Origin: Nitrospirota bacterium
Lineage (GTDB): Bacteria; Nitrospirota; Thermodesulfovibrionia; Thermodesulfovibrionales; UBA6898
Direction of reading: 5' to 3'
Length of the DNA: 64,000 nt
NCBI GenBank assembly: GCA_016214855.1
Contig: JACRMT010000007.1
Span: 1-64,000 of the forward strand
The notes under the pieces were generated by a model. That model was not told where the DNA came from. It ran no database searches and worked only from the letters and a program-made list of their open reading frames with translations. Within the stretch, counting starts at the first letter, position 1, and each line of letters starts with the position of its first letter. Below are positions 1-64,000 of this stretch, one piece after another. Made by a program: the position numbers and the translations under genes.

Positions 1-86
<86 letters not shown>

Positions 87-131
87 TACTGGTTTCTCTT
101 AAACTCATTTTTCAACGTGACCTGCTCTATA

Positions 132-146
132 GTTTTCAAAGAACAA
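132..146 (-). promoter_or_regulatory. boxA-like antitermination site in the rrn leader
   Basis: On the minus strand the leader reads TGTTCTTTGAAAACT about 50 nt upstream of the 16S start. This resembles the boxA element bound by NusB/NusE in rRNA operons. It lies between the promoter and the rRNA gene, as expected. The call rests on motif and position only. Confidence 0.6.
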
Positions 147-197
147 TGCGCCCGGAATACCTGTTTTTGATTTAAAGGTACTCTGGACACCTGCAGA

Positions 198-220
198 AGC
201 CATGTCAATATAACATGGCT
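198..220 (-). other. perfect hairpin in the rrn leader
   Basis: AGCCATGT and ACATGGCT form an 8-bp perfect stem with a 7-nt loop. It lies about 20 nt downstream of the rrn -10 box, at the start of the leader transcript. No T-run follows, so it is not an intrinsic terminator. It may fold in the leader or serve processing, which is inference. Confidence 0.5.
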
Positions 221-236
221 TAACTGACGAACCCTG

Positions 237-265
237 ATTATAAATATTTCGAATCAACTTTGCAA
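237..265 (-). promoter_or_regulatory. sigma70-type promoter of the rRNA operon
   Basis: On the minus strand TTGCAA (260-265) and a perfect TATAAT (237-242) are separated by 17 nt. This is about 150 nt upstream of the 16S 5' end, a usual leader length. No other strong promoter is visible in the 87-370 spacer. Confidence 0.8.
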
Positions 266-327
266 GCAAAATATCGCCATTCTCAAAAAAATAATAAAAG
301 ACATTGAAAAATAAGAAAAATAGCCAT

Positions 328-350
328 AAGGCAATCATGATGATCGCCTT
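328..350 (-). terminator. probable terminator after the murJ-MBL operon
   Basis: On the minus strand a 23-nt hairpin has a 9-bp stem (AAGGCGATC with GATTGCCTT, one G-T pair) and a 5-nt loop. It lies just after the MBL stop codon. A U-rich stretch begins about 8 nt after the stem (TTTTTCTTATTTTTC in 302-318), farther than ideal. It would separate the upstream operon from the rrn promoter. Confidence 0.5.
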
Positions 351-370
351 GTTTTGACTATAATTTTTGA

Positions 371-994
371 CTATAATTCATGAACAAAGAAGTTCTGCTG
401 CCATTCATCCTCAACCGTTGTCCAGTTCCCGTGACCCGGCAATAATTTTGTTTTCGGCGGCAGGGAAAGCACCTTTTTAAAAGATATTTTCAATGCCTCA
501 ATGCTGCCGCCGTAGAAGTCAGTCCGTCCTATCGAGCCGGCAAATACCGTATCGCCGGTAAACACTATCCCGTCTGTCTCAAGACATATTCCGCCGGGGC
601 TATGACCCGGGGTATGCATTACCTGAAGCTTGACTTCCCCTGCCACTATTTCCTCTCCATCCCGCAAAAAGAGGTCAGGATGGGGAGGCTGGACAACATG
701 AAATCCCCAGATAGCTCCCTGGGATTCAACTCTCGAATAGATCTCAAGGTCATCTACATGCAGCATGACTTTTGCCCCGGTCTTTTCCCTCAGGACGGCT
801 ATGCCGCCTGTGTGATCAAAATGGGCATGCGTACAGATAATATATGAGACGTTCAGGTTCCTGCTCTTGATGAATTTCAGTATCTTGTCAGGCTCATCGC
901 CTGCATCGATAACAAGAGCATCGAGGCTCTTCTCATCATAAACAACATAGCAATTGACCTGAAGCGGTCCGACAACAATGGTCTCTATTTTCAT
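371..994 (-). CDS. MBL-fold metallo-hydrolase (glyoxalase II-like)
   Basis: The 207-residue protein has the metal-binding motif HAHFDHTGG (THAHFDH) near residue 57, followed by later His/Asp ligands in HTPGHSPGG, FTGDTVFAGSIGRTD and LPGHG. These are the ligands of two-metal (Zn/Fe) hydrolases of the glyoxalase II group. The family cleaves thioesters such as S-lactoylglutathione or related substrates; the actual substrate is unknown. I chose ATG at 994 because AGGGGG lies 5 nt upstream. A GTG at 1000 would overlap the murJ stop but has no spaced ribosome site. It is transcribed with murJ. Confidence 0.88.
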   Translation of the reverse strand: MKIETIVVGPLQVNCYVVYDEKSLDALVIDAGDEPDKILKFIKSRNLNVSYIICTHAHFDHTGGIAVLREKTGAKVMLHVDDLEIYSRVESQGAIWGFHVVQPPHPDLFLRDGEEIVAGEVKLQVMHTPGHSPGGICLETDGIVFTGDTVFAGSIGRTDFYGGSIEALKISFKKVLSLPPKTKLLPGHGNWTTVEDEWQQNFFVHEL

Positions 995-996
995 GG

Positions 997-2595
997 TCAC
1001 CCCCTGCCCAATTTTTTCATGATCACTCCACGAACATAATGCATCTCGTCGTTTTTCATGATTGCCGTCGCAGCAACGTAGATAATTGCACAGAGGATCA
1101 TCGTCCCTGAGAGATAAACGGCCTTTGCCGCGGTAGAGCCGCTTTTTGTCCAGAGTTCTCCGCGCAGCAAAAACCAGCCCGCTATTCCCATAATAAACGA
1201 AGAGAGGAGAACCTGGGAAAAGGACTTTGCAATCTTTCCCGCGTCAATATAATGGAGTTTCTTTTTCAGGAAATAGATCAGGATAAGAAAATTGATCCCC
1301 GAAGCAAGCGAATTCGCAAGGGCCAGACCGGAATGCCTTAGCGGTCCCATGAGAACAAGGCTGAGCAGAAGATTTGACGCAACACCGACAGCCGCGATCT
1401 TTACCGGGGTTTTCGTATCCTGCATGGAGTAAAAGGTTGCGGTTATGACCCTGACGCCGACAATAGACCAGATACCGATAGAATAGAAGAATAATGCCTC
1501 TGCGGTTCCCCGGGTCGCAGCGTAATCGAATTGCCCCCTCTGAAAGAGAAGATTAACGATCGGTTCCCTGAGCGCAATAAGTCCTGCCATGGAGGGCACT
1601 GCGATAAAAAAGAGCAGTCGAAGTGCAAAGGAAAAATCCTCGCGAAGCCGTTCGAAATCGCCCTTTACCGCATGTTCTGACAAGGCAGGAAGAACTGCCA
1701 TGCCCATGGCAACACCGAATATGCCGACAGGAAACTGTATAAGCCGCATGGAATAGTAGAGATAGGTAATACTTCCTTCCTGCAGATAAGACGCAAGGAT
1801 ATTGCTCACGATAATATTTATCTGGTTTACAGCAAGGGCCATTGTTGCCGGCAGGATAAGGATTGCCATCTTTTTCAGTCCCGGATGGCGAAAGCCTGGA
1901 TCAAGGCCGAGCGAATAGCCGTTTCTAAAAAAAGCGGGCAGCTGAAAAGCGAACTGCACAAACCCTCCTAAAGCGATCCCGACAGCAACAACGAGGATCG
2001 GCTGTTTTGCCATGGGAGCAAAGGCGATCACCACAGCGATCGTCGTGATATTCAGCATTGCAGGAGCAAGCGCAGGGACAAAAAAGACCTTCTTCGTATT
2101 GAGTGCTCCCATGACCAGTGATGCAAGGCTGATGAACAGAAGAAAGGGAAACATGATCCTCGTGAGAAGAACGGTCATTGAGAACTTTTCCGGAGAGCTG
2201 AGAAATCCCGGAGCAATCGCCGCCACAATGGCCGGAGAAAAAACAATGCCGGCAACACAGATGAGGCCAACCACAATAATAAGAAAGGTGAATGTTATGC
2301 GCACAAGGCGGGAAGCCTCTTCGTCTCCCAGCTTCTGTCTCTGCTCAGTCAGGACCGGTATGAAGGCAGAGGACATGGAACCTTCAGCAAAAAGCTCCCT
2401 CAAAAGGTTCGGTATCCTGAACGCTGCAAAGAAGGTGTCAGAAAGGCCGGTAGCGCCAAAATAGACAGCAAGGATCATGTCCTTTACATAGCCCAGGACC
2501 CGACTGATAAACGTCGCAACAGACATGAGGCCTGCTGCCCTTGCTATTTTTCCCCTGCCGTCCATATCAGGGCTCATTATAGCAAATGAGCCCAT
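997..2595 (-). CDS. murJ: lipid II flippase MurJ
   Basis: This is a 532-residue polytopic membrane protein of the MVF/MATE superfamily. It opens with the family signature around SRVLGYVKDMILAVYFGA and SDTFFAAFRIPNLLRELFAEG, and carries about 14 hydrophobic segments. MurJ flips undecaprenyl-PP-linked peptidoglycan precursors across the inner membrane. Length is normal for the family. The start at 2595 has AGGA 7 nt upstream. The stop overlaps the region of the next gene's start, so the two are co-transcribed. It is divergent from trpC with only about 50 nt between. Confidence 0.95.
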   Translation of the reverse strand: MGSFAIMSPDMDGRGKIARAAGLMSVATFISRVLGYVKDMILAVYFGATGLSDTFFAAFRIPNLLRELFAEGSMSSAFIPVLTEQRQKLGDEEASRLVRITFTFLIIVVGLICVAGIVFSPAIVAAIAPGFLSSPEKFSMTVLLTRIMFPFLLFISLASLVMGALNTKKVFFVPALAPAMLNITTIAVVIAFAPMAKQPILVVAVGIALGGFVQFAFQLPAFFRNGYSLGLDPGFRHPGLKKMAILILPATMALAVNQINIIVSNILASYLQEGSITYLYYSMRLIQFPVGIFGVAMGMAVLPALSEHAVKGDFERLREDFSFALRLLFFIAVPSMAGLIALREPIVNLLFQRGQFDYAATRGTAEALFFYSIGIWSIVGVRVITATFYSMQDTKTPVKIAAVGVASNLLLSLVLMGPLRHSGLALANSLASGINFLILIYFLKKKLHYIDAGKIAKSFSQVLLSSFIMGIAGWFLLRGELWTKSGSTAAKAVYLSGTMILCAIIYVAATAIMKNDEMHYVRGVIMKKLGRG

Positions 2596-2647
2596 CTTTC
2601 AGTCCTGATATATTGCTAAAACGGGCCAAATCCCTTTAAAATTTGAG

Positions 2648-3430
2648 ATGTCTATTTTAAATAAGATCGTAACTCGGAAAAAAGACCGGCTTTCTCATGC
2701 AAAGGCAAAAACCTCAATTACCCAGCTCAAGTCTGCCATTAAAGATATTCCTTTGACCTTTGACTTTGAACAGGCACTGACAAGGCAGGAAGGACAGATA
2801 CGCCTTATTGCTGAAATCAAGAAAGCGTCTCCGTCAAAGGGGCTTATACGTCAGGACTTTAACCATAAGACTATTGCAGCTGTCTATCGAGAGAACAACG
2901 TGAATGCAATATCCGTTCTTACGGAAGAGGACTTTTTTCAGGGCCGGCTCGAGTTTCTTGCAGACGTTAAGGCTGCTTCCCTGCTTCCTGTTCTCAGAAA
3001 AGACTTTATCTTCGACGAATACCAGATCTATGAGGCAAGAGCAAACCAGGCAGATGCGATCCTTCTCATCGCAGCGATCCTTGAGGAAAAACAGGCAGAG
3101 GAATATCTTCATATCACCAAAGAACTGGGCATGGCCGTTCTCTTTGAGGTTCACGATCACAAGGAGCTTGAAATGGCGCTCAGGATCAATGCCCCTGTTA
3201 TCGGCATCAACAACCGCAATCTTAAGACACTCCAGATAGACATGAATACCACCCTTGAGCTGCAGAAGGAGATCCCCTCCGACAAAATTATCGTAAGCGA
3301 AAGCGGCATAAGAACACGGGATGATGTTCTGAGGCTCGAACAGGCAGGTATTGACGCGATGCTGATAGGGACATCCCTCATGGAGGCAGCCGACATCGGC
3401 AGGAAGATAGAAGAACTGAGAGGCACGTAA
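2648..3430 (+). CDS. trpC: indole-3-glycerol phosphate synthase
   Basis: The 260-residue TIM-barrel enzyme converts CdRP to indole-3-glycerol phosphate in tryptophan synthesis. Visible motifs are EIKKASPSKG (substrate-binding Lys), SVLTEEDFFQG, LPVLRKDFI, GINNRNLKT and VSESGI, in the family's order. Full length for the family. It is first of three same-strand trp genes. The ATG has only a weak purine stretch upstream. The spacer to the divergent murJ is very short, so the two promoters must overlap. Confidence 0.96.
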   Translation: MSILNKIVTRKKDRLSHAKAKTSITQLKSAIKDIPLTFDFEQALTRQEGQIRLIAEIKKASPSKGLIRQDFNHKTIAAVYRENNVNAISVLTEEDFFQGRLEFLADVKAASLLPVLRKDFIFDEYQIYEARANQADAILLIAAILEEKQAEEYLHITKELGMAVLFEVHDHKELEMALRINAPVIGINNRNLKTLQIDMNTTLELQKEIPSDKIIVSESGIRTRDDVLRLEQAGIDAMLIGTSLMEAADIGRKIEELRGT

Positions 3431-3502
3431 GAAGAAGAGCCCTTGTGCTAAAATAGGCGCTACCAAGGCGTTATTACAAGCTTTAATAAACGGAGGTAAC
3501 AT

Positions 3503-4855
3503 ATGCAGGAGACAAAAGTAGTGCTCCCGGACAGGGAGATCCCAAGGCAGTGGTACAATATTATGGCCGATATGCCGAATCTTCCGAAGCCGCCGTTACA
3601 CCCCGGCACCAGGCAGCCGGTGGGGCCTCAGGATCTTAGTGCGATCTTCCCCATGTCTCTTATCGAACAGGAAGTGTCAACCCAGCGGTGGATCGACATC
3701 CCCGAGGAAGTCCTGAACCTCTATGCCCTTTGGAGACCTTCTCCCCTTTACAGGGCGCACAGGCTTGAGGCAGCACTTGGCACCCCTGCAAAGATCTACT
3801 ACAAATATGAGGGTGTGAGTCCGGCAGGCAGCCACAAACCTAATACCGCCATCCCTCAGGCATATTACAACAAACAGGCAGGTATCAGAAGGATCGCCAC
3901 AGAAACAGGTGCTGGCCAGTGGGGCTCATCCATGGCGCTTGCAGGCACCATGTTCGGGCTTGACGTGACGGTCTATATGGTCAAGGTGAGCTATAACCAG
4001 AAGCCCTACAGAAGAATTGCTATGGAGACCTGGGGAGCAACCGTGCATCCCAGCCCGTCAACATTAACCAATTCCGGCAGAAAGATACTTGAGATAGACC
4101 CAAACAGCGAGGGAAGCCTCGGCATTGCCATATCAGAGGCAGTTGAAGATGCGGCAACGCACGATGACACGAACTATGCGCTCGGCTCAGTGCTTAACCA
4201 TGTTGTGCTGCACCAGACCGTGATCGGGCTTGAGGCAAAAAAACAGTTCGAGATGGTTGGCGACTATCCTGACGTGATTATCGGCTGCTGCGGCGGAGGA
4301 AGCAACCTCGGCGGCGTTGCATTTCCTTTTCTCCAGGACAAGATAGGCGGCAAACAGCTGCGCGTCATCGCTGTCGAGCCTTCATCCTGCCCAACGCTCA
4401 CCAAGGGAGAGTTCAGGTATGATTTTGGCGACACTGCCGGTCTGACACCGCTCATGATGATGTATACCCTCGGCCATGACTTCATGCCTCCGGGAATTCA
4501 TGCAGGCGGCCTGAGATACCATGCAGACTCTCCTCTTGTCTGCCAGCTTTACCACGACAAGCTGATCGAAGCAGTTGCCTACGGTCAGACAGCATGCTTT
4601 GAGGCTGCGATCAAATTTTCAAAAGCAGAGGGCATCATCCCTGCACCCGAGAGCTCTCATGCGATTAAAGGGGCAATTGATGAGGCACTGAAGGCAAAGG
4701 AAGAGGGAAAACAGAAGACGATCTTCTTCAATCTGAGCGGGCATGGATACCTCGACCTTACCGCTTATCAGGATTATCTGGCAGGAAAACTGCAGGACTA
4801 TGAATATCCTGAGGCAATGATCAAGGAAGCGCTCAAAAAGCTGCCGATTATCTAA
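3503..4855 (+). CDS. trpB: tryptophan synthase beta chain, TrpB2 type
   Basis: The 450-residue PLP enzyme condenses indole with serine. The N-terminal extension ([17 protein letters not shown]) and the length mark the TrpB2 subfamily rather than TrpB1. The PLP lysine lies in GSHKPNTA (Lys112) and the phosphate-binding loop is CCGGGSN. A strong ribosome site (CGGAGG, 7 nt before ATG) marks the start. TrpB2 enzymes often work without a TrpA partner in the same operon, and no trpA is seen here. Confidence 0.95.
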
Positions 4856-4937
4856 ACAGGGCAAAGGGCAAGGCGGATGGCAGAAGGTGCAGGACCTGAG
4901 GCCATCTGCCCTGAGCCTTCAGCCGAATGAGGTTGCT

Positions 4938-5564
4938 ATGGTAAAGGTCAAGATCTGCGGGATAACAAATATCGAAGATGCGGAGGCTGCGATCGATTTT
5001 GGTGCAGATGCTTTGGGTTTTGTCTTCTTTAAGGGAAGTCCCCGCTGCGTTACTGTGGGGCAGGCAAAATCGATCATCTGCAGGCTCCCTGCATTCGTCA
5101 CCACCGTGGGAGTGTTTGTTGATGAAACCCCGGAAGTAATTCAGTCAACAATTATGGATGCAGGCATAGACGTTATTCAGCTCCATGGGGAAGAGAAACC
5201 TGAGGCCTGCCAATTCTCCCGGAGAAGCATTAAGGCGATCAGGGTTAAATCGATCGACAGCCTTGAGCCCCTGAAAACATTCAAAAGCCTTGTCTCGTCC
5301 TTCCTCCTCGATGCGTATGCCGCAGATGCCCTCGGCGGCACAGGTCAGAAATTTAATTGGGACATTGCGGTGGAGGCAAAACAGTTCGGCAGGATCATCC
5401 TTGCCGGAGGACTGACACCGGACAATATCCGTGATGCCATTGCCCATGTAAGACCCTACGGAGTTGATGTGAGCAGCGGAGTTGAGCGGGAAAAGGGCAA
5501 AAAAGATCATCAGAAGATGAAGCTCTTTATCGAACGGGCTAAAGAAGCGCTGGCTGCTGGCTGA
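4938..5564 (+). CDS. trpF: phosphoribosylanthranilate isomerase
   Basis: The 208-residue TIM-barrel protein begins VKVKICGIT, with the catalytic Cys in CGIT, and has VGVFVDE, IQLHGEE, LLDAY and LAGGLTPDN. It performs the Amadori rearrangement of PRA to CdRP, the step just before TrpC. I chose ATG at 4938 (GAGG 5 nt upstream, and the conserved VKICGIT immediately after) over an in-frame extension starting near 4887. It completes the trpC-trpB-trpF cluster. Confidence 0.95.
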   Translation: MVKVKICGITNIEDAEAAIDFGADALGFVFFKGSPRCVTVGQAKSIICRLPAFVTTVGVFVDETPEVIQSTIMDAGIDVIQLHGEEKPEACQFSRRSIKAIRVKSIDSLEPLKTFKSLVSSFLLDAYAADALGGTGQKFNWDIAVEAKQFGRIILAGGLTPDNIRDAIAHVRPYGVDVSSGVEREKGKKDHQKMKLFIERAKEALAAG

Positions 5565-5596
5565 TAGCGATAGGAAAAATGCAGCGGTCCGGCTAT

Positions 5597-6010
5597 TTAT
5601 GCCTGAACGGCTTTAGCCTTAAGCCCTTTACGCTTAGCCGACCCCTTGTCTTCTGAACTGACTTTGATCACGGTTTTGACATTGCCACGCGGATTAAAAT
5701 CACCGACAACCTCAAGAAATCTCGGCTTCAGCTTTTTTTCGAGTTCGCCAAAGACCTTATTGGTGATCTCCTCGTGGGATATGTGCATATTTCTGAAAGA
5801 GTTGAGATAAAGTTTCAGAGATTTTAGTTCTACAATTTTCCTGTCCGGCACGTAGGTTACGGTGATCATGGCAAAGTCAGGATATCCTGACCTCGGGCAG
5901 AGGCAGGTGAATTCCGGATAATTGATAGTGATCTCGTAATCGCGTTCCGGGTTCGGATTGTCCCAGATCTCAAGCTTCGCCTTTTGTATTGATATTTCTC
6001 CGTATTTCAT
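5597..6010 (-). CDS. queF: NADPH-dependent preQ0 reductase QueF
   Basis: The 137-residue protein is the short, YkvM-like form of QueF, which reduces 7-cyano-7-deazaguanine to preQ1 in queuosine tRNA modification. It shows the catalytic Cys motif [13 protein letters not shown], the QueF motif ELKSLKLY, and FNPRGN near the C-terminus. The conserved region begins at MKYGEIS, so I chose ATG at 6010. A 40-residue upstream extension is not family-like. No Shine-Dalgarno is obvious. A basic tail ([12 protein letters not shown]) is unusual. Confidence 0.93.
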
Positions 6011-6053
6011 AGTGAAATCTATCATGTGCAGTAAGGAATTGTAAAGTGCTCTC

Positions 6054-6083
6054 TTGACAAAGATAAATCGGTTTTTGTAAGTT
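6054..6083 (+). promoter_or_regulatory. possible rho promoter
   Basis: TTGACA (6054-6059) is followed after 18 nt by TAAGTT (6078-6083), on the rho strand and about 100 nt before its start codon. The -35 is perfect and the -10 weak. It lies within the divergent spacer over the queF 5' region. Confidence 0.4.
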
Positions 6084-6182
6084 ACTACAGTATCTCTGCA
6101 AGCAAAAAAACAACCCCGCGTGATAGGCATAACCTTCCGCGAATAAAAAACCTGACGTTAAAACCCGGATGAGGAGTAATTT

Positions 6183-7442
6183 ATGGGAAACATCTCAATT
6201 TCTGAACTCAAGGACAAAACCATTGATGAGCTTACTACTGTTGCCAAGGAACTGAAGGTCGAAGGCGCTTCAGGCCTCAGAAAACAGGACCTGATCTTCG
6301 CTATTCTCCAGGCACAGACAGAAAAGACCGGCAATGTCTTTTCCGCCGGAGTCCTTGAAATACTCCCTGACGGATTCGGATTCCTCAGATCACCTGACTA
6401 CAGCTACCTTCCAGGACCTGATGATATCTATGTTTCTCCTTCCCAGATCCGCAGATTCAACCTCAGGACCGGAGACCTGATCTCAGGGCAGATAAGGCCA
6501 CCGAAGGAGTCTGAGAGATATTTTGCTCTTCTCAAAGTTGAGGCGATCAACCACGAATCTCCTGAGGAAAATGTAAATCGCCCTCTTTTTGACAACCTCA
6601 TCCCCTACTATCCGACCGAAAGAATACGCCTTGAATATGATTCTACGGACTACTCAACGCGTGTAATGGACCTGGTTACGCCTATCGGCATGGGCCAGAG
6701 AGGCATGATCGTCGCTGCTCCCAGGACAGGCAAGACCGTTCTGCTTCAGTCCATTGCAAAGGCTATCAAGAAGAACCACAGGGATATTCATCTCATCATC
6801 CTGCTTATTGATGAGCGGCCAGAAGAAGTGACCGACTGGAAGCGGCAGGTCTCTACCGCAGAGATTATCAGCTCGACCTTTGACGAGCCGCCCCAGAGAC
6901 ATGTCCAGGTTTCGGAGATGGTCATTGAGCGGGCAAAACGCCTTGTCGAAAGCAAGAGAAATGTCGTGATCCTTCTTGACAGTATTACCAGACTTGCGAG
7001 GGCTTACAATGCAATCATGCCGACAAGCGGCAAAGTCCTTTCAGGCGGACTTGATTCTAATGCGCTCCAGAGGCCGAAACGGTTTTTCGGCGCTGCAAGA
7101 AATATCGAGACCGGCGGCAGCCTCACGATCCTTGCAACCGCGCTTATTGATACCGGCAGCAGAATGGATGATGTCATCTTTGAAGAGTTTAAGGGAACAG
7201 GCAACATGGAGCTGCATCTTGACCGGAAACTCGTTGAAAAGAGAATCTTCCCGACCATTGACATCAATGCCTCCGGAACAAGAAAAGAAGAACTGCTGGT
7301 AGAAAAAGATCTGCTAAACAGGATCTGGATCGTCAGAAAGGTGCTGAACTCCCTCAGCACGGTAGAGAGCATGGAGTTTCTCTTAGGCAAGCTGTCCGGC
7401 ACAAAGGCCAATAAAGACTTCTTCGATATGATGAATAAATAA
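6183..7442 (+). CDS. rho: transcription termination factor Rho
   Basis: The 419-residue RNA helicase has the N-terminal helical Rho_N region ([16 protein letters not shown]), then the cold-shock-like RNA-binding domain ([22 protein letters not shown]). The RecA-type ATPase follows, with Walker A APRTGKT near residue 179, Walker B region [13 protein letters not shown], and the Q- and R-loop segments around [20 protein letters not shown]. It ends DFFDMMNK, as in intact Rho. The start has GAGGAG upstream. Part of its 3' end is duplicated at 7684-7772. Confidence 0.97.
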
Positions 7443-7454
7443 CTGCCATGAAAA

Positions 7455-7490
7455 GCCGGAAGAGCGCTTAGGTGCTCCTTCCGGCATTTT
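7455..7490 (+). terminator. intrinsic terminator after rho
   Basis: GCCGGAAG-AGC and GCT-C-CTTCCGGC form an 11-bp stem with one bulged C and an 8-nt loop, followed by ATTTT. It begins 12 nt after the rho stop. Confidence 0.75.
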
Positions 7491-7581
7491 CAATCACCCG
7501 CAGTGAAGGGAAGCAAAAGAACCAACATTACACGTACCGCTTGTATTTACATCTACTGCAAATGTCAATAAACAAGTCTGA

Positions 7582-7674
7582 CCCCATAGCCTCAACGTGG
7601 ACGTATTCGTGTCGGCGGATACCAGACAGTGTGTTGCTGCTGCGCAATCCGGTTTAAAGGTTATTCAGGCATAA
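7582..7674 (+). pseudogene. relic of a PIN-domain toxin gene (C-terminal end only)
   Basis: The frame between the stop at 7579 and the TAA at 7672 reads DVFVSADTRQCVAAAQ and then SGLKVIQA. This matches the C-terminal end of VapC-type PIN nucleases, where FVSAD carries a late acidic residue and is followed by an AA-x-x-x-GL-x-V strand. No start codon or N-terminal part is present, so it is a decayed fragment. It lies between the rho terminator and the duplicated rho end. The match is from memory of the family pattern, so confidence is moderate. Confidence 0.5.
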
Positions 7675-7683
7675 CCCACACTG

Positions 7684-7772
7684 GATCTGCTTAATAGGAT
7701 CTGGATCGTCAGAAAGGTGCTGAACTCCTTCAGCACGGTGGAGAGCATGGAGTTTCTGCTTGGCAAGCTGTC
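7684..7772 (+). pseudogene. second, diverged copy of the rho 3' region
   Basis: These 89 bp match rho 7308-7396 at about 82 of 89 positions, without gaps and in the same orientation. Nearly all differences are silent third-position changes (CTA/CTT, AAC/AAT, GTA/GTG, CTC/CTG, TTA/CTT); one changes Leu to Phe. The fragment encodes [14 protein letters not shown] onward and stops matching at LS. Silent divergence suggests it came from a functional rho in a related genome rather than from local duplication and decay. Confidence 0.9.
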
Positions 7773-7779
7773 TAAACTA

Positions 7780-8973
7780 CTATTGCTGCTTCCAGTCGTC
7801 TCCAGGCATAATTCGATGCATGAACTCGTCGAACATAGGCACCGTGAATGCCGTATCCCCATGATGAGGACTCCAGACCATGCCTTTGGAGATTAACTGA
7901 TTCCTAGTCGGACCGAGAGAGGTTACTCCACGCCCTAACTGTTCAGCAATGTCTCCTGAACGATGCGGACCAGGACCTAATTCGGCCATCGCGCGGAGAT
8001 ATCTTTTCTCGGAAGGGGTCAGACGATCAAACCTTACACGAAAGAAACTTTCATCGAGCGCTGCTATAGCAGCGATTGATGCATTTTTAACGTCTTCTTG
8101 TGTAATCGGCGATGCTACTGCCGAGTCCCACGAATGTTTCCCCCACTCCTGCACGAAATAAGGGTAACCGCGAGTCTCTTTCACTATGCGATCAAGTGCT
8201 TCAGGAGTTACTTCGACCCCCTGTTTTTCCGCCGGCTTGACGATGGCAAATTTTGTTGATTCTGGAGAAAGGGGGCCGATTTCAGGAAAGTCGAACAAAC
8301 GCTCTGCATAGGATTTAGCCCGGCCCATTCGACCCCTCAACTGAGGCAGCCCGGCACCTACCAACACTACTGGAAGACTCCGCTGGGCGGTGCGGTGCAA
8401 TGAGGTGATGAGTGCTGCGAGTTCGTCCTCTTTTACATACTGCAGCTCATCAGCAAAAATCGCCAAAGCTGTGCCTGCTTCTTTCGCGGCTGCACCGACC
8501 GTCTCCAGCAAAGCTTGCAGATCATGCTCCAGATCACCGTTGTCCGCCAAGCCAGGCTCAGGATCAAAGTCAAATCCCACCTCGATGTCTTCATACTTCA
8601 CTTTCAGCGACTTGGCGAATCCGGCAAGCGCCCGGAGAGCTCTTTGAGCAAGGTTCTTCGCTTTCTCATTCCGTGAAAGCCTCAGCAAAGCTTGACGCAA
8701 CTGGGGAGCCAGTATTGCGGGCAATGAACGGTTTTCAGGTGCTTCTACTCGCAATGTCTGGATACCAACTCCCTCTGCATCGTCCCTCATTCTATCCAGC
8801 AGTACCGTCTTGCCTACCCCACGAAGGCCTACCATCAGAATGCTTTTCGTAGGCAGACCTCGGCGCACGCGTTCAATGGCCACGCGTACCGTTTCCCGCA
8901 ATTCATCTCGGCCTGCGAGTTCCGGGGGCGGCGTTCCAGCACCGGGGGCAAAAGGGTTCGTGATTGGATCCAT
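7780..8973 (-). CDS. AAA/STAND-like ATP-binding protein
   Basis: The 397-residue protein has Walker A GLRGVGKT near residue 49, a Walker B-like ALAIFADELQY and sensor region VVLVGAGLPQLRGRMG. A winged-helix-like C-terminal part follows (LTPSEKRYLRAMAELGPG, GDIAEQLGRGVTSLGPTRNQLISKGMVW). This order fits the Orc1/Cdc6-like or archaeal-ATPase group of AAA proteins found on mobile islands. Function is unknown. It looks richer in GC than its neighbours. It ends right beside the rho fragment and is divergent from the zinc-ribbon gene. Confidence 0.85.
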   Translation of the reverse strand: MDPITNPFAPGAGTPPPELAGRDELRETVRVAIERVRRGLPTKSILMVGLRGVGKTVLLDRMRDDAEGVGIQTLRVEAPENRSLPAILAPQLRQALLRLSRNEKAKNLAQRALRALAGFAKSLKVKYEDIEVGFDFDPEPGLADNGDLEHDLQALLETVGAAAKEAGTALAIFADELQYVKEDELAALITSLHRTAQRSLPVVLVGAGLPQLRGRMGRAKSYAERLFDFPEIGPLSPESTKFAIVKPAEKQGVEVTPEALDRIVKETRGYPYFVQEWGKHSWDSAVASPITQEDVKNASIAAIAALDESFFRVRFDRLTPSEKRYLRAMAELGPGPHRSGDIAEQLGRGVTSLGPTRNQLISKGMVWSPHHGDTAFTVPMFDEFMHRIMPGDDWKQQ

Positions 8974-8979
8974 AGATTA

Positions 8980-9007
8980 ATTATACTGAATTTAGCGAAT
9001 TTATCAA
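8980..9007 (-). promoter_or_regulatory. promoter of the ATPase gene
   Basis: On the minus strand TTGATA (9002-9007) and a perfect TATAAT (8980-8985) are 16 nt apart. The predicted transcription start falls at or within a base or two of the ATG at 8973. The message may therefore be leaderless, and no Shine-Dalgarno is seen. Confidence 0.65.
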
Positions 9008-9082
9008 GAAAAGATAAACTGACTAATTTCATTCAAACTGTCCAACGGCCATTGGTAAGAATCATCATTTATAGGGGGATAA

Positions 9083-9442
9083 ATGGGTTCCGAAGTCATT
9101 GCTTATTGTAAGTGTGGCTTGAAGGCCAATATTCTCATCGGTGGCGGCAGGGTTAATTTCTTGACAACCTGCTACTTCCCTTGTCTTTGCGTGCGTTGCA
9201 GCAATGTAGTCCAGGCAAACCTTCTCACAAAAACCTTGCGATGTCCAAAATGTCGAAGCACAAAACTGACGCCTTATGATAACACTGACCTCGCAGGGTC
9301 GCCGGGGCAGGATGAAGTAGCAGAATGGAACGTTGAAGACAAACTCGGCCGAACGCTTAAGCTGACTAATGGCACTTACAAATGCCCAAAGTGTGAGAAG
9401 TTTACACTACGGTTCAAAGACAGTGGCCTGCGATCGGATTAA
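9083..9442 (+). CDS. zinc-ribbon protein of unknown function
   Basis: The 119-residue protein is not one I recognise. It is rich in paired cysteines: CKC near residue 9, then CLCVRC, CPKC (residues ~53) and CPKC (~100). These would make two or more zinc knuckles. GGGGG lies a few bases before the ATG. It is divergent from the ATPase gene with about 110 bp between them, suggesting they travel together. It could bind nucleic acid, which is inference. Confidence 0.7.
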   Translation: MGSEVIAYCKCGLKANILIGGGRVNFLTTCYFPCLCVRCSNVVQANLLTKTLRCPKCRSTKLTPYDNTDLAGSPGQDEVAEWNVEDKLGRTLKLTNGTYKCPKCEKFTLRFKDSGLRSD

Positions 9443-9447
9443 ATCGG

Positions 9448-9924
9448 TTAGCCCTGAGCCTCTTCTATCTCATAGTTCACATTCACCTGCAGATCTTTTC
9501 TGAGCGAGTGATATACAGAACAGTATTTTTCCTGTGAAAGTGAGATAGCCCTGTCGAGTTTCTTCGGCGTGATATGCTCACCTGCTATATGGAGCACCAT
9601 ATCGATCTTTGTGTAGTATTGCGGAGGAGTCGGGTTCCTTTCTCCGGCAATATCGATCCTGAATTTCGTGATCTTCGCCTTCATCTTTGTCACAAAAGAG
9701 ACAACGTCAATCGCAAGGCAGCCTGCAACACTCAGAAGAAGGCTCTCGGTAGGAATACATCCCCACTGAGCCTCAGCATCAAAATCAAGCTCAAAGCCGC
9801 GGGGCGTCCGGCCGAGAAAGATGAGGTCCTTGTCCCATGTGAGTGATGCCGTGTTGACCGGTCTGATCTTGCTCTTATATCCATCCAGATTTTCTTCAAG
9901 TTCAATTTTTTCTTCTGAGCTCAT
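9448..9924 (-). CDS. OsmC family protein
   Basis: The 158-residue protein has the OsmC/Ohr fold signature: ESLLLSVAGCLAIDVVSF with the conserved first cysteine, and a second cysteine in SQEKYCSVYHSL. OsmC proteins reduce organic peroxides using two cysteines, and a wider set has unknown thiol chemistry. Length is normal. GGAGG lies 8 nt before the ATG. A clear promoter is just upstream. It is convergent with the zinc-ribbon gene. Confidence 0.9.
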   Translation of the reverse strand: MSSEEKIELEENLDGYKSKIRPVNTASLTWDKDLIFLGRTPRGFELDFDAEAQWGCIPTESLLLSVAGCLAIDVVSFVTKMKAKITKFRIDIAGERNPTPPQYYTKIDMVLHIAGEHITPKKLDRAISLSQEKYCSVYHSLRKDLQVNVNYEIEEAQG

Positions 9925-9959
9925 CTATCGTCCTCCAATATCAAATTATAAACAGGGGA

Positions 9960-9989
9960 ATTATAGCAAACCTGCGACAGGAGCATCAA
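9960..9989 (-). promoter_or_regulatory. promoter of the OsmC gene
   Basis: On the minus strand TTGATG (9984-9989) and TATAAT (9960-9965) are 18 nt apart, and the -10 is extended (TTTGCTATAAT). The same extended -10 string occurs upstream of the SRPBCC gene at 58776-58784. Confidence 0.7.
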
Positions 9990-10046
9990 AAGTTGAAGAA
10001 GAGGCGCGTCAAGGCAACCATTCAGTTATGAGGGGGCGTGGTCAAG

Positions 10047-10156
10047 AATCCCCTCCTTACCAAGGAGGGGTATGGGCCAAAAGTAGGTGCTTTAAGCAGA
10101 GGTTTTGGTAATATTATCTATACCCCACCATACCTCCCCTTGTAAAGGGGAGGATT
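10047..10156. repeat. MITE-like palindromic element
   Basis: A 110-bp stretch is bounded by two 29-bp imperfect inverted repeats (10047-10075 and 10128-10156). Each arm contains its own hairpin: CCCCTCC with GGAGGGG on the left, CTCCCCTT with AAGGGGAG on the right. The centre has no ORF. It lies in the 353-bp gap between the OsmC promoter and the next gene. This structure fits a miniature inverted-repeat or REP-type element. No second copy is seen in the window. Confidence 0.65.
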
Positions 10157-10201
10157 TTTGTGCCCGAATCTGAAAGGCGTCTTCTCCATCTGTCTTTTCA
10201 G

Positions 10202-10231
10202 TTGCCCTGAAAAGGCTTATAGGTCTATACT
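10202..10231 (+). promoter_or_regulatory. promoter of the metal-sensor/NRAMP operon
   Basis: TTGCCC (10202-10207) and TATACT (10226-10231) are 18 nt apart, about 45 nt before the ATG at 10278, which has a GGGAG ribosome site. Confidence 0.5.
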
Positions 10232-10277
10232 GTAAGTCAAATCCTGCATTTTTTGCGCAAATTCCAGGGAGCTTCGT

Positions 10278-11540
10278 ATGCCTTTTTTCGGTGAGGTTTT
10301 TTCGAGCGAGATTATCAAAAAGACAGTCCTTGACCCTAAGGGAGAGGACCTCGGACGGGTACGCGATCTTGTTGTCATAAAAGGCGATCCTCTTCCCAAG
10401 GTATCTGCGCTTATCATTGAGAGAAAAAAGAAGTCTTTTTATCTGCCCTGGCATGACCTTAATATCTTTAACAAAAAGATAATATCCTCAAGGGTCTATG
10501 CAGAAAGCCTGAAGTCATACGAAATGATGGCAGATGATCTCCTTATTCTCAGGGATATCCTTGACAAGCAGATCGTTGACGCCAACGGAGCCAAGGTGGT
10601 CCGGGTGAACGACATCAAGCTCGAAGGATATCACAACGAGGCAGTGCTCATTGCTGTTGATGTAGGCATGAGGGGTATCCTGAGAAGACTCGGCATGGAA
10701 CGAGGCGGCGAAGACCTTGCAAGGCTCTTCAAAAAAAGTCTTCCTTTTAATCTTATCAGCTGGGACTACCTTCAACCTCTTGAGCCCAAGCTCACCGAGA
10801 TATCACTTACCATACCGAGGCAGATGCTTTCAGACCTCCATCCTGCAGACATTGCCGACATCATCAGCAGCGTGTCTCAGAAAGACGGAGCAACCTTCTT
10901 TAATAACCTCGACATCGAGACCGCGGCAGAGGCCCTGTCCGAGCTGAAACCTGAGATGCAGGCTGACATCATCAGTGCCATGGACACGGAAAAGGCTGCT
11001 GACATCATTGAAGAGATGCCGCCTGACGAGGCAGCTGACGTGCTGAGCGATCTGACTACTGAGCGCGCCAAGGAGATCCTCGAACATATCGAAAAAGAGG
11101 AAGCTGAGGATATCCAGGAGCTTCTCGGCCATGAAGAGGATACAGCAGGCGGCCTCATGACGACTGACTTTATTGCCTTTCCGCCGGATATGACCGTGCA
11201 GGAGGCATCTGAGAGGTTCAAGACTGAAGCGCGAGAGGCGGAAAACGCCTATTATCTCTACATCGTCGACAAGGAAGAAAAACTCCGCGGCGTTGCCTCC
11301 CTGCGACAGATGCTTCTTGCAGAGAATGACTGTTATCTTGCAGACATCATGGAAACAAATCTGAAGACCGTTGCTCCTGGCGAGGACGAAATGGTTGTTG
11401 CCGGGATCATCTCAAAATATAATCTCCTCGCACTCCCGGTTGTTGATGAGAATGGGTACATGCACGGCATCATTACGGTCGACGATATCATAGACCTGCT
11501 GCTGCCTCCTGAGGCAAAAAAGAAACGGAGAAGAGTGTGA
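10278..11540 (+). CDS. soluble PRC-barrel / MgtE-N / CBS protein (metal sensor)
   Basis: The 420-residue protein has no membrane segment. Two PRC-barrel-like segments come first (EDLGRVRDLVVIKGD, then GAKVVRVNDIKL). An MgtE N-terminal helical superhelix follows (LHPADIADIISS, MPPDEAADVLSDL) and then a CBS pair (DFIAFPPDMTVQEASE, NLKTVAPGEDEMVVAG, ending GIITVDDIIDLL). In MgtE channels these N and CBS domains bind Mg2+ and close the pore. Here they are detached from any MgtE pore. The stop overlaps the start of an NRAMP-like transporter by 4 bp, so it probably gates or regulates that protein. Confidence 0.88.
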   Translation: MPFFGEVFSSEIIKKTVLDPKGEDLGRVRDLVVIKGDPLPKVSALIIERKKKSFYLPWHDLNIFNKKIISSRVYAESLKSYEMMADDLLILRDILDKQIVDANGAKVVRVNDIKLEGYHNEAVLIAVDVGMRGILRRLGMERGGEDLARLFKKSLPFNLISWDYLQPLEPKLTEISLTIPRQMLSDLHPADIADIISSVSQKDGATFFNNLDIETAAEALSELKPEMQADIISAMDTEKAADIIEEMPPDEAADVLSDLTTERAKEILEHIEKEEAEDIQELLGHEEDTAGGLMTTDFIAFPPDMTVQEASERFKTEAREAENAYYLYIVDKEEKLRGVASLRQMLLAENDCYLADIMETNLKTVAPGEDEMVVAGIISKYNLLALPVVDENGYMHGIITVDDIIDLLLPPEAKKKRRRV

Positions 11541-12772
11541 AGCTCTGGAAGAACATACTCTTTTTCCTCAGCGTCATGGGGCCGGGCATCATCACCGCAA
11601 ATATCGACAATGATGCCAGCGGCATAACGACCTATTCTGTGGCCGGCGCACGCTTTGGCTATGGCCTGCTCTGGACCCTGCTTCCGACAACGATCGCACT
11701 TGTGGTCATTCAGGAGACGATCGCCCGCATGGGCGTTATCACAGGGAAAGGGCTCTCTGATCTTATCCGAGAGAATTTTGGCGTCAAGACGGCCTTTTTC
11801 ATGATGCTGGGCCTTTTTGTGGCGAATTTCGGCAATACCATTGCAAATCTTGCGGGATGGGCTGCGAGCATGGAGATCCTCGGGTTCAGCAAGTTTGTGA
11901 TGGTGCCGGTTGGAGCAATATCGATATGGATCCTTGTTACCAAAGGAAGCTACCGGTTTGTTGAAAAGATCCTCCTGTTCGCATGCCTTCTCTATTTCGG
12001 CTATGTCATTTCAGGCTTTATGGCAAAACCTGACTGGGGGCCTGTCATGAAAAGCGCGATCATTCCGCAGATGAGGTGGAATGCGGAATATGTCGTGCTC
12101 AGCATAGCGATCATCGGGACCACGATCACTCCCTGGATGCAGTTCTACCTGCAGTCATCGATCGCAGAAAAAGGCATCAAGAAAGAGCAGTATAAGGCAT
12201 CACGACTCGACGTAATTATAGGCTGTTTTATAACCGATATCGTCAGTTTTTTCATCATCGTTACCTGCGGAGCGCTGCTCTTCCCGCAAGGCATCCGCAT
12301 TAACGAGGCATCGGAAGCGGCTCTGGCACTGAAGCCCCTTGCCGGGGAGTACGCATATCTCGTTTTCTCTGTCTGTCTTGCCAATGCCTCTTTACTTGGT
12401 GCCATCATCGTGCCCCTTGCAACTGCATATTATGTTTGCGAAGCAATGGGATGGGAGACCGGCATCAATAAGACATTTAAGGAGGCTCCGCAGTTCATGT
12501 GGATCTACACCATGACCATAGCACTTGCATCGCTGGTCATCCTGATACCCGGGGCACCTCTTGTCTTCCTGATGGTCCTGTCAGCCGTTATCAACGGACT
12601 TCTGCTTCCCTTTGTCCTTGTTTTCGCTCTGCTTCTGGTGAATAACAGGAAGCTTATGGGCGAATATACGAATTCCCGCACGTATAATTACATCTCATGG
12701 GCAACGGTCGTAACGATCATCATTCTGACATCATTCCTTGTGGTGACAACCTTTATACCGCTTAATGGGTAG
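11537..12772 (+). CDS. NRAMP-like divalent metal transporter
   Basis: The 411-residue protein has about 11 hydrophobic helices and the NRAMP fold outline. The helix-1 motif is IDNDASG where Mn/Fe NRAMPs have DPGN. The helix-6 motif is ITPWMQFYLQS where they have MPHN. Loss of the metal-binding Met of MPH suggests a changed ion preference, possibly Mg2+ as in NRAMP-related Mg transporters; this is inference. GTG start with GGAG 6 nt upstream, overlapping the sensor gene by 4 bp. Confidence 0.88.
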   Translation: MKLWKNILFFLSVMGPGIITANIDNDASGITTYSVAGARFGYGLLWTLLPTTIALVVIQETIARMGVITGKGLSDLIRENFGVKTAFFMMLGLFVANFGNTIANLAGWAASMEILGFSKFVMVPVGAISIWILVTKGSYRFVEKILLFACLLYFGYVISGFMAKPDWGPVMKSAIIPQMRWNAEYVVLSIAIIGTTITPWMQFYLQSSIAEKGIKKEQYKASRLDVIIGCFITDIVSFFIIVTCGALLFPQGIRINEASEAALALKPLAGEYAYLVFSVCLANASLLGAIIVPLATAYYVCEAMGWETGINKTFKEAPQFMWIYTMTIALASLVILIPGAPLVFLMVLSAVINGLLLPFVLVFALLLVNNRKLMGEYTNSRTYNYISWATVVTIIILTSFLVVTTFIPLNG

Positions 12773-12853
12773 CAAAATCAGCAGACGCATTTCGGCAGGC
12801 AGAAACACCGTAAAAACTCTGCTTGGTTTATAATACGTACTCGTGGAGATACA

Positions 12854-13918
12854 ATGGTAAAGACCATAGAATGGAAAGATAATAAGGTCATTATGCTCGA
12901 TCAGAGCAGGCTGCCGATCGACGTGGCCTATATTGAATGCAGAGACTATCTGAAAGTGGCAGAGGGCATCAAAAAACTCTGGATACGCGGCGCTCCTGCT
13001 ATCGGCATTGCAACGGCCATGGGTATTGCGCTCGGTGCCCAGGAGATTGCAGCACAGGATTATAAGGGCTTTCTGAACGGGCTGCAACCTGTGTTTAACA
13101 CGCTCATAGCAACCCGGCCGACCGCGGTCAATATTCAGTGGGCAGTCGAGAGGATCAAGGCATTTCTGGCCGTCAGGAAAGAGGAGTCGGTACCAAGGCT
13201 GAAGGAACTGCTTATTGAAGAAGCCCGGAGGATCCTTGCGGAAGATATCGAAATCAATATGGCAATAGGCAGATGGGGAGCTCAGTTCATCCATGACGGC
13301 GACACGATCCTGACCCACTGCAATGCAGGCTCCCTTGCAACCGGTGGGTACGGCACTGCCACTGCACCGATGCTCATCGCAAAGGAGCAGGGCAAGAAAT
13401 TTCAGGTTATTGCAGACGAAACCCGGCCGGTGCTTCAGGGCGCGCGGCTTACGTCATGGGAGCTCATGCAGGCAGAAATTCCGGTGACGCTGATAACAGA
13501 CAACACGGCCGGCGCGTTAATGCAGAAAGGCGAAATTAACCTTGCGATCGTAGGCACGGACAGGACGGTCCTGAACGGAGACGTGGCAAATAAGATAGGC
13601 ACATACACGGTTGCCGTGCTCTGCAAAGAACATAACATACCTTTCTATGTTGCAGCCCCGATGAGCAGTATTGATTTTTCGATACCCACGGGTAACCTCA
13701 TCCCCATTGAAGAGCGGGCAGCTGAAGAGGTGACGCATATTTTCAACACCTGCAGAATAGCGCCTGAAGGCGTAAGGGTGAGAAACCTTGCGTTTGATGT
13801 TACTCCTGCGAAGTATGTGACTGCGATCATAACCGAAAAAGGTGCCTTTAAACCTGAGAACCTGAAAGAACTGTCAAGGGCTGATGCTGACCTTGAAAAG
13901 ATCAGGATCAGGGACTGA
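12854..13918 (+). CDS. mtnA: methylthioribose-1-phosphate isomerase
   Basis: The 354-residue protein belongs to the eIF2B alpha-like family. It shows RGAPAIGIATAMG, THCNAGSLATGGYGTA with the catalytic Cys, ADETRPVLQGARLT, and VGTDRTVLNGDVANKIGTY with the catalytic Asp. It isomerises MTR-1-P to MTRu-1-P in methionine salvage. Full length. A TATAAT lies at 12829-12834 with no good -35. No other mtn gene is nearby. Confidence 0.95.
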   Translation: MVKTIEWKDNKVIMLDQSRLPIDVAYIECRDYLKVAEGIKKLWIRGAPAIGIATAMGIALGAQEIAAQDYKGFLNGLQPVFNTLIATRPTAVNIQWAVERIKAFLAVRKEESVPRLKELLIEEARRILAEDIEINMAIGRWGAQFIHDGDTILTHCNAGSLATGGYGTATAPMLIAKEQGKKFQVIADETRPVLQGARLTSWELMQAEIPVTLITDNTAGALMQKGEINLAIVGTDRTVLNGDVANKIGTYTVAVLCKEHNIPFYVAAPMSSIDFSIPTGNLIPIEERAAEEVTHIFNTCRIAPEGVRVRNLAFDVTPAKYVTAIITEKGAFKPENLKELSRADADLEKIRIRD

Positions 13919-13936
13919 AGCCAAAGGATATCTGCC

Positions 13937-14941
13937 TTGACACCAAAGGATACTCTGCCCTATCATCAGAAAATGAATCTTCAGGAAGTTTTTGATGCCT
14001 ACGAGGAAAGGCTTCGCCTTGTGGAACAGCAGATAAAAGAACTTTTCAAAGACAAGGTCCCCTTTATCCCTCTGATCGGCGATTACATCATTTCGAGCGG
14101 CGGCAAGCGGCTGCGGCCCCTTTTCCATCTCATCAGCGCTGATCTCGCAGGCTATGATGGCTTTGCCTGCATTGAGATCGCAAGCATCATTGAATCTATC
14201 CATACCGCATCTCTTCTTCATGACGACGTGGTTGATACAGCAGAGGTGAGGCGGGGTAAGCCATCTGCAAATGCTCTCTGGGGCAACCAGATTGTGGTAC
14301 TGGTCGGCGACTTTCTCTATTCCAATGCGCTGCGTGCTGCAGTCATGCAGAAGAACCAGAAGATCATGGAGGCGCTGTCCGGAGCTACCACACGGATGAC
14401 CGAGGGAGAGCTGCTCCAGCTGAACAGGGTAGGAGACCCTGAGATAACCGAGGCAGAGTACCTCGACATCATCTCCGCCAAGACAGGGGCGCTCATTTCT
14501 GCCGCATGCAGGGTCGGCGCTATTCTCGGCGGTCTGTCTGAGGAGAAAGAGCAGGCACTCGCAGCCTTTGGTATGAAGATCGGCATGGCATTCCAGATGG
14601 CAGATGATATCCTTGACTATATGGCAGAAGAGAAGGACCTGGGCAAAAAACTCTGCAAAGATCTCGAGGAAGGCAAGATAACACTCCCCCTGCTTCTGCT
14701 TCTTTCCGCCGCAGAAGAGAAGGACAAGGTTGAAGTAAAAACGATCATCAAGGACTTTTCTGCTGCAGGCCTTGAAAAGATAACTACCCTGCTGAAACAA
14801 TACCGGTCCATTGAAGCATCCCTGAGCAAGGCCCAGTCGCTTGTTGATGAGGCTCGAATAGAGCTTTCTCTTTTCCCTGACGGCAGGGCAAAAGATGCTC
14901 TTCTTGCCATTGCCGACTATTCTCTGCACCGGGAGAAATGA
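13937..14941 (+). CDS. long-chain polyprenyl diphosphate synthase
   Basis: The 334-residue protein has the trans-prenyltransferase motifs [16 protein letters not shown] (first Asp-rich motif, DDxxD form) and [10 protein letters not shown] (second). It extends farnesyl or geranyl diphosphate to an isoprenoid tail of quinones or undecaprenol; chain length cannot be read. The start is uncertain. TTG at 13937 has AAGGA 8 nt upstream. ATG at 13973 lies closer to the conserved region but lacks a ribosome site. Confidence 0.93.
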
Positions 14942-15447
14942 TGCACGCGATCGTAGAGCTTGCCAAACAGACCATAGAGGAATATATAAAGAGCGGAAAG
15001 ACGATTGCGGTTCCAAGGGAGCTCCCTCCTGAGCTGAGTGGAAAGGCAGGTGTTTTCGTAAGCCTGAAAAAAATGGGAAATCTCAGGGGCTGTATAGGCA
15101 CATTTGAGCCGACAACAGAGACTGTTGCTCAGGAGGTTGTCAGGAACGCCATTGCAGCGGCAACGCAGGACCCCCGATTCCATGCCGTGGAAGAGGACGA
15201 GCTGCCTGAGCTGGAATATTCCGTAGACGTCCTTTCGCCTCCGGAGAGGATACAGGGCAAAGAGGATCTTGACCCGAGGAAATACGGCATCATTATTGTT
15301 CAGGGGATGAGACGGGGACTCCTCCTTCCCGATCTTGAGGGCGTTGATACGGTTGAGGAGCAGCTGAGGATAACAAAGATGAAGGCAGGGATCTGGACAG
15401 ACGAGGATCTCGATATCTTTCGGTTCACTGTTACGCGTTATCGGTGA
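14938..15447 (+). CDS. AMMECR1-domain protein (AmmeMemoRadiSam system protein A)
   Basis: The 169-residue protein has the AMMECR1 core [20 protein letters not shown] and [12 protein letters not shown], then [17 protein letters not shown]. In many bacteria this family occurs with a Memo protein and a radical-SAM protein. Neither partner is adjacent here. It overlaps the polyprenyl synthase stop by 4 bp, and GGGAG precedes tandem ATG codons. Enzyme activity is unproven for the family. Confidence 0.9.
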
Positions 15448-15731
15448 ATCTGCAGGCAGCCGTGCAGGAAGAAACCAGGGGATTCAGATCACCGGCCGGC
15501 ATTGCCGTCATCCGCTATCTTGTGGTTGCTGCCTTGCTTGCAGCTCTCTGCTTTGAGGGATACTATATCTTTTTATTAAGGACAACAATAAAGAAACAGA
15601 CCGAGGAGCTCAGGAACATTTCGGTGCAGCTTCAACTTCTCAAGAGCGAACGTGAAACGCTGAGCGAAGAGATATCCTCGGCAAGGAAACATGCAGGAGA
15701 AAAAGACAATGGAAATACCGGCCAGAGGTAA
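15444..15731 (+). CDS. small membrane protein with a coiled coil
   Basis: The 95-residue protein is not one I can assign. One hydrophobic segment ([19 protein letters not shown], residues ~25-43) is followed by a predicted coiled coil ([20 protein letters not shown]). The layout resembles the FtsL/FtsB type but there is no clear sequence match. The GTG start overlaps the AMMECR1 stop by 4 bp, and its end overlaps the next gene by 23 bp. Confidence 0.6.
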
Positions 15732-17178
15732 TATCAGGGACACGAGCCTTGCCCGGCTGCTGGTGCAGCTGAACAGGAACAGGGTGATTGGCACCCTATC
15801 CCTCACCACACCATCCTTTACCAAAAAAATATACCTCAGCGAAGGTGATGTCATTTTTGCCTCATCAACCTATGAGGATGACCGGCTGGGCGAGATGCTC
15901 CTGAAGGCCGGAAAGATCACGGTTGAGCAATACGACAAGTCAGTCGAAGTACTGAAGGCAACAAAAGACAAGCGGCAGGGCGCAATTCTGGTAGAGCTGG
16001 GATATCTGACGCCAAAGGACCTCTTCTGGGGGGTCAAATACCAGGTGAGAGAGATCATTCACAGCATGTTCGTTGTCGAGGAAGGTGATTACGATTTCCG
16101 CGAGGGAGAACTTTCGACCCAGGAGGTCATCACCTTGCGGATGAGCGTCGGCAACCTGATCTATGCAGGCGTGAACAGGATCGTGAACTGGACAAGGATC
16201 CGGAAAGAAATGCCTCACACGGACTCTGTGCTGAAGCTGAGCGAAGATCCCCTCAGCCTTTTTCAGGACATTGAACTGACGCAACAGGACAAGAAGATCC
16301 TTTCGCTGGTTGACGGGAAGAGAACCATAAAAGAGATCATCGACAGCTCCTGGATGGGTTCTTTTGAGGCCTTGAAGGTGCTCTATGTGCTCTGGTCGAT
16401 CGGCATGGTCGAAGATCAGGTTTCAAAGGAAGACGAAACCGTCGGGAAAGAGAAAGAAGCAAATACTGAAGATGCGGTCTCGCTGAGTGACATCCTCACA
16501 CCGCTTTCTGAAGAGGACGAGATACTGCTCAAGAAAGTCGACGAGATCTATTCGCATATCAGCAGTATTACCATGATAGAACTCCTTGAGGTAGATGCAA
16601 AATCTGACAGCGAAACGATCAAACGAAATTATTACCGTCTTGCAAAGGAGTTCCATCCTGACCGGTATTTCAGCTCAACGGACCCGTCCGTCAAGATCAA
16701 GCTTACGACGATATTTGATGCCCTCACCAAGGCATACAATACCCTCAAGGATGACCGTAAACGCGACGAATATTTATCATCGCTGCTTGGATCCAAACAG
16801 AAAGAGGGGACGCTTGATGCCGACGTGCGTGCTGCTGAACAGTTCAGGGAAGGCGTAGCTGATTTCAAGAAAGGCGATTTCTGGGGTGCGATCGACAAGT
16901 TCAAATGGGCCACAAAGCTGGCATCAAAGAACGCCAATTACTGGAGCTACCTCTCCCTTGCCTATTCAAAGGTCCCGGGACGCGTGAAGGAGGCTGAGGA
17001 GGCGCTGCTCACCGCCATGAAGCTTGACCCTTACAATGCAGAGCTTCACTCCCATCTTGGACTTGTCTATATGAAGGCAGGGCTCAAAAAGAGGGCATAT
17101 GCCGCATTTGAGAAGGCGCTGAAGATAGACCCGAAGAATGAAAAGGCAAAAAAAGGATTGGAAAGCACAAAGGTTTGA
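15709..17178 (+). CDS. DUF4388-DnaJ-TPR protein
   Basis: The 489-residue protein begins with a PATAN/DUF4388-type domain (GTLSLTTPSFTKKIYLSEGDVIFASS, residues ~1-110) with winged-helix-like repeats after it. A J-domain follows (residues ~285-355) with HPD in KEFHPDRYF, and two to three TPR repeats at the end (AHSHLGLVYMKAGLKKRAYAAFEKAL-like). DUF4388 proteins are common in gliding and signalling systems. ATG 15709 has GGAG 9 nt upstream; ATG 15691 is the alternative. Probably a scaffold that recruits Hsp70, which is inference. Confidence 0.82.
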   Translation: MEIPARGNIRDTSLARLLVQLNRNRVIGTLSLTTPSFTKKIYLSEGDVIFASSTYEDDRLGEMLLKAGKITVEQYDKSVEVLKATKDKRQGAILVELGYLTPKDLFWGVKYQVREIIHSMFVVEEGDYDFREGELSTQEVITLRMSVGNLIYAGVNRIVNWTRIRKEMPHTDSVLKLSEDPLSLFQDIELTQQDKKILSLVDGKRTIKEIIDSSWMGSFEALKVLYVLWSIGMVEDQVSKEDETVGKEKEANTEDAVSLSDILTPLSEEDEILLKKVDEIYSHISSITMIELLEVDAKSDSETIKRNYYRLAKEFHPDRYFSSTDPSVKIKLTTIFDALTKAYNTLKDDRKRDEYLSSLLGSKQKEGTLDADVRAAEQFREGVADFKKGDFWGAIDKFKWATKLASKNANYWSYLSLAYSKVPGRVKEAEEALLTAMKLDPYNAELHSHLGLVYMKAGLKKRAYAAFEKALKIDPKNEKAKKGLESTKV

Positions 17179-17270
17179 GCCGGGGTCGTGTTACCGGCAA
17201 GTATCACGCAGTATTGGGGAACCAGATCTTTTCCTTTTCGTAAAACGAAAAATATCAGAGCAAGATAAGG

Positions 17271-17747
17271 TTATGTCCGCCTGAAGATACCGCTCTTGCC
17301 GCCGGTCTTTTCGATCAGCATGATGTCAGAGATGACCATTTCTCTATCAACTGCCTTGCACATGTCATAGATCGTCAGAGCTGCTGCGGATACTGCAATC
17401 AGGGCCTCCATCTCAACACCGGTCTGTCCGGTTATCTTTACACGCGCCTCTATGACAATCCCGCTCTTCTTCCGGTCCAGGGAAAAGTCGACAGACACGG
17501 AAGTAATGTTCAGGGGATGGCAGAGGGGGATCAGCTCAGAAGTCTTCTTTGCAGCCATGGTGCCTGCAACCCTCGCCACGCCGAGCACATCGCCTTTTGC
17601 AATGCTGTTGTCCTGAATGAGCTTCAGCGTTGTCTTTTTCATGCTCACAAAACCGCGGGCAACCGCCGCTCTCTGCGTCAGGGGCTTCTCTGATACATCG
17701 ACCATTCTCGCTTTGCCGCTCCTGTCAATATGGGTAAGCCTTTTCAT
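17271..17747 (-). CDS. moaC: cyclic pyranopterin monophosphate synthase
   Basis: The 158-residue protein has [18 protein letters not shown], the active-site stretch [11 protein letters not shown], and [25 protein letters not shown] with the family's Met-Glu-Ala and Asp residues. It makes cPMP from the MoaA product. Full length. Its start overlaps the moaA stop by 4 bp, so they are translationally coupled. Confidence 0.97.
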
Positions 17748-18757
17748 CCGCCTATCCTTGACATTGGCCGCTTGACAGCGTGCGGACCGGGAAGAGATGG
17801 CTTGAGCGCAGAAGATGAAGCATTCAGGTTATGCTCCTTCGGTTTCACCTCGATAGAAAGTTTCAGCAGCCGTTCTATCTCCAGGTCAGAGGCTCCGCTT
17901 CTGAGTGCTGAGCGGAGATCGATCTCTGTCTCCGAGAAGAGACATGGCCGGAGTTTTCCGTCAGATGTCAGCCTGAGCCGGTTACAGTCTTTGCAGAAAT
18001 GGTGCGTCAGCGCGCTGATAAACCCGATCACGCCCTTTGCACCTTCAAGGCGGTAATACTTGGAGGGCCCGTTTTTTCGAACGCGCACAGGGGAGAGAGG
18101 CCCCAGTGTTTCTATGACCTTCCTTATCTCATCTGTTGTCATATACTTTTGAGGACTCCAAAAACCCACTGATCCTGTGGGCATGCATTCGATAAAACGC
18201 ACATGATGATCAGATTCGATGGTAATTCTGGCAAAGTCGAGGATCTCGTCCTCGTTCATACCGCGAACAGGGACCATGTTTATCTTTACCGGCAGCAGCC
18301 CGGCCTGTTCTGCTGCATGCAGACCTTTCAGCACAACAGTAAGGTCTCCGCCGCGGGTTATCTCCCTGAACCGATCAGGCCTGAGAGAATCGATGCTGAT
18401 ATTCACCCTGTCAAGTCCTGCATTCGCAAGGCTTGCTGCATGCTCTGCCAGCAGCAGCCCGTTTGTCGTGAGGCTGAGCTCCTCGATGCCGGCAATCTTC
18501 CTGAGCGATGAGACAAGAAAGGTCAGATTTTTCCTGACGAGCGGTTCCCCGCCGGTCAGCCGGATCTTTCTGACGCCCAGCCCGGCTGCAATCTTTGCCA
18601 CCCTGATGATCTCCTCATAGCTGAGAATAGCCGTATGCGCTGCAGAAGCAACACCGTCAGAGGGCATGCAGTAGATGCACCGCAGGTTGCATTTGTCCGT
18701 GATCGATATCCTCAGGTAGTCAATGACCCGGGAAAAGCTGTCTGTCAGCGAGTTCAT
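17744..18757 (-). CDS. moaA: GTP 3',8-cyclase
   Basis: The 337-residue radical-SAM enzyme starts molybdenum cofactor synthesis from GTP. The N-terminal cluster is C23xxxC27xxC30 in KCNLRCIYC. The second cluster is in [22 protein letters not shown]. It lacks the C-terminal GG tail of most MoaA proteins and ends instead in PMSRIGG. Its start overlaps the cpoB stop by 4 bp, so moaA-moaC are the last genes of the tol-pal operon. Confidence 0.96.
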
Positions 18758-19644
18758 CTCTTTTTGGACGGCTTCTTGTCCAGTTCTGCAAGTTTCTTCC
18801 TGGCAGCCTCAGCGTCCTTTGTATTAGGATATTTTTCGACAAGCTTATTCAGGATGATCTTGCCTGTCTTGGCATCGCCTATCTCTGCAAAGGCATATCC
18901 CTGCTTGAGCAGGCCGCTGCTGACCTTGTCGCTGTCCGGATATTTCTTCAGCAGGGTCTCATAAGCAAGGATCGCGCTTTCAAAGTCTTTCTCCCCGTAG
19001 TATGATTCAGCGATCCAGAACTGCGCATTGTCCGTGAGATCGGTCTTCGGATATTCCCTGATAAAGGCCTCGAACCTCTCCCTTGACTCCTTGTACTTCT
19101 TGTCCCTGAAGAGTTGGTAGGCTGCATCATAGGCCTTTGCCTTCGTGTCTGCAGCGGGTTCGACCGGTGTCTCGACCTCTGTCTTTGCCGTGTTGTTCGG
19201 TTTCAGTGATGCATCGGCTGCATCGTTTGCAGGTTCCTTTGGCCTTCCCTGGTTTTCAAGGGCAGACAGCCTGTCCTTCACCATCTTTATCTGCGTCTCC
19301 AGTCCGGCTATCTGCGCCTTAAGAAGGTCCCGTTCTGAGCTGATCTCCTTCAGGGATTTCTCCGTAAAATACCTGTTCTCGTCAAATCTGCCTCTTAGCT
19401 CCTGAAGGCCGCTTGAGGTCACATGTATCTTGGAAAAAAGGTCTGCCTGGCTTTCCTTCACCGGAGTGAAAGAATCCTCCCTGACAACACCGGAAGTCTT
19501 TTCCTTCAGAGAGTCTATCTCCTTTCGCGCCTCCAGGCTGCTTCGCTGCAGTTCATGAAGATCGCTTCTCACCCGGTCCATGTCATTGCCGGAAACACAG
19601 GCTGACAGAAAGAGAACAAGAAACAAAGAACATGCCTTCTTCAC
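18754..19644 (-). CDS. cpoB: cell division coordinator CpoB (YbgF)
   Basis: The 296-residue protein has a lipoprotein signal (FLSAC, Cys16), where E. coli CpoB is a soluble periplasmic protein. A coiled coil follows (residues ~20-130), then three TPR repeats of the YbgF type (AYQLFRDKKYKESRERFEAFI, AQFWIAESYYGEKDF, KQGYAFAEIGDAKTGKIILN). It links Tol-Pal energy to septal peptidoglycan synthesis in characterised relatives. The position after pal is typical. Confidence 0.92.
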   Translation of the reverse strand: MKKACSLFLVLFLSACVSGNDMDRVRSDLHELQRSSLEARKEIDSLKEKTSGVVREDSFTPVKESQADLFSKIHVTSSGLQELRGRFDENRYFTEKSLKEISSERDLLKAQIAGLETQIKMVKDRLSALENQGRPKEPANDAADASLKPNNTAKTEVETPVEPAADTKAKAYDAAYQLFRDKKYKESRERFEAFIREYPKTDLTDNAQFWIAESYYGEKDFESAILAYETLLKKYPDSDKVSSGLLKQGYAFAEIGDAKTGKIILNKLVEKYPNTKDAEAARKKLAELDKKPSKKR

Positions 19645-19646
19645 AA

Positions 19647-20225
19647 TTACTTGCCCACCTTTATAAGAACCGTGAAATGAGCCCTTCTGTTCTTTGCCCA
19701 GCAGCTTTCGGTCTGTTCTTTGCAGGCAGGCTTCTCTTCGCCATAGCTGATCACATCGATCCTTCCTGATGCAACGCCGAGACTGACAAGATAATCCTTT
19801 ACTGCCTTGGCCCTGCGGTCACCAAGTGCAAGGTTGTATTCATTTGTGCCTCGCTCGTCGCAATGGCCCTCAACAGATAATCGTGCAGTCGTGTTTTTTG
19901 TCATCCACGACGATACTGCCTGGAGCGTCTGTTTATATGACTCTTTCACCTCATACTTGTCATACTCAAAAAGAAGGTCTGAAAACAGGTTTTCTTTGCT
20001 CTCCATATACTGGGCACCCTTACCCATTGCATCAGAAGAATCAACATTTCCGTCAAGCCGTTTCTCGGTTATTTTTTCCTGGTCTTTCTGCTGCTTCATA
20101 TCCTTCTGCTGCTGTCCCTGCTGTCCTGAGTCAGGCTGAGTGACCGCCCTCTTTTGGCAGGCGGCAAGTCCGAATGCGATAACGACAGATACGGCGATCA
20201 CGACCATTAAACTTTTTGCTTTCAT
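19647..20225 (-). CDS. pal: peptidoglycan-associated lipoprotein Pal
   Basis: The 192-residue lipoprotein has a signal ending GLAAC (Cys23), a Gln/Lys-rich linker, then an OmpA-like peptidoglycan-binding domain. Key residues are in VEGHCDERGTNEYNLALGDRRA, with Asp and Arg that contact diaminopimelate. AGGAGG lies 6 nt before ATG 20225, which sets the start. A 32-residue upstream extension seen in frame is not real. Confidence 0.96.
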   Translation of the reverse strand: MKAKSLMVVIAVSVVIAFGLAACQKRAVTQPDSGQQGQQQKDMKQQKDQEKITEKRLDGNVDSSDAMGKGAQYMESKENLFSDLLFEYDKYEVKESYKQTLQAVSSWMTKNTTARLSVEGHCDERGTNEYNLALGDRRAKAVKDYLVSLGVASGRIDVISYGEEKPACKEQTESCWAKNRRAHFTVLIKVGK

Positions 20226-20250
20226 CTGCATCCTCCTTTGATTCTTGTTA

Positions 20251-21546
20251 TTAGTTTGGTGACCATCCCGGGGCAGTGGAACGAAGCCCCCGGGGGCTGA
20301 TCTTCTTCTGGGCCTCTCCATTTGCCCTCATGATATATATCCCTTTTGTGCCATCCCGGTCAGAAGAGAACGTTATATGCCTGCCCTCAGGAGAAAAAGA
20401 TGGATCCTCGTTGTTGCCGCTTTCTGTCAGCTGCATAAGCGTTGACCCATCAGGTTTCACAATACAGATCTGGTTCTTCCCCCGCCTGCAGGAAAATACG
20501 ATCCGGTCGCCCGATGGCGACCAGGCGGGAGATGTATTATAGGAACCCTCAAAGGTGATCCTCCTGATATCACTCCCGTCAGCACGCATCAGATAGATCT
20601 GCGGGCTTCCGCCGCGGTCAGATACAAAAGCGATCTGGCTGCCGTCAGGGGAAACCACCGGTGAGACCTCGATGCCCTGCGTAAACGTGAGCTTCTTTAC
20701 TGACTCGTCTTTAAGAGACAGCAGATAGATGTCAGGGGTTCCGTCTTTTGTTGAAGAGAGGGTTATTGCATCACCTTTTGGTGAAAAACCGCCTGCCATA
20801 TTGGTGCCTTTTGACGCGAATATCTTTTTTTCGGTCATTTTCCCGAAGTCTAACAGATAGATACCCCATTGTCTACCGCGCTCGGAGGAATAGACAATTT
20901 TTGCGCCATCAGCTGACCAGTGCGGTGCAAGGACCAACGATCCCTTTAGTCCAAGCTTTCTTACCCGGTGGCCGTCCCAGTCCATGACATAAATGCCTTT
21001 TTCTCCGTCGTCTTCCGCAACAAAAGCGATCTTTGTTCTGAACATGCCGGTCTGACCGGTGAAGGCCTTATAGATATCATTCGAAATATTATGCGCAAGC
21101 TGTCGGATAAGATCCTTGTCTGAACGATACTGCTTATTTAGGATCATATTACCTTCAAATACGTCATAGACCGACAGATCAACCGCGACGCCCTGTTCCG
21201 TTGTGATCGTTCCCTTCACAACAGCCTCTATGCCAAGAGGCCTCCAGTTCTGCTGACTGAATTCCTGTGAGGCCTGCTCTATGTACGAGGCTTTATCAAT
21301 GCAGACAAAAAGACCGGTAAACGTGAGGTCGTCCCTGATAATATCAGAGAGCTCCCTGCCCTGAGCACCTTGCAGATCGTAGATAGCTATGGGGAGTTTT
21401 TTGGCAGAAGGCGAAGTAATGTCGATATAAACCCTGGCTTCAGCGACCGTGAATAGTGAAGCGTGAAGCGTGAGGAGCAAAGCAGCATACAGAATCGTCC
21501 CGCTCCATGCCATCCGGCCCGTGCCCCATGCCCAATGCCCTATCAC
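20251..21546 (-). CDS. tolB: Tol-Pal system beta-propeller protein TolB
   Basis: The 431-residue periplasmic protein has a signal peptide (hydrophobic stretch ILYAALLLTLHASLF then AEA), the TolB N-domain, and a six-bladed WD40-like propeller with repeated SPDGSQIAFVSDRGG-type blades. It binds Pal and TolA. GTG at 21546 overlaps the tolA stop and has GAGG 8 nt upstream; ATG 21513 is an alternative. The first 35 codons lie in low-complexity repeats, so the N-terminus may be recently reshaped. Confidence 0.95.
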   Translation of the reverse strand: MIGHWAWGTGRMAWSGTILYAALLLTLHASLFTVAEARVYIDITSPSAKKLPIAIYDLQGAQGRELSDIIRDDLTFTGLFVCIDKASYIEQASQEFSQQNWRPLGIEAVVKGTITTEQGVAVDLSVYDVFEGNMILNKQYRSDKDLIRQLAHNISNDIYKAFTGQTGMFRTKIAFVAEDDGEKGIYVMDWDGHRVRKLGLKGSLVLAPHWSADGAKIVYSSERGRQWGIYLLDFGKMTEKKIFASKGTNMAGGFSPKGDAITLSSTKDGTPDIYLLSLKDESVKKLTFTQGIEVSPVVSPDGSQIAFVSDRGGSPQIYLMRADGSDIRRITFEGSYNTSPAWSPSGDRIVFSCRRGKNQICIVKPDGSTLMQLTESGNNEDPSFSPEGRHITFSSDRDGTKGIYIMRANGEAQKKISPRGLRSTAPGWSPN

Positions 21547-22202
21547 GGATAGAACCTCATACCGATCTCCATCTCCTGTGGCGGCGGCGTGACAGGAGAG
21601 GCTTTTATAATCGCCTGCTGAACTGATCGATCAAACAGAGGATTCCCGGATTTTTGTTCGATTTCAAGCACCTGGATGGTCCCGTCTTTCTGAATTCTTA
21701 CGTTTATGGTCATCAGCAAATCCTTATCTGCCCAATCAGGATAAAACCATCCAGCCTTAATTTCAGCGACGATTTTGTCCATATAGGTTGCCGTTCCCTG
21801 TGATGATCCGGAACCCCGCCCCGAGCTTTTCGGGGAACTCTTGCTTTGACTGCCGCTGACAGATGAGACCTTTCTGTGCAGATCGACTATGTCGTGCATC
21901 TTCTTTTTCGCCTTAAGTGCAGATAACTGCTCCTCAAGCCGCTTCAAATCGGCCTTTGAATCCCTGACTGCTTTTTCCGGCTGCCTGATGTGCTCTATTC
22001 CTGTGCCCTGCTCACGCTTCCCGGGTATTTCTTCTGTAGCCCCTCCCCGGGAAGAACTGGTTGGGCCAACAAGACTTACTTCATACGGAGAAGGCATGAC
22101 AACGTTTCGGGAATACCTGAGGATAAGCGCTGCTATAAGGAAAAAAGTGAGGTGCAGAGCAGCAGAGAGAACCGTTGTTGCCTGAAGACTCGGCCCCCTC
22201 AT
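21543..22202 (-). CDS. tolA: TolA/TonB-type energy-transducing protein
   Basis: The 219-residue protein has one N-terminal membrane helix (LHLTFFLIAALILRY), a Ser/Gly/Lys-rich coiled middle (LKRLEEQLSALKAKKKMHD) and a TonB C-terminal domain (GWFYPDWADKDLLMTINVRIQKDGTI). It is much shorter than enterobacterial TolA. Its place between tolR and tolB supports the TolA role of linking the TolQR motor to Pal. Confidence 0.9.
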   Translation of the reverse strand: MRGPSLQATTVLSAALHLTFFLIAALILRYSRNVVMPSPYEVSLVGPTSSSRGGATEEIPGKREQGTGIEHIRQPEKAVRDSKADLKRLEEQLSALKAKKKMHDIVDLHRKVSSVSGSQSKSSPKSSGRGSGSSQGTATYMDKIVAEIKAGWFYPDWADKDLLMTINVRIQKDGTIQVLEIEQKSGNPLFDRSVQQAIIKASPVTPPPQEMEIGMRFYP

Positions 22203-22600
22203 TTCAGATCAAGCTTTGGTTCTGTTATCATTCCCAGTTTTTCGATTCCTGCCTCCTTGATCTCACCCATCACCTCAACCACCAGACCATAGGGCACATC
22301 CTTATCTGCCTTGAGAAAAACATTCGGATTCAGCTTACTAACAGCTATGAGCTTCTGCTTCATCTCTGCCATCGAAACCGGCGTATCATTCATATAGACT
22401 GTCCGATCCCGCTTTATGACAAGAGATATCCTTTCGTCAGGGGGAAGTTCCTTTCCTTTTGCCTTGGGCAGATTCACGTCAACCCCTTGCTGCATAAGCG
22501 GAGCAGTCACCATAAAGATGACAAGCAGCACCAGCATGACGTCAACAAAAGGCGTCACATTGATCTCTGAAAGTACGGTTCTATTCCTGTTTGTCTTCAT
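22199..22600 (-). CDS. tolR: Tol-Pal motor subunit TolR (ExbD family)
   Basis: The 133-residue protein has the ExbD/TolR signature SEINVTPFVDVMLVLLVIFMVTAP, with the proton-channel Asp in FVDVMLVL on its single membrane helix. A periplasmic domain follows. It forms the proton-driven motor with TolQ. Starts and stops overlap tolQ and tolA by 4 bp. Confidence 0.96.
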   Translation of the reverse strand: MKTNRNRTVLSEINVTPFVDVMLVLLVIFMVTAPLMQQGVDVNLPKAKGKELPPDERISLVIKRDRTVYMNDTPVSMAEMKQKLIAVSKLNPNVFLKADKDVPYGLVVEVMGEIKEAGIEKLGMITEPKLDLK

Positions 22601-23226
22601 TCAGCGGCTTTTGAGAAAAGTTCAAGGAGATCCTCAGAAAAATCTTCCATCTCCAGGATCATTTTTCTGGACATACTGAGATAGTAGTTATACGCAATAA
22701 CTGCAGGGATAGCTGCTGCCAGGCCGACCGCAGTTGCGATAAGCGCTTCGGCAATGCCCGGGGCAACAACCGCGAGAGAGGCTGAGCCTGCAGAACCGAT
22801 ACCATGGAATGCATTCATGATTCCCCAGACCGTTCCGAACAGACCGATAAAAGGGGCTGTTGAGCCTGTTGTTGCAAGAAAGTTAAGGTATTTTTCGAGC
22901 TTCACCGATTCAAGGGTCTCGTATCTCCTGAGCAGACGCTTTATCTCATTCTTGTCTTTTTTCGCTTCGTCGGTATAAACCGCCTTGAAAACGTTTGCGA
23001 TCGGGCTGAGCGTAAGGCTCCTCGTTGACTGAAATAGTGATTTGGGATCACGGTTCGAGCGGTATATTCGCTGGAACTGGGCTGACTCCTTGTTGGCTGA
23101 AGAGAAATACCTCTGCTTAAAGAAGATGATGGCCCAGGAGATCACAGAAAATGACATGAGGATCAGCAGAACAGCTTTAACAATATATCCTGCATTAAGA
23201 ATAAGCTGTATGACGGAATTATTCAT
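22597..23226 (-). CDS. tolQ: Tol-Pal motor subunit TolQ (MotA/ExbB family)
   Basis: The 209-residue protein has three membrane helices: one at the N-terminus (IVKAVLLILMSFSVISWAII) and two in the C-terminal half. The second bears FIGLFGTVWGIMNAFHGIG and the third AEALIATAVGLAAAIPAVIAYN. These are the proton-channel helices of the MotA/TolQ/ExbB family. It is the first gene of the operon, with GGGG before the ATG and a good promoter upstream. Confidence 0.96.
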   Translation of the reverse strand: MNNSVIQLILNAGYIVKAVLLILMSFSVISWAIIFFKQRYFSSANKESAQFQRIYRSNRDPKSLFQSTRSLTLSPIANVFKAVYTDEAKKDKNEIKRLLRRYETLESVKLEKYLNFLATTGSTAPFIGLFGTVWGIMNAFHGIGSAGSASLAVVAPGIAEALIATAVGLAAAIPAVIAYNYYLSMSRKMILEMEDFSEDLLELFSKAAE

Positions 23227-23242
23227 GGATACCCCTTACAGT

Positions 23243-23271
23243 TTTAAAGAATTTAATGAATTCACTGTCAA
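23243..23271 (-). promoter_or_regulatory. promoter of the tol-pal-moa operon
   Basis: On the minus strand TTGACA (23266-23271) and TTTAAA (23243-23248) are 17 nt apart, about 17 nt before the tolQ start. A second overlapping pair is TTGACT with TAAATT, also at 17 nt. Confidence 0.6.
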
Positions 23272-23335
23272 AAGTCAAATTAAGAAATTTTAACTTTTTT
23301 TCTGAAATTAAACCATAAATTAAAAGAGTTTTTTC

Positions 23336-23344
23336 TGTTATAAT
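23336..23344 (+). promoter_or_regulatory. extended -10 promoter for tRNA-Ser
   Basis: TGTTATAAT gives a TG motif one base before a perfect TATAAT (23339-23344). No good -35 is seen. The tRNA begins about 80 nt downstream. Confidence 0.5.
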
Positions 23345-23426
23345 AATTTCCCCGAAGAGGTAGTCAACGTGGTTGCTCGCTTCAGCGAGTCCGCCGGGGC
23401 GGAAAGACGACGGTCTGGTTTAAATC

Positions 23427-23516
23427 GGAGAGGTGGCCGAGCGGTTGAAGGCGACGGTCTTGAAAATCGTTGTAGGGGCGACTCTACCGTGAGTTCGAAT
23501 CTCACCCTCTCCGCCA
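23427..23516 (+). tRNA. tRNA-Ser (anticodon UGA)
   Basis: The 90-nt sequence starts GGAGAGGTGGCCGAGCGG and pairs with CCTCTCC at its 3' end, followed by G and an encoded CCA. A long variable arm marks a class II tRNA. The anticodon loop CTTGAAA gives UGA (reads UCA). The T-arm GTTCGAAT is present. Confidence 0.95.
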
Positions 23517-23577
23517 TTTACCTCTTTCATCATGTCCACCTCATGCAGCCCTGCTCTGCAGCCCTCCATTTTGTTTG

Positions 23578-23606
23578 TTGTGAGAGTCATTAATTAGCGG
23601 TATAAT
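23578..23606 (+). promoter_or_regulatory. promoter of the GNAT gene
   Basis: TTGTGA (23578-23583) and TATAAT (23601-23606) are 17 nt apart. A GGGAGG ribosome site and the ATG follow at 23634. Confidence 0.7.
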
Positions 23607-23633
23607 CTGAGCAGGAATTAAAGGGAGGGTATC

Positions 23634-24188
23634 ATGCCCGGAGAACCAGAAGAAGATGTCCTGAAATTCATAGCAAAAAATGGCGAGAAGATCACACTCA
23701 GACTCGCTGGGTGTCAGGATGCCGAAGAGATCATCAGCGTGATCAAGACAAATGCTCCGGACAGGAGTTATGTGCTGATGGAGCACTATGGCACAAAGTC
23801 GGATTCAGTCAAAAAATATATCTGCAGCATGGACTTTGAGAAAAACCTGCTGATCGTTGCGATCACAGACCATGCTGTGGTTGGAGCACTTTCAGGCATT
23901 CAGATGGATGGCGGTAAAAGCCCGCAGACAGCGCATATTCTGAATATAGGCCTTCATCTTGTGCCTGCATATCGCGGACTCGGGATCGGCTCTCAGATGC
24001 TGGACTATGCTATTGACTGGGCAAGAGAGCGCAGGTTCAAGAAGTTGGAGGCGAACATCTTCACCACCAATAAAAAGTCCCTTCATCTTTTCGAACGGGC
24101 AGGGTTTATTGAAGAGGGCATGCGGCATAAAAGAATTCGTATAGGCAAACAATATATTGATGAAGTGCTTATCGGAAAGATCTTGTAG
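23634..24188 (+). CDS. GNAT-family N-acetyltransferase
   Basis: The 184-residue protein has the GNAT acetyl-CoA loop RGLGIGSQMLDYAIDWA and the C-terminal strand pattern NKKSLHLFERAGFIEEG. It is closest in outline to RimJ/RimL or SpeG-like acetyltransferases, but the substrate cannot be told. It has its own promoter and a strong ribosome site, and is convergent with rsmA. Confidence 0.9.
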   Translation: MPGEPEEDVLKFIAKNGEKITLRLAGCQDAEEIISVIKTNAPDRSYVLMEHYGTKSDSVKKYICSMDFEKNLLIVAITDHAVVGALSGIQMDGGKSPQTAHILNIGLHLVPAYRGLGIGSQMLDYAIDWARERRFKKLEANIFTTNKKSLHLFERAGFIEEGMRHKRIRIGKQYIDEVLIGKIL

Positions 24189-24227
24189 CATAGAAACCCG
24201 AAAATCCCAATTCTCATCCCGAATTCC

Positions 24228-25010
24228 TTATTCTTTCTGTTGCCGGTCTTCAGGCGCAAGCATATCGGAGAGTTTCGCAAACTCCTCGAGACTCAATGTC
24301 TCGGGCCTTCGTTGAGGATCGATCCCGGTTTTTATCAATATTTTTTTTATGTCCTGGAAGGCTTTCAGGGAATTCGAAAGTGTCTTCCGCCTCTGCGAAA
24401 ATGCGGTCTTGACAACCCTTGTGAAAAGCGCCTCGTCCTGCACAGACACTGCCGGCTCCTTCCGCAGCTTCATGTGGATCACCGCTGAATCAACTTTTGG
24501 CGCCGGCCTGAAGGCTTCTTTGGGGATGATGAACTTTAGCTCAGGCTCAGCGCGAAACTGCACCATGATCGAGAGAACGCCGTAATCCTTTGTGCCCGGC
24601 CCTGCCACGATCCTCTCAGCCACCTCCTTCTGTATGGTAAGGGTCATGGACTCCACTGATCTGCGGGCATCGATAAGTCTGAAGATAATTGGTGTAGTGA
24701 TATAGTAGGGTATGTTCGCCACAACCTTGAACCGGTCAAGACGTTCAAAGGGAAATTTAAGCGCATCACCGAAAACAAGATCGATGTTATTCAGGTCCTT
24801 CAGTTCTTCGGTAAGTCTATTGTACAGATACTGGTCAAGCTCGATGGCAATGACTTTTTTTACTCTTTCGGCCAGGAGTCTTGTAAGCCTTCCCGGCCCG
24901 GGACCTATCTCGAGCACGGTGTCGCTTGCAGAAAGATCGGCAGGCCGGATTATGTTAAGAAGTATCGACGGGTCAAAAAGAAAATTCTGGCCAAGATGTT
25001 TCTTGGCCAT
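24228..25010 (-). CDS. rsmA: 16S rRNA dimethyladenosine transferase
   Basis: The 260-residue SAM enzyme (KsgA) dimethylates A1518 and A1519 of 16S rRNA. It starts MAKKHLGQNFL and shows VLEIGPGPGRLT, the SAM loop, and NIPYYITTPII, the NIPY catalytic motif. ATG 25010 overlaps the pdxA stop (TGATG). An in-frame upstream extension is the pdxA coding region read in another frame. Confidence 0.96.
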   Translation of the reverse strand: MAKKHLGQNFLFDPSILLNIIRPADLSASDTVLEIGPGPGRLTRLLAERVKKVIAIELDQYLYNRLTEELKDLNNIDLVFGDALKFPFERLDRFKVVANIPYYITTPIIFRLIDARRSVESMTLTIQKEVAERIVAGPGTKDYGVLSIMVQFRAEPELKFIIPKEAFRPAPKVDSAVIHMKLRKEPAVSVQDEALFTRVVKTAFSQRRKTLSNSLKAFQDIKKILIKTGIDPQRRPETLSLEEFAKLSDMLAPEDRQQKE

Positions 25011-25987
25011 CAGAGCTTCAATCTCGCAGCGAGCTTGATCGCCTCGATCATGCTCGAAGGTTTGGCAATGCCCTTCCATGCGATGTCATAGGCAGTGCCG
25101 TGATCAGGTGAGGTCCTGATGATCGGCAAGCCGATCGTCACATTTACGCCTGTATCAAAGCAGACCATCTTTAGGGGGATAAGGCCCTGGTCGTGATACA
25201 TGCTGACAATGATGTCAACGTCACCCTTATATGCCTTGTGGAATATGGTATCCGGCGGGTAGGGTCCGGTGACCGGAAGGCCATCTTTTTTTGCATCTTC
25301 GATCGCCGGAGAGATCGCTTCAATTTCCTCTGTACCGAAAATGCCTGCCTCGCCTGCGTGCGGGTTCAGGCCGGCAACAGCAATCCTCGGACTGCTTATC
25401 CCCATCATGTCGCATGCTTTTTTCGCCAGCCTTATGGTTTTCAGGACCGCCGCTCTTGTAATGAGTTGGGGCACGTTTCTGATTGACGTATGTATGGTTA
25501 CCAGAATAACCCGCAGCGGACCACCGGCAAGCATCATGGCATAGTCTGTCGTATGGGTAAGTTCTGCAAGCATCTCTGTATGACCATGCCATTTCTGACC
25601 TGCCATTTTCAGGGCCTCTTTTGATATAGGTGCTGTCACGATAGCATCAGCCTGCCCGTCCCTTGCAAGCTCAACAGCCTTTTTGATGTAACTGGCACAG
25701 GCCCTGCCGCCCTCTGCTGAAGGTCTGCCTTGTTGAAAGCCTTTCAGTGCACCGGTGTCTATGATTCTCACGGTCCCCGGAGAGGGAAACGCATCAGAAG
25801 GAGAACGAACAGGAACAAGATTAAGGCGGGCACTGCAGACCTTCAATGCCTCCTGCATAACAGTTTGATCGCCGATCACGATCGGGTGGCAGGCGGTCTG
25901 CACTTCAGGGTTCTGAAGTGCATTGACAATGACCTCAGGCCCTATGCCTGCAGGGTCTCCCATAGTTATTGCAACTGTTTTCGTCAT
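25010..25987 (-). CDS. pdxA: 4-hydroxythreonine-4-phosphate dehydrogenase
   Basis: The 325-residue NAD-dependent enzyme acts in the DXP-dependent pathway of pyridoxal phosphate. Motifs are TMGDPAGIGPEV, TAPISKEALKMAG, GHTEMLAELT, GLNPHAGEAG and MYHDQGLIPLKM, which include its metal-binding histidines. It is full length. The pdxA-rsmA pairing is also seen in enterobacteria. Confidence 0.96.
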   Translation of the reverse strand: MTKTVAITMGDPAGIGPEVIVNALQNPEVQTACHPIVIGDQTVMQEALKVCSARLNLVPVRSPSDAFPSPGTVRIIDTGALKGFQQGRPSAEGGRACASYIKKAVELARDGQADAIVTAPISKEALKMAGQKWHGHTEMLAELTHTTDYAMMLAGGPLRVILVTIHTSIRNVPQLITRAAVLKTIRLAKKACDMMGISSPRIAVAGLNPHAGEAGIFGTEEIEAISPAIEDAKKDGLPVTGPYPPDTIFHKAYKGDVDIIVSMYHDQGLIPLKMVCFDTGVNVTIGLPIIRTSPDHGTAYDIAWKGIAKPSSMIEAIKLAARLKL

Positions 25988-26039
25988 AGCAGCTAATCCT
26001 CTCCATGGCCAGGGAAGACAAGGGTCTCCCTGCCATATG

Positions 26040-26456
26040 TTAATCGCCGATTATTTTGACCAGCACGCGTTTTTTTCTTCTGCCGTCGAATTCTCCATAG
26101 AAGACCTGCTCCCACGGTCCGAAGTCGAGTTTGCTGTTTGTGATCGCAACAACAACCTCCCTGCCCATGATCTGGCGCTTCAGATGGCCGTCTGCGTTGT
26201 CCTCTCCTGAATTGTGACGGTATTGCGAAACAGGCTCATGCGGCGCAAGCTTTTCAAGCCATGTGTCAAAGTCATGATGAAGCCCAGACTCATCATCATT
26301 AATGAATACTGATGCCGTAATATGCATGGCATTTACCAGCACAAGCCCTTCTCTGATGCCGCTTTCCTTCAGGCATTCCTCAACTTTAGTTGTGATATTG
26401 ATAAAGGCCCTGCGCGTCGGAACATCAAACAAAAGTTCTTTTCTGAAGCTCTTCAT
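26040..26456 (-). CDS. YjbQ/UPF0047 family protein
   Basis: The 138-residue protein has the family signature [35 protein letters not shown] and [14 protein letters not shown]. The His-rich residues likely bind a metal. Members have weak thiamine-phosphate synthase activity in tests, but their true role is unclear. It is the first gene of the yjbQ-pdxA-rsmA run, with about 50 bp before pdxA. Confidence 0.92.
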
Positions 26457-26612
26457 GCGTTACATCATAGCAACTCCTCAGGCTTACTACAAGACAGACC
26501 TACGGATTGCTCGCATCCGATTTGTTTAAGGATAAAGTGAAGTTATCTTTATAACATCTTAAACTTAAAGAATAATATTGACTTTTTTGACAGCCAATGC
26601 TTTAATCTCCCT

Positions 26613-27617
26613 ATGCAGTCCCCCTTCAGTCGTTTAAGAGAAGAGAGGAGACCTTCAGTTCTGGTCGTGGATGACGTCCAGCCAAACCTGGAACTGATGG
26701 AGGCTGTTTTCGAAAAGGCAGGCCTGCAGGTGCACTCTGCCTTGAATGCCGATGCAGCTCTGGCCGTGTACATAAAGGAGCGTATCGACATAGCGGTGCT
26801 CGATGTGATGATGCCCGGCATGAACGGTTTTGAGCTCTGCAGAAGGCTCAAGCATTTTTCAGAAAAAGAATTCCTTCCTGTTGTCCTTATAACAGCGCTC
26901 CATGACAAAAAAAACAGGATCACCGGCATAGAGGCAGGGGCTGACGACTTTATCACCAAACCCTTTGACACGCAGGAACTGCTCGCCAAGATCCGCTCGC
27001 TCCTTAAGTTAAAGGAGCTTCATGAACAGCTTGACCATTCAGAAAATGTCATCTTCAGCCTTGTCCTCACCCTGGAGGCAAGGGACCATTACACCAAAGG
27101 CCACTCAACCCGGGTCGGCGACCTTGCCTCTGAATTTGGCGCTTTTCTCGGTTTTCCATCCAGAGACCAGGGGGTCCTCAAAAAAGCCGGGGTCCTCCAT
27201 GACATCGGCAAGATGGCGCTGAGCGAGACGATCCTCAAGAAACCTTCCGGGCTGACGAGCGAAGAGGCCGAAGAGATCAGGAGGCATCCGACACTCGGCG
27301 AGGATATCTGCAAACCTCTCAAATCCCTTCGCGAAATATTGCCCGGCATCAGGCACCATCATGAACGCTGGGACGGCGCAGGATTTCCTGATAATCTTCA
27401 TGGCCGGACAATTCCGCTCATGGCAAGGATGCTTTCGATCCTCGATGCCTTTGATGCCATGGTCTCGATCCGGCCCTATCGCGGCAAAAGGTCCACGGAT
27501 GACGTTATTTCAATCATGGAAAAAGAGCGGCTCTCGGGCCAGTGGGATCCTGAACTTACAGGCATATTCATTCGCATGATGCGCATCATGGAAAAAGGTG
27601 ATTACACCTATGCTTAG
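26613..27617 (+). CDS. response regulator with HD-GYP domain
   Basis: The 334-residue protein has a receiver domain (residues ~12-135, phosphoacceptor Asp64 in VLDVMMPG, Lys in TKPFD) followed by an HD-GYP c-di-GMP phosphodiesterase domain. This contains VLHDIGKMALS, RHHHERWDGAGFP and ARMLSILDAFDAM. The GYP triad reads GAGFP, the loop being partly changed. TTGACT and TTTAAT spaced 17 nt put the transcript start at the ATG, so it may be leaderless. It overlaps the next gene by 8 bp. Confidence 0.92.
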   Translation: MQSPFSRLREERRPSVLVVDDVQPNLELMEAVFEKAGLQVHSALNADAALAVYIKERIDIAVLDVMMPGMNGFELCRRLKHFSEKEFLPVVLITALHDKKNRITGIEAGADDFITKPFDTQELLAKIRSLLKLKELHEQLDHSENVIFSLVLTLEARDHYTKGHSTRVGDLASEFGAFLGFPSRDQGVLKKAGVLHDIGKMALSETILKKPSGLTSEEAEEIRRHPTLGEDICKPLKSLREILPGIRHHHERWDGAGFPDNLHGRTIPLMARMLSILDAFDAMVSIRPYRGKRSTDDVISIMEKERLSGQWDPELTGIFIRMMRIMEKGDYTYA

Positions 27618-30600
27618 GATCGCGATCGCAGGCGGCGGCATAGGCGGAAGCGCGCTCATATCTCTCCTGCGGGCTGACGCAAACACTAATCTGGTCGGCG
27701 TTTTCGAGAAAAAGCTTGAGTCGCCGGGCATTGTGCTCGCCAGAAAATGGAGCATCCCGGTCTTTTCGCGGCTTGAGGATCTTGTGAAGGCCGATCCCGA
27801 GCTCGTGATAAATGTTATGGGAGATGCGGACAGCAGCAACCAGATAAGAGAGGCCTTTGACCAGAAGATCGAGGTGGTGGAGGGCGTCGGAGCCCGTTTT
27901 CTCTGGGAGATCATCGAAAAACAGAAACGGGCAAAGATAGAAACGATCAAGACGACAGCAGATCAGAAAATTCTTCATAACCTTGCGCTGAAGCTCGGCT
28001 CAGCAGACTCGCTCAAGGGATTCTTCGATCTGGTCCTTGCCAAGGCCCTTGATATTGCTGATGCGCCCATTGGCTGCATGGCTGTGCTGAGAAGTCGTCA
28101 GATGAAGATAATGGCATCAAAGGGACTGAGCAGGAAATTCCTTGAGAGTGCTTCCTGGAACGCCATGCCTGAGCGTGTCATGGAGGGGCTCTTTCACAAA
28201 AAGGATTTCTGCGAGATCCCTGATATGTCAAAGACTCCTGACCTGAGCAATCCTGCGCTTGCCGCCGAAAAGATTAAGTCCGTCCTGGTCTGTCCCATCA
28301 TCCTGAGAGGTGAAATAGCAGGGGCTGTCTATATTTTTGATTTTAAACCGCGCCTGTACTCTGAACGGCAAAAAAACTCCCTCGCGCTGGTCACGGCCAT
28401 TGTCAGTCTCACCATAGACCGTTTTGCGCTGATGAAGGGTGTTGAAGAATACAAGATGAAGTTTGCAGGCCTTGCCGGAGCATCCCATGACGCGGTGTTC
28501 ATCGCGGATTCCAACAACCTCATCATCTCCTGCAATGACACGGCAGCGGCTATGCTCGGATACACCAAAGACGAGCTGGCCGGAAAGACCATGCTGTCGC
28601 TCATCAGGAATGGCAACTCAGATGCTGCATTGAGCAAGGCGGCCGGCAAGCGGCTCAACCTTAAGGCGCAGGAAATAACGATCATTGATGCTCATGGCAA
28701 CGATCTTGAGGTCAGGCTGAATGCCGCTGTACTGAAGGACAAGATGCAGCATGCCTTTGGGACGATCTATGTGATCAGGAGTCTGAGAGAAGAACTGGAG
28801 CTGAAGACCGCAATTGAAAAAAAGAGCTTTGAGTTTGAAGAGCTCAGCCAGAACCTTGAGAAGAAGGTCCTTGAAAGGACCGAGGAACTCGAAAAGACCA
28901 ACCGCGAACTTGAAAGGCTGAACCAGATCAAGGGCAGATTTATCGCTAACACCGGTCATGAGCTCAGAACGCCGCTCAACTCGATCCTCGGCTTTTCTGA
29001 TGTACTCCTCGAAAAAACGTTCGGTCAGCTGAATGAAAACCAGGAGCGGTATGTCAAGAATATCCATGCAGCGGGCAAACACCTGCTCGAACTGATCAAT
29101 AATGTCCTGGATATAGCAAAGATCGATGCCGGCAAACACGAGATCATATACGAGTCATTCCGCGTCAGGGACTTTATCGAGGAAGTGATCTCGATCATGA
29201 AACCCCTTGCAGAGAAAAAGTTCATCGTGATATCTGAGATGATAAATAATGACGTGGATCTCATAACTGCAGACAGAGTGAAGATAAAACAGATCCTGTA
29301 TAATCTCCTGTCGAATGCGATCAAGTTCACTCCGGAAGGCGGCAAGGTCGGCGTAAGAGTTGCCTATGACGATGGTCCGGTTGATCCTGCAGCGCTGACA
29401 TTGACCGACAGCAATGTGCTGAAGTTCTCTGTCTGGGATACCGGCGTCGGCATAGGACCGGGAGACAAGGAGCGCATCTTCGACGAATTCGAACAGGCAG
29501 ACACCACGCTCTCAAGAGAATATGGCGGTGCCGGCCTTGGGCTGGCGCTTTCAAAAAAACTTGTTGAACTCCACGGAGGCACGATCTGCGTCGAAAGCAG
29601 TCTGGGCAAAGGAAGCACGTTTATCTTTACCGTGCCGGTCACCTCTGTTGTTGAGCCTGCAGTGCCCGAGGAACCAGAGGCCATAGGGCTCACCTTTCCC
29701 TGGGCAAAGGATGAGGCTCCCCTGCTGCTTGTGGTGGAAGACGATACTGCCACGGCAGAGCTCCTGACGCTCCATCTCTCGCAGGCAGGATATAAGGTTG
29801 CCCATGCGTACAACGGTGAGGAGGCCATAGAAAAGGCCAGGAGCATGGCCCCGTTCGCCATTACCCTTGATGTCATGCTGCCGAAAAAGGACGGCTGGGA
29901 AGTGCTGCAGACGCTCAAGAGCGACCCGCAGACAGCAGATATACCGGTTATTATCCATTCCGTCGTCGATAACAAGGAGCTTGCCTTTGCACTCGGCGCA
30001 ACTGACTATCTTATGAAGCCTCTTGATAAAGAGGCCTTACTCTCAAAGCTTGATGAAATTAATATGGCCCTGGGCAAGGTCGTTCTTCCCTCGTCGATCC
30101 TGATCATTGAAGAAGAAGAAAGCGTCACGAATTATTTCAGGGAGATCTTCGAGCCTCAGGGCTATCTCATCTATACAGCAACAGAAGGCAGGAGGGGGAT
30201 CGATCTGGCTATTACGCTCAGGCCGAGCATTATTTTCATGGACTTCAGTCTCTCAGACATGCTCAGCTTTGATGCTATTCAGGAACTGAAGGAGAACCCG
30301 TATACCAATAATACGCCGATCTTTATTCTGACAGAGCGCGACATCTCGGTTGAAGACAGAATGACGCTGATGGGCAAGATCGAGCGCATTGTGCGGAAGC
30401 ATTCCTTTGACACGAAAGAGATGATCGATCATATCAAGGAGCTCGAGATCCTCTATCCCAAGCGGGCAGGTTTGATCGATGAGCTTACCGGAGTATTCAG
30501 CCACCGCTATTTCCAGATCCGCCTTGCCCAGGAAGTTGAGGGGGCGACACGGTACAAACTTCCGCTGAACCTTGTGCTCCTCGATATCGATTACTTCGGC

Positions 30601-30993
30601 AACTATGTTGAAAAGAGCGGAGAGTTTCAGGGCAATATCGTTTTAAAGAAGGTCTCTGAACTCCTGCGAAGAAATATCCGCGGTTCAGATGTCGTGGTGC
30701 GTTATGGCGGCGACTCCTTTGCGGTAATCCTTCCCAATACCGTAATATCGGCAGGCCTGTCGCTCAGCAACAGGTTCAATGCTATCATTAAGAACTATCC
30801 CTTTGCCCATGAGGAAGAACAGCCTAAGGGTAAGGTCACGGCAAGCGTCGGCATCGTCTTTCTGGACGGCCAGTCAACTGAAGAACTGATCCTCTGTGCG
30901 GAAAAGGCGCTTGCCCATGCGATCAAGAAAGGCGGGGACAGGGTAGAGGTCTATTCCCGTGAGCAGCATGAAACCGAGCAGGTCAGATCTTAA
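27610..30993 (+). CDS. Rossmann-GAF-PAS hybrid histidine kinase with two receivers and a degenerate GGDEF
   Basis: The 1127-residue cytosolic protein opens with a nucleotide-binding-like domain (AGGGIGGSALISLL, residues 1-120). GAF (~130-280), PAS (~290-395) and a coiled coil follow. Then come HisKA (His450 in NTGHELRTPLN) and the ATPase (NLLSNAIKF, DTGVGIG, GGAGLGLALS). Two receivers follow (Asp754, Asp878), and a GGDEF domain with GGDSF at 1033-1037. GGDSF replaces the catalytic Glu by Ser, yet an RGSD I-site remains 5 residues before, so it may only bind c-di-GMP. ATG 27610 has AAGGTG 9 nt upstream. It overlaps the HD-GYP regulator. Confidence 0.9.
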   Translation: MLRIAIAGGGIGGSALISLLRADANTNLVGVFEKKLESPGIVLARKWSIPVFSRLEDLVKADPELVINVMGDADSSNQIREAFDQKIEVVEGVGARFLWEIIEKQKRAKIETIKTTADQKILHNLALKLGSADSLKGFFDLVLAKALDIADAPIGCMAVLRSRQMKIMASKGLSRKFLESASWNAMPERVMEGLFHKKDFCEIPDMSKTPDLSNPALAAEKIKSVLVCPIILRGEIAGAVYIFDFKPRLYSERQKNSLALVTAIVSLTIDRFALMKGVEEYKMKFAGLAGASHDAVFIADSNNLIISCNDTAAAMLGYTKDELAGKTMLSLIRNGNSDAALSKAAGKRLNLKAQEITIIDAHGNDLEVRLNAAVLKDKMQHAFGTIYVIRSLREELELKTAIEKKSFEFEELSQNLEKKVLERTEELEKTNRELERLNQIKGRFIANTGHELRTPLNSILGFSDVLLEKTFGQLNENQERYVKNIHAAGKHLLELINNVLDIAKIDAGKHEIIYESFRVRDFIEEVISIMKPLAEKKFIVISEMINNDVDLITADRVKIKQILYNLLSNAIKFTPEGGKVGVRVAYDDGPVDPAALTLTDSNVLKFSVWDTGVGIGPGDKERIFDEFEQADTTLSREYGGAGLGLALSKKLVELHGGTICVESSLGKGSTFIFTVPVTSVVEPAVPEEPEAIGLTFPWAKDEAPLLLVVEDDTATAELLTLHLSQAGYKVAHAYNGEEAIEKARSMAPFAITLDVMLPKKDGWEVLQTLKSDPQTADIPVIIHSVVDNKELAFALGATDYLMKPLDKEALLSKLDEINMALGKVVLPSSILIIEEEESVTNYFREIFEPQGYLIYTATEGRRGIDLAITLRPSIIFMDFSLSDMLSFDAIQELKENPYTNNTPIFILTERDISVEDRMTLMGKIERIVRKHSFDTKEMIDHIKELEILYPKRAGLIDELTGVFSHRYFQIRLAQEVEGATRYKLPLNLVLLDIDYFGNYVEKSGEFQGNIVLKKVSELLRRNIRGSDVVVRYGGDSFAVILPNTVISAGLSLSNRFNAIIKNYPFAHEEEQPKGKVTASVGIVFLDGQSTEELILCAEKALAHAIKKGGDRVEVYSREQHETEQVRS

Positions 30994-31465
30994 CGATTAT
31001 TGCGATATACTCCAGACCCCGATAGGGACGCTTTATCTTGTCTTAAGATCTTCTGCTTTGATCGGCATATCCTTCGAAAAACCTCTCGCAGTCACACCAA
31101 AACAGACAAAAGATTCAGCTGCTGCAAAAAAAGAACTGTCAGAATATTTTGAACAGGGAAGATGCAGCTTCAGCTTCAGAACAGCCTTTACTGAAGGCAC
31201 TGAGTTCGAGAAAGAGGTGTGGGAGTCTTTGAAGGAAATTCCCTATGGCGAGACACGCACATACAAATGGATCGCGGACAGGATCGGGAAACCCCACGCA
31301 TCACGGGCTGTGGGCAATGCCCTCGGTAAAAACCCCATACCTATTGCCTTTCCCTGCCACAGGATCATAGAGTCTAACGGCTCGATCGGCGGATACACCC
31401 CGGGAATTGATATTAAGCGGCGGCTCCTTGAGATCGAGTATTACCATAGACTCTCAAAGACCTGA
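30959..31465 (+). CDS. ogt: methylated-DNA-protein-cysteine methyltransferase
   Basis: The 168-residue protein has the active site PIAFPCHRIIESNGSIGGY (acceptor Cys in PCHR) and the helix-turn-helix part SRAVGNALGKNP. It repairs O6-alkylguanine in a suicide reaction. GTG 30959 has GAGG 9 nt upstream and overlaps the kinase gene by 35 bp; ATG 30968 is an alternative. Confidence 0.93.
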   Translation: MSSMKPSRSDLNDYCDILQTPIGTLYLVLRSSALIGISFEKPLAVTPKQTKDSAAAKKELSEYFEQGRCSFSFRTAFTEGTEFEKEVWESLKEIPYGETRTYKWIADRIGKPHASRAVGNALGKNPIPIAFPCHRIIESNGSIGGYTPGIDIKRRLLEIEYYHRLSKT

Positions 31466-31524
31466 GAGAGGGAGTTGGCTGCGGAAAAGGGAGTTGAAAT
31501 AGCAGAAATATCCCTATATTGGTG

Positions 31525-31707
31525 TTATCCTGCTTGCTTGAGCTTTGCCTTAACCATGGGTCTCACTATAGCCTTGCTCTTTTTTTCATTTTCCCGCAGG
31601 CTTTGAAGCATGCTCTGCAGATTATAGTTTGATTTCTTTGCCAGTTCTGCACCGGCTTTGCGAACCTCTTCAACTATTGGATCTTTCCACATAATATTAT
31701 TCTCCAT
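31525..31707 (-). CDS. small protein in a PIN toxin locus
   Basis: The 60-residue protein (MWKDPIVEEVRKAGAELAKKSNYNL and onward) resembles short proteins often found beside PIN toxins, with a conserved VEEVRK...FNYDL-type start. Its start overlaps the PIN gene stop by 11 bp. It may be a second antitoxin or a translation-coupled accessory protein. Function unproven. Confidence 0.65.
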   Translation of the reverse strand: MENNIMWKDPIVEEVRKAGAELAKKSNYNLQSMLQSLRENEKKSKAIVRPMVKAKLKQAG

Positions 31708-32095
31708 TTACGCTCTTTACAAAATCACTCCTGAGTATTACCGGATCGTTCGTTATAAGGGGCAGGTCAAGATGCCGGGCAGTTCCGGCAATAAGTCTGT
31801 CATGGAGTTCTGGAATATCAGTTATTTCAAAAGCAGATTTTATAATATCAAGGGTCAACGGTTCTTCAATATAATTTAGAGAACCTGAAATTATGCCTTC
31901 GATGTCCATCACGGACACTGGTATTCTCTTCTTCTCGTAAAGGTAGGCGATCTCAAAGATCACCACTGACGGGATTATGATAATGTTTTCTCCGGCATCG
32001 GCCTTCCTGAGAATTTCATCGACAGCCGTGCTGATTACCTTCACCCCGTTCATAAACTTAATCAGGGCCTGAGTGTCGATCACATACTTCTTCAT
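31697..32095 (-). CDS. PIN-domain ribonuclease toxin (VapC-like)
   Basis: The 132-residue protein has the PIN acidic residues: Asp in YVIDTQALIKF, Glu in VVIFEIAYLYEKK, Asp in ELHDRLIAGTARHLDLPLITNDP. VapC toxins cleave tRNA or rRNA. It lies 3 nt after an AF2212-like antitoxin gene and shares that operon. Confidence 0.88.
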   Translation of the reverse strand: MKKYVIDTQALIKFMNGVKVISTAVDEILRKADAGENIIIIPSVVIFEIAYLYEKKRIPVSVMDIEGIISGSLNYIEEPLTLDIIKSAFEITDIPELHDRLIAGTARHLDLPLITNDPVILRSDFVKSVNGE

Positions 32096-32098
32096 TTG

Positions 32099-32329
32099 CT
32101 ATTTGCCGGCCTCATCCAGAATATGTTTCTGGGACTGTTTGCTGAGTTTTTTCAGCTCTCCCTCAATGCCGGCATAATCAATTTTATGCCCTTTGAAAAG
32201 ACCGCCGATCTTTGCTATTTTCTTCTTTTTTTCAGGGAAAATAACAAGGACTTCGGCAGAGCCCTTGATTCCAGGCTTCTCGATCAGTTCAACCATCCCG
32301 TTATGGTAAATACCCTTAACCGCATTCAT
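32099..32329 (-). CDS. AF2212/DUF104-like antitoxin
   Basis: The 76-residue protein begins MNAVKGIYHNGMVELIEKP, the signature of small DUF104 antitoxins that pair with PIN toxins. It has an AbrB-like short beta start and a basic middle (PEKKKKIAKIG). It has a ribosome site AGGAGG before the ATG. It is the first gene of a three-gene toxin-antitoxin unit. Confidence 0.8.
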   Translation of the reverse strand: MNAVKGIYHNGMVELIEKPGIKGSAEVLVIFPEKKKKIAKIGGLFKGHKIDYAGIEGELKKLSKQSQKHILDEAGK

Positions 32330-32357
32330 AGCTTAAACCTCCTTGAAAGCGTCTGTT

Positions 32358-32501
32358 TTATTTTATCCTTTTTATGCTGCGTTTGCTACTGCTCCCCACC
32401 ACAATCGCAATCTCTTCCGGTGAGAGGACGTAGAGGGCATAGCCTTGATTATTTATCTGTTTTTCGAGGCCAGCAAAAACTCGAACTCCATTAATCGTCA
32501 T
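32358..32501 (-). CDS. 47-residue micro-ORF coupled to hsdS
   Basis: ATG at 32501 overlaps the hsdS stop (ATGA) and the frame runs to TAA at 32358. The product starts MTINGVRVFAGLEKQINNQG and ends SSKRSIKRIK. I do not recognise it. The overlap with hsdS suggests translational coupling, but its small size leaves doubt. The rest of the 32330-32497 gap holds nothing else. Confidence 0.45.
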   Translation of the reverse strand: MTINGVRVFAGLEKQINNQGYALYVLSPEEIAIVVGSSSKRSIKRIK

Positions 32502-34453
32502 AATTTATTCCCAACTTTTTCTTTGCCTGCCTTTAGAATCACCTTCCCCCAACCGTCCGGCACAAGCCCTTCCTGTCTCATCCATTGCAAAGCTCTTTCC
32601 AAGACGGCACGCTCATATCGTTTTTTATTTTCATCCCATTTATAGAAGTCTTCAATCAATAAGTTATCATTTATTTCCTGCTGCTGGATAATTCTATTGT
32701 TCCATACGGCATAGAGAGTTGAAGCTATTTCAGGCTTTTCGTAGGTTGAGTTTTTGAAATAGTTAATGATTTTATCCACTCTTTTCAATTCATCTTCGGA
32801 AAAGAGATTATATGTCGCCATTGATTTTAAATGACTTTGCCCTGGTTTAAAAAAATATCGCGAACCATCCTTTTTTCTAATAAACCATTTGCTCTTTTCG
32901 ACTTGCTCAAAATAAGGATAGGTAAAACTATTGTCGTATGGGCCAGCCACCTTCTGGATATATTTTTGATTCAGATTGCGTTTGATAGCTATATGGTCAG
33001 CTAAATGCAACAACTTCTCAAATTTGGTGTCGCCAAAGTACGGGTCATTCAAGGATTGATTGATAATGTAAGTAGCAAGCACTTTTCGTTTCAGGAATGC
33101 TTTGTCTTCTGCTTTCTGCAAGACAGGCAACTGAATAATTTTTGCTTTCGGCTGTAACGCCTCCCTCAACGCCGATTGCAGCAGCATATTTGTCTGCTCT
33201 TTGCTCTGACGGATGCTTTGTTCCAGATCATCGCACAAATGCATGAGTTGCTCCAGCTTGGCGACGATACGGTGTTGTTCTGGAAGGGGAGGGAGTGGAA
33301 TAGCATATTTCGATAAGGATTTTCCTGTAAGGTGTTGAATCCCTGCCCCAGTAAAATAATCAATCAATCTTTTGGTATTTGCATCTGACAAAATGCAGTA
33401 GAACAAATACTTGCTACTTAATACTTTCCCATTAACTCTTACTCTGTGAAGCGCTTTCTGGAATTTGATTGGCGTTTCATTCTCCCAAATTGCTGCTCTA
33501 CCCGGCTCGCCTCCCTCACAAATCACTAAATCTTCTTTAATTATTGAAAATCTATCCTCTTCGCTTTCTGTAAATCTCATTTCCTTTAAATCGGAGAGAT
33601 CAAAACCACCCCATCTAACGTTTGTATTTCTCAAATACGGCTGTAATGACCCTTTGTTTTTTATTTGGTCTAACATTTTGCCCAAGCACATTTCTGCTAT
33701 AGTTCCCAACCTGCACCACACCCAGCTTTCTGGAACTTCAAAAGAGATTTCATCTTTTTTGATCGGAGGCAGTCCTTTTTGCTTCCAATTTTTCTTGTCA
33801 CCCTGAGCCTGTCGAAGGGCAGTTTTAATCTTCTTGAGCAGTTCACTTGCTGGTTCGTCTTTTGGGTCTTGCTCTACCAGCTTGCCCTGCATAGCCTCAC
33901 GTAAAAAGGCTTGGCGGAGTTGTTTTACCAAATCAAGCTGGTGAGTGAGTTCGGCGGTGAGAGTAGTTCCTTTCTTATCAGTTATTTCATACAGGTTTTC
34001 AATTCTAATTTGATGGCCCACATCTGGCAGCGGAATTTCCCAGTTCAAAACATCTATTGGCCTAATCGCTGCATAGTTAGTAGAACCAGTTGCTTTAATC
34101 TGCTCCTGAAGAATTAACAACTTTGAAACTACCTCTAAGTATCTCGGTCTTATTTTATCTTCATCTAGTTCAAATAAATAATAATGACTGCTAACAATTG
34201 CTCCCTCTAATTCTTCAGGCACAAATCCATATCCACCAACTTTTGCATCCATTTCAGCTACAAGGAAATCGCCTGATTTACATATCTGTTGTTTCTTAGT
34301 TCTAATGGTTTTGCCTTTGATCATTTCACGGAGAACAACACCTCGTCTATGCAGTTGAACTCGGCAAAGCTTATACTCTGCATTATCATTTATTGTGATG
34401 AAACCTTTACGATGAGATAAAACTTCCCCCAACCGTACTTTCTTCCAGCTCAT
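32498..34453 (-). CDS. hsdS: type I restriction specificity subunit HsdS with a C-terminal extension
   Basis: The 651-residue protein has two target-recognition domains. The first starts WKKVRLGEVLSHRKG and ends near GNTYAAIRP-like STNYAAIRPIDVLNWEIPLP. The second ends LPPLPEQHRIVAKLEQL. A conserved helix follows each. Residues ~445-651 are an extra ~205-residue domain unknown in ordinary HsdS (KFEKLLHLADHIAIKRNL, GPYDNSF), slightly like DUF4065/Panacea. A repeat-encoded stretch RQAQGD (residues ~212) lies in the linker. It overlaps hsdM by 4 bp. Confidence 0.9.
   Translation of the reverse strand: MSWKKVRLGEVLSHRKGFITINDNAEYKLCRVQLHRRGVVLREMIKGKTIRTKKQQICKSGDFLVAEMDAKVGGYGFVPEELEGAIVSSHYYLFELDEDKIRPRYLEVVSKLLILQEQIKATGSTNYAAIRPIDVLNWEIPLPDVGHQIRIENLYEITDKKGTTLTAELTHQLDLVKQLRQAFLREAMQGKLVEQDPKDEPASELLKKIKTALRQAQGDKKNWKQKGLPPIKKDEISFEVPESWVWCRLGTIAEMCLGKMLDQIKNKGSLQPYLRNTNVRWGGFDLSDLKEMRFTESEEDRFSIIKEDLVICEGGEPGRAAIWENETPIKFQKALHRVRVNGKVLSSKYLFYCILSDANTKRLIDYFTGAGIQHLTGKSLSKYAIPLPPLPEQHRIVAKLEQLMHLCDDLEQSIRQSKEQTNMLLQSALREALQPKAKIIQLPVLQKAEDKAFLKRKVLATYIINQSLNDPYFGDTKFEKLLHLADHIAIKRNLNQKYIQKVAGPYDNSFTYPYFEQVEKSKWFIRKKDGSRYFFKPGQSHLKSMATYNLFSEDELKRVDKIINYFKNSTYEKPEIASTLYAVWNNRIIQQQEINDNLLIEDFYKWDENKKRYERAVLERALQWMRQEGLVPDGWGKVILKAGKEKVGNKL
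33797..33820. repeat. REP-like dispersed repeat inside hsdS
   Basis: The 24-bp string has CCCTGAGCCTGTCGAAGGG as its core, which is the common dispersed palindromic repeat seen in many bacterial genomes. It is in frame and encodes RQAQGD in the HsdS linker. The identification rests on remembering the motif; copies elsewhere in the genome cannot be checked. Confidence 0.55.
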
Positions 34454-35877
34454 CGCACAGCCTGTTTCAACTGGTCCAACAAAGCATTACTCTTGTCAAA
34501 ACTCTCATGCAGCATCCCCATCAGCTCCGAGCTGCTGTATTCGTGGGCCTCTTCCTGCTTGTTCGGATTTTTAATATCCAGATCATAACCACGCTCAACA
34601 ATGGTCTCAATATTTACCTTCCAACAAACATCACTTTCAGTTCTTTTCTTCCACCACTTTTTAATCGGGTTTAATTCTTCCAGCCGTATCGGCCTGGTCT
34701 TGCTGTATGCCTTCTGTCCTTCGGGCAAGCGGTGTTCGTAATACCAGATGTCTTTAGTAGGTTTGCCTTTTTCAAAAAATAACAGATTGGTTGCTACTGT
34801 TGCATAGGGCTGAAAAACGGAATTCGGCAGGCGGATGATGGTATGGAGATTGCATTCTTCAAGCAGTCGTTGCCTTACTCTTTGTTTTACGCCTTCGCCT
34901 GTTAGCGAGCCGTCGGGCAACACGATGCCTGCGCGGCCTCCGTGCTTGAGCAGGTGTATCATCAAAATCAAAAACAGGTCGGCGCTTTCTTTTGTTCTGT
35001 AGTTCTGCGGAAAATTGTTCTCGTTGCTGTTGGCCACAATCCCGCCAAAAGGCGGATTGGCTTCAATAATATCAACCCTCCTGTGTTTTTCGGTATAATT
35101 GCTCAATGGTTGGTCTAAGGCATCTCTGAAAGTAATATTCGGCACTTCAATATCATGCAAAATCAAATTGGTGATTGCCAGCAGATAAGGCAAGGGTTTG
35201 TACTCCCACCCTGCCACATTTTCAGCAATGCTGCGCCTGTCTTCTATGTTGTTGGCCTGCTTTTTCTGGTGCTCAATTACTGCGGTAATAAACCCGCCTG
35301 TACCCGTTGAAGGGTCAAGCATTTTTTCGCCTAATTGCGGATTTATTATTTCAGTAATAAATTGAGTTATAGCCCTTGGCGTATAAAATTCTCCGCTTTT
35401 GCCCGCGCTCTGCAATTCCTTCAGAATGCCTTCATAAATTTCGCCAAAGGCGTGGCGGTCTTTGGCAACGTTAAAGTCAAGCTCATTGAGTTTGTTCAGC
35501 ACCTTGCGGATATTGCCGCCGCTCTTCATGTAGTTATGGTTGCCTTCAAACACTTCGCGCACAATCAACGCCCGGCGGTTGCCGGTATTTACACTAATAT
35601 TGCGGAGGGCCGGAAACAGCTTTCGGTCAACAAACTCCAGCAGCTCATCCCCTGTATCTCCTTCATCATTGGCAGCCCATGACTCCCAACGGTACTGTGC
35701 CGGAATGGGTGACTTATATTTGTCGTCCAGAAGAGACATTTCTTTGTCTTTGTCGCTAAATATTTTCAGAAAAAGCATCCAGCCCAATTGTTCAACGCGC
35801 TGCGCGTCACCATTCAGACCAATGTCCTGCCACATGATCTTGCGTATGCTTTCTATAATGCCTGAAACATTGCTCAT
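34450..35877 (-). CDS. hsdM: type I DNA methyltransferase subunit HsdM
   Basis: The 475-residue N6-adenine methyltransferase has an N-terminal helical HsdM domain (WQDIGLNGDAQRVEQLGWMLF), the SAM motif MLDPSTGTGGFI and the catalytic NPPFGG in IEANPPFGGI. It modifies the sites chosen by HsdS. Full length. It overlaps hsdS by 4 bp and lies 3 nt after hsdR. Confidence 0.96.
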   Translation of the reverse strand: MSNVSGIIESIRKIMWQDIGLNGDAQRVEQLGWMLFLKIFSDKDKEMSLLDDKYKSPIPAQYRWESWAANDEGDTGDELLEFVDRKLFPALRNISVNTGNRRALIVREVFEGNHNYMKSGGNIRKVLNKLNELDFNVAKDRHAFGEIYEGILKELQSAGKSGEFYTPRAITQFITEIINPQLGEKMLDPSTGTGGFITAVIEHQKKQANNIEDRRSIAENVAGWEYKPLPYLLAITNLILHDIEVPNITFRDALDQPLSNYTEKHRRVDIIEANPPFGGIVANSNENNFPQNYRTKESADLFLILMIHLLKHGGRAGIVLPDGSLTGEGVKQRVRQRLLEECNLHTIIRLPNSVFQPYATVATNLLFFEKGKPTKDIWYYEHRLPEGQKAYSKTRPIRLEELNPIKKWWKKRTESDVCWKVNIETIVERGYDLDIKNPNKQEEAHEYSSSELMGMLHESFDKSNALLDQLKQAVR

Positions 35878-35880
35878 GCC

Positions 35881-38268
35881 CTATGCCGCCTTATAAAGTT
35901 CATTCTCCAATTCCTTTACAGCCTCCAGATATTTATCCCTGCCGCCAAACTCATGGATGATCTCTGTCGGCGAACCGAACTCTGTTAAGGGTTTTACCTT
36001 CAGGACCTCCAGGCTTTCTATGTTTTCAACCCCTTCATCTGCATATTTGTCCAGCAACGCCTCCAATACTTTTCTGGCATGTTCTCCATATTTTGTGAAG
36101 TAGTTGCGCTTCTTCACATTATTTGCCCGTTCTTTTCTCGTCAGGGGCGGCTGGTCAAAAGCCACATGGCAGATCAAATCAAAGAGGTCAACCTGTCTGT
36201 CAACGGCATCCTGTAAGGCTTCCACCAAAACACCCTGTTCTTGCAATCCTTTGATGATAGCTTCCTTGCGGTCGGTCGCATTCCATTTGTTCAGGAAGTC
36301 GTCAAGCGAGACAAACTGACCTTTGATTATCTCTCCGGTGTGATCTTTCAAACTCGCGGTAATGGGCCGCCCTTGCCGGTCAAAATACAACTCACGGGAA
36401 ACAAGCACAGACACATCCACGCCGTTTACATATACCTTTTCCCTCGGCTGAGGCGTTGTATACGGCTCTGACGGTGTCCTGACTGCCGGAGGCTCAATAG
36501 TAATTTCTTCGCCTGTTACATAATCAATAATCGGGGTCGTGTCATTTTCCTCTTCGTCAATGAGGCTACCTAAATCAGTATCTTCTCTTACAGGCTTGAT
36601 GCGTATGGGATCGCCGTCAAAATCTCTGTCGGCAAATAAATCGGTGGCATTTCGGAAATCGATAATGGTGAAATAGAGTTTTCCGTATTCCTCATTTATC
36701 CTTGTTCCCCTGCCAATGATCTGTTTGAACTTGGTCATTGACGCAATGTTGCTGTCCAACACGATCACTTTACAGGTCTGCGCGTCAATGCCTGTAGTCA
36801 TTAACTCAGAGGTAGTTGCAATGACAGGATATTTTTCTTCGGGATTTGTGAAGTTGTCCAGTTCCCTCTTGCCCTCTTCGTTATCCCCTGTAATCTGCAT
36901 CACATATTTATGATTGTCCGAGACCAAATCAGCATTGCATTGAGACAACGCCGTCCGCATCCGTTCGGCATGGTCAATATCCTGGCAAAAGATGATTGAT
37001 TTTGCAAAGCGGTCATATCCCTTTAAGAACTCGGTTACCTTTTTTGCAACGAGGGCGGTTCGCTCTTCAATTACAAGATTGCGATCAAAATCCTTTCGGT
37101 TGTAAATGCGGTCTTCTACCGGGTTGCCATAAATATCGGTTTTGCCTTGTTCTGGTCTCCAACCTTCGACATCAACATTTAGGGCAACTCTTACAACGCG
37201 ATAAGGGGCCAAGAAACCATCATCAATGCCTTGTTTAAGTGAATAGGTATAGATAGGTTCACCGAAATACTCAATATTGCTGGTTTCTTCGGTCTCTTTT
37301 GGTGTGGCTGTCAAACCGATTTGTGTGGCGTTGTTAAAATATTGCAGTATTTCGCGCCATGCGCTATCTTCCTTGGCGCTGCCCCGGTGGCACTCATCCA
37401 CTACAATCAAATCAAAGAACTCACGGGAAAACTGTTTGTAAATATTCTTGTCTTCTTCAGAACCTGACAAGCCCTGGTACAAGGCCAAATAAATTTCATA
37501 GCTCTTGTCCACCTGGCGTTGTTTTACAACCGTCATCTTGTCTTTGAAATGTTTAAAGTCATTTCTTCTTGTCTGATCGAGCAAGGCATTGCGGTCAGCC
37601 AAAAACAAAATACGTTTTTTTACACCTGCCTTCCAAAGCCTGTAAACGATTTGAAACGCGGCATATGTCTTGCCCGTACCCGTTGCCATTACCAACAGGA
37701 TTCTGTTTTGTCCGTTGGCGATAGCTTCAACAGTCCTGTTCACGGCTATTTGCTGGTAATAGCGAGGTTTGCGACCGGTCCCGTCAAAATAATAATCCTG
37801 GGCTGCAACTTTTTCCCCATGAGGCGTTGTGATGCCCTTGTACTTTTTATACCTCTCCCAGAGCTGTTCGGGTGATGGAAAGTCATCCAAAGTCAATTCA
37901 GTTTCAATGTTGCTATCTGTTGCCGTTCTGTCGTGAAAGAGAAAGCCGTCACCGTTACTGCTGAATACACAGGGGATGTCGAGGATTTGTGCATAGTCAA
38001 GGGCCTGCTGAATGCCCGCCCTTACAGAATGATTATTGTCTTTTGCTTCAATAACGGCAATAGGGATATTGGGCTTGTAATATAAGATATAGTCCGCTCT
38101 TTTTTGTGTACCTCTTGCTGTGAGCTTGCCGCGAACATATATTTTACCGTCTGTGAAGGAAACTTCTTCCAGAAGTTGAGTCTGTTTATCCCACCCCGCT
38201 TTCTCTAAAGCAGGCGTAATACACTTTGTACATATATCGCGTTCGGATAAACTCTTTTTATCAATCAT
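35881..38268 (-). CDS. hsdR: type I restriction endonuclease subunit HsdR
   Basis: The 795-residue protein has an N-terminal nuclease domain (PIAVIEAKDNNHSVRAGIQQA, the PD-(D/E)xK site). A superfamily 2 translocase follows, with Walker A MATGTGKTYAAF and the DEAD-box-like VVDECHRG, then the helicase C-terminal motifs (IGRGTRI). It cuts DNA far from unmodified sites. It overlaps a 41-residue ORF at its start by 8 bp. The operon order is R-M-S. Confidence 0.96.
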   Translation of the reverse strand: MIDKKSLSERDICTKCITPALEKAGWDKQTQLLEEVSFTDGKIYVRGKLTARGTQKRADYILYYKPNIPIAVIEAKDNNHSVRAGIQQALDYAQILDIPCVFSSNGDGFLFHDRTATDSNIETELTLDDFPSPEQLWERYKKYKGITTPHGEKVAAQDYYFDGTGRKPRYYQQIAVNRTVEAIANGQNRILLVMATGTGKTYAAFQIVYRLWKAGVKKRILFLADRNALLDQTRRNDFKHFKDKMTVVKQRQVDKSYEIYLALYQGLSGSEEDKNIYKQFSREFFDLIVVDECHRGSAKEDSAWREILQYFNNATQIGLTATPKETEETSNIEYFGEPIYTYSLKQGIDDGFLAPYRVVRVALNVDVEGWRPEQGKTDIYGNPVEDRIYNRKDFDRNLVIEERTALVAKKVTEFLKGYDRFAKSIIFCQDIDHAERMRTALSQCNADLVSDNHKYVMQITGDNEEGKRELDNFTNPEEKYPVIATTSELMTTGIDAQTCKVIVLDSNIASMTKFKQIIGRGTRINEEYGKLYFTIIDFRNATDLFADRDFDGDPIRIKPVREDTDLGSLIDEEENDTTPIIDYVTGEEITIEPPAVRTPSEPYTTPQPREKVYVNGVDVSVLVSRELYFDRQGRPITASLKDHTGEIIKGQFVSLDDFLNKWNATDRKEAIIKGLQEQGVLVEALQDAVDRQVDLFDLICHVAFDQPPLTRKERANNVKKRNYFTKYGEHARKVLEALLDKYADEGVENIESLEVLKVKPLTEFGSPTEIIHEFGGRDKYLEAVKELENELYKAA

Positions 38269-38386
38269 CTGTCTCTCGAATTACCTTGAAACCGGTTGCA
38301 ATCGAAAGCTCTGTATATTTTTCTGAGGTAAGAAGATCGGAAAGATAGGTTCTTAACTGGAACTGAGGGAGAGAGTTATCAAGCAT
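38261..38386 (-). CDS. 41-residue micro-ORF coupled to hsdR
   Basis: ATG at 38386 (or GTG at 38401) leads a frame ending at 38261 that overlaps the hsdR start as ATGATTGA. The product contains SLPQFQLRTYLSDLLTSEKY and ends VIRETDD. It looks protein-like but I cannot assign it. It may be a control protein, a leader peptide, or the tail of a lost gene. Confidence 0.45.
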   Translation of the reverse strand: MLDNSLPQFQLRTYLSDLLTSEKYTELSIATGFKVIRETDD

Positions 38387-38438
38387 TTTAGGACTATCCA
38401 CCAGTATAAAACCCCTCTCCTTTCCAGTTTTCTAAGTG

Positions 38439-38467
38439 ATTATAATTACGTGATATTTTATATGAAA
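38439..38467 (-). promoter_or_regulatory. promoter of the hsd operon
   Basis: On the minus strand TTTCAT (38462-38467) and a perfect TATAAT (38439-38444) are 17 nt apart, upstream of the micro-ORF. A GGAGAGG motif follows about 25 nt later. Confidence 0.55.
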
Positions 38468-38555
38468 GCGCTGATTATTGCACCCATGGTTTTTTGTATT
38501 CTCTATGCGCGATTGAGATCATCGGGATGTCCGAACCGGCCTCTGATCCAAATGA

Positions 38556-38584
38556 TTGTTTCTCTCCTGCAAATAGCTTAGAAT
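38556..38584 (+). promoter_or_regulatory. promoter of glgP
   Basis: TTGTTT (38556-38561) and TAGAAT (38579-38584) are 17 nt apart. The ATG at 38593 lies only 8 nt after the -10 and has no Shine-Dalgarno, so the transcript may be leaderless or nearly so. Confidence 0.5.
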
Positions 38585-38592
38585 AAACAGCT

Positions 38593-40317
38593 ATGACTGA
38601 AGCTCAGGAGCTTATCCAGGAACTTACCCGGGAACCCAAGATCGCCTATTTTTCGATGGAAATAGGCGTGCATAACGATATTCCCACCTATAGCGGTGGA
38701 CTTGGCGTTCTTGCAGGCGATACGATCCGTTCAGGCGCTGACCTCAAGCTGCCGATGGTTGCAGTCACGCTGATGAGCAGAAAAGGCTATTTTACTCAGG
38801 AGATCGACAATACAGGCAGGCAGATCGAGCACCCGGCAGTATGGGACCCTGCTGACCACATGAAGCTCCTTCCTTACAGGGTCACGGTCCAGATCGAAGG
38901 AAAAGATGTCCAGGTCCAGGCCTGGCTTTATACGGTCAAGAGCCTGACAGGCGGCAGCATCCCCGTCTTTTTTCTTGATACAGATCTGTCTGCCAATGCA
39001 CCGGAAAACAGGGAGATCACTGCACACCTTTACGGCGGCGACAAAGCATACCGACTGAAGCAGGAGATCGTTCTGGGCCTGGGCGGCGTGCGAATGCTTC
39101 ATGAGATGGAATTTGATATCAAGAAATATCATATGAATGAAGGCCACGCGAGTTTTCTTATTCTGGAGCTTCTGAACAGATTTAAAAAACCGATCGAAGA
39201 TGTCTGGGACGAAAAGCTTGTCTGGGACAGGCGGACCGTAAAGAATCTCTGTGTCTTCACGACCCATACGCCTGTTGAAGCAGGCCATGATAAATTCCCC
39301 TATGATCTGGTGCTGAAGACGATGGGAGAGATCGTACCTCTTTCATTGCTCCAGGATCTGGCAGGCAAGGACGGCCTTAATATGACCCTGCTTGCCCTGA
39401 ACCTCAGCCGTTACATCAACGGGGTGGCAAAAAAGCATGGCGAAGTTTCCAAAAGCATGTTCCCCGGATATGAGATCCATGCGATCACAAACGGTGTGCA
39501 CTCTTTTACCTGGACCTGCGACAGCTTCAAAAAGATCTATGACGAATATTTGCCGGGATGGGCTAATGAGCCTGAGCTTTTTGTGCGGATCGGCCGTATA
39601 CCGGACGAGAAATTGTGGAGTGCCCATGCTGAAGCGAAACAGCATCTTATCTCCTACGTCAGGGAGCAGACGGGAGTTGAGCTCTCTCCTGATGTCCTGA
39701 CCCTTGGCTTTGCGCGGAGGGCAACTGCGTATAAAAGGGCAGACCTTCTTTTCAGGGACCTTGAACGATTTGAAAAGATAGGATCAGGCAAGCTCCAGAT
39801 CGTCTATGCAGGCAAGGCACATCCTCATGATGCTCCCGGCAAACAGCTGATCCAGAACATCTTTGACTACAAGGAAAAACTGAAAGACCGGATAAAGATC
39901 GTGTACCTGCAGAACTATAACATGGAGACCGCCCTGAAGATAGTCTCGGGCGTTGACGTATGGCTGAATACACCCCTGAGACCTCTTGAAGCCTCCGGAA
40001 CAAGCGGCATGAAGGCGACCCATAATGGCGTAATGAACTTCAGCGTGCTTGACGGATGGTGGATTGAGGGACACATTGAGGGCTTTACCGGATGGTCAAT
40101 AGGTCCTGCTCCGCAGGAACTGACTCCGGGCGCTGATGCAGATGCGCGTGACGCTGAGGACCTCTATCACAAGCTTGAGCATGTGCTCATACCTCTCTAT
40201 CATAACGAACGCCATACCTGGATCCGTATGATGCAGAATGCGATCGGCAAGAACGCTTATTACTTTAACTCTCACCGCATGATGAGACGATACGTGACCG
40301 AGGCATACATCAGATAA
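38593..40317 (+). CDS. glgP: alpha-glucan phosphorylase
   Basis: The 574-residue GT35 enzyme releases glucose-1-phosphate from glycogen or maltodextrin. It is the short form, with the N-terminal region (IAYFSMEIGVHNDIPTYSGGLGVLAGD) and the PLP lysine in EASGTSGMKATHNG (near residue 470). HTPVEAGHD is also conserved. It stands alone, with no other glg gene nearby. Confidence 0.93.
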   Translation: MTEAQELIQELTREPKIAYFSMEIGVHNDIPTYSGGLGVLAGDTIRSGADLKLPMVAVTLMSRKGYFTQEIDNTGRQIEHPAVWDPADHMKLLPYRVTVQIEGKDVQVQAWLYTVKSLTGGSIPVFFLDTDLSANAPENREITAHLYGGDKAYRLKQEIVLGLGGVRMLHEMEFDIKKYHMNEGHASFLILELLNRFKKPIEDVWDEKLVWDRRTVKNLCVFTTHTPVEAGHDKFPYDLVLKTMGEIVPLSLLQDLAGKDGLNMTLLALNLSRYINGVAKKHGEVSKSMFPGYEIHAITNGVHSFTWTCDSFKKIYDEYLPGWANEPELFVRIGRIPDEKLWSAHAEAKQHLISYVREQTGVELSPDVLTLGFARRATAYKRADLLFRDLERFEKIGSGKLQIVYAGKAHPHDAPGKQLIQNIFDYKEKLKDRIKIVYLQNYNMETALKIVSGVDVWLNTPLRPLEASGTSGMKATHNGVMNFSVLDGWWIEGHIEGFTGWSIGPAPQELTPGADADARDAEDLYHKLEHVLIPLYHNERHTWIRMMQNAIGKNAYYFNSHRMMRRYVTEAYIR

Positions 40318-40326
40318 CCGCTCGTT

Positions 40327-40647
40327 TTACCTTTTCCGGCTGCAGGTCGGACAGTTCTCCTGCCCAGACACAAAACTTCCGCATGTACTGCACTGAACAA
40401 GCTCGATCGGCGTCTGCCAGCCGCAGTGGCCGCATCTGTCTTCACGTTTACTGAGAGGCTGTGAACAGTTAGGGCATCGCCTTCCTGCGGCTTCGGCCTT
40501 TAAAGACGGCAGGATCAAAATAACAATGGTGAACAGAGGCAGGATAAAGCAGAGCAGAAACCAGAATAAAACGCTCCTTCCTTTTTTTGCCGCGATAAAG
40601 CCCCCAACAATGCCGGCGATCAGTTGAAGAATATAGAGTCTTGCCAT
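40327..40647 (-). CDS. membrane protein with zinc ribbons
   Basis: The 106-residue protein has two N-terminal membrane helices (LYILQLIAGIVGGFIA, FWFLLCFILPLFTIVIL) and two C-terminal double-zinc-ribbon motifs: CPNC with CGHC, and CSTC with CPTC. Such proteins are often assembly or regulatory factors, but this one is unassigned. It follows the coiled-coil gene on the same strand by 40 bp. Confidence 0.7.
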   Translation of the reverse strand: MARLYILQLIAGIVGGFIAAKKGRSVLFWFLLCFILPLFTIVILILPSLKAEAAGRRCPNCSQPLSKREDRCGHCGWQTPIELVQCSTCGSFVSGQENCPTCSRKR

Positions 40648-40687
40648 AGTAGTCTTATCTCACTGCGGAAGTTATATCTTCCGATGC

Positions 40688-43600
40688 TTAGGGGAAGAGG
40701 TTGCCGGCCCTGAGCACCTTCAGGTCCCAGGCAATATCTGCCGTGCTCTTTTGATTTCTGAAAGAAAGGGAGAGAGTATCCCGGTCAGGCATCAGCACAG
40801 TCCTTGGAAAGGCACAGTAGAACATTATTGATACAGGCTCTTCTTTTCTATAGAAGGTTTTAATACCCTTAACCTGTATATGCGTCAGCGGCTTTACCGT
40901 ATCTGCTCCTGCTGTCAGGGCGATAGCGGGATAGGGGTCATCGGCAATTTCGTCATCAAGTCCTTCCCGCGGAGAGCTGATGCTGACCTTAAAGTAAAGA
41001 TTATTCTGAAAATCAAAAAGTGCTTTATCTCCGGGAGCGTCTGATTTAAGAACAAGAGATTCGGTCAACAGTGTAGCCTGGAACTTGAGATCATCAGAAG
41101 CAGAAACCTTGGTGAGCAGGGAGAGCATATCGTTATAGGCCAGTTCTTTCCTTACCTCTTCCCTTGCCGCAGGCTTCAGCACAGGCAGACTGATAAGTCC
41201 GGCATTATACGCATAAAAAGAAAATCCGATACCCCCAAGCAGGATAAGAGCAAGAAGAGCATAAGAAAGCGAGCTCCTGCTTGCAGGCGATATTTTCTCG
41301 ACGCGTGCAGGAAGAGTTTCCTCTCTTTTCTCAAAAACAGGCGTTGGGGCTTCACGGTCAGCGCTCTGAGAGGCCTGGAGCTTTGATCTGAGCTCAGCAT
41401 TCTCACGCATGCCCTGCTCAAGCTTCAGCCGCAGGTCAGCCACTGCACTGCCATAGACCGCAAGATCAGCCTTAAGGACTCTGATCTCTTCCTCTTTTGT
41501 CCGGCTGAGCAAACTGATCTCGCCCTGCAGGCGGGCAATGGTCTTTGAGATATCATCATGTTCAGCGCTGAGGCGGCTGTTATCATGTCTGCTTTTATTA
41601 AGCTCATTCTCAAGGCTGCTGATCAGGGACCGGGCTTGATCCATCTTTTCCTGCTGACCCGCAACATTCCCGGCAAAATCTTTCTTTTCTGAAACCAGCA
41701 GGTTGATAGCCTGCTCTTTTTCAGCAAGATTTCTGTTCAGCAGGATGATTTCCTGTTTCAGATGCTCAAAGGCTTCTTTGTACTCGAGGGCAGTTTTCTG
41801 CAGCTCCGCCTTCTCAGTGTTCGCAAGACTTGTGATCTCCCGTTTTTCTGCTATCTTTTTCCCAAGCTCTGTCTGCGATGCCATCAGGACCGCTGCATTT
41901 TCCTGCAACGCGCTGATCTCTGCCCTGGCGTCTGACAGGGACTGCTCTTTCCGGCTGAGCTGAGATGCCAGACGGTCCTGCTCAAGGACAAGCTCATTGA
42001 TCTTTTCTGCGGCCTGCGCAAGGTCTTCCTCAAGGCCGGACTTTTCTTTGCGGGATACGTCAAGCAGACAGATATTCTCTGCGAGTTCTTTTTCCTGCTC
42101 CAGCCCCCTTGCTGTCAGTCTGTTCATCTCTTCATCCAGACGCATTCTTTCTTTCCTGAGCGAATCAGTCTGGTACAAGAACTCATTATTCTCATGCTCG
42201 CGCTCAGATGTCATGGCGGTGAGCAGCTCATTTTTTTCAAGGAGCTGCTGGTTCAGAAGGGCGATCTTCTCCCGCAACGCAGCCAGATCAGAGACATGTT
42301 CTGCCGTGGCACTTTCAAGCCTTGTCTGATATCCTGCGATCTCATTCCGGAGGTCTTCGACATCCCGGTCTTTTCCAGGGGTCTGATGCTCTTCAGAGGA
42401 CATGCCGGCAAGGAGTTCATTTTTTTCGAGGAGCTGCCGGTTCAGGACAGAGATCTGGTCCTCCAGTGCAGCATATCTGTCCGTCTGCTCCGACTCGGAC
42501 AGTTCGATCTTTTCCTCATATTCCCGCAGTCGTTTCCGGATCTCTGCTATGGTCCTGTCTTTTTCTGCTCCCTGCGCCTCTGCAGAAGCCAAAAGCGCCA
42601 ACTGTTCATTCTTGCCCAGGAGCTCCCTGCTCAGGCTGACGATCTGTTCCTGGAGATCAGCAATGGCATCTTCATGCTCCGCTGCCGCCTGCTGAGAGCC
42701 GGACCGAAGCCCGGAGATATCCTCCATAAGGTTATGGATCTGCTGATCGTTCCCGGCGACCGCGTTACGGAGAGCAACAGTATCATCCTCAAGTTTTTTG
42801 TTCGCTGCCATGGCATCCAGGAGCCTGGCCTCCAGATCGTTTTTCTCCTGCCGCTCCTTATCAAGCGCCTGGGCTTGACTGACTGCAGCAACCCTGAGGT
42901 CTTCGCCCTCTCTTTTCAGCAGGTCACGTTCATACACAAGGTTCTTGAGCGTAAGCTCATGGGCGCCATGCAATGCCTCAATTTCGTCCTTCTGCTTCTT
43001 GTAGTCCTGGGAGATATCGATCAGGAGCTCGTCCTTCCCGATCATCTCCTCGTTAAGCGCGGAGATCTTGACATTGAGATCAAACAGCTCTTTCGAGAAG
43101 AGGGAATTCTCTTCCATTTTCATGTCAATGGACATCGAGAGGGAATTTATCTTTTCAAGAAGTGCGGGGATCTTTTCATGGAGTTCGCTGTCTTTATGGC
43201 TGAGCTCACCGCTGAGGCGAACGACCTTGGCATTAAGCTCATCGATAACATGAATTCTGCTCTCAATGGCAGAGGTCAGCTCATCAATATCAGTCTTAAG
43301 CTCTGCGATCTCCCTGCTGTAATCATCAACCTTTTGCTGGAGATTTTCCTCAACATGTGTCTTATCCGCCTTCAGGTGATCGAGCTCGACCCGGCCATTG
43401 TACAGTTCAGCTCTTGCCTCATCCCGGTCCAGCTCGATCTCTGCGATCTGCGATCTGGCCAGTGACAGCTCGGTTTCGAGCCTTTCAATTCTGCCGGCCG
43501 CTGTCTTCAGGCTTTCTTTCGTCTCCTCAAGGTCAAGTTCGCCGATTGCAATGCTCTTCTCAAGGTCTTCAACCGTCTTAAGCAGAGATGCGAGGGATGC

Positions 43601-44170
43601 CTTGTGGCTTTCTCCTTCCCGGTCCAAGCCTGTCTGTGTGACCTGCTGGTCCCCGGTGCCTCCGGTCTCCGGTATCTTTCTCAGCCGTTCCTCAAGTTCT
43701 CTTTTTTCTCTCTTCAGAGACTTGACAGCCTGCCCGTCAACGCGAGAGATATTCTGCTGATCACGCTCCAGATTTCTGAAGATCGAGTCCTTTTCAGCGA
43801 TCAGCTTCTTATTGTCTGCCATAAGATTTTCGATCTTTTTCTTCAGCTCCGAGATCTCCATGTTCCGGAGAATGTCAAAATCAAGAAGCTTTTCTTTCAT
43901 GCTCTTATGGCTTGCGGAGAACTTCCGGAGCGAGAGGGTGAGTTTTTCTTTTTCCTCCTCAAGCCCCTTGATTATGTCGCTCTGCGACATAATGACAGAC
44001 TCAAGGTTATTTTTTTCTTTTGCAACAGTAAGGAACTTTTCGGTTATCGCTTCGGATTTATTATCAGCGGGTATTGGACATGCGGAAGGTTCACCCGCTG
44101 TGTGCGAAGCCGGGGGGATATTCTTCTCATCCGGTATTTTGTTGCCCTGCGTCTGAGAGGAGTCGGTCAT
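40688..44170 (-). CDS. 1160-residue coiled-coil protein with a C-terminal membrane anchor
   Basis: The protein is almost wholly predicted coiled coil from residue ~45 to ~940, rich in Glu/Lys/Leu. One membrane helix follows at ~970-990 (SYALLALILLGGIGFSFYAY) and then a ~170-residue domain, likely periplasmic, with many beta-strand-like segments. An internal repeat of about 63 residues occurs at least three times with the core LLEKNELL (QLLEKNELLAGM, QLLEKNELLTAM, ELLGKNEQLALL). Not a known family to me. Its sole near neighbour is the zinc-ribbon membrane protein. Confidence 0.85.
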   Translation of the reverse strand: MTDSSQTQGNKIPDEKNIPPASHTAGEPSACPIPADNKSEAITEKFLTVAKEKNNLESVIMSQSDIIKGLEEEKEKLTLSLRKFSASHKSMKEKLLDFDILRNMEISELKKKIENLMADNKKLIAEKDSIFRNLERDQQNISRVDGQAVKSLKREKRELEERLRKIPETGGTGDQQVTQTGLDREGESHKASLASLLKTVEDLEKSIAIGELDLEETKESLKTAAGRIERLETELSLARSQIAEIELDRDEARAELYNGRVELDHLKADKTHVEENLQQKVDDYSREIAELKTDIDELTSAIESRIHVIDELNAKVVRLSGELSHKDSELHEKIPALLEKINSLSMSIDMKMEENSLFSKELFDLNVKISALNEEMIGKDELLIDISQDYKKQKDEIEALHGAHELTLKNLVYERDLLKREGEDLRVAAVSQAQALDKERQEKNDLEARLLDAMAANKKLEDDTVALRNAVAGNDQQIHNLMEDISGLRSGSQQAAAEHEDAIADLQEQIVSLSRELLGKNEQLALLASAEAQGAEKDRTIAEIRKRLREYEEKIELSESEQTDRYAALEDQISVLNRQLLEKNELLAGMSSEEHQTPGKDRDVEDLRNEIAGYQTRLESATAEHVSDLAALREKIALLNQQLLEKNELLTAMTSEREHENNEFLYQTDSLRKERMRLDEEMNRLTARGLEQEKELAENICLLDVSRKEKSGLEEDLAQAAEKINELVLEQDRLASQLSRKEQSLSDARAEISALQENAAVLMASQTELGKKIAEKREITSLANTEKAELQKTALEYKEAFEHLKQEIILLNRNLAEKEQAINLLVSEKKDFAGNVAGQQEKMDQARSLISSLENELNKSRHDNSRLSAEHDDISKTIARLQGEISLLSRTKEEEIRVLKADLAVYGSAVADLRLKLEQGMRENAELRSKLQASQSADREAPTPVFEKREETLPARVEKISPASRSSLSYALLALILLGGIGFSFYAYNAGLISLPVLKPAAREEVRKELAYNDMLSLLTKVSASDDLKFQATLLTESLVLKSDAPGDKALFDFQNNLYFKVSISSPREGLDDEIADDPYPAIALTAGADTVKPLTHIQVKGIKTFYRKEEPVSIMFYCAFPRTVLMPDRDTLSLSFRNQKSTADIAWDLKVLRAGNLFP

Positions 44171-44316
44171 ACTCTTGGTGCCAGCCCCTCAATATCCTGC
44201 GTTCTTGCCGAGATCAGCATAATAGAAGGTACTAAATTTGAGGACTCCTGTCAATAAATTAATGAAAACAAGGGGTTCCCTTTGTCGCAGTCACCGGTTC
44301 GACCGGTAAAGCCCGA

Positions 44317-44523
44317 TTACCAGGCAAGAGAGAGGAGACACTGAAGATCTGACTGAAGGATATTGAACTTGCAGCTAAGCAGCATACACTGCCGTGAGCG
44401 GTAGCAGTGTCCTTCTTTTATAACGACATGCACACATATGCCGGTTTTGTCCCGATGCGGGCAGAGGATATGCAGTTTGCCCGTTGCTTCAGAATAGTGA
44501 CTGTCTTTGAGGTGATATCTCAT
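44317..44523 (-). CDS. possible small Cys/His protein
   Basis: The 68-residue frame reads CPHRDKTGICVHVVIKEGHC and SRQCMLLSC, which could be a small metal-binding protein. A TATAAT (44527-44532) lies only 3 nt before the ATG, so the start would not have a leader. I cannot assign it, and it may be spurious. The surrounding 44171-44646 gap otherwise holds only the HU terminator. Confidence 0.35.
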   Translation of the reverse strand: MRYHLKDSHYSEATGKLHILCPHRDKTGICVHVVIKEGHCYRSRQCMLLSCKFNILQSDLQCLLSLAW

Positions 44524-44588
44524 TGCCGTATTATACCGCTCTGAGGCTGAAGGGGGTATTGTATGCCGGAAATAAAACGTCCGCCCGC

Positions 44589-44624
44589 AAAAAAAAGCCC
44601 CGGAGGAATGATCATCCGGGGCTT
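44589..44624 (-). terminator. intrinsic terminator of the HU gene
   Basis: On the minus strand AAGCCCCGGA and TCCGGGGCTT form a 10-bp stem with a 10-nt loop, and eight T residues follow. It begins 22 nt after the HU stop. Confidence 0.92.
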
Positions 44625-44646
44625 CTCTGTATACCCTAAAATCCGA

Positions 44647-44922
44647 CTACTTGTTGACTGCGTCCTTGAAAGCCTTGCCAGCGCTGAACTTGGGGAGCTT
44701 CTTCGCAGCGATCTTGATGGCCTTGCCGGTCTGAGGATTTCTTCCGGTCCTTGCTTTCCTCTTTGACTGTGAGAAAGTGCCGAATCCAACAAGGGAAACC
44801 TTGTCGCCCTTCTTGACCGACTTGATGATTGCCTCGATAGCTCCATCAAGTGCCTTGCCTGCGCAAGCCTTGGTGCAGTCTGATGCCTCTGCCATCTTTT
44901 CGATAAGTTCTGCCTTTGTCAT
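44647..44922 (-). CDS. HU-family DNA-binding protein
   Basis: The 91-residue nucleoid protein starts [25 protein letters not shown] and has [38 protein letters not shown] in two parts, the HU/IHF beta-arm with the conserved RNPQTG. It bends and compacts DNA. Two cysteines in the helical part are unusual. A strong promoter and an AGGAGG site precede it. Confidence 0.96.
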
Positions 44923-44967
44923 ACCCTAATCCTCCTATTGGAATTATTAACTGAATCTCTGCCGTTA

Positions 44968-44997
44968 ATCATATTTAAAGAGGGTTCACCCTGTCAA
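44968..44997 (-). promoter_or_regulatory. promoter of the HU gene
   Basis: On the minus strand TTGACA (44992-44997) and TATGAT (44968-44973) are 18 nt apart. The spacer starts with the palindrome GGGTGAACCC, next to the -35. Confidence 0.75.
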
Positions 44998-45037
44998 TGG
45001 AATTTGCGTGTTAGGAAAAAATTGTGAAAGAATGAAG

Positions 45038-45114
45038 TGGTGCCCCCTGCATGATTCGAACATGCGGCCCCAGGTTTAGGAAACCTGTGCTCTATCCGAC
45101 TGAGCTAAGGGGGC
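45038..45114 (-). tRNA. tRNA-Arg (anticodon CCU)
   Basis: The 77-nt minus-strand sequence begins GCCCCCTTAGCTCAGT and ends with the pairing GGGGGC and an encoded ACCA. The anticodon loop is TTTCCTAAA (CCU), and the T-loop GTTCGAATC is present. No promoter is evident apart from the region shared with upstream sequence. Confidence 0.95.
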
Positions 45115-45220
45115 ATATGCATAGCAACACTGCAAAATTGCAGCAATAGGAAAATATCTTATATCTGTTTATGGGTATGTGTCAACCGAATCAACCTTCT
45201 GCATCGCTGCCTGTGCTGGC

Positions 45221-45250
45221 TTTACAATGCCTCGAGCCTGATTGCATAAT
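45221..45250 (+). promoter_or_regulatory. possible promoter of the lipoprotein gene
   Basis: TTTACA (45221-45226) and CATAAT (45245-45250) are 18 nt apart, just before the AAGGAGG ribosome site and the ATG at 45276. Confidence 0.5.
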
Positions 45251-45275
45251 ACTGTATCAGCAAGGAGGTCTTATC

Positions 45276-46007
45276 ATGCAAAAAAGATATTCCTGGTTCC
45301 TGCCGCTCATTATTGTCGCTGCCCTTTTCCTGAATCAGGGGTGTGCTTCAACGCCCAATCAAGCGCTTCTTAACCACGACCGGGCAACACTCGGTCCGAT
45401 AAAGATGATCCGCTATGAAACCCCTGGCATTCTCAAGTCGTCAGGCACCGAAACCGGCGTCATGGCCCTGGCGACCCTTGCGGTGCCCGGCGGATCTGCC
45501 CTTTTTGTGGTAGGCGATGCTTATAGTAAAGCACGCGGTGCAGATACCCAGTATCTGATCCCTGATTTCGGTTCAATGGTCATGGACAGGTTTCTTGAAT
45601 GCGTTAATGAGAAGGCGCCGGGTTGGCCCGAACTCTCGGCAGTCAGGGAACCGCTGAAGGAGGAACTTAACGAAAACATAAAGACAGCGATCATCGAACT
45701 CGATGTCAAGCGTCTTGCCTATGGGAGCATCGACCTTACACGCGGCGGCATCATACTGGACCGCGGAATGGACAAAGGAGTCATTGCTGACGGATTTATG
45801 GCAAAGACCGTGGTCACCATGAAGGACCCGCAGGGCGATGTCCTTTGGCAGAAGAGCTATGTCTATTTATCAAAAGACCATGACCGGGGCATGTCACTCG
45901 ATGAACTCGAAGCGAATAACTGCGATCTCCTGAAGGAGGAAATGATATTTGCTGCAGAGATGACCGTCCAGGACTTTGTCAATCACCTGAACGGGAGCGC
46001 GAATTAG
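45276..46007 (+). CDS. lipoprotein of unknown function
   Basis: The 243-residue protein has a lipobox LNQGC (Cys23). The mature part has no motif that I recognise. It has Gly-rich hydrophobic stretches (LATLAVPGGSALFVVGDAYSK) and ends in an acidic helix-rich tail. AAGGAGG lies 7 nt before ATG 45276. It is likely anchored in the outer or inner membrane. It does not seem to be in an operon. Confidence 0.8.
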   Translation: MQKRYSWFLPLIIVAALFLNQGCASTPNQALLNHDRATLGPIKMIRYETPGILKSSGTETGVMALATLAVPGGSALFVVGDAYSKARGADTQYLIPDFGSMVMDRFLECVNEKAPGWPELSAVREPLKEELNENIKTAIIELDVKRLAYGSIDLTRGGIILDRGMDKGVIADGFMAKTVVTMKDPQGDVLWQKSYVYLSKDHDRGMSLDELEANNCDLLKEEMIFAAEMTVQDFVNHLNGSAN

Positions 46008-46082
46008 AACGCGATCGTTATTTTGATGTTAGCGCCTTGTCAGCCTTACGGCCTCCGATGACTGCAATGAGGAAGCTGCGTT

Positions 46083-46343
46083 TTATTTCTGTGAGGCCGC
46101 ATTCTGAGGCGCCACAATGACCATCTTCACCCACGGTATTTCAGCCTTGATCCTGTCACCTATGGCCCTGACCAGGTCCATGCGGGTCATATGTCAACGC
46201 CAGCAGTAGCCCGTAGGCCGTATCCGCACATCATGATCTTTAATGTCCACAAATTCGATATCGCCGCCGAGAGCCGTATAGTTAGGTTTCAGCTCTTCTA
46301 TGATCTGCTTGATTTTCTGAATATCTTTCTCTATATTTTCCAT
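46083..46343 (-). CDS. NifU-like protein with in-frame UGA (candidate selenoprotein)
   Basis: The frame from ATG 46343 runs 49 codons to a TGA at 46194-46196 and, if read through, 36 more to TAA at 46083. It encodes the NifU C-terminal fold: LGGDIEFVDIKDHDVRIR, then TGYCWR-U-HMTRMDLV, then EIPWVKMVIV. The family has CxxC here; the UGA replaces the second Cys, giving CxxU. A hairpin with loop GGUC lies 20 nt after the UGA (46162-46181). AAGGAG precedes the ATG. A one-base nonsense mutation from Cys is the alternative. Confidence 0.72.
46162..46181 (-). other. SECIS-like hairpin after the UGA
   Basis: On the minus strand AUGGACCU pairs with AGGGCCAU in seven Watson-Crick pairs and one A-G mismatch, with a 4-nt loop GGUC. 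The loop's first G is the 21st base after the UGA. The loop matches the GGUC of the E. coli fdhF SECIS (which sits 18 nt after its UGA). It could be a chance fold in a coding region. Confidence 0.5.
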
Positions 46344-46393
46344 GAGTCTCCTTTTTAAAAATAAGCAAATAATTGTAACAGATTGGAGCTACT

Positions 46394-46897
46394 TTGGACA
46401 TGCTTGAAAGTATAAAGGCCCGGCGCAGCGTCAGGAAGTTCACATCAGATCAGGTTCCTGATGACCTGATAGCAAAGATCCTTGAGGCCGGGCGATGGGC
46501 GCCATCAGGTCTGAACAATCAGGCCTGGCGCTTTGCTGTTGTAACGGATAAAGCAACCATTAAAAAGATCTCCGGACTGACCCGCTACGCGAAGATAGTG
46601 CTTGCCGCGCAGGCGCTGATACCGGTATTCCTTGATACTGCCAGGAGCTATCACCGGGAGAAGGACATTCAGTCGATCGGCGCCTGCCTGCAGAACATGC
46701 TCCTTGAAGTTCACGCTCTCGGACTCGGTGCTGTCTGGCTCGGCGAGATCATTAAGAGCAGCGAACCGATAAAACAGCTCCTCGGCCTGCCTGAGGAATT
46801 GGAACTTATGGCTGTGATCGCTATGGGATATCCTGATGAAACGCCGCGTTCAACAAAAAGAAAAGAACTGAAAGAGCTGATCGTGTACCGCGATTAG
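46394..46897 (+). CDS. nitroreductase-family protein
   Basis: The 167-residue FMN protein has the signature IKARRSVRKFTSDQVPDDLI, WAPSGLNNQAWRF and the C-terminal MAVIAMGYPDETP. Members reduce nitro compounds, quinones or enones with NAD(P)H. A TTG start at 46394 has GGAG 5-6 nt upstream; ATG 46400 has poorer spacing. Substrate unknown. Confidence 0.92.
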   Translation: MDMLESIKARRSVRKFTSDQVPDDLIAKILEAGRWAPSGLNNQAWRFAVVTDKATIKKISGLTRYAKIVLAAQALIPVFLDTARSYHREKDIQSIGACLQNMLLEVHALGLGAVWLGEIIKSSEPIKQLLGLPEELELMAVIAMGYPDETPRSTKRKELKELIVYRD

Positions 46898-46935
46898 CCG
46901 GAGCTGCTCAGGTTGTTTAGACCGAGAAGTTATGA

Positions 46936-47877
46936 TCAGCCTTTCATGGAAACTGCTGATGAAGGCTGGAAATTCTTCCCCTGGACCGTATCCCTGGCCA
47001 TGAGGTTCTTTTCAATGTCGCTCAGGATCTGGTGCCTGTTCTTCCCCCATACAGGCGCGATGAGGATGTCGTCAGGCGCGGTCGCAAAAAGCCGCTGGAA
47101 CACGATATGCGGTGCGGTCCTCTCCATAAAATCAACCACAAAATCGAGATATTCCTGGTATCCGAAAACCGGGAACGGATGGTCTTTATACATTTCTGCC
47201 AACGGCGTGTCCTTAACGATCTGCAGTTGATGCACCTTCAGGAACTCGATCGGCAGCAATGACATCTCTTCAGCCATGGCAAGCGTTTCCTGGCGGGTCT
47301 CGGTCGGGAATCCTGCTATAAGATGAGCTCCGATATGGATGCCCCTGTCTTTAGTCATCTCTACGGCCCGAAGGAACGCCATATAATCGTGGCCCCGCTG
47401 AATGAAATCGAGGCTCTTGTCATGCATTGACTGAAGCCCGTATTCGATCAGAACAAAGTATTGCGAGGCAAGAGATTCGAGCATCCTGATCTTCTCCGGA
47501 TCAACAGCATCCGGCCGTGTGCCGATCGCAAGACCTATCACGTCAGGCTCAGAGAGGGCTTCTCTATAGAACCTTTCCAGTTCTTCAACAGGGGCGTATG
47601 TATTGGTATAGGCCTGAAAATAAACAAGGAACTTTGCTGCCTGGAAACGTTTTTTTGTATGACTGATGCCGTTTCTTACCTGCTCGGCGATGGCCAATGA
47701 GGGCTTGCAGGAGCTTGGTCTGAAACTGTCGTTGTTGCAATAAATGCAGCCCGAGAAGCCGAGCGTCCCGTCCCTGTTTGGACAGGTGAATCCGGCATCC
47801 ACATTGACCTTGTAGACTGTCGTGCCAAAGGTCCTGCGCATATGGGCACCGAATGAATTATATCTCTGCATGGTCAA
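46936..47877 (-). CDS. radical-SAM protein of the YhcC/TIGR01212 family
   Basis: The 313-residue protein has the family's unusual cluster motif CPNRDGTLGFSGCIYC and the following NNDSFRP. Other motifs are RTFGTTVYKVNVDAGFT and KVHQLQIVKDTPLAEMY. No reaction is established for the family. TTG 47877 has AAGGA 6 nt upstream, while ATG 47871 is 12 nt away. Confidence 0.9.
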   Translation of the reverse strand: MTMQRYNSFGAHMRRTFGTTVYKVNVDAGFTCPNRDGTLGFSGCIYCNNDSFRPSSCKPSLAIAEQVRNGISHTKKRFQAAKFLVYFQAYTNTYAPVEELERFYREALSEPDVIGLAIGTRPDAVDPEKIRMLESLASQYFVLIEYGLQSMHDKSLDFIQRGHDYMAFLRAVEMTKDRGIHIGAHLIAGFPTETRQETLAMAEEMSLLPIEFLKVHQLQIVKDTPLAEMYKDHPFPVFGYQEYLDFVVDFMERTAPHIVFQRLFATAPDDILIAPVWGKNRHQILSDIEKNLMARDTVQGKNFQPSSAVSMKG

Positions 47878-47980
47878 TTATCATCCTTATAGAAAGCCCT
47901 TGTCAAACGACCGGATGGAAAGCCAGATCGCCCTCTTGCCGGCAGACGCCGCCCGGAAATGCATGAGAGACTGTCTTTGG

Positions 47981-49387
47981 TCAGTGCCGTGCGAGGCCTG
48001 TTTTTCGCGCCGCCTCAGCAACGGCATGGGCAACAGATGATGCCACTTTGCGGTCGAAGATGCTCGGAATGATATAGTCATCATGCAGTTCATCCGTAGA
48101 AATTACCTGGGCAATCGCCTGTGCGGCAGCGAACTTGACCGCCTCGTTCACCCCTTTTGCCCTGACGTCAAGAAGACCTCTGAATATGCCGGGAAAACCG
48201 AGCACATTATTGATCTGGTTCGGATAGTCTGACCTTCCCGTAGCAAGGATCTTCGCAAGGGGAAGGGCGTCCTCGGGAGATACCTCCGGCTCAGGATTTG
48301 CCAGGGCAAACACAATGGGATCCTTTGCCATCTTCCTGATATCATCCGCTGCGATCACATTCGGACCGGACAGACCGATGAAGACATTGGCTCCTGTGAG
48401 GGCTTCGACAATGCTGCCCTTTATTTTCCTTGGATTGGTCTTCTTTGCAAGAAGCCTCTTGTATGGGTTCATATACTTTTTTCTGCCCTGATAGACTGCA
48501 CCGGTTCTGTCACAGACAATAATGTCCTTAATGCCGAACGCTGTTAGCATGTTTGCGTTTGCGATCCCGGCAGCACCTGCGCCGGCAATAACAACACGGA
48601 ACTTCCTGATATCCTTTTTGAGCAGCCTGCCGACATTGATGAGCGCTGCAAGAACAACAACTGCCGTGCCGTGCTGATCGTCATGGAAAACCGGGATGTC
48701 CAGCATCTCCTGGAGCCGACGCTCTATTTCGAAGCAGCGCGGTCCTGAAATATCTTCCAGATTAATACCCCCAAACGGAACCGCTATGTTTTTCACCGTG
48801 GCTATGATCTCTTCAGTATCCTTGGTGTTCAAGGCAATAGGAAATGCGTCAATCCCGCCGAATTCCTTGAAGAGCATCGCCTTGCCTTCCATGACCGGCA
48901 TTGCAGCCTCAGGCCCGATATCGCCGAGACCGAGCACGGCCGTGCCATCGGTGACAACAGCGACCGAATTGCCTTTGATCGTATATTTATACGTATGTTC
49001 CTTATGCTCAAAAATATCCATACAGACGCGGGCAACGCCCGGCGTATAGACCTTTGAGAGATCTGCCCGGTCTTTGACCGCGATCTTGTTGTGGATCTCT
49101 ATCTTGCCGCCCTCATGTGCCGAGAAGGTTCTGTCCATCACCCTCAGCACCCTGATACCCCTCATCTCCTTTATGGCACGGGCAATCGCAATTTCGTGCT
49201 CTGCGTCGCGGGCATTGACCGTAACATCCCTGATGATCTTGCCCTTTTCGACACGAACGATATCAACGGACCCAAGGTCTCCTCCTGCCAGGCTGAGCAC
49301 GGTTGCAAGCTGGGCAAACATGCCGATACGATTGTCGATCTCAAGACGCAGGGTGATACTGTAGCTTGGACTTGGCTGGTGAGACAT
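47981..49387 (-). CDS. NAD-dependent malic enzyme with N-terminal ACT domain
   Basis: The 468-residue protein has an ACT domain (residues ~5-85: SITLRLEIDNRIGMFAQLATVLS) and then a bacterial malic enzyme: DLSKVYTPGVARVCMDI, VTDGTAVLGLGDIGPEAAMPVMEGK, and FHDDQHGTAVV with the metal ligands, then a Rossmann NAD domain. It decarboxylates malate to pyruvate. The ACT domain could bind an amino acid. GGAGG lies 5 nt before ATG 49387. Confidence 0.95.
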   Translation of the reverse strand: MSHQPSPSYSITLRLEIDNRIGMFAQLATVLSLAGGDLGSVDIVRVEKGKIIRDVTVNARDAEHEIAIARAIKEMRGIRVLRVMDRTFSAHEGGKIEIHNKIAVKDRADLSKVYTPGVARVCMDIFEHKEHTYKYTIKGNSVAVVTDGTAVLGLGDIGPEAAMPVMEGKAMLFKEFGGIDAFPIALNTKDTEEIIATVKNIAVPFGGINLEDISGPRCFEIERRLQEMLDIPVFHDDQHGTAVVVLAALINVGRLLKKDIRKFRVVIAGAGAAGIANANMLTAFGIKDIIVCDRTGAVYQGRKKYMNPYKRLLAKKTNPRKIKGSIVEALTGANVFIGLSGPNVIAADDIRKMAKDPIVFALANPEPEVSPEDALPLAKILATGRSDYPNQINNVLGFPGIFRGLLDVRAKGVNEAVKFAAAQAIAQVISTDELHDDYIIPSIFDRKVASSVAHAVAEAARKTGLARH

Positions 49388-49515
49388 GGTTTCCTCCAAA
49401 GACGTAAGATGTGTTTTATTATCCCACAGTTCGTCGTATAATACAGCAAGACTTTTATTGGCTCAATAGCGACTGTGTCAGAATAGTTCCTATATATCGC
49501 GCAGGGATAGGGGTT

Positions 49516-50190
49516 ATGATACTGTTTCAAAACAGGGTAGGCAGAAAGATCGTGATGTCCCTTACCGGGCTTGCCATGGTTATTTTTGTCATTATCCATC
49601 TCCTTGGCAATGCCTCCCTGTTCAGCGGCCCGGATGGGATCAATGCGTACGGGAAGCTTTTGCACAGCCTCGGCGCTTTTCTCTGGCTTATCCGCCTGAT
49701 CATGCTTACAGCCCTCTGCCTGCATATTCTTTTCGGTATCCATCTCACTCTTGAGAACCGTGCAGCAAAACCTCAGCGGTACGCTGTCCGCAAAGATCTC
49801 AGCTCGACCTTTGCAGGCAGGAATATGATCTGGACAGGCCTGCTCATTGCCAGCTATCTTTTATATCATCTTCTGCATTTTACTTTGGAGGTGATCTATC
49901 CAGGACTGGCGGCCTATCAAAATCCTGACGCTGCAGGCAGGCCTGATATCTTTATGATGGTGGTACTCAGTTTCAGGAATATATCTGTGGCAGGGCTCTA
50001 TGTCCTTGCCATGGGAGCACTCGCACTGCACCTCAGTCACGGCATACAGAGTATGTTCCAGACCCTTGGCCTGAACAATGAAAGAACCCTTCCTGCAGTT
50101 ATAAAGATAGGCACGATCGCGGCTGTGGTCCTTTTTCTCGGTTACATATCTATCCCGGTAAGTATAGTTGCCGGCCTGGTAGGAAGGTAA
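49516..50190 (+). CDS. sdhC: succinate dehydrogenase/fumarate reductase cytochrome b subunit
   Basis: The 224-residue protein has five hydrophobic helices and four candidate heme-ligand histidines ([34 protein letters not shown]). This is the pattern of the di-heme single-subunit anchor of the Wolinella/Bacillus type. It links to the flavin and iron-sulfur subunits that follow. ATG 49516 begins the conserved part; an extension from 49411 is unlikely. Confidence 0.93.
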
Positions 50191-50194
50191 AACC

Positions 50195-52107
<1,913 letters not shown>

Positions 52108-52108
<1 letters not shown>

Positions 52109-52884
52109 TGGACCTGACCCTTTTCGTCTGGAGACAGAAGGGCCCTGCGGACAAGGGAAGACTTGAAGAGCTCCCGGCTGCAGGCATCAGCCCTGACATG
52201 TCGTTCCTTGAGATGCTTGATTTGGTGAACGAGGAACTGATCAGAAAGGGCAAAGAGCCCATAGCCTTTGACCATGACTGCAGGGAAGGTATCTGCGGCA
52301 TGTGTTCCCAGGTGATAAACGGCATCCCCCACGGCCCGCAGAAAAAAACTACGGTCTGTCAACTGCATATGCGCAACTTTAGAGATGGCGATACTATTTA
52401 TATTGAACCCTGGAAGGCAAGGGCCTTCCCGGTGATCAAAGACCTGATTGTTGACAGAAGCAGCCTTGACCGCATTATCCAGTCTGGCGGGTACGTGTCA
52501 GTGCATACAGGTGGCGTTCCGGACGCAAATACTGTGCTGATATCCAAAGAGGAGGCTGATACTGCGATGGATGCGGCCGAATGCATAGGATGCGGCGCAT
52601 GCGTGGCAGCCTGTCCTAATGGTTCAGCCATGCTCTTTACAGGAGCAAAGGTGTCGCATCTGGCAGCGCTTCCTCAGGGAAGGATAGAGGCTGCACGGCG
52701 CGTCTGCATGATGACCGCTGCAATGCTCAAGGAGGGTTTCGGCAACTGCAGCAACCACTATGAATGCGAGGCTGTATGCCCGAAAGGCATCAAGGCAAAG
52801 TTCATCGCAACATTGAACCGGGAATATATAAAGGCCATACCCGGGGAGCTGATCAAAGTCAGGGGAAAGAGCGGCAGTGATTAG
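52108..52884 (+). CDS. sdhB: succinate dehydrogenase/fumarate reductase iron-sulfur subunit
   Basis: The 258-residue protein binds three clusters. The [2Fe-2S] ligands are in [16 protein letters not shown] with a later C, and the [4Fe-4S] is in [13 protein letters not shown]. The third set is in [15 protein letters not shown]. It overlaps sdhA by 1 bp. It passes electrons between flavin and the di-heme anchor. Confidence 0.96.
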
Positions 52885-53011
52885 GACCGGCAGCTTACTG
52901 CACTATTTACCTCTTGCATTTCTAAAGAACATTCTATAAGATTTAATTATAAGCTTATAATTTAAAGCCTATGCTAATGAGCAATAATACAAACCGTCGT
53001 AAGGAGGAACC

Positions 53012-54202
53012 ATGAAACGTCTGAGCCTTATCATTCTTATGTCCTTTGTGCTGAGCCTTATTGCCTCATCGCTTTTCGCAGCAGATACCTTTGACCTTGT
53101 TATCCCGCTGCCTCTGACAGGCAAGCAGGCAAAGTTCGGCGAGATGATGAAAAGATCCTATGAGATCGCAGCAGAAGAGATCAATGCCAAGGGCGGCATC
53201 AAGAAAAAGAAAATTAACCTCTCGTTTGAAGATTCCGGCGCTAAGCCCGAGACGGCCCGCGCCATTGTCGAGAAGCTGATCGACACCAAGAAACAGCCGA
53301 TCATTGTGGGAGAATACACCTCAGCGTGTGCAAAGGCGGTTGCTGCCGTTGCCGAGGAGCGGAAGACCCCCTATCTCGTGGTTGCCAGCGCTGACGATGA
53401 CATCACCCAGAAGCATTACAAGTACGTATTCCGCCAGAACCCGGTCAATGCCCATTACAGCGACGCTGTTATCGACTTCATCAAGAATGTGGTTAAACCC
53501 AAAACCATTGCTATCCTTTTTGAAAGCTCTGCTTTCGGCACATCAGGAGCTGACGCTATGGTGAAAGATGCCGAGAAGGCAGGCATTAAGGTGGTACTGA
53601 AAGAGAAGTACGAGGCAGGCTCTGTGGACTTCAAGCCTCTTCTTTCGAAGGTCAAGGCAGCCCAGCCCGACGTTCTTTATATGGTCTCGTATGTTATGGA
53701 TGCCTCACTCCTGATGAAGCAGATCAAGGAGCTGAGGATCGATGCCAAGCTCTTTGCCGGAGGGGCAGCAGGATTTGCTATCCCTGAGTTCATTGATAAT
53801 GCAAAGGACGCGGCAGAATATGTGATCACTGCAACGCTCTGGACAACGCAGCTTAAATACCCGGGCTCAAAAGAATATGCAGAGAAATACAAAAAGAAAT
53901 ACGGCGACTATCCTTCTTATCATGGAGCATCAGCCTATTCAGCCCTTTTCGTGACCAAAGAAGCGCTCGAAAAGGCAAAGGACTGGACTCCTGAGGGAAT
54001 ACGTGCTAGCCTTAAGGCAACGAATATGACAACAGCCTTCGGCCCTGTAAAATTCGAAGACAAGGAAGGCTATCAGAACCAGAATTTCTCTGATACCTAT
54101 GTGCTGCAGGTCATTAAAGGAGAGCATGAGACCATCTGGCCTGAAAAACATGCAAGCAAAAAATATGTATACCCCATGCCGACCTGGAGAGAGAGAAGGT
54201 AA
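53012..54202 (+). CDS. ABC transporter amino-acid substrate-binding protein
   Basis: The 396-residue periplasmic protein has a signal peptide (residues 1-23, SLFA-AD) and a LivJ-type fold: PLPLTGKQAKFGEMM, KGGIKKKKINLSFEDSGAKPE and GEYTSACAKAVAAVAEERKTPYL. It binds a branched-chain amino acid or related compound. GGAGG precedes the ATG. First gene of livJHMGF. Confidence 0.92.
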   Translation: MKRLSLIILMSFVLSLIASSLFAADTFDLVIPLPLTGKQAKFGEMMKRSYEIAAEEINAKGGIKKKKINLSFEDSGAKPETARAIVEKLIDTKKQPIIVGEYTSACAKAVAAVAEERKTPYLVVASADDDITQKHYKYVFRQNPVNAHYSDAVIDFIKNVVKPKTIAILFESSAFGTSGADAMVKDAEKAGIKVVLKEKYEAGSVDFKPLLSKVKAAQPDVLYMVSYVMDASLLMKQIKELRIDAKLFAGGAAGFAIPEFIDNAKDAAEYVITATLWTTQLKYPGSKEYAEKYKKKYGDYPSYHGASAYSALFVTKEALEKAKDWTPEGIRASLKATNMTTAFGPVKFEDKEGYQNQNFSDTYVLQVIKGEHETIWPEKHASKKYVYPMPTWRERR

Positions 54203-54235
54203 TTCATTAATATGAGTAAAACCGGTTAATACCAC

Positions 54236-55165
54236 ATGACATCTGCAGGGCTTGAAGTTCTGCTGCAGACGCTGATATCAGGCCTCCTCCTTGGAGGCCT
54301 GTATGCCCTTATCGGCATCGGCATGACCCTGATCATGGGCGTCATGAAGATCATCAACCTCGCCCATGGCGAACTGATGATGGTCGGCATGTATATCGCC
54401 TATGTGCTCTTTTCCTCGTTTCATATCGACCCCTATCTGTCAATACTGATCGCTGCTCCGGTTCTTTTTTTCCTCGGCATATTTATTCAGAAGTACCTCA
54501 TAAATCCGGTGCTGAAGGTTGAAGCTATCATACCCGAAAACCAGGTCATCCTTACCGTAGGCATCGGCATGGTGCTTGCCAACATCGCCACGATCATTTT
54601 CTCGTCAGATTACAAGACCACTCCGGTCGAATATGCGACAAAGGCCTGGTACCTTTCGGACATCTGGAAGACATCGCCGATCGAGCTTTCGCTCTCGATG
54701 GCGTGGTCAGTCTCATTCTGCGTTGCCCTGCTCATCACAGCCTGCCTCTGGTTCTTTTTGGCAAAGACAGACATGGGAAAATCCATCCGGGCAACAGCAC
54801 AGGACAAGGAAGCAGCCCAGCTTATGGGGGTAAACGTTGAAAGGATGAGGGTCTTCACCTTTGGTCTCGGCTCTGCGCTTGTCGGTTCTGCCGGCTGCCT
54901 CTTCATCCCTATCTACTATCTCTACCCTGACCTGGGAGGTCAGTTTACCCTGATCGCTTTTGTCATCACGATCCTCGGCGGCCTCGGATCTACAGTCGGG
55001 GCAATTGTCGGTGGTCTTATCCTCGGCGTATTCGAATCCTTGACCTCTACCTATGTGGGCATGGGATGGGCGCCTGTGGGCAGATTTGTGATCTTTGTCG
55101 CGGCCCTTATCTTTGTGCCGGGAGGCATCATGTCGCTCTTCAAAAAGAAGAGGCTCGGAAAATGA
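54236..55165 (+). CDS. livH: branched-chain amino acid ABC permease LivH
   Basis: The 309-residue polytopic protein has about eight helices and the family signature LGGLYALIGIGMTLIMGVMKIINLAHGELMM. It ends with GGLGSTVGAIVGGLILG, the EAA-like region. It pairs with LivM to form the channel. Confidence 0.94.
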   Translation: MTSAGLEVLLQTLISGLLLGGLYALIGIGMTLIMGVMKIINLAHGELMMVGMYIAYVLFSSFHIDPYLSILIAAPVLFFLGIFIQKYLINPVLKVEAIIPENQVILTVGIGMVLANIATIIFSSDYKTTPVEYATKAWYLSDIWKTSPIELSLSMAWSVSFCVALLITACLWFFLAKTDMGKSIRATAQDKEAAQLMGVNVERMRVFTFGLGSALVGSAGCLFIPIYYLYPDLGGQFTLIAFVITILGGLGSTVGAIVGGLILGVFESLTSTYVGMGWAPVGRFVIFVAALIFVPGGIMSLFKKKRLGK

Positions 55166-56100
55166 AAAAGGCGCTTCCTCTGATCGTTGCCGGGCTCCTC
55201 GCAATCCTTCCTCTGCTCGGGTTGAGCTCATACTGGATGCATATCCTGATCCTCGTGATCATGTGGTCAGTCATCGGCATGGCATGGAACCTCCTTGGCG
55301 GGTACTGCGGTCAGGTATCATTCGGTCATGCTGCCTTCTTTGGCGTGGGTGCATACACAGCCGGAATCCTCTATAACAAGCTTGGCATATCCGGGTGGTG
55401 GGGACTGCCGATCAGCATCTTCGTTGTCACGATCTTCGCCCTTGTCATCGGGTACATATGTTTAAGGCTGAAAGGCCCTTTCTTTGCGCTCGGCACGCTG
55501 GCCATGGGTGTTATCCTGAGGGTCATGGCAGAGAATCTTACGACTATTACCGAAGGCGATCTTGGCATCATGATCAGAGAAAGAACCTGGATCGAGAAGA
55601 CCTGGTATTTCTATGTCATTCTTGTCATTGCATTGCTGAGTTTCTTCCTCGTGAAAAAGGTCATCGAATCCAAACTTGGCTATTACTTTGTGGCGATCCG
55701 GGAAGACCAGGATGCTGCTGAATCCCTCGGCATTAACACAACGCTTTATAAGACAATTGCGCTCAGCCTGAGTGCTGTGATCACCGGGCTTGCAGGCGCC
55801 TTTTATACAAACTATATGGGATACATTGATCCCAAGATCGTTTTTGCGCTGCATGACATCTCGATCGTAACGATCATGGTGGTTATGGTCGGAGGAGTGG
55901 CAACATACTGGGGACCCTTTGTCGGTGCGATCATCATGGTCTTTCTTGCCGAGATCATCCGGACCATTCCCAAGCTCGGTGCTGCGCATCATACCTTCTT
56001 CGGCATCCTCTTAATTGTGATTATTATTTTCCTGCCTAACGGCGTGGTCGGGGACTGGCCCAAGCTGAAGAGGTTCCTCAGGATCGGGAGGGCCGGCTGA
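55162..56100 (+). CDS. livM: branched-chain amino acid ABC permease LivM
   Basis: The 312-residue protein starts MKKALPLIVAGLLAILPLLG at ATG 55162, overlapping the livH stop by 4 bp. It has about nine helices, NLLGGYCGQVSFGHAAFFGVGAY, and VGGVATYWGPFVGAIIM. It is the second permease half of the importer. An in-frame extension from 55066 is not real. Confidence 0.94.
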   Translation: MKKALPLIVAGLLAILPLLGLSSYWMHILILVIMWSVIGMAWNLLGGYCGQVSFGHAAFFGVGAYTAGILYNKLGISGWWGLPISIFVVTIFALVIGYICLRLKGPFFALGTLAMGVILRVMAENLTTITEGDLGIMIRERTWIEKTWYFYVILVIALLSFFLVKKVIESKLGYYFVAIREDQDAAESLGINTTLYKTIALSLSAVITGLAGAFYTNYMGYIDPKIVFALHDISIVTIMVVMVGGVATYWGPFVGAIIMVFLAEIIRTIPKLGAAHHTFFGILLIVIIIFLPNGVVGDWPKLKRFLRIGRAG

Positions 56101-56822
56101 TGGCAATGCTTGAGGTCAAAGGCGTTTCGCGTTTCTTCGGCGGACTTGCAGCCCTGACCGATATCTCATTCGGCGTTGAAAAGGGGGAAATCCTTGGCCT
56201 GATCGGACCGAATGGCGCAGGAAAGACCACCATGTTCAATGTGGTGAACGGTTTCTATGCGCCCTCCAGGGGCGAAGTCTTCTTTAACCAGAAGAAGATA
56301 TCCGGCCTCAAACCTCACCAGATCTGCAAGATGGGCATTGCCAGGACCTTTCAGGTAGTAAGACCCCTTCAGAGGATGAGTGTGCTCGACAATGTGATAG
56401 CTTCAGCCTTTCTGCGCGTGAAGAACAGGTCCCAGGCCGAGGAAATAGCCCTGGAAACGATCAAATTTACCGGACTATACGATGACCGGGAAGTTATATC
56501 AAAGGGACTTCCGCTCGGCAAGAGAAAGAAGCTCGAGATAGCCCGGGCACTTGCCACCCAGCCCGAGATGCTTCTGCTTGATGAATCCTTTGCAGGACTG
56601 AACCCTGCAGAACTTGACGATTCCATCGGGATCATACGCAGGATAAAGGAAAGAGGCATAACCATCATGATCATAGAGCATCACATGAAGGTCATCATGG
56701 CTATTTCCGACAGGATCGTTGTATTAAGCTATGGACAGAAATTGGCAGAGGGAACGCCGCATGAGATAGGGAACAACCCCCTTGTGGTTGAGGCGTATCT
56801 TGGAGAAACAGAGAGTGCTTGA
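56100..56822 (+). CDS. livG: branched-chain amino acid ABC ATPase LivG
   Basis: The 240-residue ATPase has Walker A GPNGAGKTT, signature LPLGKRKKLEIARALA and Walker B MLLLDESFAGLNP, with His in IEHHMKVIM. The signature loop (LPLGKRKK for LSGGQ) is altered but typical of LivG. It overlaps livM by 1 bp. Confidence 0.95.
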   Translation: MAMLEVKGVSRFFGGLAALTDISFGVEKGEILGLIGPNGAGKTTMFNVVNGFYAPSRGEVFFNQKKISGLKPHQICKMGIARTFQVVRPLQRMSVLDNVIASAFLRVKNRSQAEEIALETIKFTGLYDDREVISKGLPLGKRKKLEIARALATQPEMLLLDESFAGLNPAELDDSIGIIRRIKERGITIMIIEHHMKVIMAISDRIVVLSYGQKLAEGTPHEIGNNPLVVEAYLGETESA

Positions 56823-57519
56823 GATAAGGAACATAGACGTCTTCTATGGAGATGTCCAGGTGATCTGGGATGTTGCCTTTGAGGTGAAAAAAGGTGAGAT
56901 CGTCGCCCTCATCGGTGCAAACGGAGCAGGCAAGTCAACAACCCTGAAGACGATCTCCGGGATAGTGAGGCCCCGAAAGGGTGAGGTGGTCTTTGACGGA
57001 GCCCTGATCCATAAAATCGAACCCTACAAACTGATAGAGCAGGGATTGGCCCTCTGTCCTGAGGCAAGAAGACTGTTCGTGGAGATGACCGTGGAAGAGA
57101 ACCTGGACATGGGTTCATTGAAGGGCGAGGCGAAGAAACAGAGACTGAAGACCAAGGAGATGGTATTTGAGCTCTTTCCGAGGCTCGGTGAGCGGAGAAG
57201 GCAGCTTAGCGGGACATTGAGTGGCGGTGAACAGCAGATGGTTGCTATAGGAAGAGGCCTGATGTCTTTGCCGAAATTGCTGATGTTTGACGAACCATCG
57301 CTCGGGCTCGCCCCTATTCTTGTCAGAGAGGTCTTTAATGTCATCAAGCGGATACGGGAAGCCGGGACCACGGTCCTTATTGTTGAGCAGAACACAAAGC
57401 AGACCCTTTCGATCGCTGACCGGGCGTATGTGCTCGAGACCGGCAGGATTACGCTTCAGGGTACAGGCCAGGCACTGCTTAATGATGAGCATGTGAAAAA
57501 AGCATATCTGGGAGTGTAA
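56815..57519 (+). CDS. livF: branched-chain amino acid ABC ATPase LivF
   Basis: The 234-residue ATPase has Walker A GANGAGKST, signature LSGGEQQMVAIGRGLM and Walker B LLMFDEPSLGLAP. GTG at 56815 has GGAG 9 nt upstream and begins at LEIRNIDVFYGD. It overlaps livG by 8 bp. Last gene of the operon. Confidence 0.95.
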   Translation: MLEIRNIDVFYGDVQVIWDVAFEVKKGEIVALIGANGAGKSTTLKTISGIVRPRKGEVVFDGALIHKIEPYKLIEQGLALCPEARRLFVEMTVEENLDMGSLKGEAKKQRLKTKEMVFELFPRLGERRRQLSGTLSGGEQQMVAIGRGLMSLPKLLMFDEPSLGLAPILVREVFNVIKRIREAGTTVLIVEQNTKQTLSIADRAYVLETGRITLQGTGQALLNDEHVKKAYLGV

Positions 57520-57624
57520 AAGACCGTGATGCATAATACGTGATGGGTAACAGATAGAAGTCTTTTTATACACTTCTCATTACACCTTACTCATTACGCG
57601 TCACTTATTTAGGAGGTATTTATT

Positions 57625-58269
57625 ATGTTCGTTTCTGACTGGATGACAAGAAAAGTGATCACCATAGCTCCTGACAGCAGCGTTTCCGAAGCAGTCAAGC
57701 TCATGAAGGAGAAGAAGATAAAGCATATCCCTGTGGTAAAGGACGAGAGGCTCAAGGGCATCATATCGGACAGGGACATCAGGGAGTTCAGTCCGTCCAA
57801 GGCAACATCACTCGATGTGTATGAACTGCATTACCTCCTTGCAACTACCAAAGTAAAAGAGCTGATGAAGACAAAGGTCGTCACGATTACTCCGGATTCC
57901 CCGGTTGAAGAGGCTGCCATGCTTATGTATGACAACAGCATCGGTTCTCTTCCTGTCATCGAAAACAGCAGGGTTGCCGGCATCATATCCGATAGGGACA
58001 TATTCCGGGTGCTGGTGGATATTACCGGCGTTAGGCACGGTGGCCATAGAATAGCGGTGATGGTTGATGACAGACCCGGTTCTGTGCGAGAGGTGGCAGA
58101 CATCATCAGAAAATACGGCTTTAGCCTGCAGAGCATTCTTACTTCCTACGAAAAAGCAGCAAAGGGTTATCGGAACGTCGTTATCCGGTGCAGCGGAGAA
58201 GGCAAGTTCGGGGCGCTGAAATCAGAGCTCATGGGAACATTCAAGGGAGTGAAGATAGACAAGGGGTAG
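57625..58269 (+). CDS. CBS-ACT protein (AcuB-like)
   Basis: The 214-residue protein has a CBS pair (VSDWMTRKVITIAPDSSVSEA; MKTKVVTITPDSPVEEA), each followed by IPVV/LPVI with GIISDRDI. A C-terminal ACT domain follows (AVMVDDRPGSVREVADIIRKYG). AcuB-type proteins sense adenosine nucleotides and an amino acid. AGGAGG lies 7 nt before the ATG. It follows livF by about 105 bp. Confidence 0.88.
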   Translation: MFVSDWMTRKVITIAPDSSVSEAVKLMKEKKIKHIPVVKDERLKGIISDRDIREFSPSKATSLDVYELHYLLATTKVKELMKTKVVTITPDSPVEEAAMLMYDNSIGSLPVIENSRVAGIISDRDIFRVLVDITGVRHGGHRIAVMVDDRPGSVREVADIIRKYGFSLQSILTSYEKAAKGYRNVVIRCSGEGKFGALKSELMGTFKGVKIDKG

Positions 58270-58279
58270 CCCCTCTGCG

Positions 58280-58735
58280 TCAGGAAGAACCTTCTGCCAG
58301 TTCCCTCAGGCGGGAAAGGTATCTTTTGCCTGAAGACGCCCCCATGATATTTCTTATTCTCAGCGACAATCTGCCGGCAATCCCCATACCGCTTTTCTCA
58401 ATAAGAACGGTTTGCTTCAGCAGAGTTCCCTTGCTGTCAGGAAACACCTCATAGATCTCCTGAATAAAGCCTTTTTTGGGGAGGTTGCCGCCTGAAAAGT
58501 GAAGCGCAATACGCGCAGAATCCTCATACTCCAGGATTTCTGCGAGAAAATTGCTTTCCTTCGCTGCCAGCTTATACCGAATCCGATATTGCGAATTTGC
58601 CTGCGGTCTTCCGGGGGTTATCGGCACGACAGCCGTTATCCTGGGGTTCCAAATCTTCATGAGCATGGGATCGGTAATAAAGCCCCAGATCTTTTCCGGC
58701 GGCGCAGACATGCGTATTTTGTTCTTGATGATCAT
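58280..58735 (-). CDS. SRPBCC-family protein
   Basis: The 151-residue protein has a START/polyketide-cyclase-like core: MSAPPEKIWGFITDPMLMKIWNP, then hydrophobic strands and a C-terminal helix. Ligand and role are unknown. It has an extended -10 promoter. Convergent with the CBS-ACT gene. Confidence 0.78.
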   Translation of the reverse strand: MIIKNKIRMSAPPEKIWGFITDPMLMKIWNPRITAVVPITPGRPQANSQYRIRYKLAAKESNFLAEILEYEDSARIALHFSGGNLPKKGFIQEIYEVFPDSKGTLLKQTVLIEKSGMGIAGRLSLRIRNIMGASSGKRYLSRLRELAEGSS

Positions 58736-58775
58736 GGGGTATCTTTCCTGTCCTTACTTAAATTAGTGCTGAGAA

Positions 58776-58784
58776 ATTATAGCA
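58776..58784 (-). promoter_or_regulatory. extended -10 promoter of the SRPBCC gene
   Basis: On the minus strand TGCTATAAT has a TG one base before a perfect TATAAT (58776-58781). It is about 40 nt before the ATG. No -35 was found. Confidence 0.5.
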
Positions 58785-58915
58785 AATCTTTCGGGGTCGG
58801 GCTGCATAGTGTTTTTTCATGCGGGATGTACATCTGAATTCCTAAGACCGGTGGGCAGAGAAGAAGGGAACAGTAATCATCTGCAAAAAGCAGCCGACAT
58901 CAGAGATCGCTATGC

Positions 58916-59128
58916 CTAAGCAGCTTCGAGATGCCTCTCGAGATGGTGCATGATGAAGCTCTCGCCATTGAATGTCCAGATATAGTCCTCAGTGAAGGAT
59001 TCGCACCCGGCATTTCTGCACTGATAGGTGTTCTGGACAGACATTACAGCACCATCAGATGTGTCCATGCTCTCAACCATTGTGCTTCCCACCGGCGTGA
59101 GCCGGCAACTACAGATCGGACAGATCAT
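58916..59128 (-). CDS. small zinc-ribbon protein
   Basis: The 70-residue protein starts MICPICSCRLTP and has a second pair in YQCRNAGCESF, likely four zinc ligands. I do not recognise it. A good promoter and a GGGGG ribosome site lie upstream, which supports expression. Confidence 0.65.
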   Translation of the reverse strand: MICPICSCRLTPVGSTMVESMDTSDGAVMSVQNTYQCRNAGCESFTEDYIWTFNGESFIMHHLERHLEAA

Positions 59129-59173
59129 CTTTCTTCCCCCCTTAAAGTCAGAAAGAATTTACTGCTTACTTCC

Positions 59174-59201
59174 ATTATAGTATGTATAGCGGCACGGTCA
59201 A
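59174..59201 (-). promoter_or_regulatory. promoter of the small zinc-ribbon gene
   Basis: On the minus strand TTGACC (59196-59201) and TATAAT (59174-59179) are 16 nt apart, about 45 nt before the ATG at 59128. Confidence 0.65.
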
Positions 59202-59396
59202 GGAATATCTTTTGGCCGCGCATAAATCTGCATTACTCTGTCAAAGAGTTAGTGCATGAATATGTCACGAGGGCGATATCGTTATAAAGAAAATTCAGGG
59301 CTGCTGTGCTTTTTAAAAGTCCTGCGCATGTGTATCGCACACCATGACCATTCTCTGCTAAAATTACTATTCAATGAACTCGGCAGATAAAGAGAT

Positions 59397-59981
59397 ATGA
59401 TGGATGTGCTAACAATTATAAATTACTATTTCGCTCCGGGCTCAGCTGCCTCTGATATCCTTATTGAGCACAGCAGTTTGGTCATGGAAAAGGCCATTGC
59501 TGTTGCTGAACACGTGAGCCACCTATCGCCTGATATCACGTTTATCAAAGAGGCAGCCATGCTTCATGACATAGGCATCGTTTTTGTCCATGCACCTGAG
59601 CTTGGTTGTCATGGGGACAGGCCATACATCTGTCACGGTTATCTTGGACGGGAGCTTCTTGAAAAAGAAGGTTTTCCCCGGCACGCACTTGTTTGTGAGA
59701 GGCATATTGGCACCGGCCTCGGCATCACGGACATTGAGGCGCTGAATCTTCCTCTCCCCATGCGGGACATGAGGCCGCAGACCATTGAAGAAAAGATCGT
59801 CTGCTATGCGGACAAGTTCTATTCAAAAAGGATCGGCCGGCTGCGGCAGGAAAAATCAGAAGATGAGGTGAGAGAGGAATTAGAGAAGTTCGGGCCTGAA
59901 AAACTCGGGGCTTTCGAAGAACTGCATCGGCTTTTCAATAATAGATCTTCTCAAGAAAAAGGCCGGCTGCAGGAGCAGTAG
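59397..59981 (+). CDS. HD-domain phosphohydrolase
   Basis: The 194-residue protein has the HD motif in AAMLHDIGIVFVHAPELGCHGDRP and histidine in CHGYLGRELLEKEGFP. It is of the predicted phosphohydrolase type; substrate unknown. It overlaps the truA 3' end by 47 bp on the opposite strand. Confidence 0.85.
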   Translation: MMDVLTIINYYFAPGSAASDILIEHSSLVMEKAIAVAEHVSHLSPDITFIKEAAMLHDIGIVFVHAPELGCHGDRPYICHGYLGRELLEKEGFPRHALVCERHIGTGLGITDIEALNLPLPMRDMRPQTIEEKIVCYADKFYSKRIGRLRQEKSEDEVREELEKFGPEKLGAFEELHRLFNNRSSQEKGRLQEQ

Positions 59982-60702
59982 GGCCGGCCATTGTTCTGTC
60001 CCGTGCATTGAGTATAGCGTTCACATCTCTCGCTTCGAGCTTACCCTTGCCGACCTCTGCAAGGGTGCCGACAATGTTTCTGACCATATGCCTCAGAAAA
60101 GCATTAGCCTCCACGGATACCCTGATCCAGTCGCCCTTCATCGAAGCAGACATGAACTCCATGGATTGAAGGGCTGCGATCTCAAGAGAATAAATATGCC
60201 TCACTGTTGTCTTTGCGCTGCATCCTGAACCCCTGAGAGATGAAAAATCGTGTTCCCCTGTCAAGAGTGAAGCGGCTTCTCTCATTGCGTCGAGATCAAG
60301 GGTTGTCTTTATCTGCCATTGGTAGTTATAAAGAAAGGCCGACCTGTCCCTGCCGATGTTTATAAGATAGATATATCTTTTTTTCACTGCATTAAAGCGC
60401 GGATTGAACAGACCATCAGTTTCTTCTATGCTGACAACCCTGATATCTTCCGGAAGCTTTGCATTCAATGCCCTTTTCAGGACATCGATGGTCAGGTCTG
60501 AATCTGTGCTGAAGACAGCAACCTGTCCCAGGGCATGAACGCCTGCGTCTGTCCTGCTCGCACCGGAAAGTCGAATTTGATGGCCTGTAACACTGACGAT
60601 CGTTTTGCAAAGAACATCCTGTATGGTATTCCCTGACTTTTGAGACTGCCATCCTTGGTAATTCGTGCCGTCGTATTCAAGCAGCAGCTTAATATGTCTC
60701 AT
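59935..60702 (-). CDS. truA: tRNA pseudouridine(38-40) synthase
   Basis: The 255-residue protein begins IKLLLEYDGTNYQGWQ and has SGASRTDAGVHALGQVAVF with the catalytic Asp, plus FLRHMVRNIVGTLAEVGKG. It modifies positions 38-40 of tRNA. Full length. Its 3' end runs 47 bp into the HD gene on the other strand. Confidence 0.96.
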   Translation of the reverse strand: MRHIKLLLEYDGTNYQGWQSQKSGNTIQDVLCKTIVSVTGHQIRLSGASRTDAGVHALGQVAVFSTDSDLTIDVLKRALNAKLPEDIRVVSIEETDGLFNPRFNAVKKRYIYLINIGRDRSAFLYNYQWQIKTTLDLDAMREAASLLTGEHDFSSLRGSGCSAKTTVRHIYSLEIAALQSMEFMSASMKGDWIRVSVEANAFLRHMVRNIVGTLAEVGKGKLEARDVNAILNARDRTMAGPTAPAAGLFLEKIYY

Positions 60703-60772
60703 AATGTTGTGCGCGGTCGGTCAGAACGGTCCGGCTGATATGCTGGCGGCAACGAGGCAGTCTTCCTTCTCT

Positions 60773-62089
60773 TTATTTGGTATGCCCGGGGGTGATATTG
60801 CTGACGAAAAGATCGACCAGTTTTGGGTCGAACTGGGTGCCTGCCTTCTGTTTCAGCTCCTGAAGCGCATCCTCGTAGGTCAAGGGCACCTTATACGACA
60901 GGGGGCTTGTCATCGCATCAAAAGCTTCGGCTATTGCTATGATGCGGGCTTCAAGCGGGATGTTCTCTCCCTTGCGCTTTGTCGGAGGATACCCATTCCC
61001 GTCATATTGCTCGTGATGATAAAGTATGAAGGGAGCAATCTCTGTATAAAATGTGATAGGTCTGATCATCTCATACCCGATCACCGGATGCTGCATGTAA
61101 ACATCTTTCTTGTATGCCTCGTCAGGGTCGATCTTGAGAAAGCCGACATCATGCAGCAGACTTGCAAAATACAGACGTTTCTTCTCTTCCATTGACATGC
61201 CAAGCGCCTTCGCAAGAACATTGCTGTACCGGGCGACTCTGAGAGCATGCCCCTTCTTCTCAGGCTGCTGGAAATCAATTGTTTCAAGGAGCAGGTCAGT
61301 GAGGTGTATTTCATAATTCTTCTGATCTTCGACAAATTTTGTCTTGAGGATCGAAATGGCCGCCTGCTCCGCAAGATAACTGAGGATCTCTTCATCTCTC
61401 TGACGGTAGTGATGGCCGCCCTCTTTATTGAGAACTGCAAGCACGCCAATAACCCCGGAGCTTGTCTTGAGCGGAACGCAAAGGATTGATTTCGTCTCAA
61501 AGCCTGTCAGAGCGTCAAACTGAGGATTAAACAGTTCGCTCTTTTTTACGTCAGAAATGGAGAGGGACTTCCCTTCAAGGGCTACTGACCCCGTAATGCC
61601 CTTGCCAAGCTCCACGGCAGTGCCGAGCAGCTCGGCGGCCTTTTCACCCCTTACGATCTTGAAGACAAGCTTCTTTTTTTCATCCAGCAGAAGCAGGGAG
61701 CCGGCTGCTGAATCCGTTATGGAAAGAGCATAGTCCATGATCTTTTCGAGAAGGATATCGCCATAGATCTCCTCCCTCAGATCCCTGGTAATACCCAACA
61801 TTCTCTCAAGCCTGTTGCTGTAGTCCTGGATGATCCTGATCGTTTCCTTTGACAGCTGCATTGAAAGATAGAGGCCCACCACAGAAAGAAAAAAAATGAA
61901 GGTAACAACGAGAGAGACCGATACGTCCGGAATATAATTCATGAAGGGGATGATCGGAGAGAAGACATAACGAAAAAATATCACAAGAAATGAGAGAACA
62001 ACAACGCTCATGATCACATTAACCGTGAAAATACGTTTGCGAATCTGAACTATTATCGCGTTTGAGTGATCTTCATGCCTCGTTGACAT
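60773..62089 (-). CDS. membrane GAF-HD-GYP sensor
   Basis: The 438-residue protein has two N-terminal membrane helices (residues ~22-75), a GAF domain (EEIYGDILLEKIMDYALSITDS onward, ~110-265) and an HD-GYP domain. This contains LLHDVGFLKI, LYHHEQYDGNGYP and ARIIAIAEAFDAMTSP. The GYP motif GNGYP is intact, so c-di-GMP hydrolysis is likely. It starts 70 bp before truA on the same strand. Confidence 0.92.
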   Translation of the reverse strand: MSTRHEDHSNAIIVQIRKRIFTVNVIMSVVVLSFLVIFFRYVFSPIIPFMNYIPDVSVSLVVTFIFFLSVVGLYLSMQLSKETIRIIQDYSNRLERMLGITRDLREEIYGDILLEKIMDYALSITDSAAGSLLLLDEKKKLVFKIVRGEKAAELLGTAVELGKGITGSVALEGKSLSISDVKKSELFNPQFDALTGFETKSILCVPLKTSSGVIGVLAVLNKEGGHHYRQRDEEILSYLAEQAAISILKTKFVEDQKNYEIHLTDLLLETIDFQQPEKKGHALRVARYSNVLAKALGMSMEEKKRLYFASLLHDVGFLKIDPDEAYKKDVYMQHPVIGYEMIRPITFYTEIAPFILYHHEQYDGNGYPPTKRKGENIPLEARIIAIAEAFDAMTSPLSYKVPLTYEDALQELKQKAGTQFDPKLVDLFVSNITPGHTK

Positions 62090-62181
62090 ACCATAACTCT
62101 AACCAAGAACATTTCCGATGTCAATCAGGTCCCTCAGAAGAGGGTGCGGGTACCAGGAAAGAAACTTTATATCCGGTGCGA

Positions 62182-63366
62182 TTACACTGACTTGAGCGCA
62201 GTTCTCAGATCATCGATGATATCGGCCGGGTCTTCAAGTCCGGTTGAAACTCTGATCAGCGCAGGATCCATGCCTGCCTTTCGGCATGCAGCGTCTGAAC
62301 GATCGCCGTGAAACATGAGGGAACTGTTTAATACTAAAGTTTCTGTATCGCCAAGGCTTACGCCAATTTTACATAATCTGACATTATTCAGAAACCGTTG
62401 ACAGGCACTTCTGCTTTCAAGGGTGAATGACAACATCCCGCCATACGCAGCCATCTGCTTTTTTGCGATCTCATGGCCTGGATGTTCTTTCAACCCTGGA
62501 TATATGACACGTGTTATTTTCTTATGCCCTGAAAGAAAGCCTGTGATCTTCTCTGCTGACCTGCAGTGGTAGTCCATACGGACATGAAGCGTCTTTAAGC
62601 CCCTGATAAAGAGCCACGCGTTGAAGGGGGATATGCATCCGCCCATGCAGAGCAGCATGGTCGCCCTGAGCCGGCCGATGAACTTCGTTGAGCCTGCCAC
62701 AATGCCGCCAATGGCGTCGCCATGGCCGCCAATATATTTTGTCGCCGAATGGACAACGCAGTCTATGCCGTCGGACAGGGGATGCTGAAGATAAGGCGTG
62801 GCAAACGTGTTGTCAATAACGCTGAAAAGCCTGTATTTTTTTGCCAGGGAAGCGATGGCCCTCATGTCAATAATGCTCAGCTCAGGATTTGACGGTGTTT
62901 CAAAGAAAATAAGTTTTGTCTTTCGGTTGACCAGCGATGCTATTTGTTTCTGCACGTTGTCATAGGGATCGAAGAACCGGACCATGCAGCCGCTCTTTTT
63001 CAGGATCTGTTCAAAAAAGCCCTTTGAGCCGCCATAAATGCGGCTGCTCGATATCATCTCATCTCCAGGAGCAAGGACCTCCAGAAAAACGGCAGCCAGG
63101 GCAGCCATGCCGGATGCAAAGGCAACTGCATCCTCAGCTCTTTCAAGCGCTGCAAGCTTCTTCTCAAAGACCTCTACAGTGGGATTGCCTATTCTGGTAT
63201 AGACAAATCCCTTTTGAGCTCCCTGATTGACCCTGCCAGCCTCTTCAATGGTATCAAAGTAAAAGGTGCTGGTCTGAAAGATAGGCGTGCTCGAAGGATG
63301 GTGGGGAAACTGCCCCTCACCCTTGTGGACTGCGTCTGTTCCAAATCCTGTAATATTCTTTTTCAT
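62182..63366 (-). CDS. trans-sulfuration family PLP enzyme
   Basis: The 394-residue protein belongs to the Cys/Met metabolism family: VYTRIGNPTVEVFEKKLAALE, FASGMAALAA, and the PLP lysine in VHSATKYIGGHGD. At the position where methionine gamma-lyase has Cys (YGC) it has YGG, so the reaction (gamma-lyase, cystathionine synthase/lyase or sulfhydrylase) is open. It is followed by ferredoxin and recN upstream on the same strand. Confidence 0.88.
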   Translation of the reverse strand: MKKNITGFGTDAVHKGEGQFPHHPSSTPIFQTSTFYFDTIEEAGRVNQGAQKGFVYTRIGNPTVEVFEKKLAALERAEDAVAFASGMAALAAVFLEVLAPGDEMISSSRIYGGSKGFFEQILKKSGCMVRFFDPYDNVQKQIASLVNRKTKLIFFETPSNPELSIIDMRAIASLAKKYRLFSVIDNTFATPYLQHPLSDGIDCVVHSATKYIGGHGDAIGGIVAGSTKFIGRLRATMLLCMGGCISPFNAWLFIRGLKTLHVRMDYHCRSAEKITGFLSGHKKITRVIYPGLKEHPGHEIAKKQMAAYGGMLSFTLESRSACQRFLNNVRLCKIGVSLGDTETLVLNSSLMFHGDRSDAACRKAGMDPALIRVSTGLEDPADIIDDLRTALKSV

Positions 63367-63421
63367 GGTTTTCGGGGGATCAAGGCGGGAAGCAGCTGTT
63401 CAGCCTGGTCAGGTAACGTCA

Positions 63422-63634
63422 CTATTCTTCCTGATAGACCGTAATAGCGATCTCCGGGCACATGTTCGCACAGATCGCGCAGCCCGTGCATTTCGCAGTA
63501 TCTATTGGGCTTGCAATAAAATACCCCACCTTGTTAAACTGCTTTGTCATCGCAATGACCTTCAAGGGACAAGCCTCAATGCAGTTGCCGCAGCCTTTGC
63601 ATAATTCCCGGTCAATGACAATGCTGCCTTTCAC
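63422..63634 (-). CDS. 2[4Fe-4S] ferredoxin
   Basis: The 70-residue protein has CKGCGNCIEACP and CTGCAICANMCP, the ligands of two [4Fe-4S] clusters. It resembles the delta subunit of 2-oxoacid oxidoreductases, but no such enzyme is next to it in view. It overlaps recN by 4 bp. Confidence 0.92.
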   Translation of the reverse strand: MKGSIVIDRELCKGCGNCIEACPLKVIAMTKQFNKVGYFIASPIDTAKCTGCAICANMCPEIAITVYQEE

Positions 63635-64000
63635 CTCGTTCTCTCCAGAAGCTCTTCAGCGTGCCTGCGGGATATCTCGGTAACTGTTCCGCTCAGCATT
63701 CGCGCGATCTCGTCCTGCCGTTCTGTTCCTGAAAGCTCATGCACGGAAACGGAAACGCCGTTGGCCTTCTGCCTCTTCTCTATCTTCAGGTGATGGTCAG
63801 CCAGACTCGCGATCTGAGGCAGATGAGTAATACAGATGAGCTGGTGCTTCCCGGATATCCTGAGGAGCTTCCTGGCAACACTGTCAGCGGTCCTGCCGCC
63901 AATACCTGCATCCACTTCGTCAAAGATCAGGACAGGAACGTGGTCAACATCAGCCAGAATGCTCTTCAGGCTCAGCATGATCCTTGAGAGCTCACCGCCT
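63631..64000 (-). CDS. recN: DNA repair protein RecN, C-terminal end
   Basis: Only the last ~122 codons are in the window. The visible part has GGELSRIMLSLKSIL (the ABC signature), Walker B LIFDEVDAGIGG, and CITHLPQIASLADHHL. RecN is an SMC-like ATPase in double-strand break repair. The 5' end lies beyond 64000. Confidence 0.95.
   Translation of the reverse strand, partial: GGELSRIMLSLKSILADVDHVPVLIFDEVDAGIGGRTADSVARKLLRISGKHQLICITHLPQIASLADHHLKIEKRQKANGVSVSVHELSGTERQDEIARMLSGTVTEISRRHAEELLERTR

Follow-up and report, generated by a model that had tools for sequence, protein, structure and literature searches.

The Nfu domain, which forms the C-terminal part of NifU, carries a CxxC motif that binds a [4Fe-4S] cluster at the homodimer interface (PMC5014551). 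Oxidised plant NFU proteins form an intramolecular disulfide that is reduced by thioredoxin (PMC6210436), and both iron-sulfur and redox chemistry are therefore known at the Nfu CxxC site. Among selenoproteins, the HesB-like protein (TIGR01911) is likewise of the iron-sulfur-assembly type, carries selenocysteine (Sec), and is listed as experimentally verified (PMC13188914), but it belongs to a separate family with the motif UxGP and is not an Nfu protein. The SELENOW-like, AhpD-like, MvhD/VhuD, and HdrA selenoproteins share CxxU with the protein described here (Sec-Nfu) but differ from it in fold and partners. None of the 119 prokaryotic selenoprotein families inventoried in a 2026 review is NifU or Nfu (PMC13188914), and NifU is unmentioned in the deep-Sep paper (PMC12013277) and in a 2022 review (PMC9312934).

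We analysed a stretch of 64,000 nucleotides from a Nitrospirota bacterium (the window), in which the following elements were located.

46083..46343, minus strand: putative Sec-containing Nfu-domain gene, 86 amino acids including Sec50, from ATG to TAA
46194..46196, minus strand: in-frame UGA predicted to encode selenocysteine, within CWRU, at the second position of CxxC; UGA in 22/22 members of the family
46348..46353, minus strand: ribosome-binding site AAGGAG, 4 nt before the ATG

The frame opens with ATG at 46343-46341 and comprises 49 codons, TGA at 46196-46194 (codon 50), 36 further codons, and TAA at 46085-46083. When the minus strand was read again, the start codon, the upstream AAGGAG, and the codon counts given in the preliminary description were reproduced exactly. 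The read-through product is MENIEKDIQKIKQIIEELKPNYTALGGDIEFVDIKDHDVRIRPTGYCWRUHMTRMDLVRAIGDRIKAEIPWVKMVIVAPQNAASQK, and annotation under the standard code stops the gene at the UGA. Judged from sequence comparison, Sec is almost certainly inserted at UGA codon 50, which would make the product a genuine selenoprotein. The protein consists of a stand-alone Nfu domain, of the kind found at the C-terminus of NifU, and Sec would take the place of the second cysteine in its CxxC.

Domain assignment was carried out with Pfam and NCBIfam models. The NifU model PF01106 matched residues 11-76 (E 1.2e-14, 54.6 bits against a gathering cut-off of 27), in agreement with the NifU C-terminal scaffold that had been claimed on either side of the UGA, and in alignments the codon fell, also as claimed, where ordinary Nfu proteins have the second cysteine of their CxxC. 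Scores for NifU proper (TIGR02000, 40.8 bits vs 273.3) and NfuA (TIGR03341, 20.9 bits vs 269.35) were below the equivalog cut-offs. The two-Cys CxxC of the Nfu domain was absent, and CxxU was found in all 22 members; the family was therefore filed as a Sec variant of PF01106 and not as an ordinary Nfu carrier. In the phylogenetic tree, the Sec clade (22 proteins) stood apart from 14 ordinary Nfu domains of the same order with a support of 100/100, and the root of the clade is uncertain because long branches meet between its third group and the Cys proteins, as a program warning indicated. The AlphaFold model (pLDDT 84.8) found its best Foldseek matches in CnfU (2z51) and human NFU1 (2m5o), and placed CxxU at the start of helix 2. 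Sec-Nfu thus has the domain, the fold, and the position of the CxxC site in common with Nfu proteins such as NfuA, NFU1, and CnfU, but it differs from them in the Sec that stands for the second Cys, in the HxTR that follows instead of PxS, and in forming a clade separate from the Cys proteins tested. The surroundings of the UGA were conserved as G[YF]CxxUHxTR..LV, and 13 positions were invariant in 19 aligned members (D7, I11, G27, I41, G45, C47, Sec50, H51, T53, R54, L57, V58, and W71). With HxTR where the canonical P/S residues would follow the second Cys, Sec-Nfu may differ in its chemistry, and that of ordinary Nfu proteins should not be taken for granted.

Two genes of the window lie next to the Sec-Nfu gene on its upstream side.

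46936..47877, minus strand: MnmL/YtqA, tRNA-modification radical SAM protein (TIGR01212, E 4.9e-93), the upstream neighbour
46394..46897, plus strand: nitroreductase-like gene between mnmL and the Sec gene, with its best NCBIfam matches below cut-off

The order mnmL/ytqA followed by the Sec gene on the same strand was seen in 12 of the 14 loci of the order, the other two being located at contig ends. No gene stood between them in G006, G034, G104, and G105, and 8 loci of the family had the nitroreductase-like gene in between, in opposite orientation. The third group did not keep the link to mnmL; there, proS was located upstream of the Sec gene and ispG before proS. Eight relatives had mnmL and no Sec gene, and the locus showed no sign of one. 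The adjacency suggests, without proving, that MnmL is a candidate client of Sec-Nfu. On the other side of the gene, just 3' of it, the window holds an apparent short remnant, KRSFLIAVIGGRKADKALTSK, of a TIGR00725-family gene (46033-46082, minus strand), and a longer gene of this family lies directly downstream of the Sec gene in G001, G004, G005, G009, and G016. Elsewhere in the window, a 423-codon open frame (42194-43465, plus strand) runs antisense to a 1160-aa coiled-coil gene (40688-44170) and is probably a by-product of the repetitive composition of that gene.

As to function, two readings have about equal odds: an iron-sulfur carrier that uses selenium as a ligand, and a redox protein that works through its selenol. 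We lean slightly and tentatively towards a dedicated iron-sulfur carrier, since Sec-Nfu has kept the fold together with both ligand positions, and the gene most often found beside it encodes a radical-SAM enzyme. In such a carrier, a [4Fe-4S] cluster at the dimer interface would be ligated by the CxxU of each of the two subunits, in the manner of the Nfu CxxC, and its clients might be radical-SAM enzymes, MnmL from the adjacent gene among them. In a more specific form of this proposal, a real possibility though short of probable, it may be that a mixed Cys/Sec-ligated [4Fe-4S] cluster is held on a dedicated Nfu carrier and delivered to a specific client such as MnmL.

A real possibility, also short of probable, is that Sec-Nfu is a selenol/thiol oxidoreductase or peroxidase and not an iron-sulfur carrier. 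The chemistry would then fall to the selenolate, which lies with CxxU at the start of helix 2 in the model, beside the invariant His51, Thr53, and Arg54 that stand after Sec in place of the canonical P/S residues, and Cys47 would act as the resolving residue. The nitroreductase-like gene adjoining in 8 loci fits such an enzyme, and a redox role is presumed for most of the selenoproteins that await characterisation (PMC13188914). Against it stand the Nfu fold with both cluster-ligand positions retained, and the main neighbour, which belongs to an enzyme class requiring a [4Fe-4S] cluster. It is unlikely that Sec-Nfu carries selenium itself, with SelD or the 2-selenouridine of tRNA position 34 as possible destinations; the host uses selenium and the gene adjoins mnmL, whose product modifies position 34, but the third group has no mnmL neighbour.

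Whichever function applies, decoding of the UGA would follow the known route, in which SelB and tRNA-Sec would read a SECIS hairpin just downstream and insert Sec at codon 50. Such an element was recognised in the window.

46164..46179, minus strand: SECIS-like apical hairpin with arms 46179-46174 and 46169-46164, loop GGUC 46173-46170, and invariant GU 46172-46171, marked by compensatory changes and synonymous constraint

In the window copy, the arms GGACCU and AGGGCC enclose the loop GGUC with one A.G mismatch in the stem, and the loop was found at 20 nt after the UGA, the distance first reported for it. In Escherichia coli fdhF, the GGUC/GU loop starts 18 nt after the UGA. The Sec-Nfu hairpin resembles the fdhF-type SECIS in its place just 3' of the UGA and in its GGUC/GU loop (20 nt vs 18 nt), but its stem has only 6 pairs and is of low stability in the window copy. 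Folding energy of the segment 46150-46196 of this copy showed no excess over shuffles (z +0.65). The 22 hairpin copies were then compared. Standard pairs occupied 123 of 132 pair cells, the loop GU was present in 22/22 copies, and, by lineage, pair 4 was C-G, A-U, or G-C and pair 6 was G-C, A-U, or U-A. The 13 distinct hairpins formed 73 pairs vs 64.7 ± 2.0 when the right arms were randomly dealt (0 of 20,000 as high), in a shuffle that ignores relatedness and lets each sequence have a loop of either 4 or 5 nt; arms slid by +1 still gave 117 pairs vs 123. We take the covariation test as supportive of a hairpin and not as proof. Independently of the pairing, codon identity between members at positions with the same amino acid was 0.76 in hairpin codons +5 to +10 vs 0.47 elsewhere in the gene. 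The claim of a SECIS-like hairpin was weak from one sequence, but covariation and synonymous conservation now back it.

A search of the source genome for the Sec machinery, as the preliminary description had advised, recovered all four genes: selA (615.9 bits) and selB (375 bits) side by side on contig 20, tRNA-Sec (70.9 bits, anticodon TCA) on contig 12, and selD on contig 2 (G000:C2:175951-176877, L086). The selD gene carries an internal TGA, and its product is probably a selenoprotein itself. Of the 21 other genomes with a member of the family, 18 gave a tRNA-Sec match at a strict limit. G005, G011, and G243 gave no match, of which G005 and G011 do have selB, and G002 has tRNA-Sec and no selB match over cut-off; these missing matches probably reflect incomplete draft assemblies. 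Two tRNA-Sec matches each were obtained over the Rfam cut-off in G008, G010, G021, and G057, where the second copy is unusual. It is highly improbable that suppression places a residue other than Sec (Trp, Cys, or Arg) at the UGA, or that the codon acts as a regulated stop. The conserved downstream frame implies readthrough itself, and nothing specific favours such a residue; the full Sec machinery including tRNA-Sec, the GU-loop hairpin directly 3' of the UGA, and the location of the UGA exactly at a conserved Cys position, a typical Sec/Cys exchange, all speak against it. Members of the family differ in terminal stop codon and length, and several use TGA as their ordinary terminal stop, which rules out reassignment of the code.

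Homologues were collected by searches that read through UGA, all of them within Nitrospirota. A six-frame search of 60 relatives returned 11 further homologues (58-90% identity), each with UGA at the site, and a DNA motif accepting TGA, TGC, TGT, or TGG at this codon added two members from the same order and eight from another Nitrospirota order, again all with TGA. Results showed that UGA occupies the same codon in 22/22 Sec-Nfu genes (window copy included), distributed over three families and two orders. A profile HMM run on 176 genomes of the order retrieved 14 members, and in every one of them a single internal TGA was present. No Cys orthologue was found by the TGN motif (176 genomes of the order, 396 of the phylum) or by the HMM (order), the Cys octapeptide GYCWRCHM had no exact match in a scan of genome contigs, and nothing was found on plasmids or in viral contigs. 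The sole TGT match (L106 in G179) was attributed to chance, its frame containing stops, and a 29-residue match in Woesearchaeota (L010) is likely due to chance as well. In a further copy in G007 (L023 / L090), a two-N assembly gap removes residues ~15-48 and the site itself. The comparison with homologues that had been called for thus yielded none with Cys, and the downstream frame in relatives was intact and conserved, with no fragmentation seen. Because all 22 members keep the UGA, its occurrence by chance is excluded. Mutation of a Cys codon to UGA, after which the gene would be a pseudogene or encode a peptide cut short at 49 residues, has next to no probability: ordinary Nfu proteins have Cys at the site and UGC or UGU is one base step from UGA, but the UGA, with conserved protein on both sides, persists in all 22 members across three families, and a point mutation is thereby ruled out. 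On these matches, the family is one that extends beyond the source genome to several groups of uncultured Nitrospirota. The Sec-containing NifU-like protein inferred in the preliminary description is therefore supported by the shared UGA, the hairpin, the machinery, and the Nfu fold.

Sec-Nfu is apparently an undescribed selenoprotein family on a known fold, served by a known insertion mechanism. NCBIfam 20.0 contained no selenoprotein model matching it, and the open-licence literature yielded no relevant report of NifU or Nfu as a selenoprotein. The doubt voiced at the outset about a settled selenoprotein family of NifU type was well placed, the family being absent from the inventory of PMC13188914 and from NCBIfam 20.0. 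Earlier searches based on Cys/UGA pairs probably overlooked it, we infer, as our searches met with no close Cys counterpart and its hosts are for the most part uncultured. In this family Sec sits where Nfu proteins ligate a transferable iron-sulfur cluster, which makes concrete the question of whether selenocysteine can act as a cluster-transfer ligand, and with what gain, and the mnmL neighbourhood supplies a candidate client. If a Cys/Sec-ligated cluster is indeed delivered to MnmL, selenium supply would be linked to the maturation of iron-sulfur enzymes.
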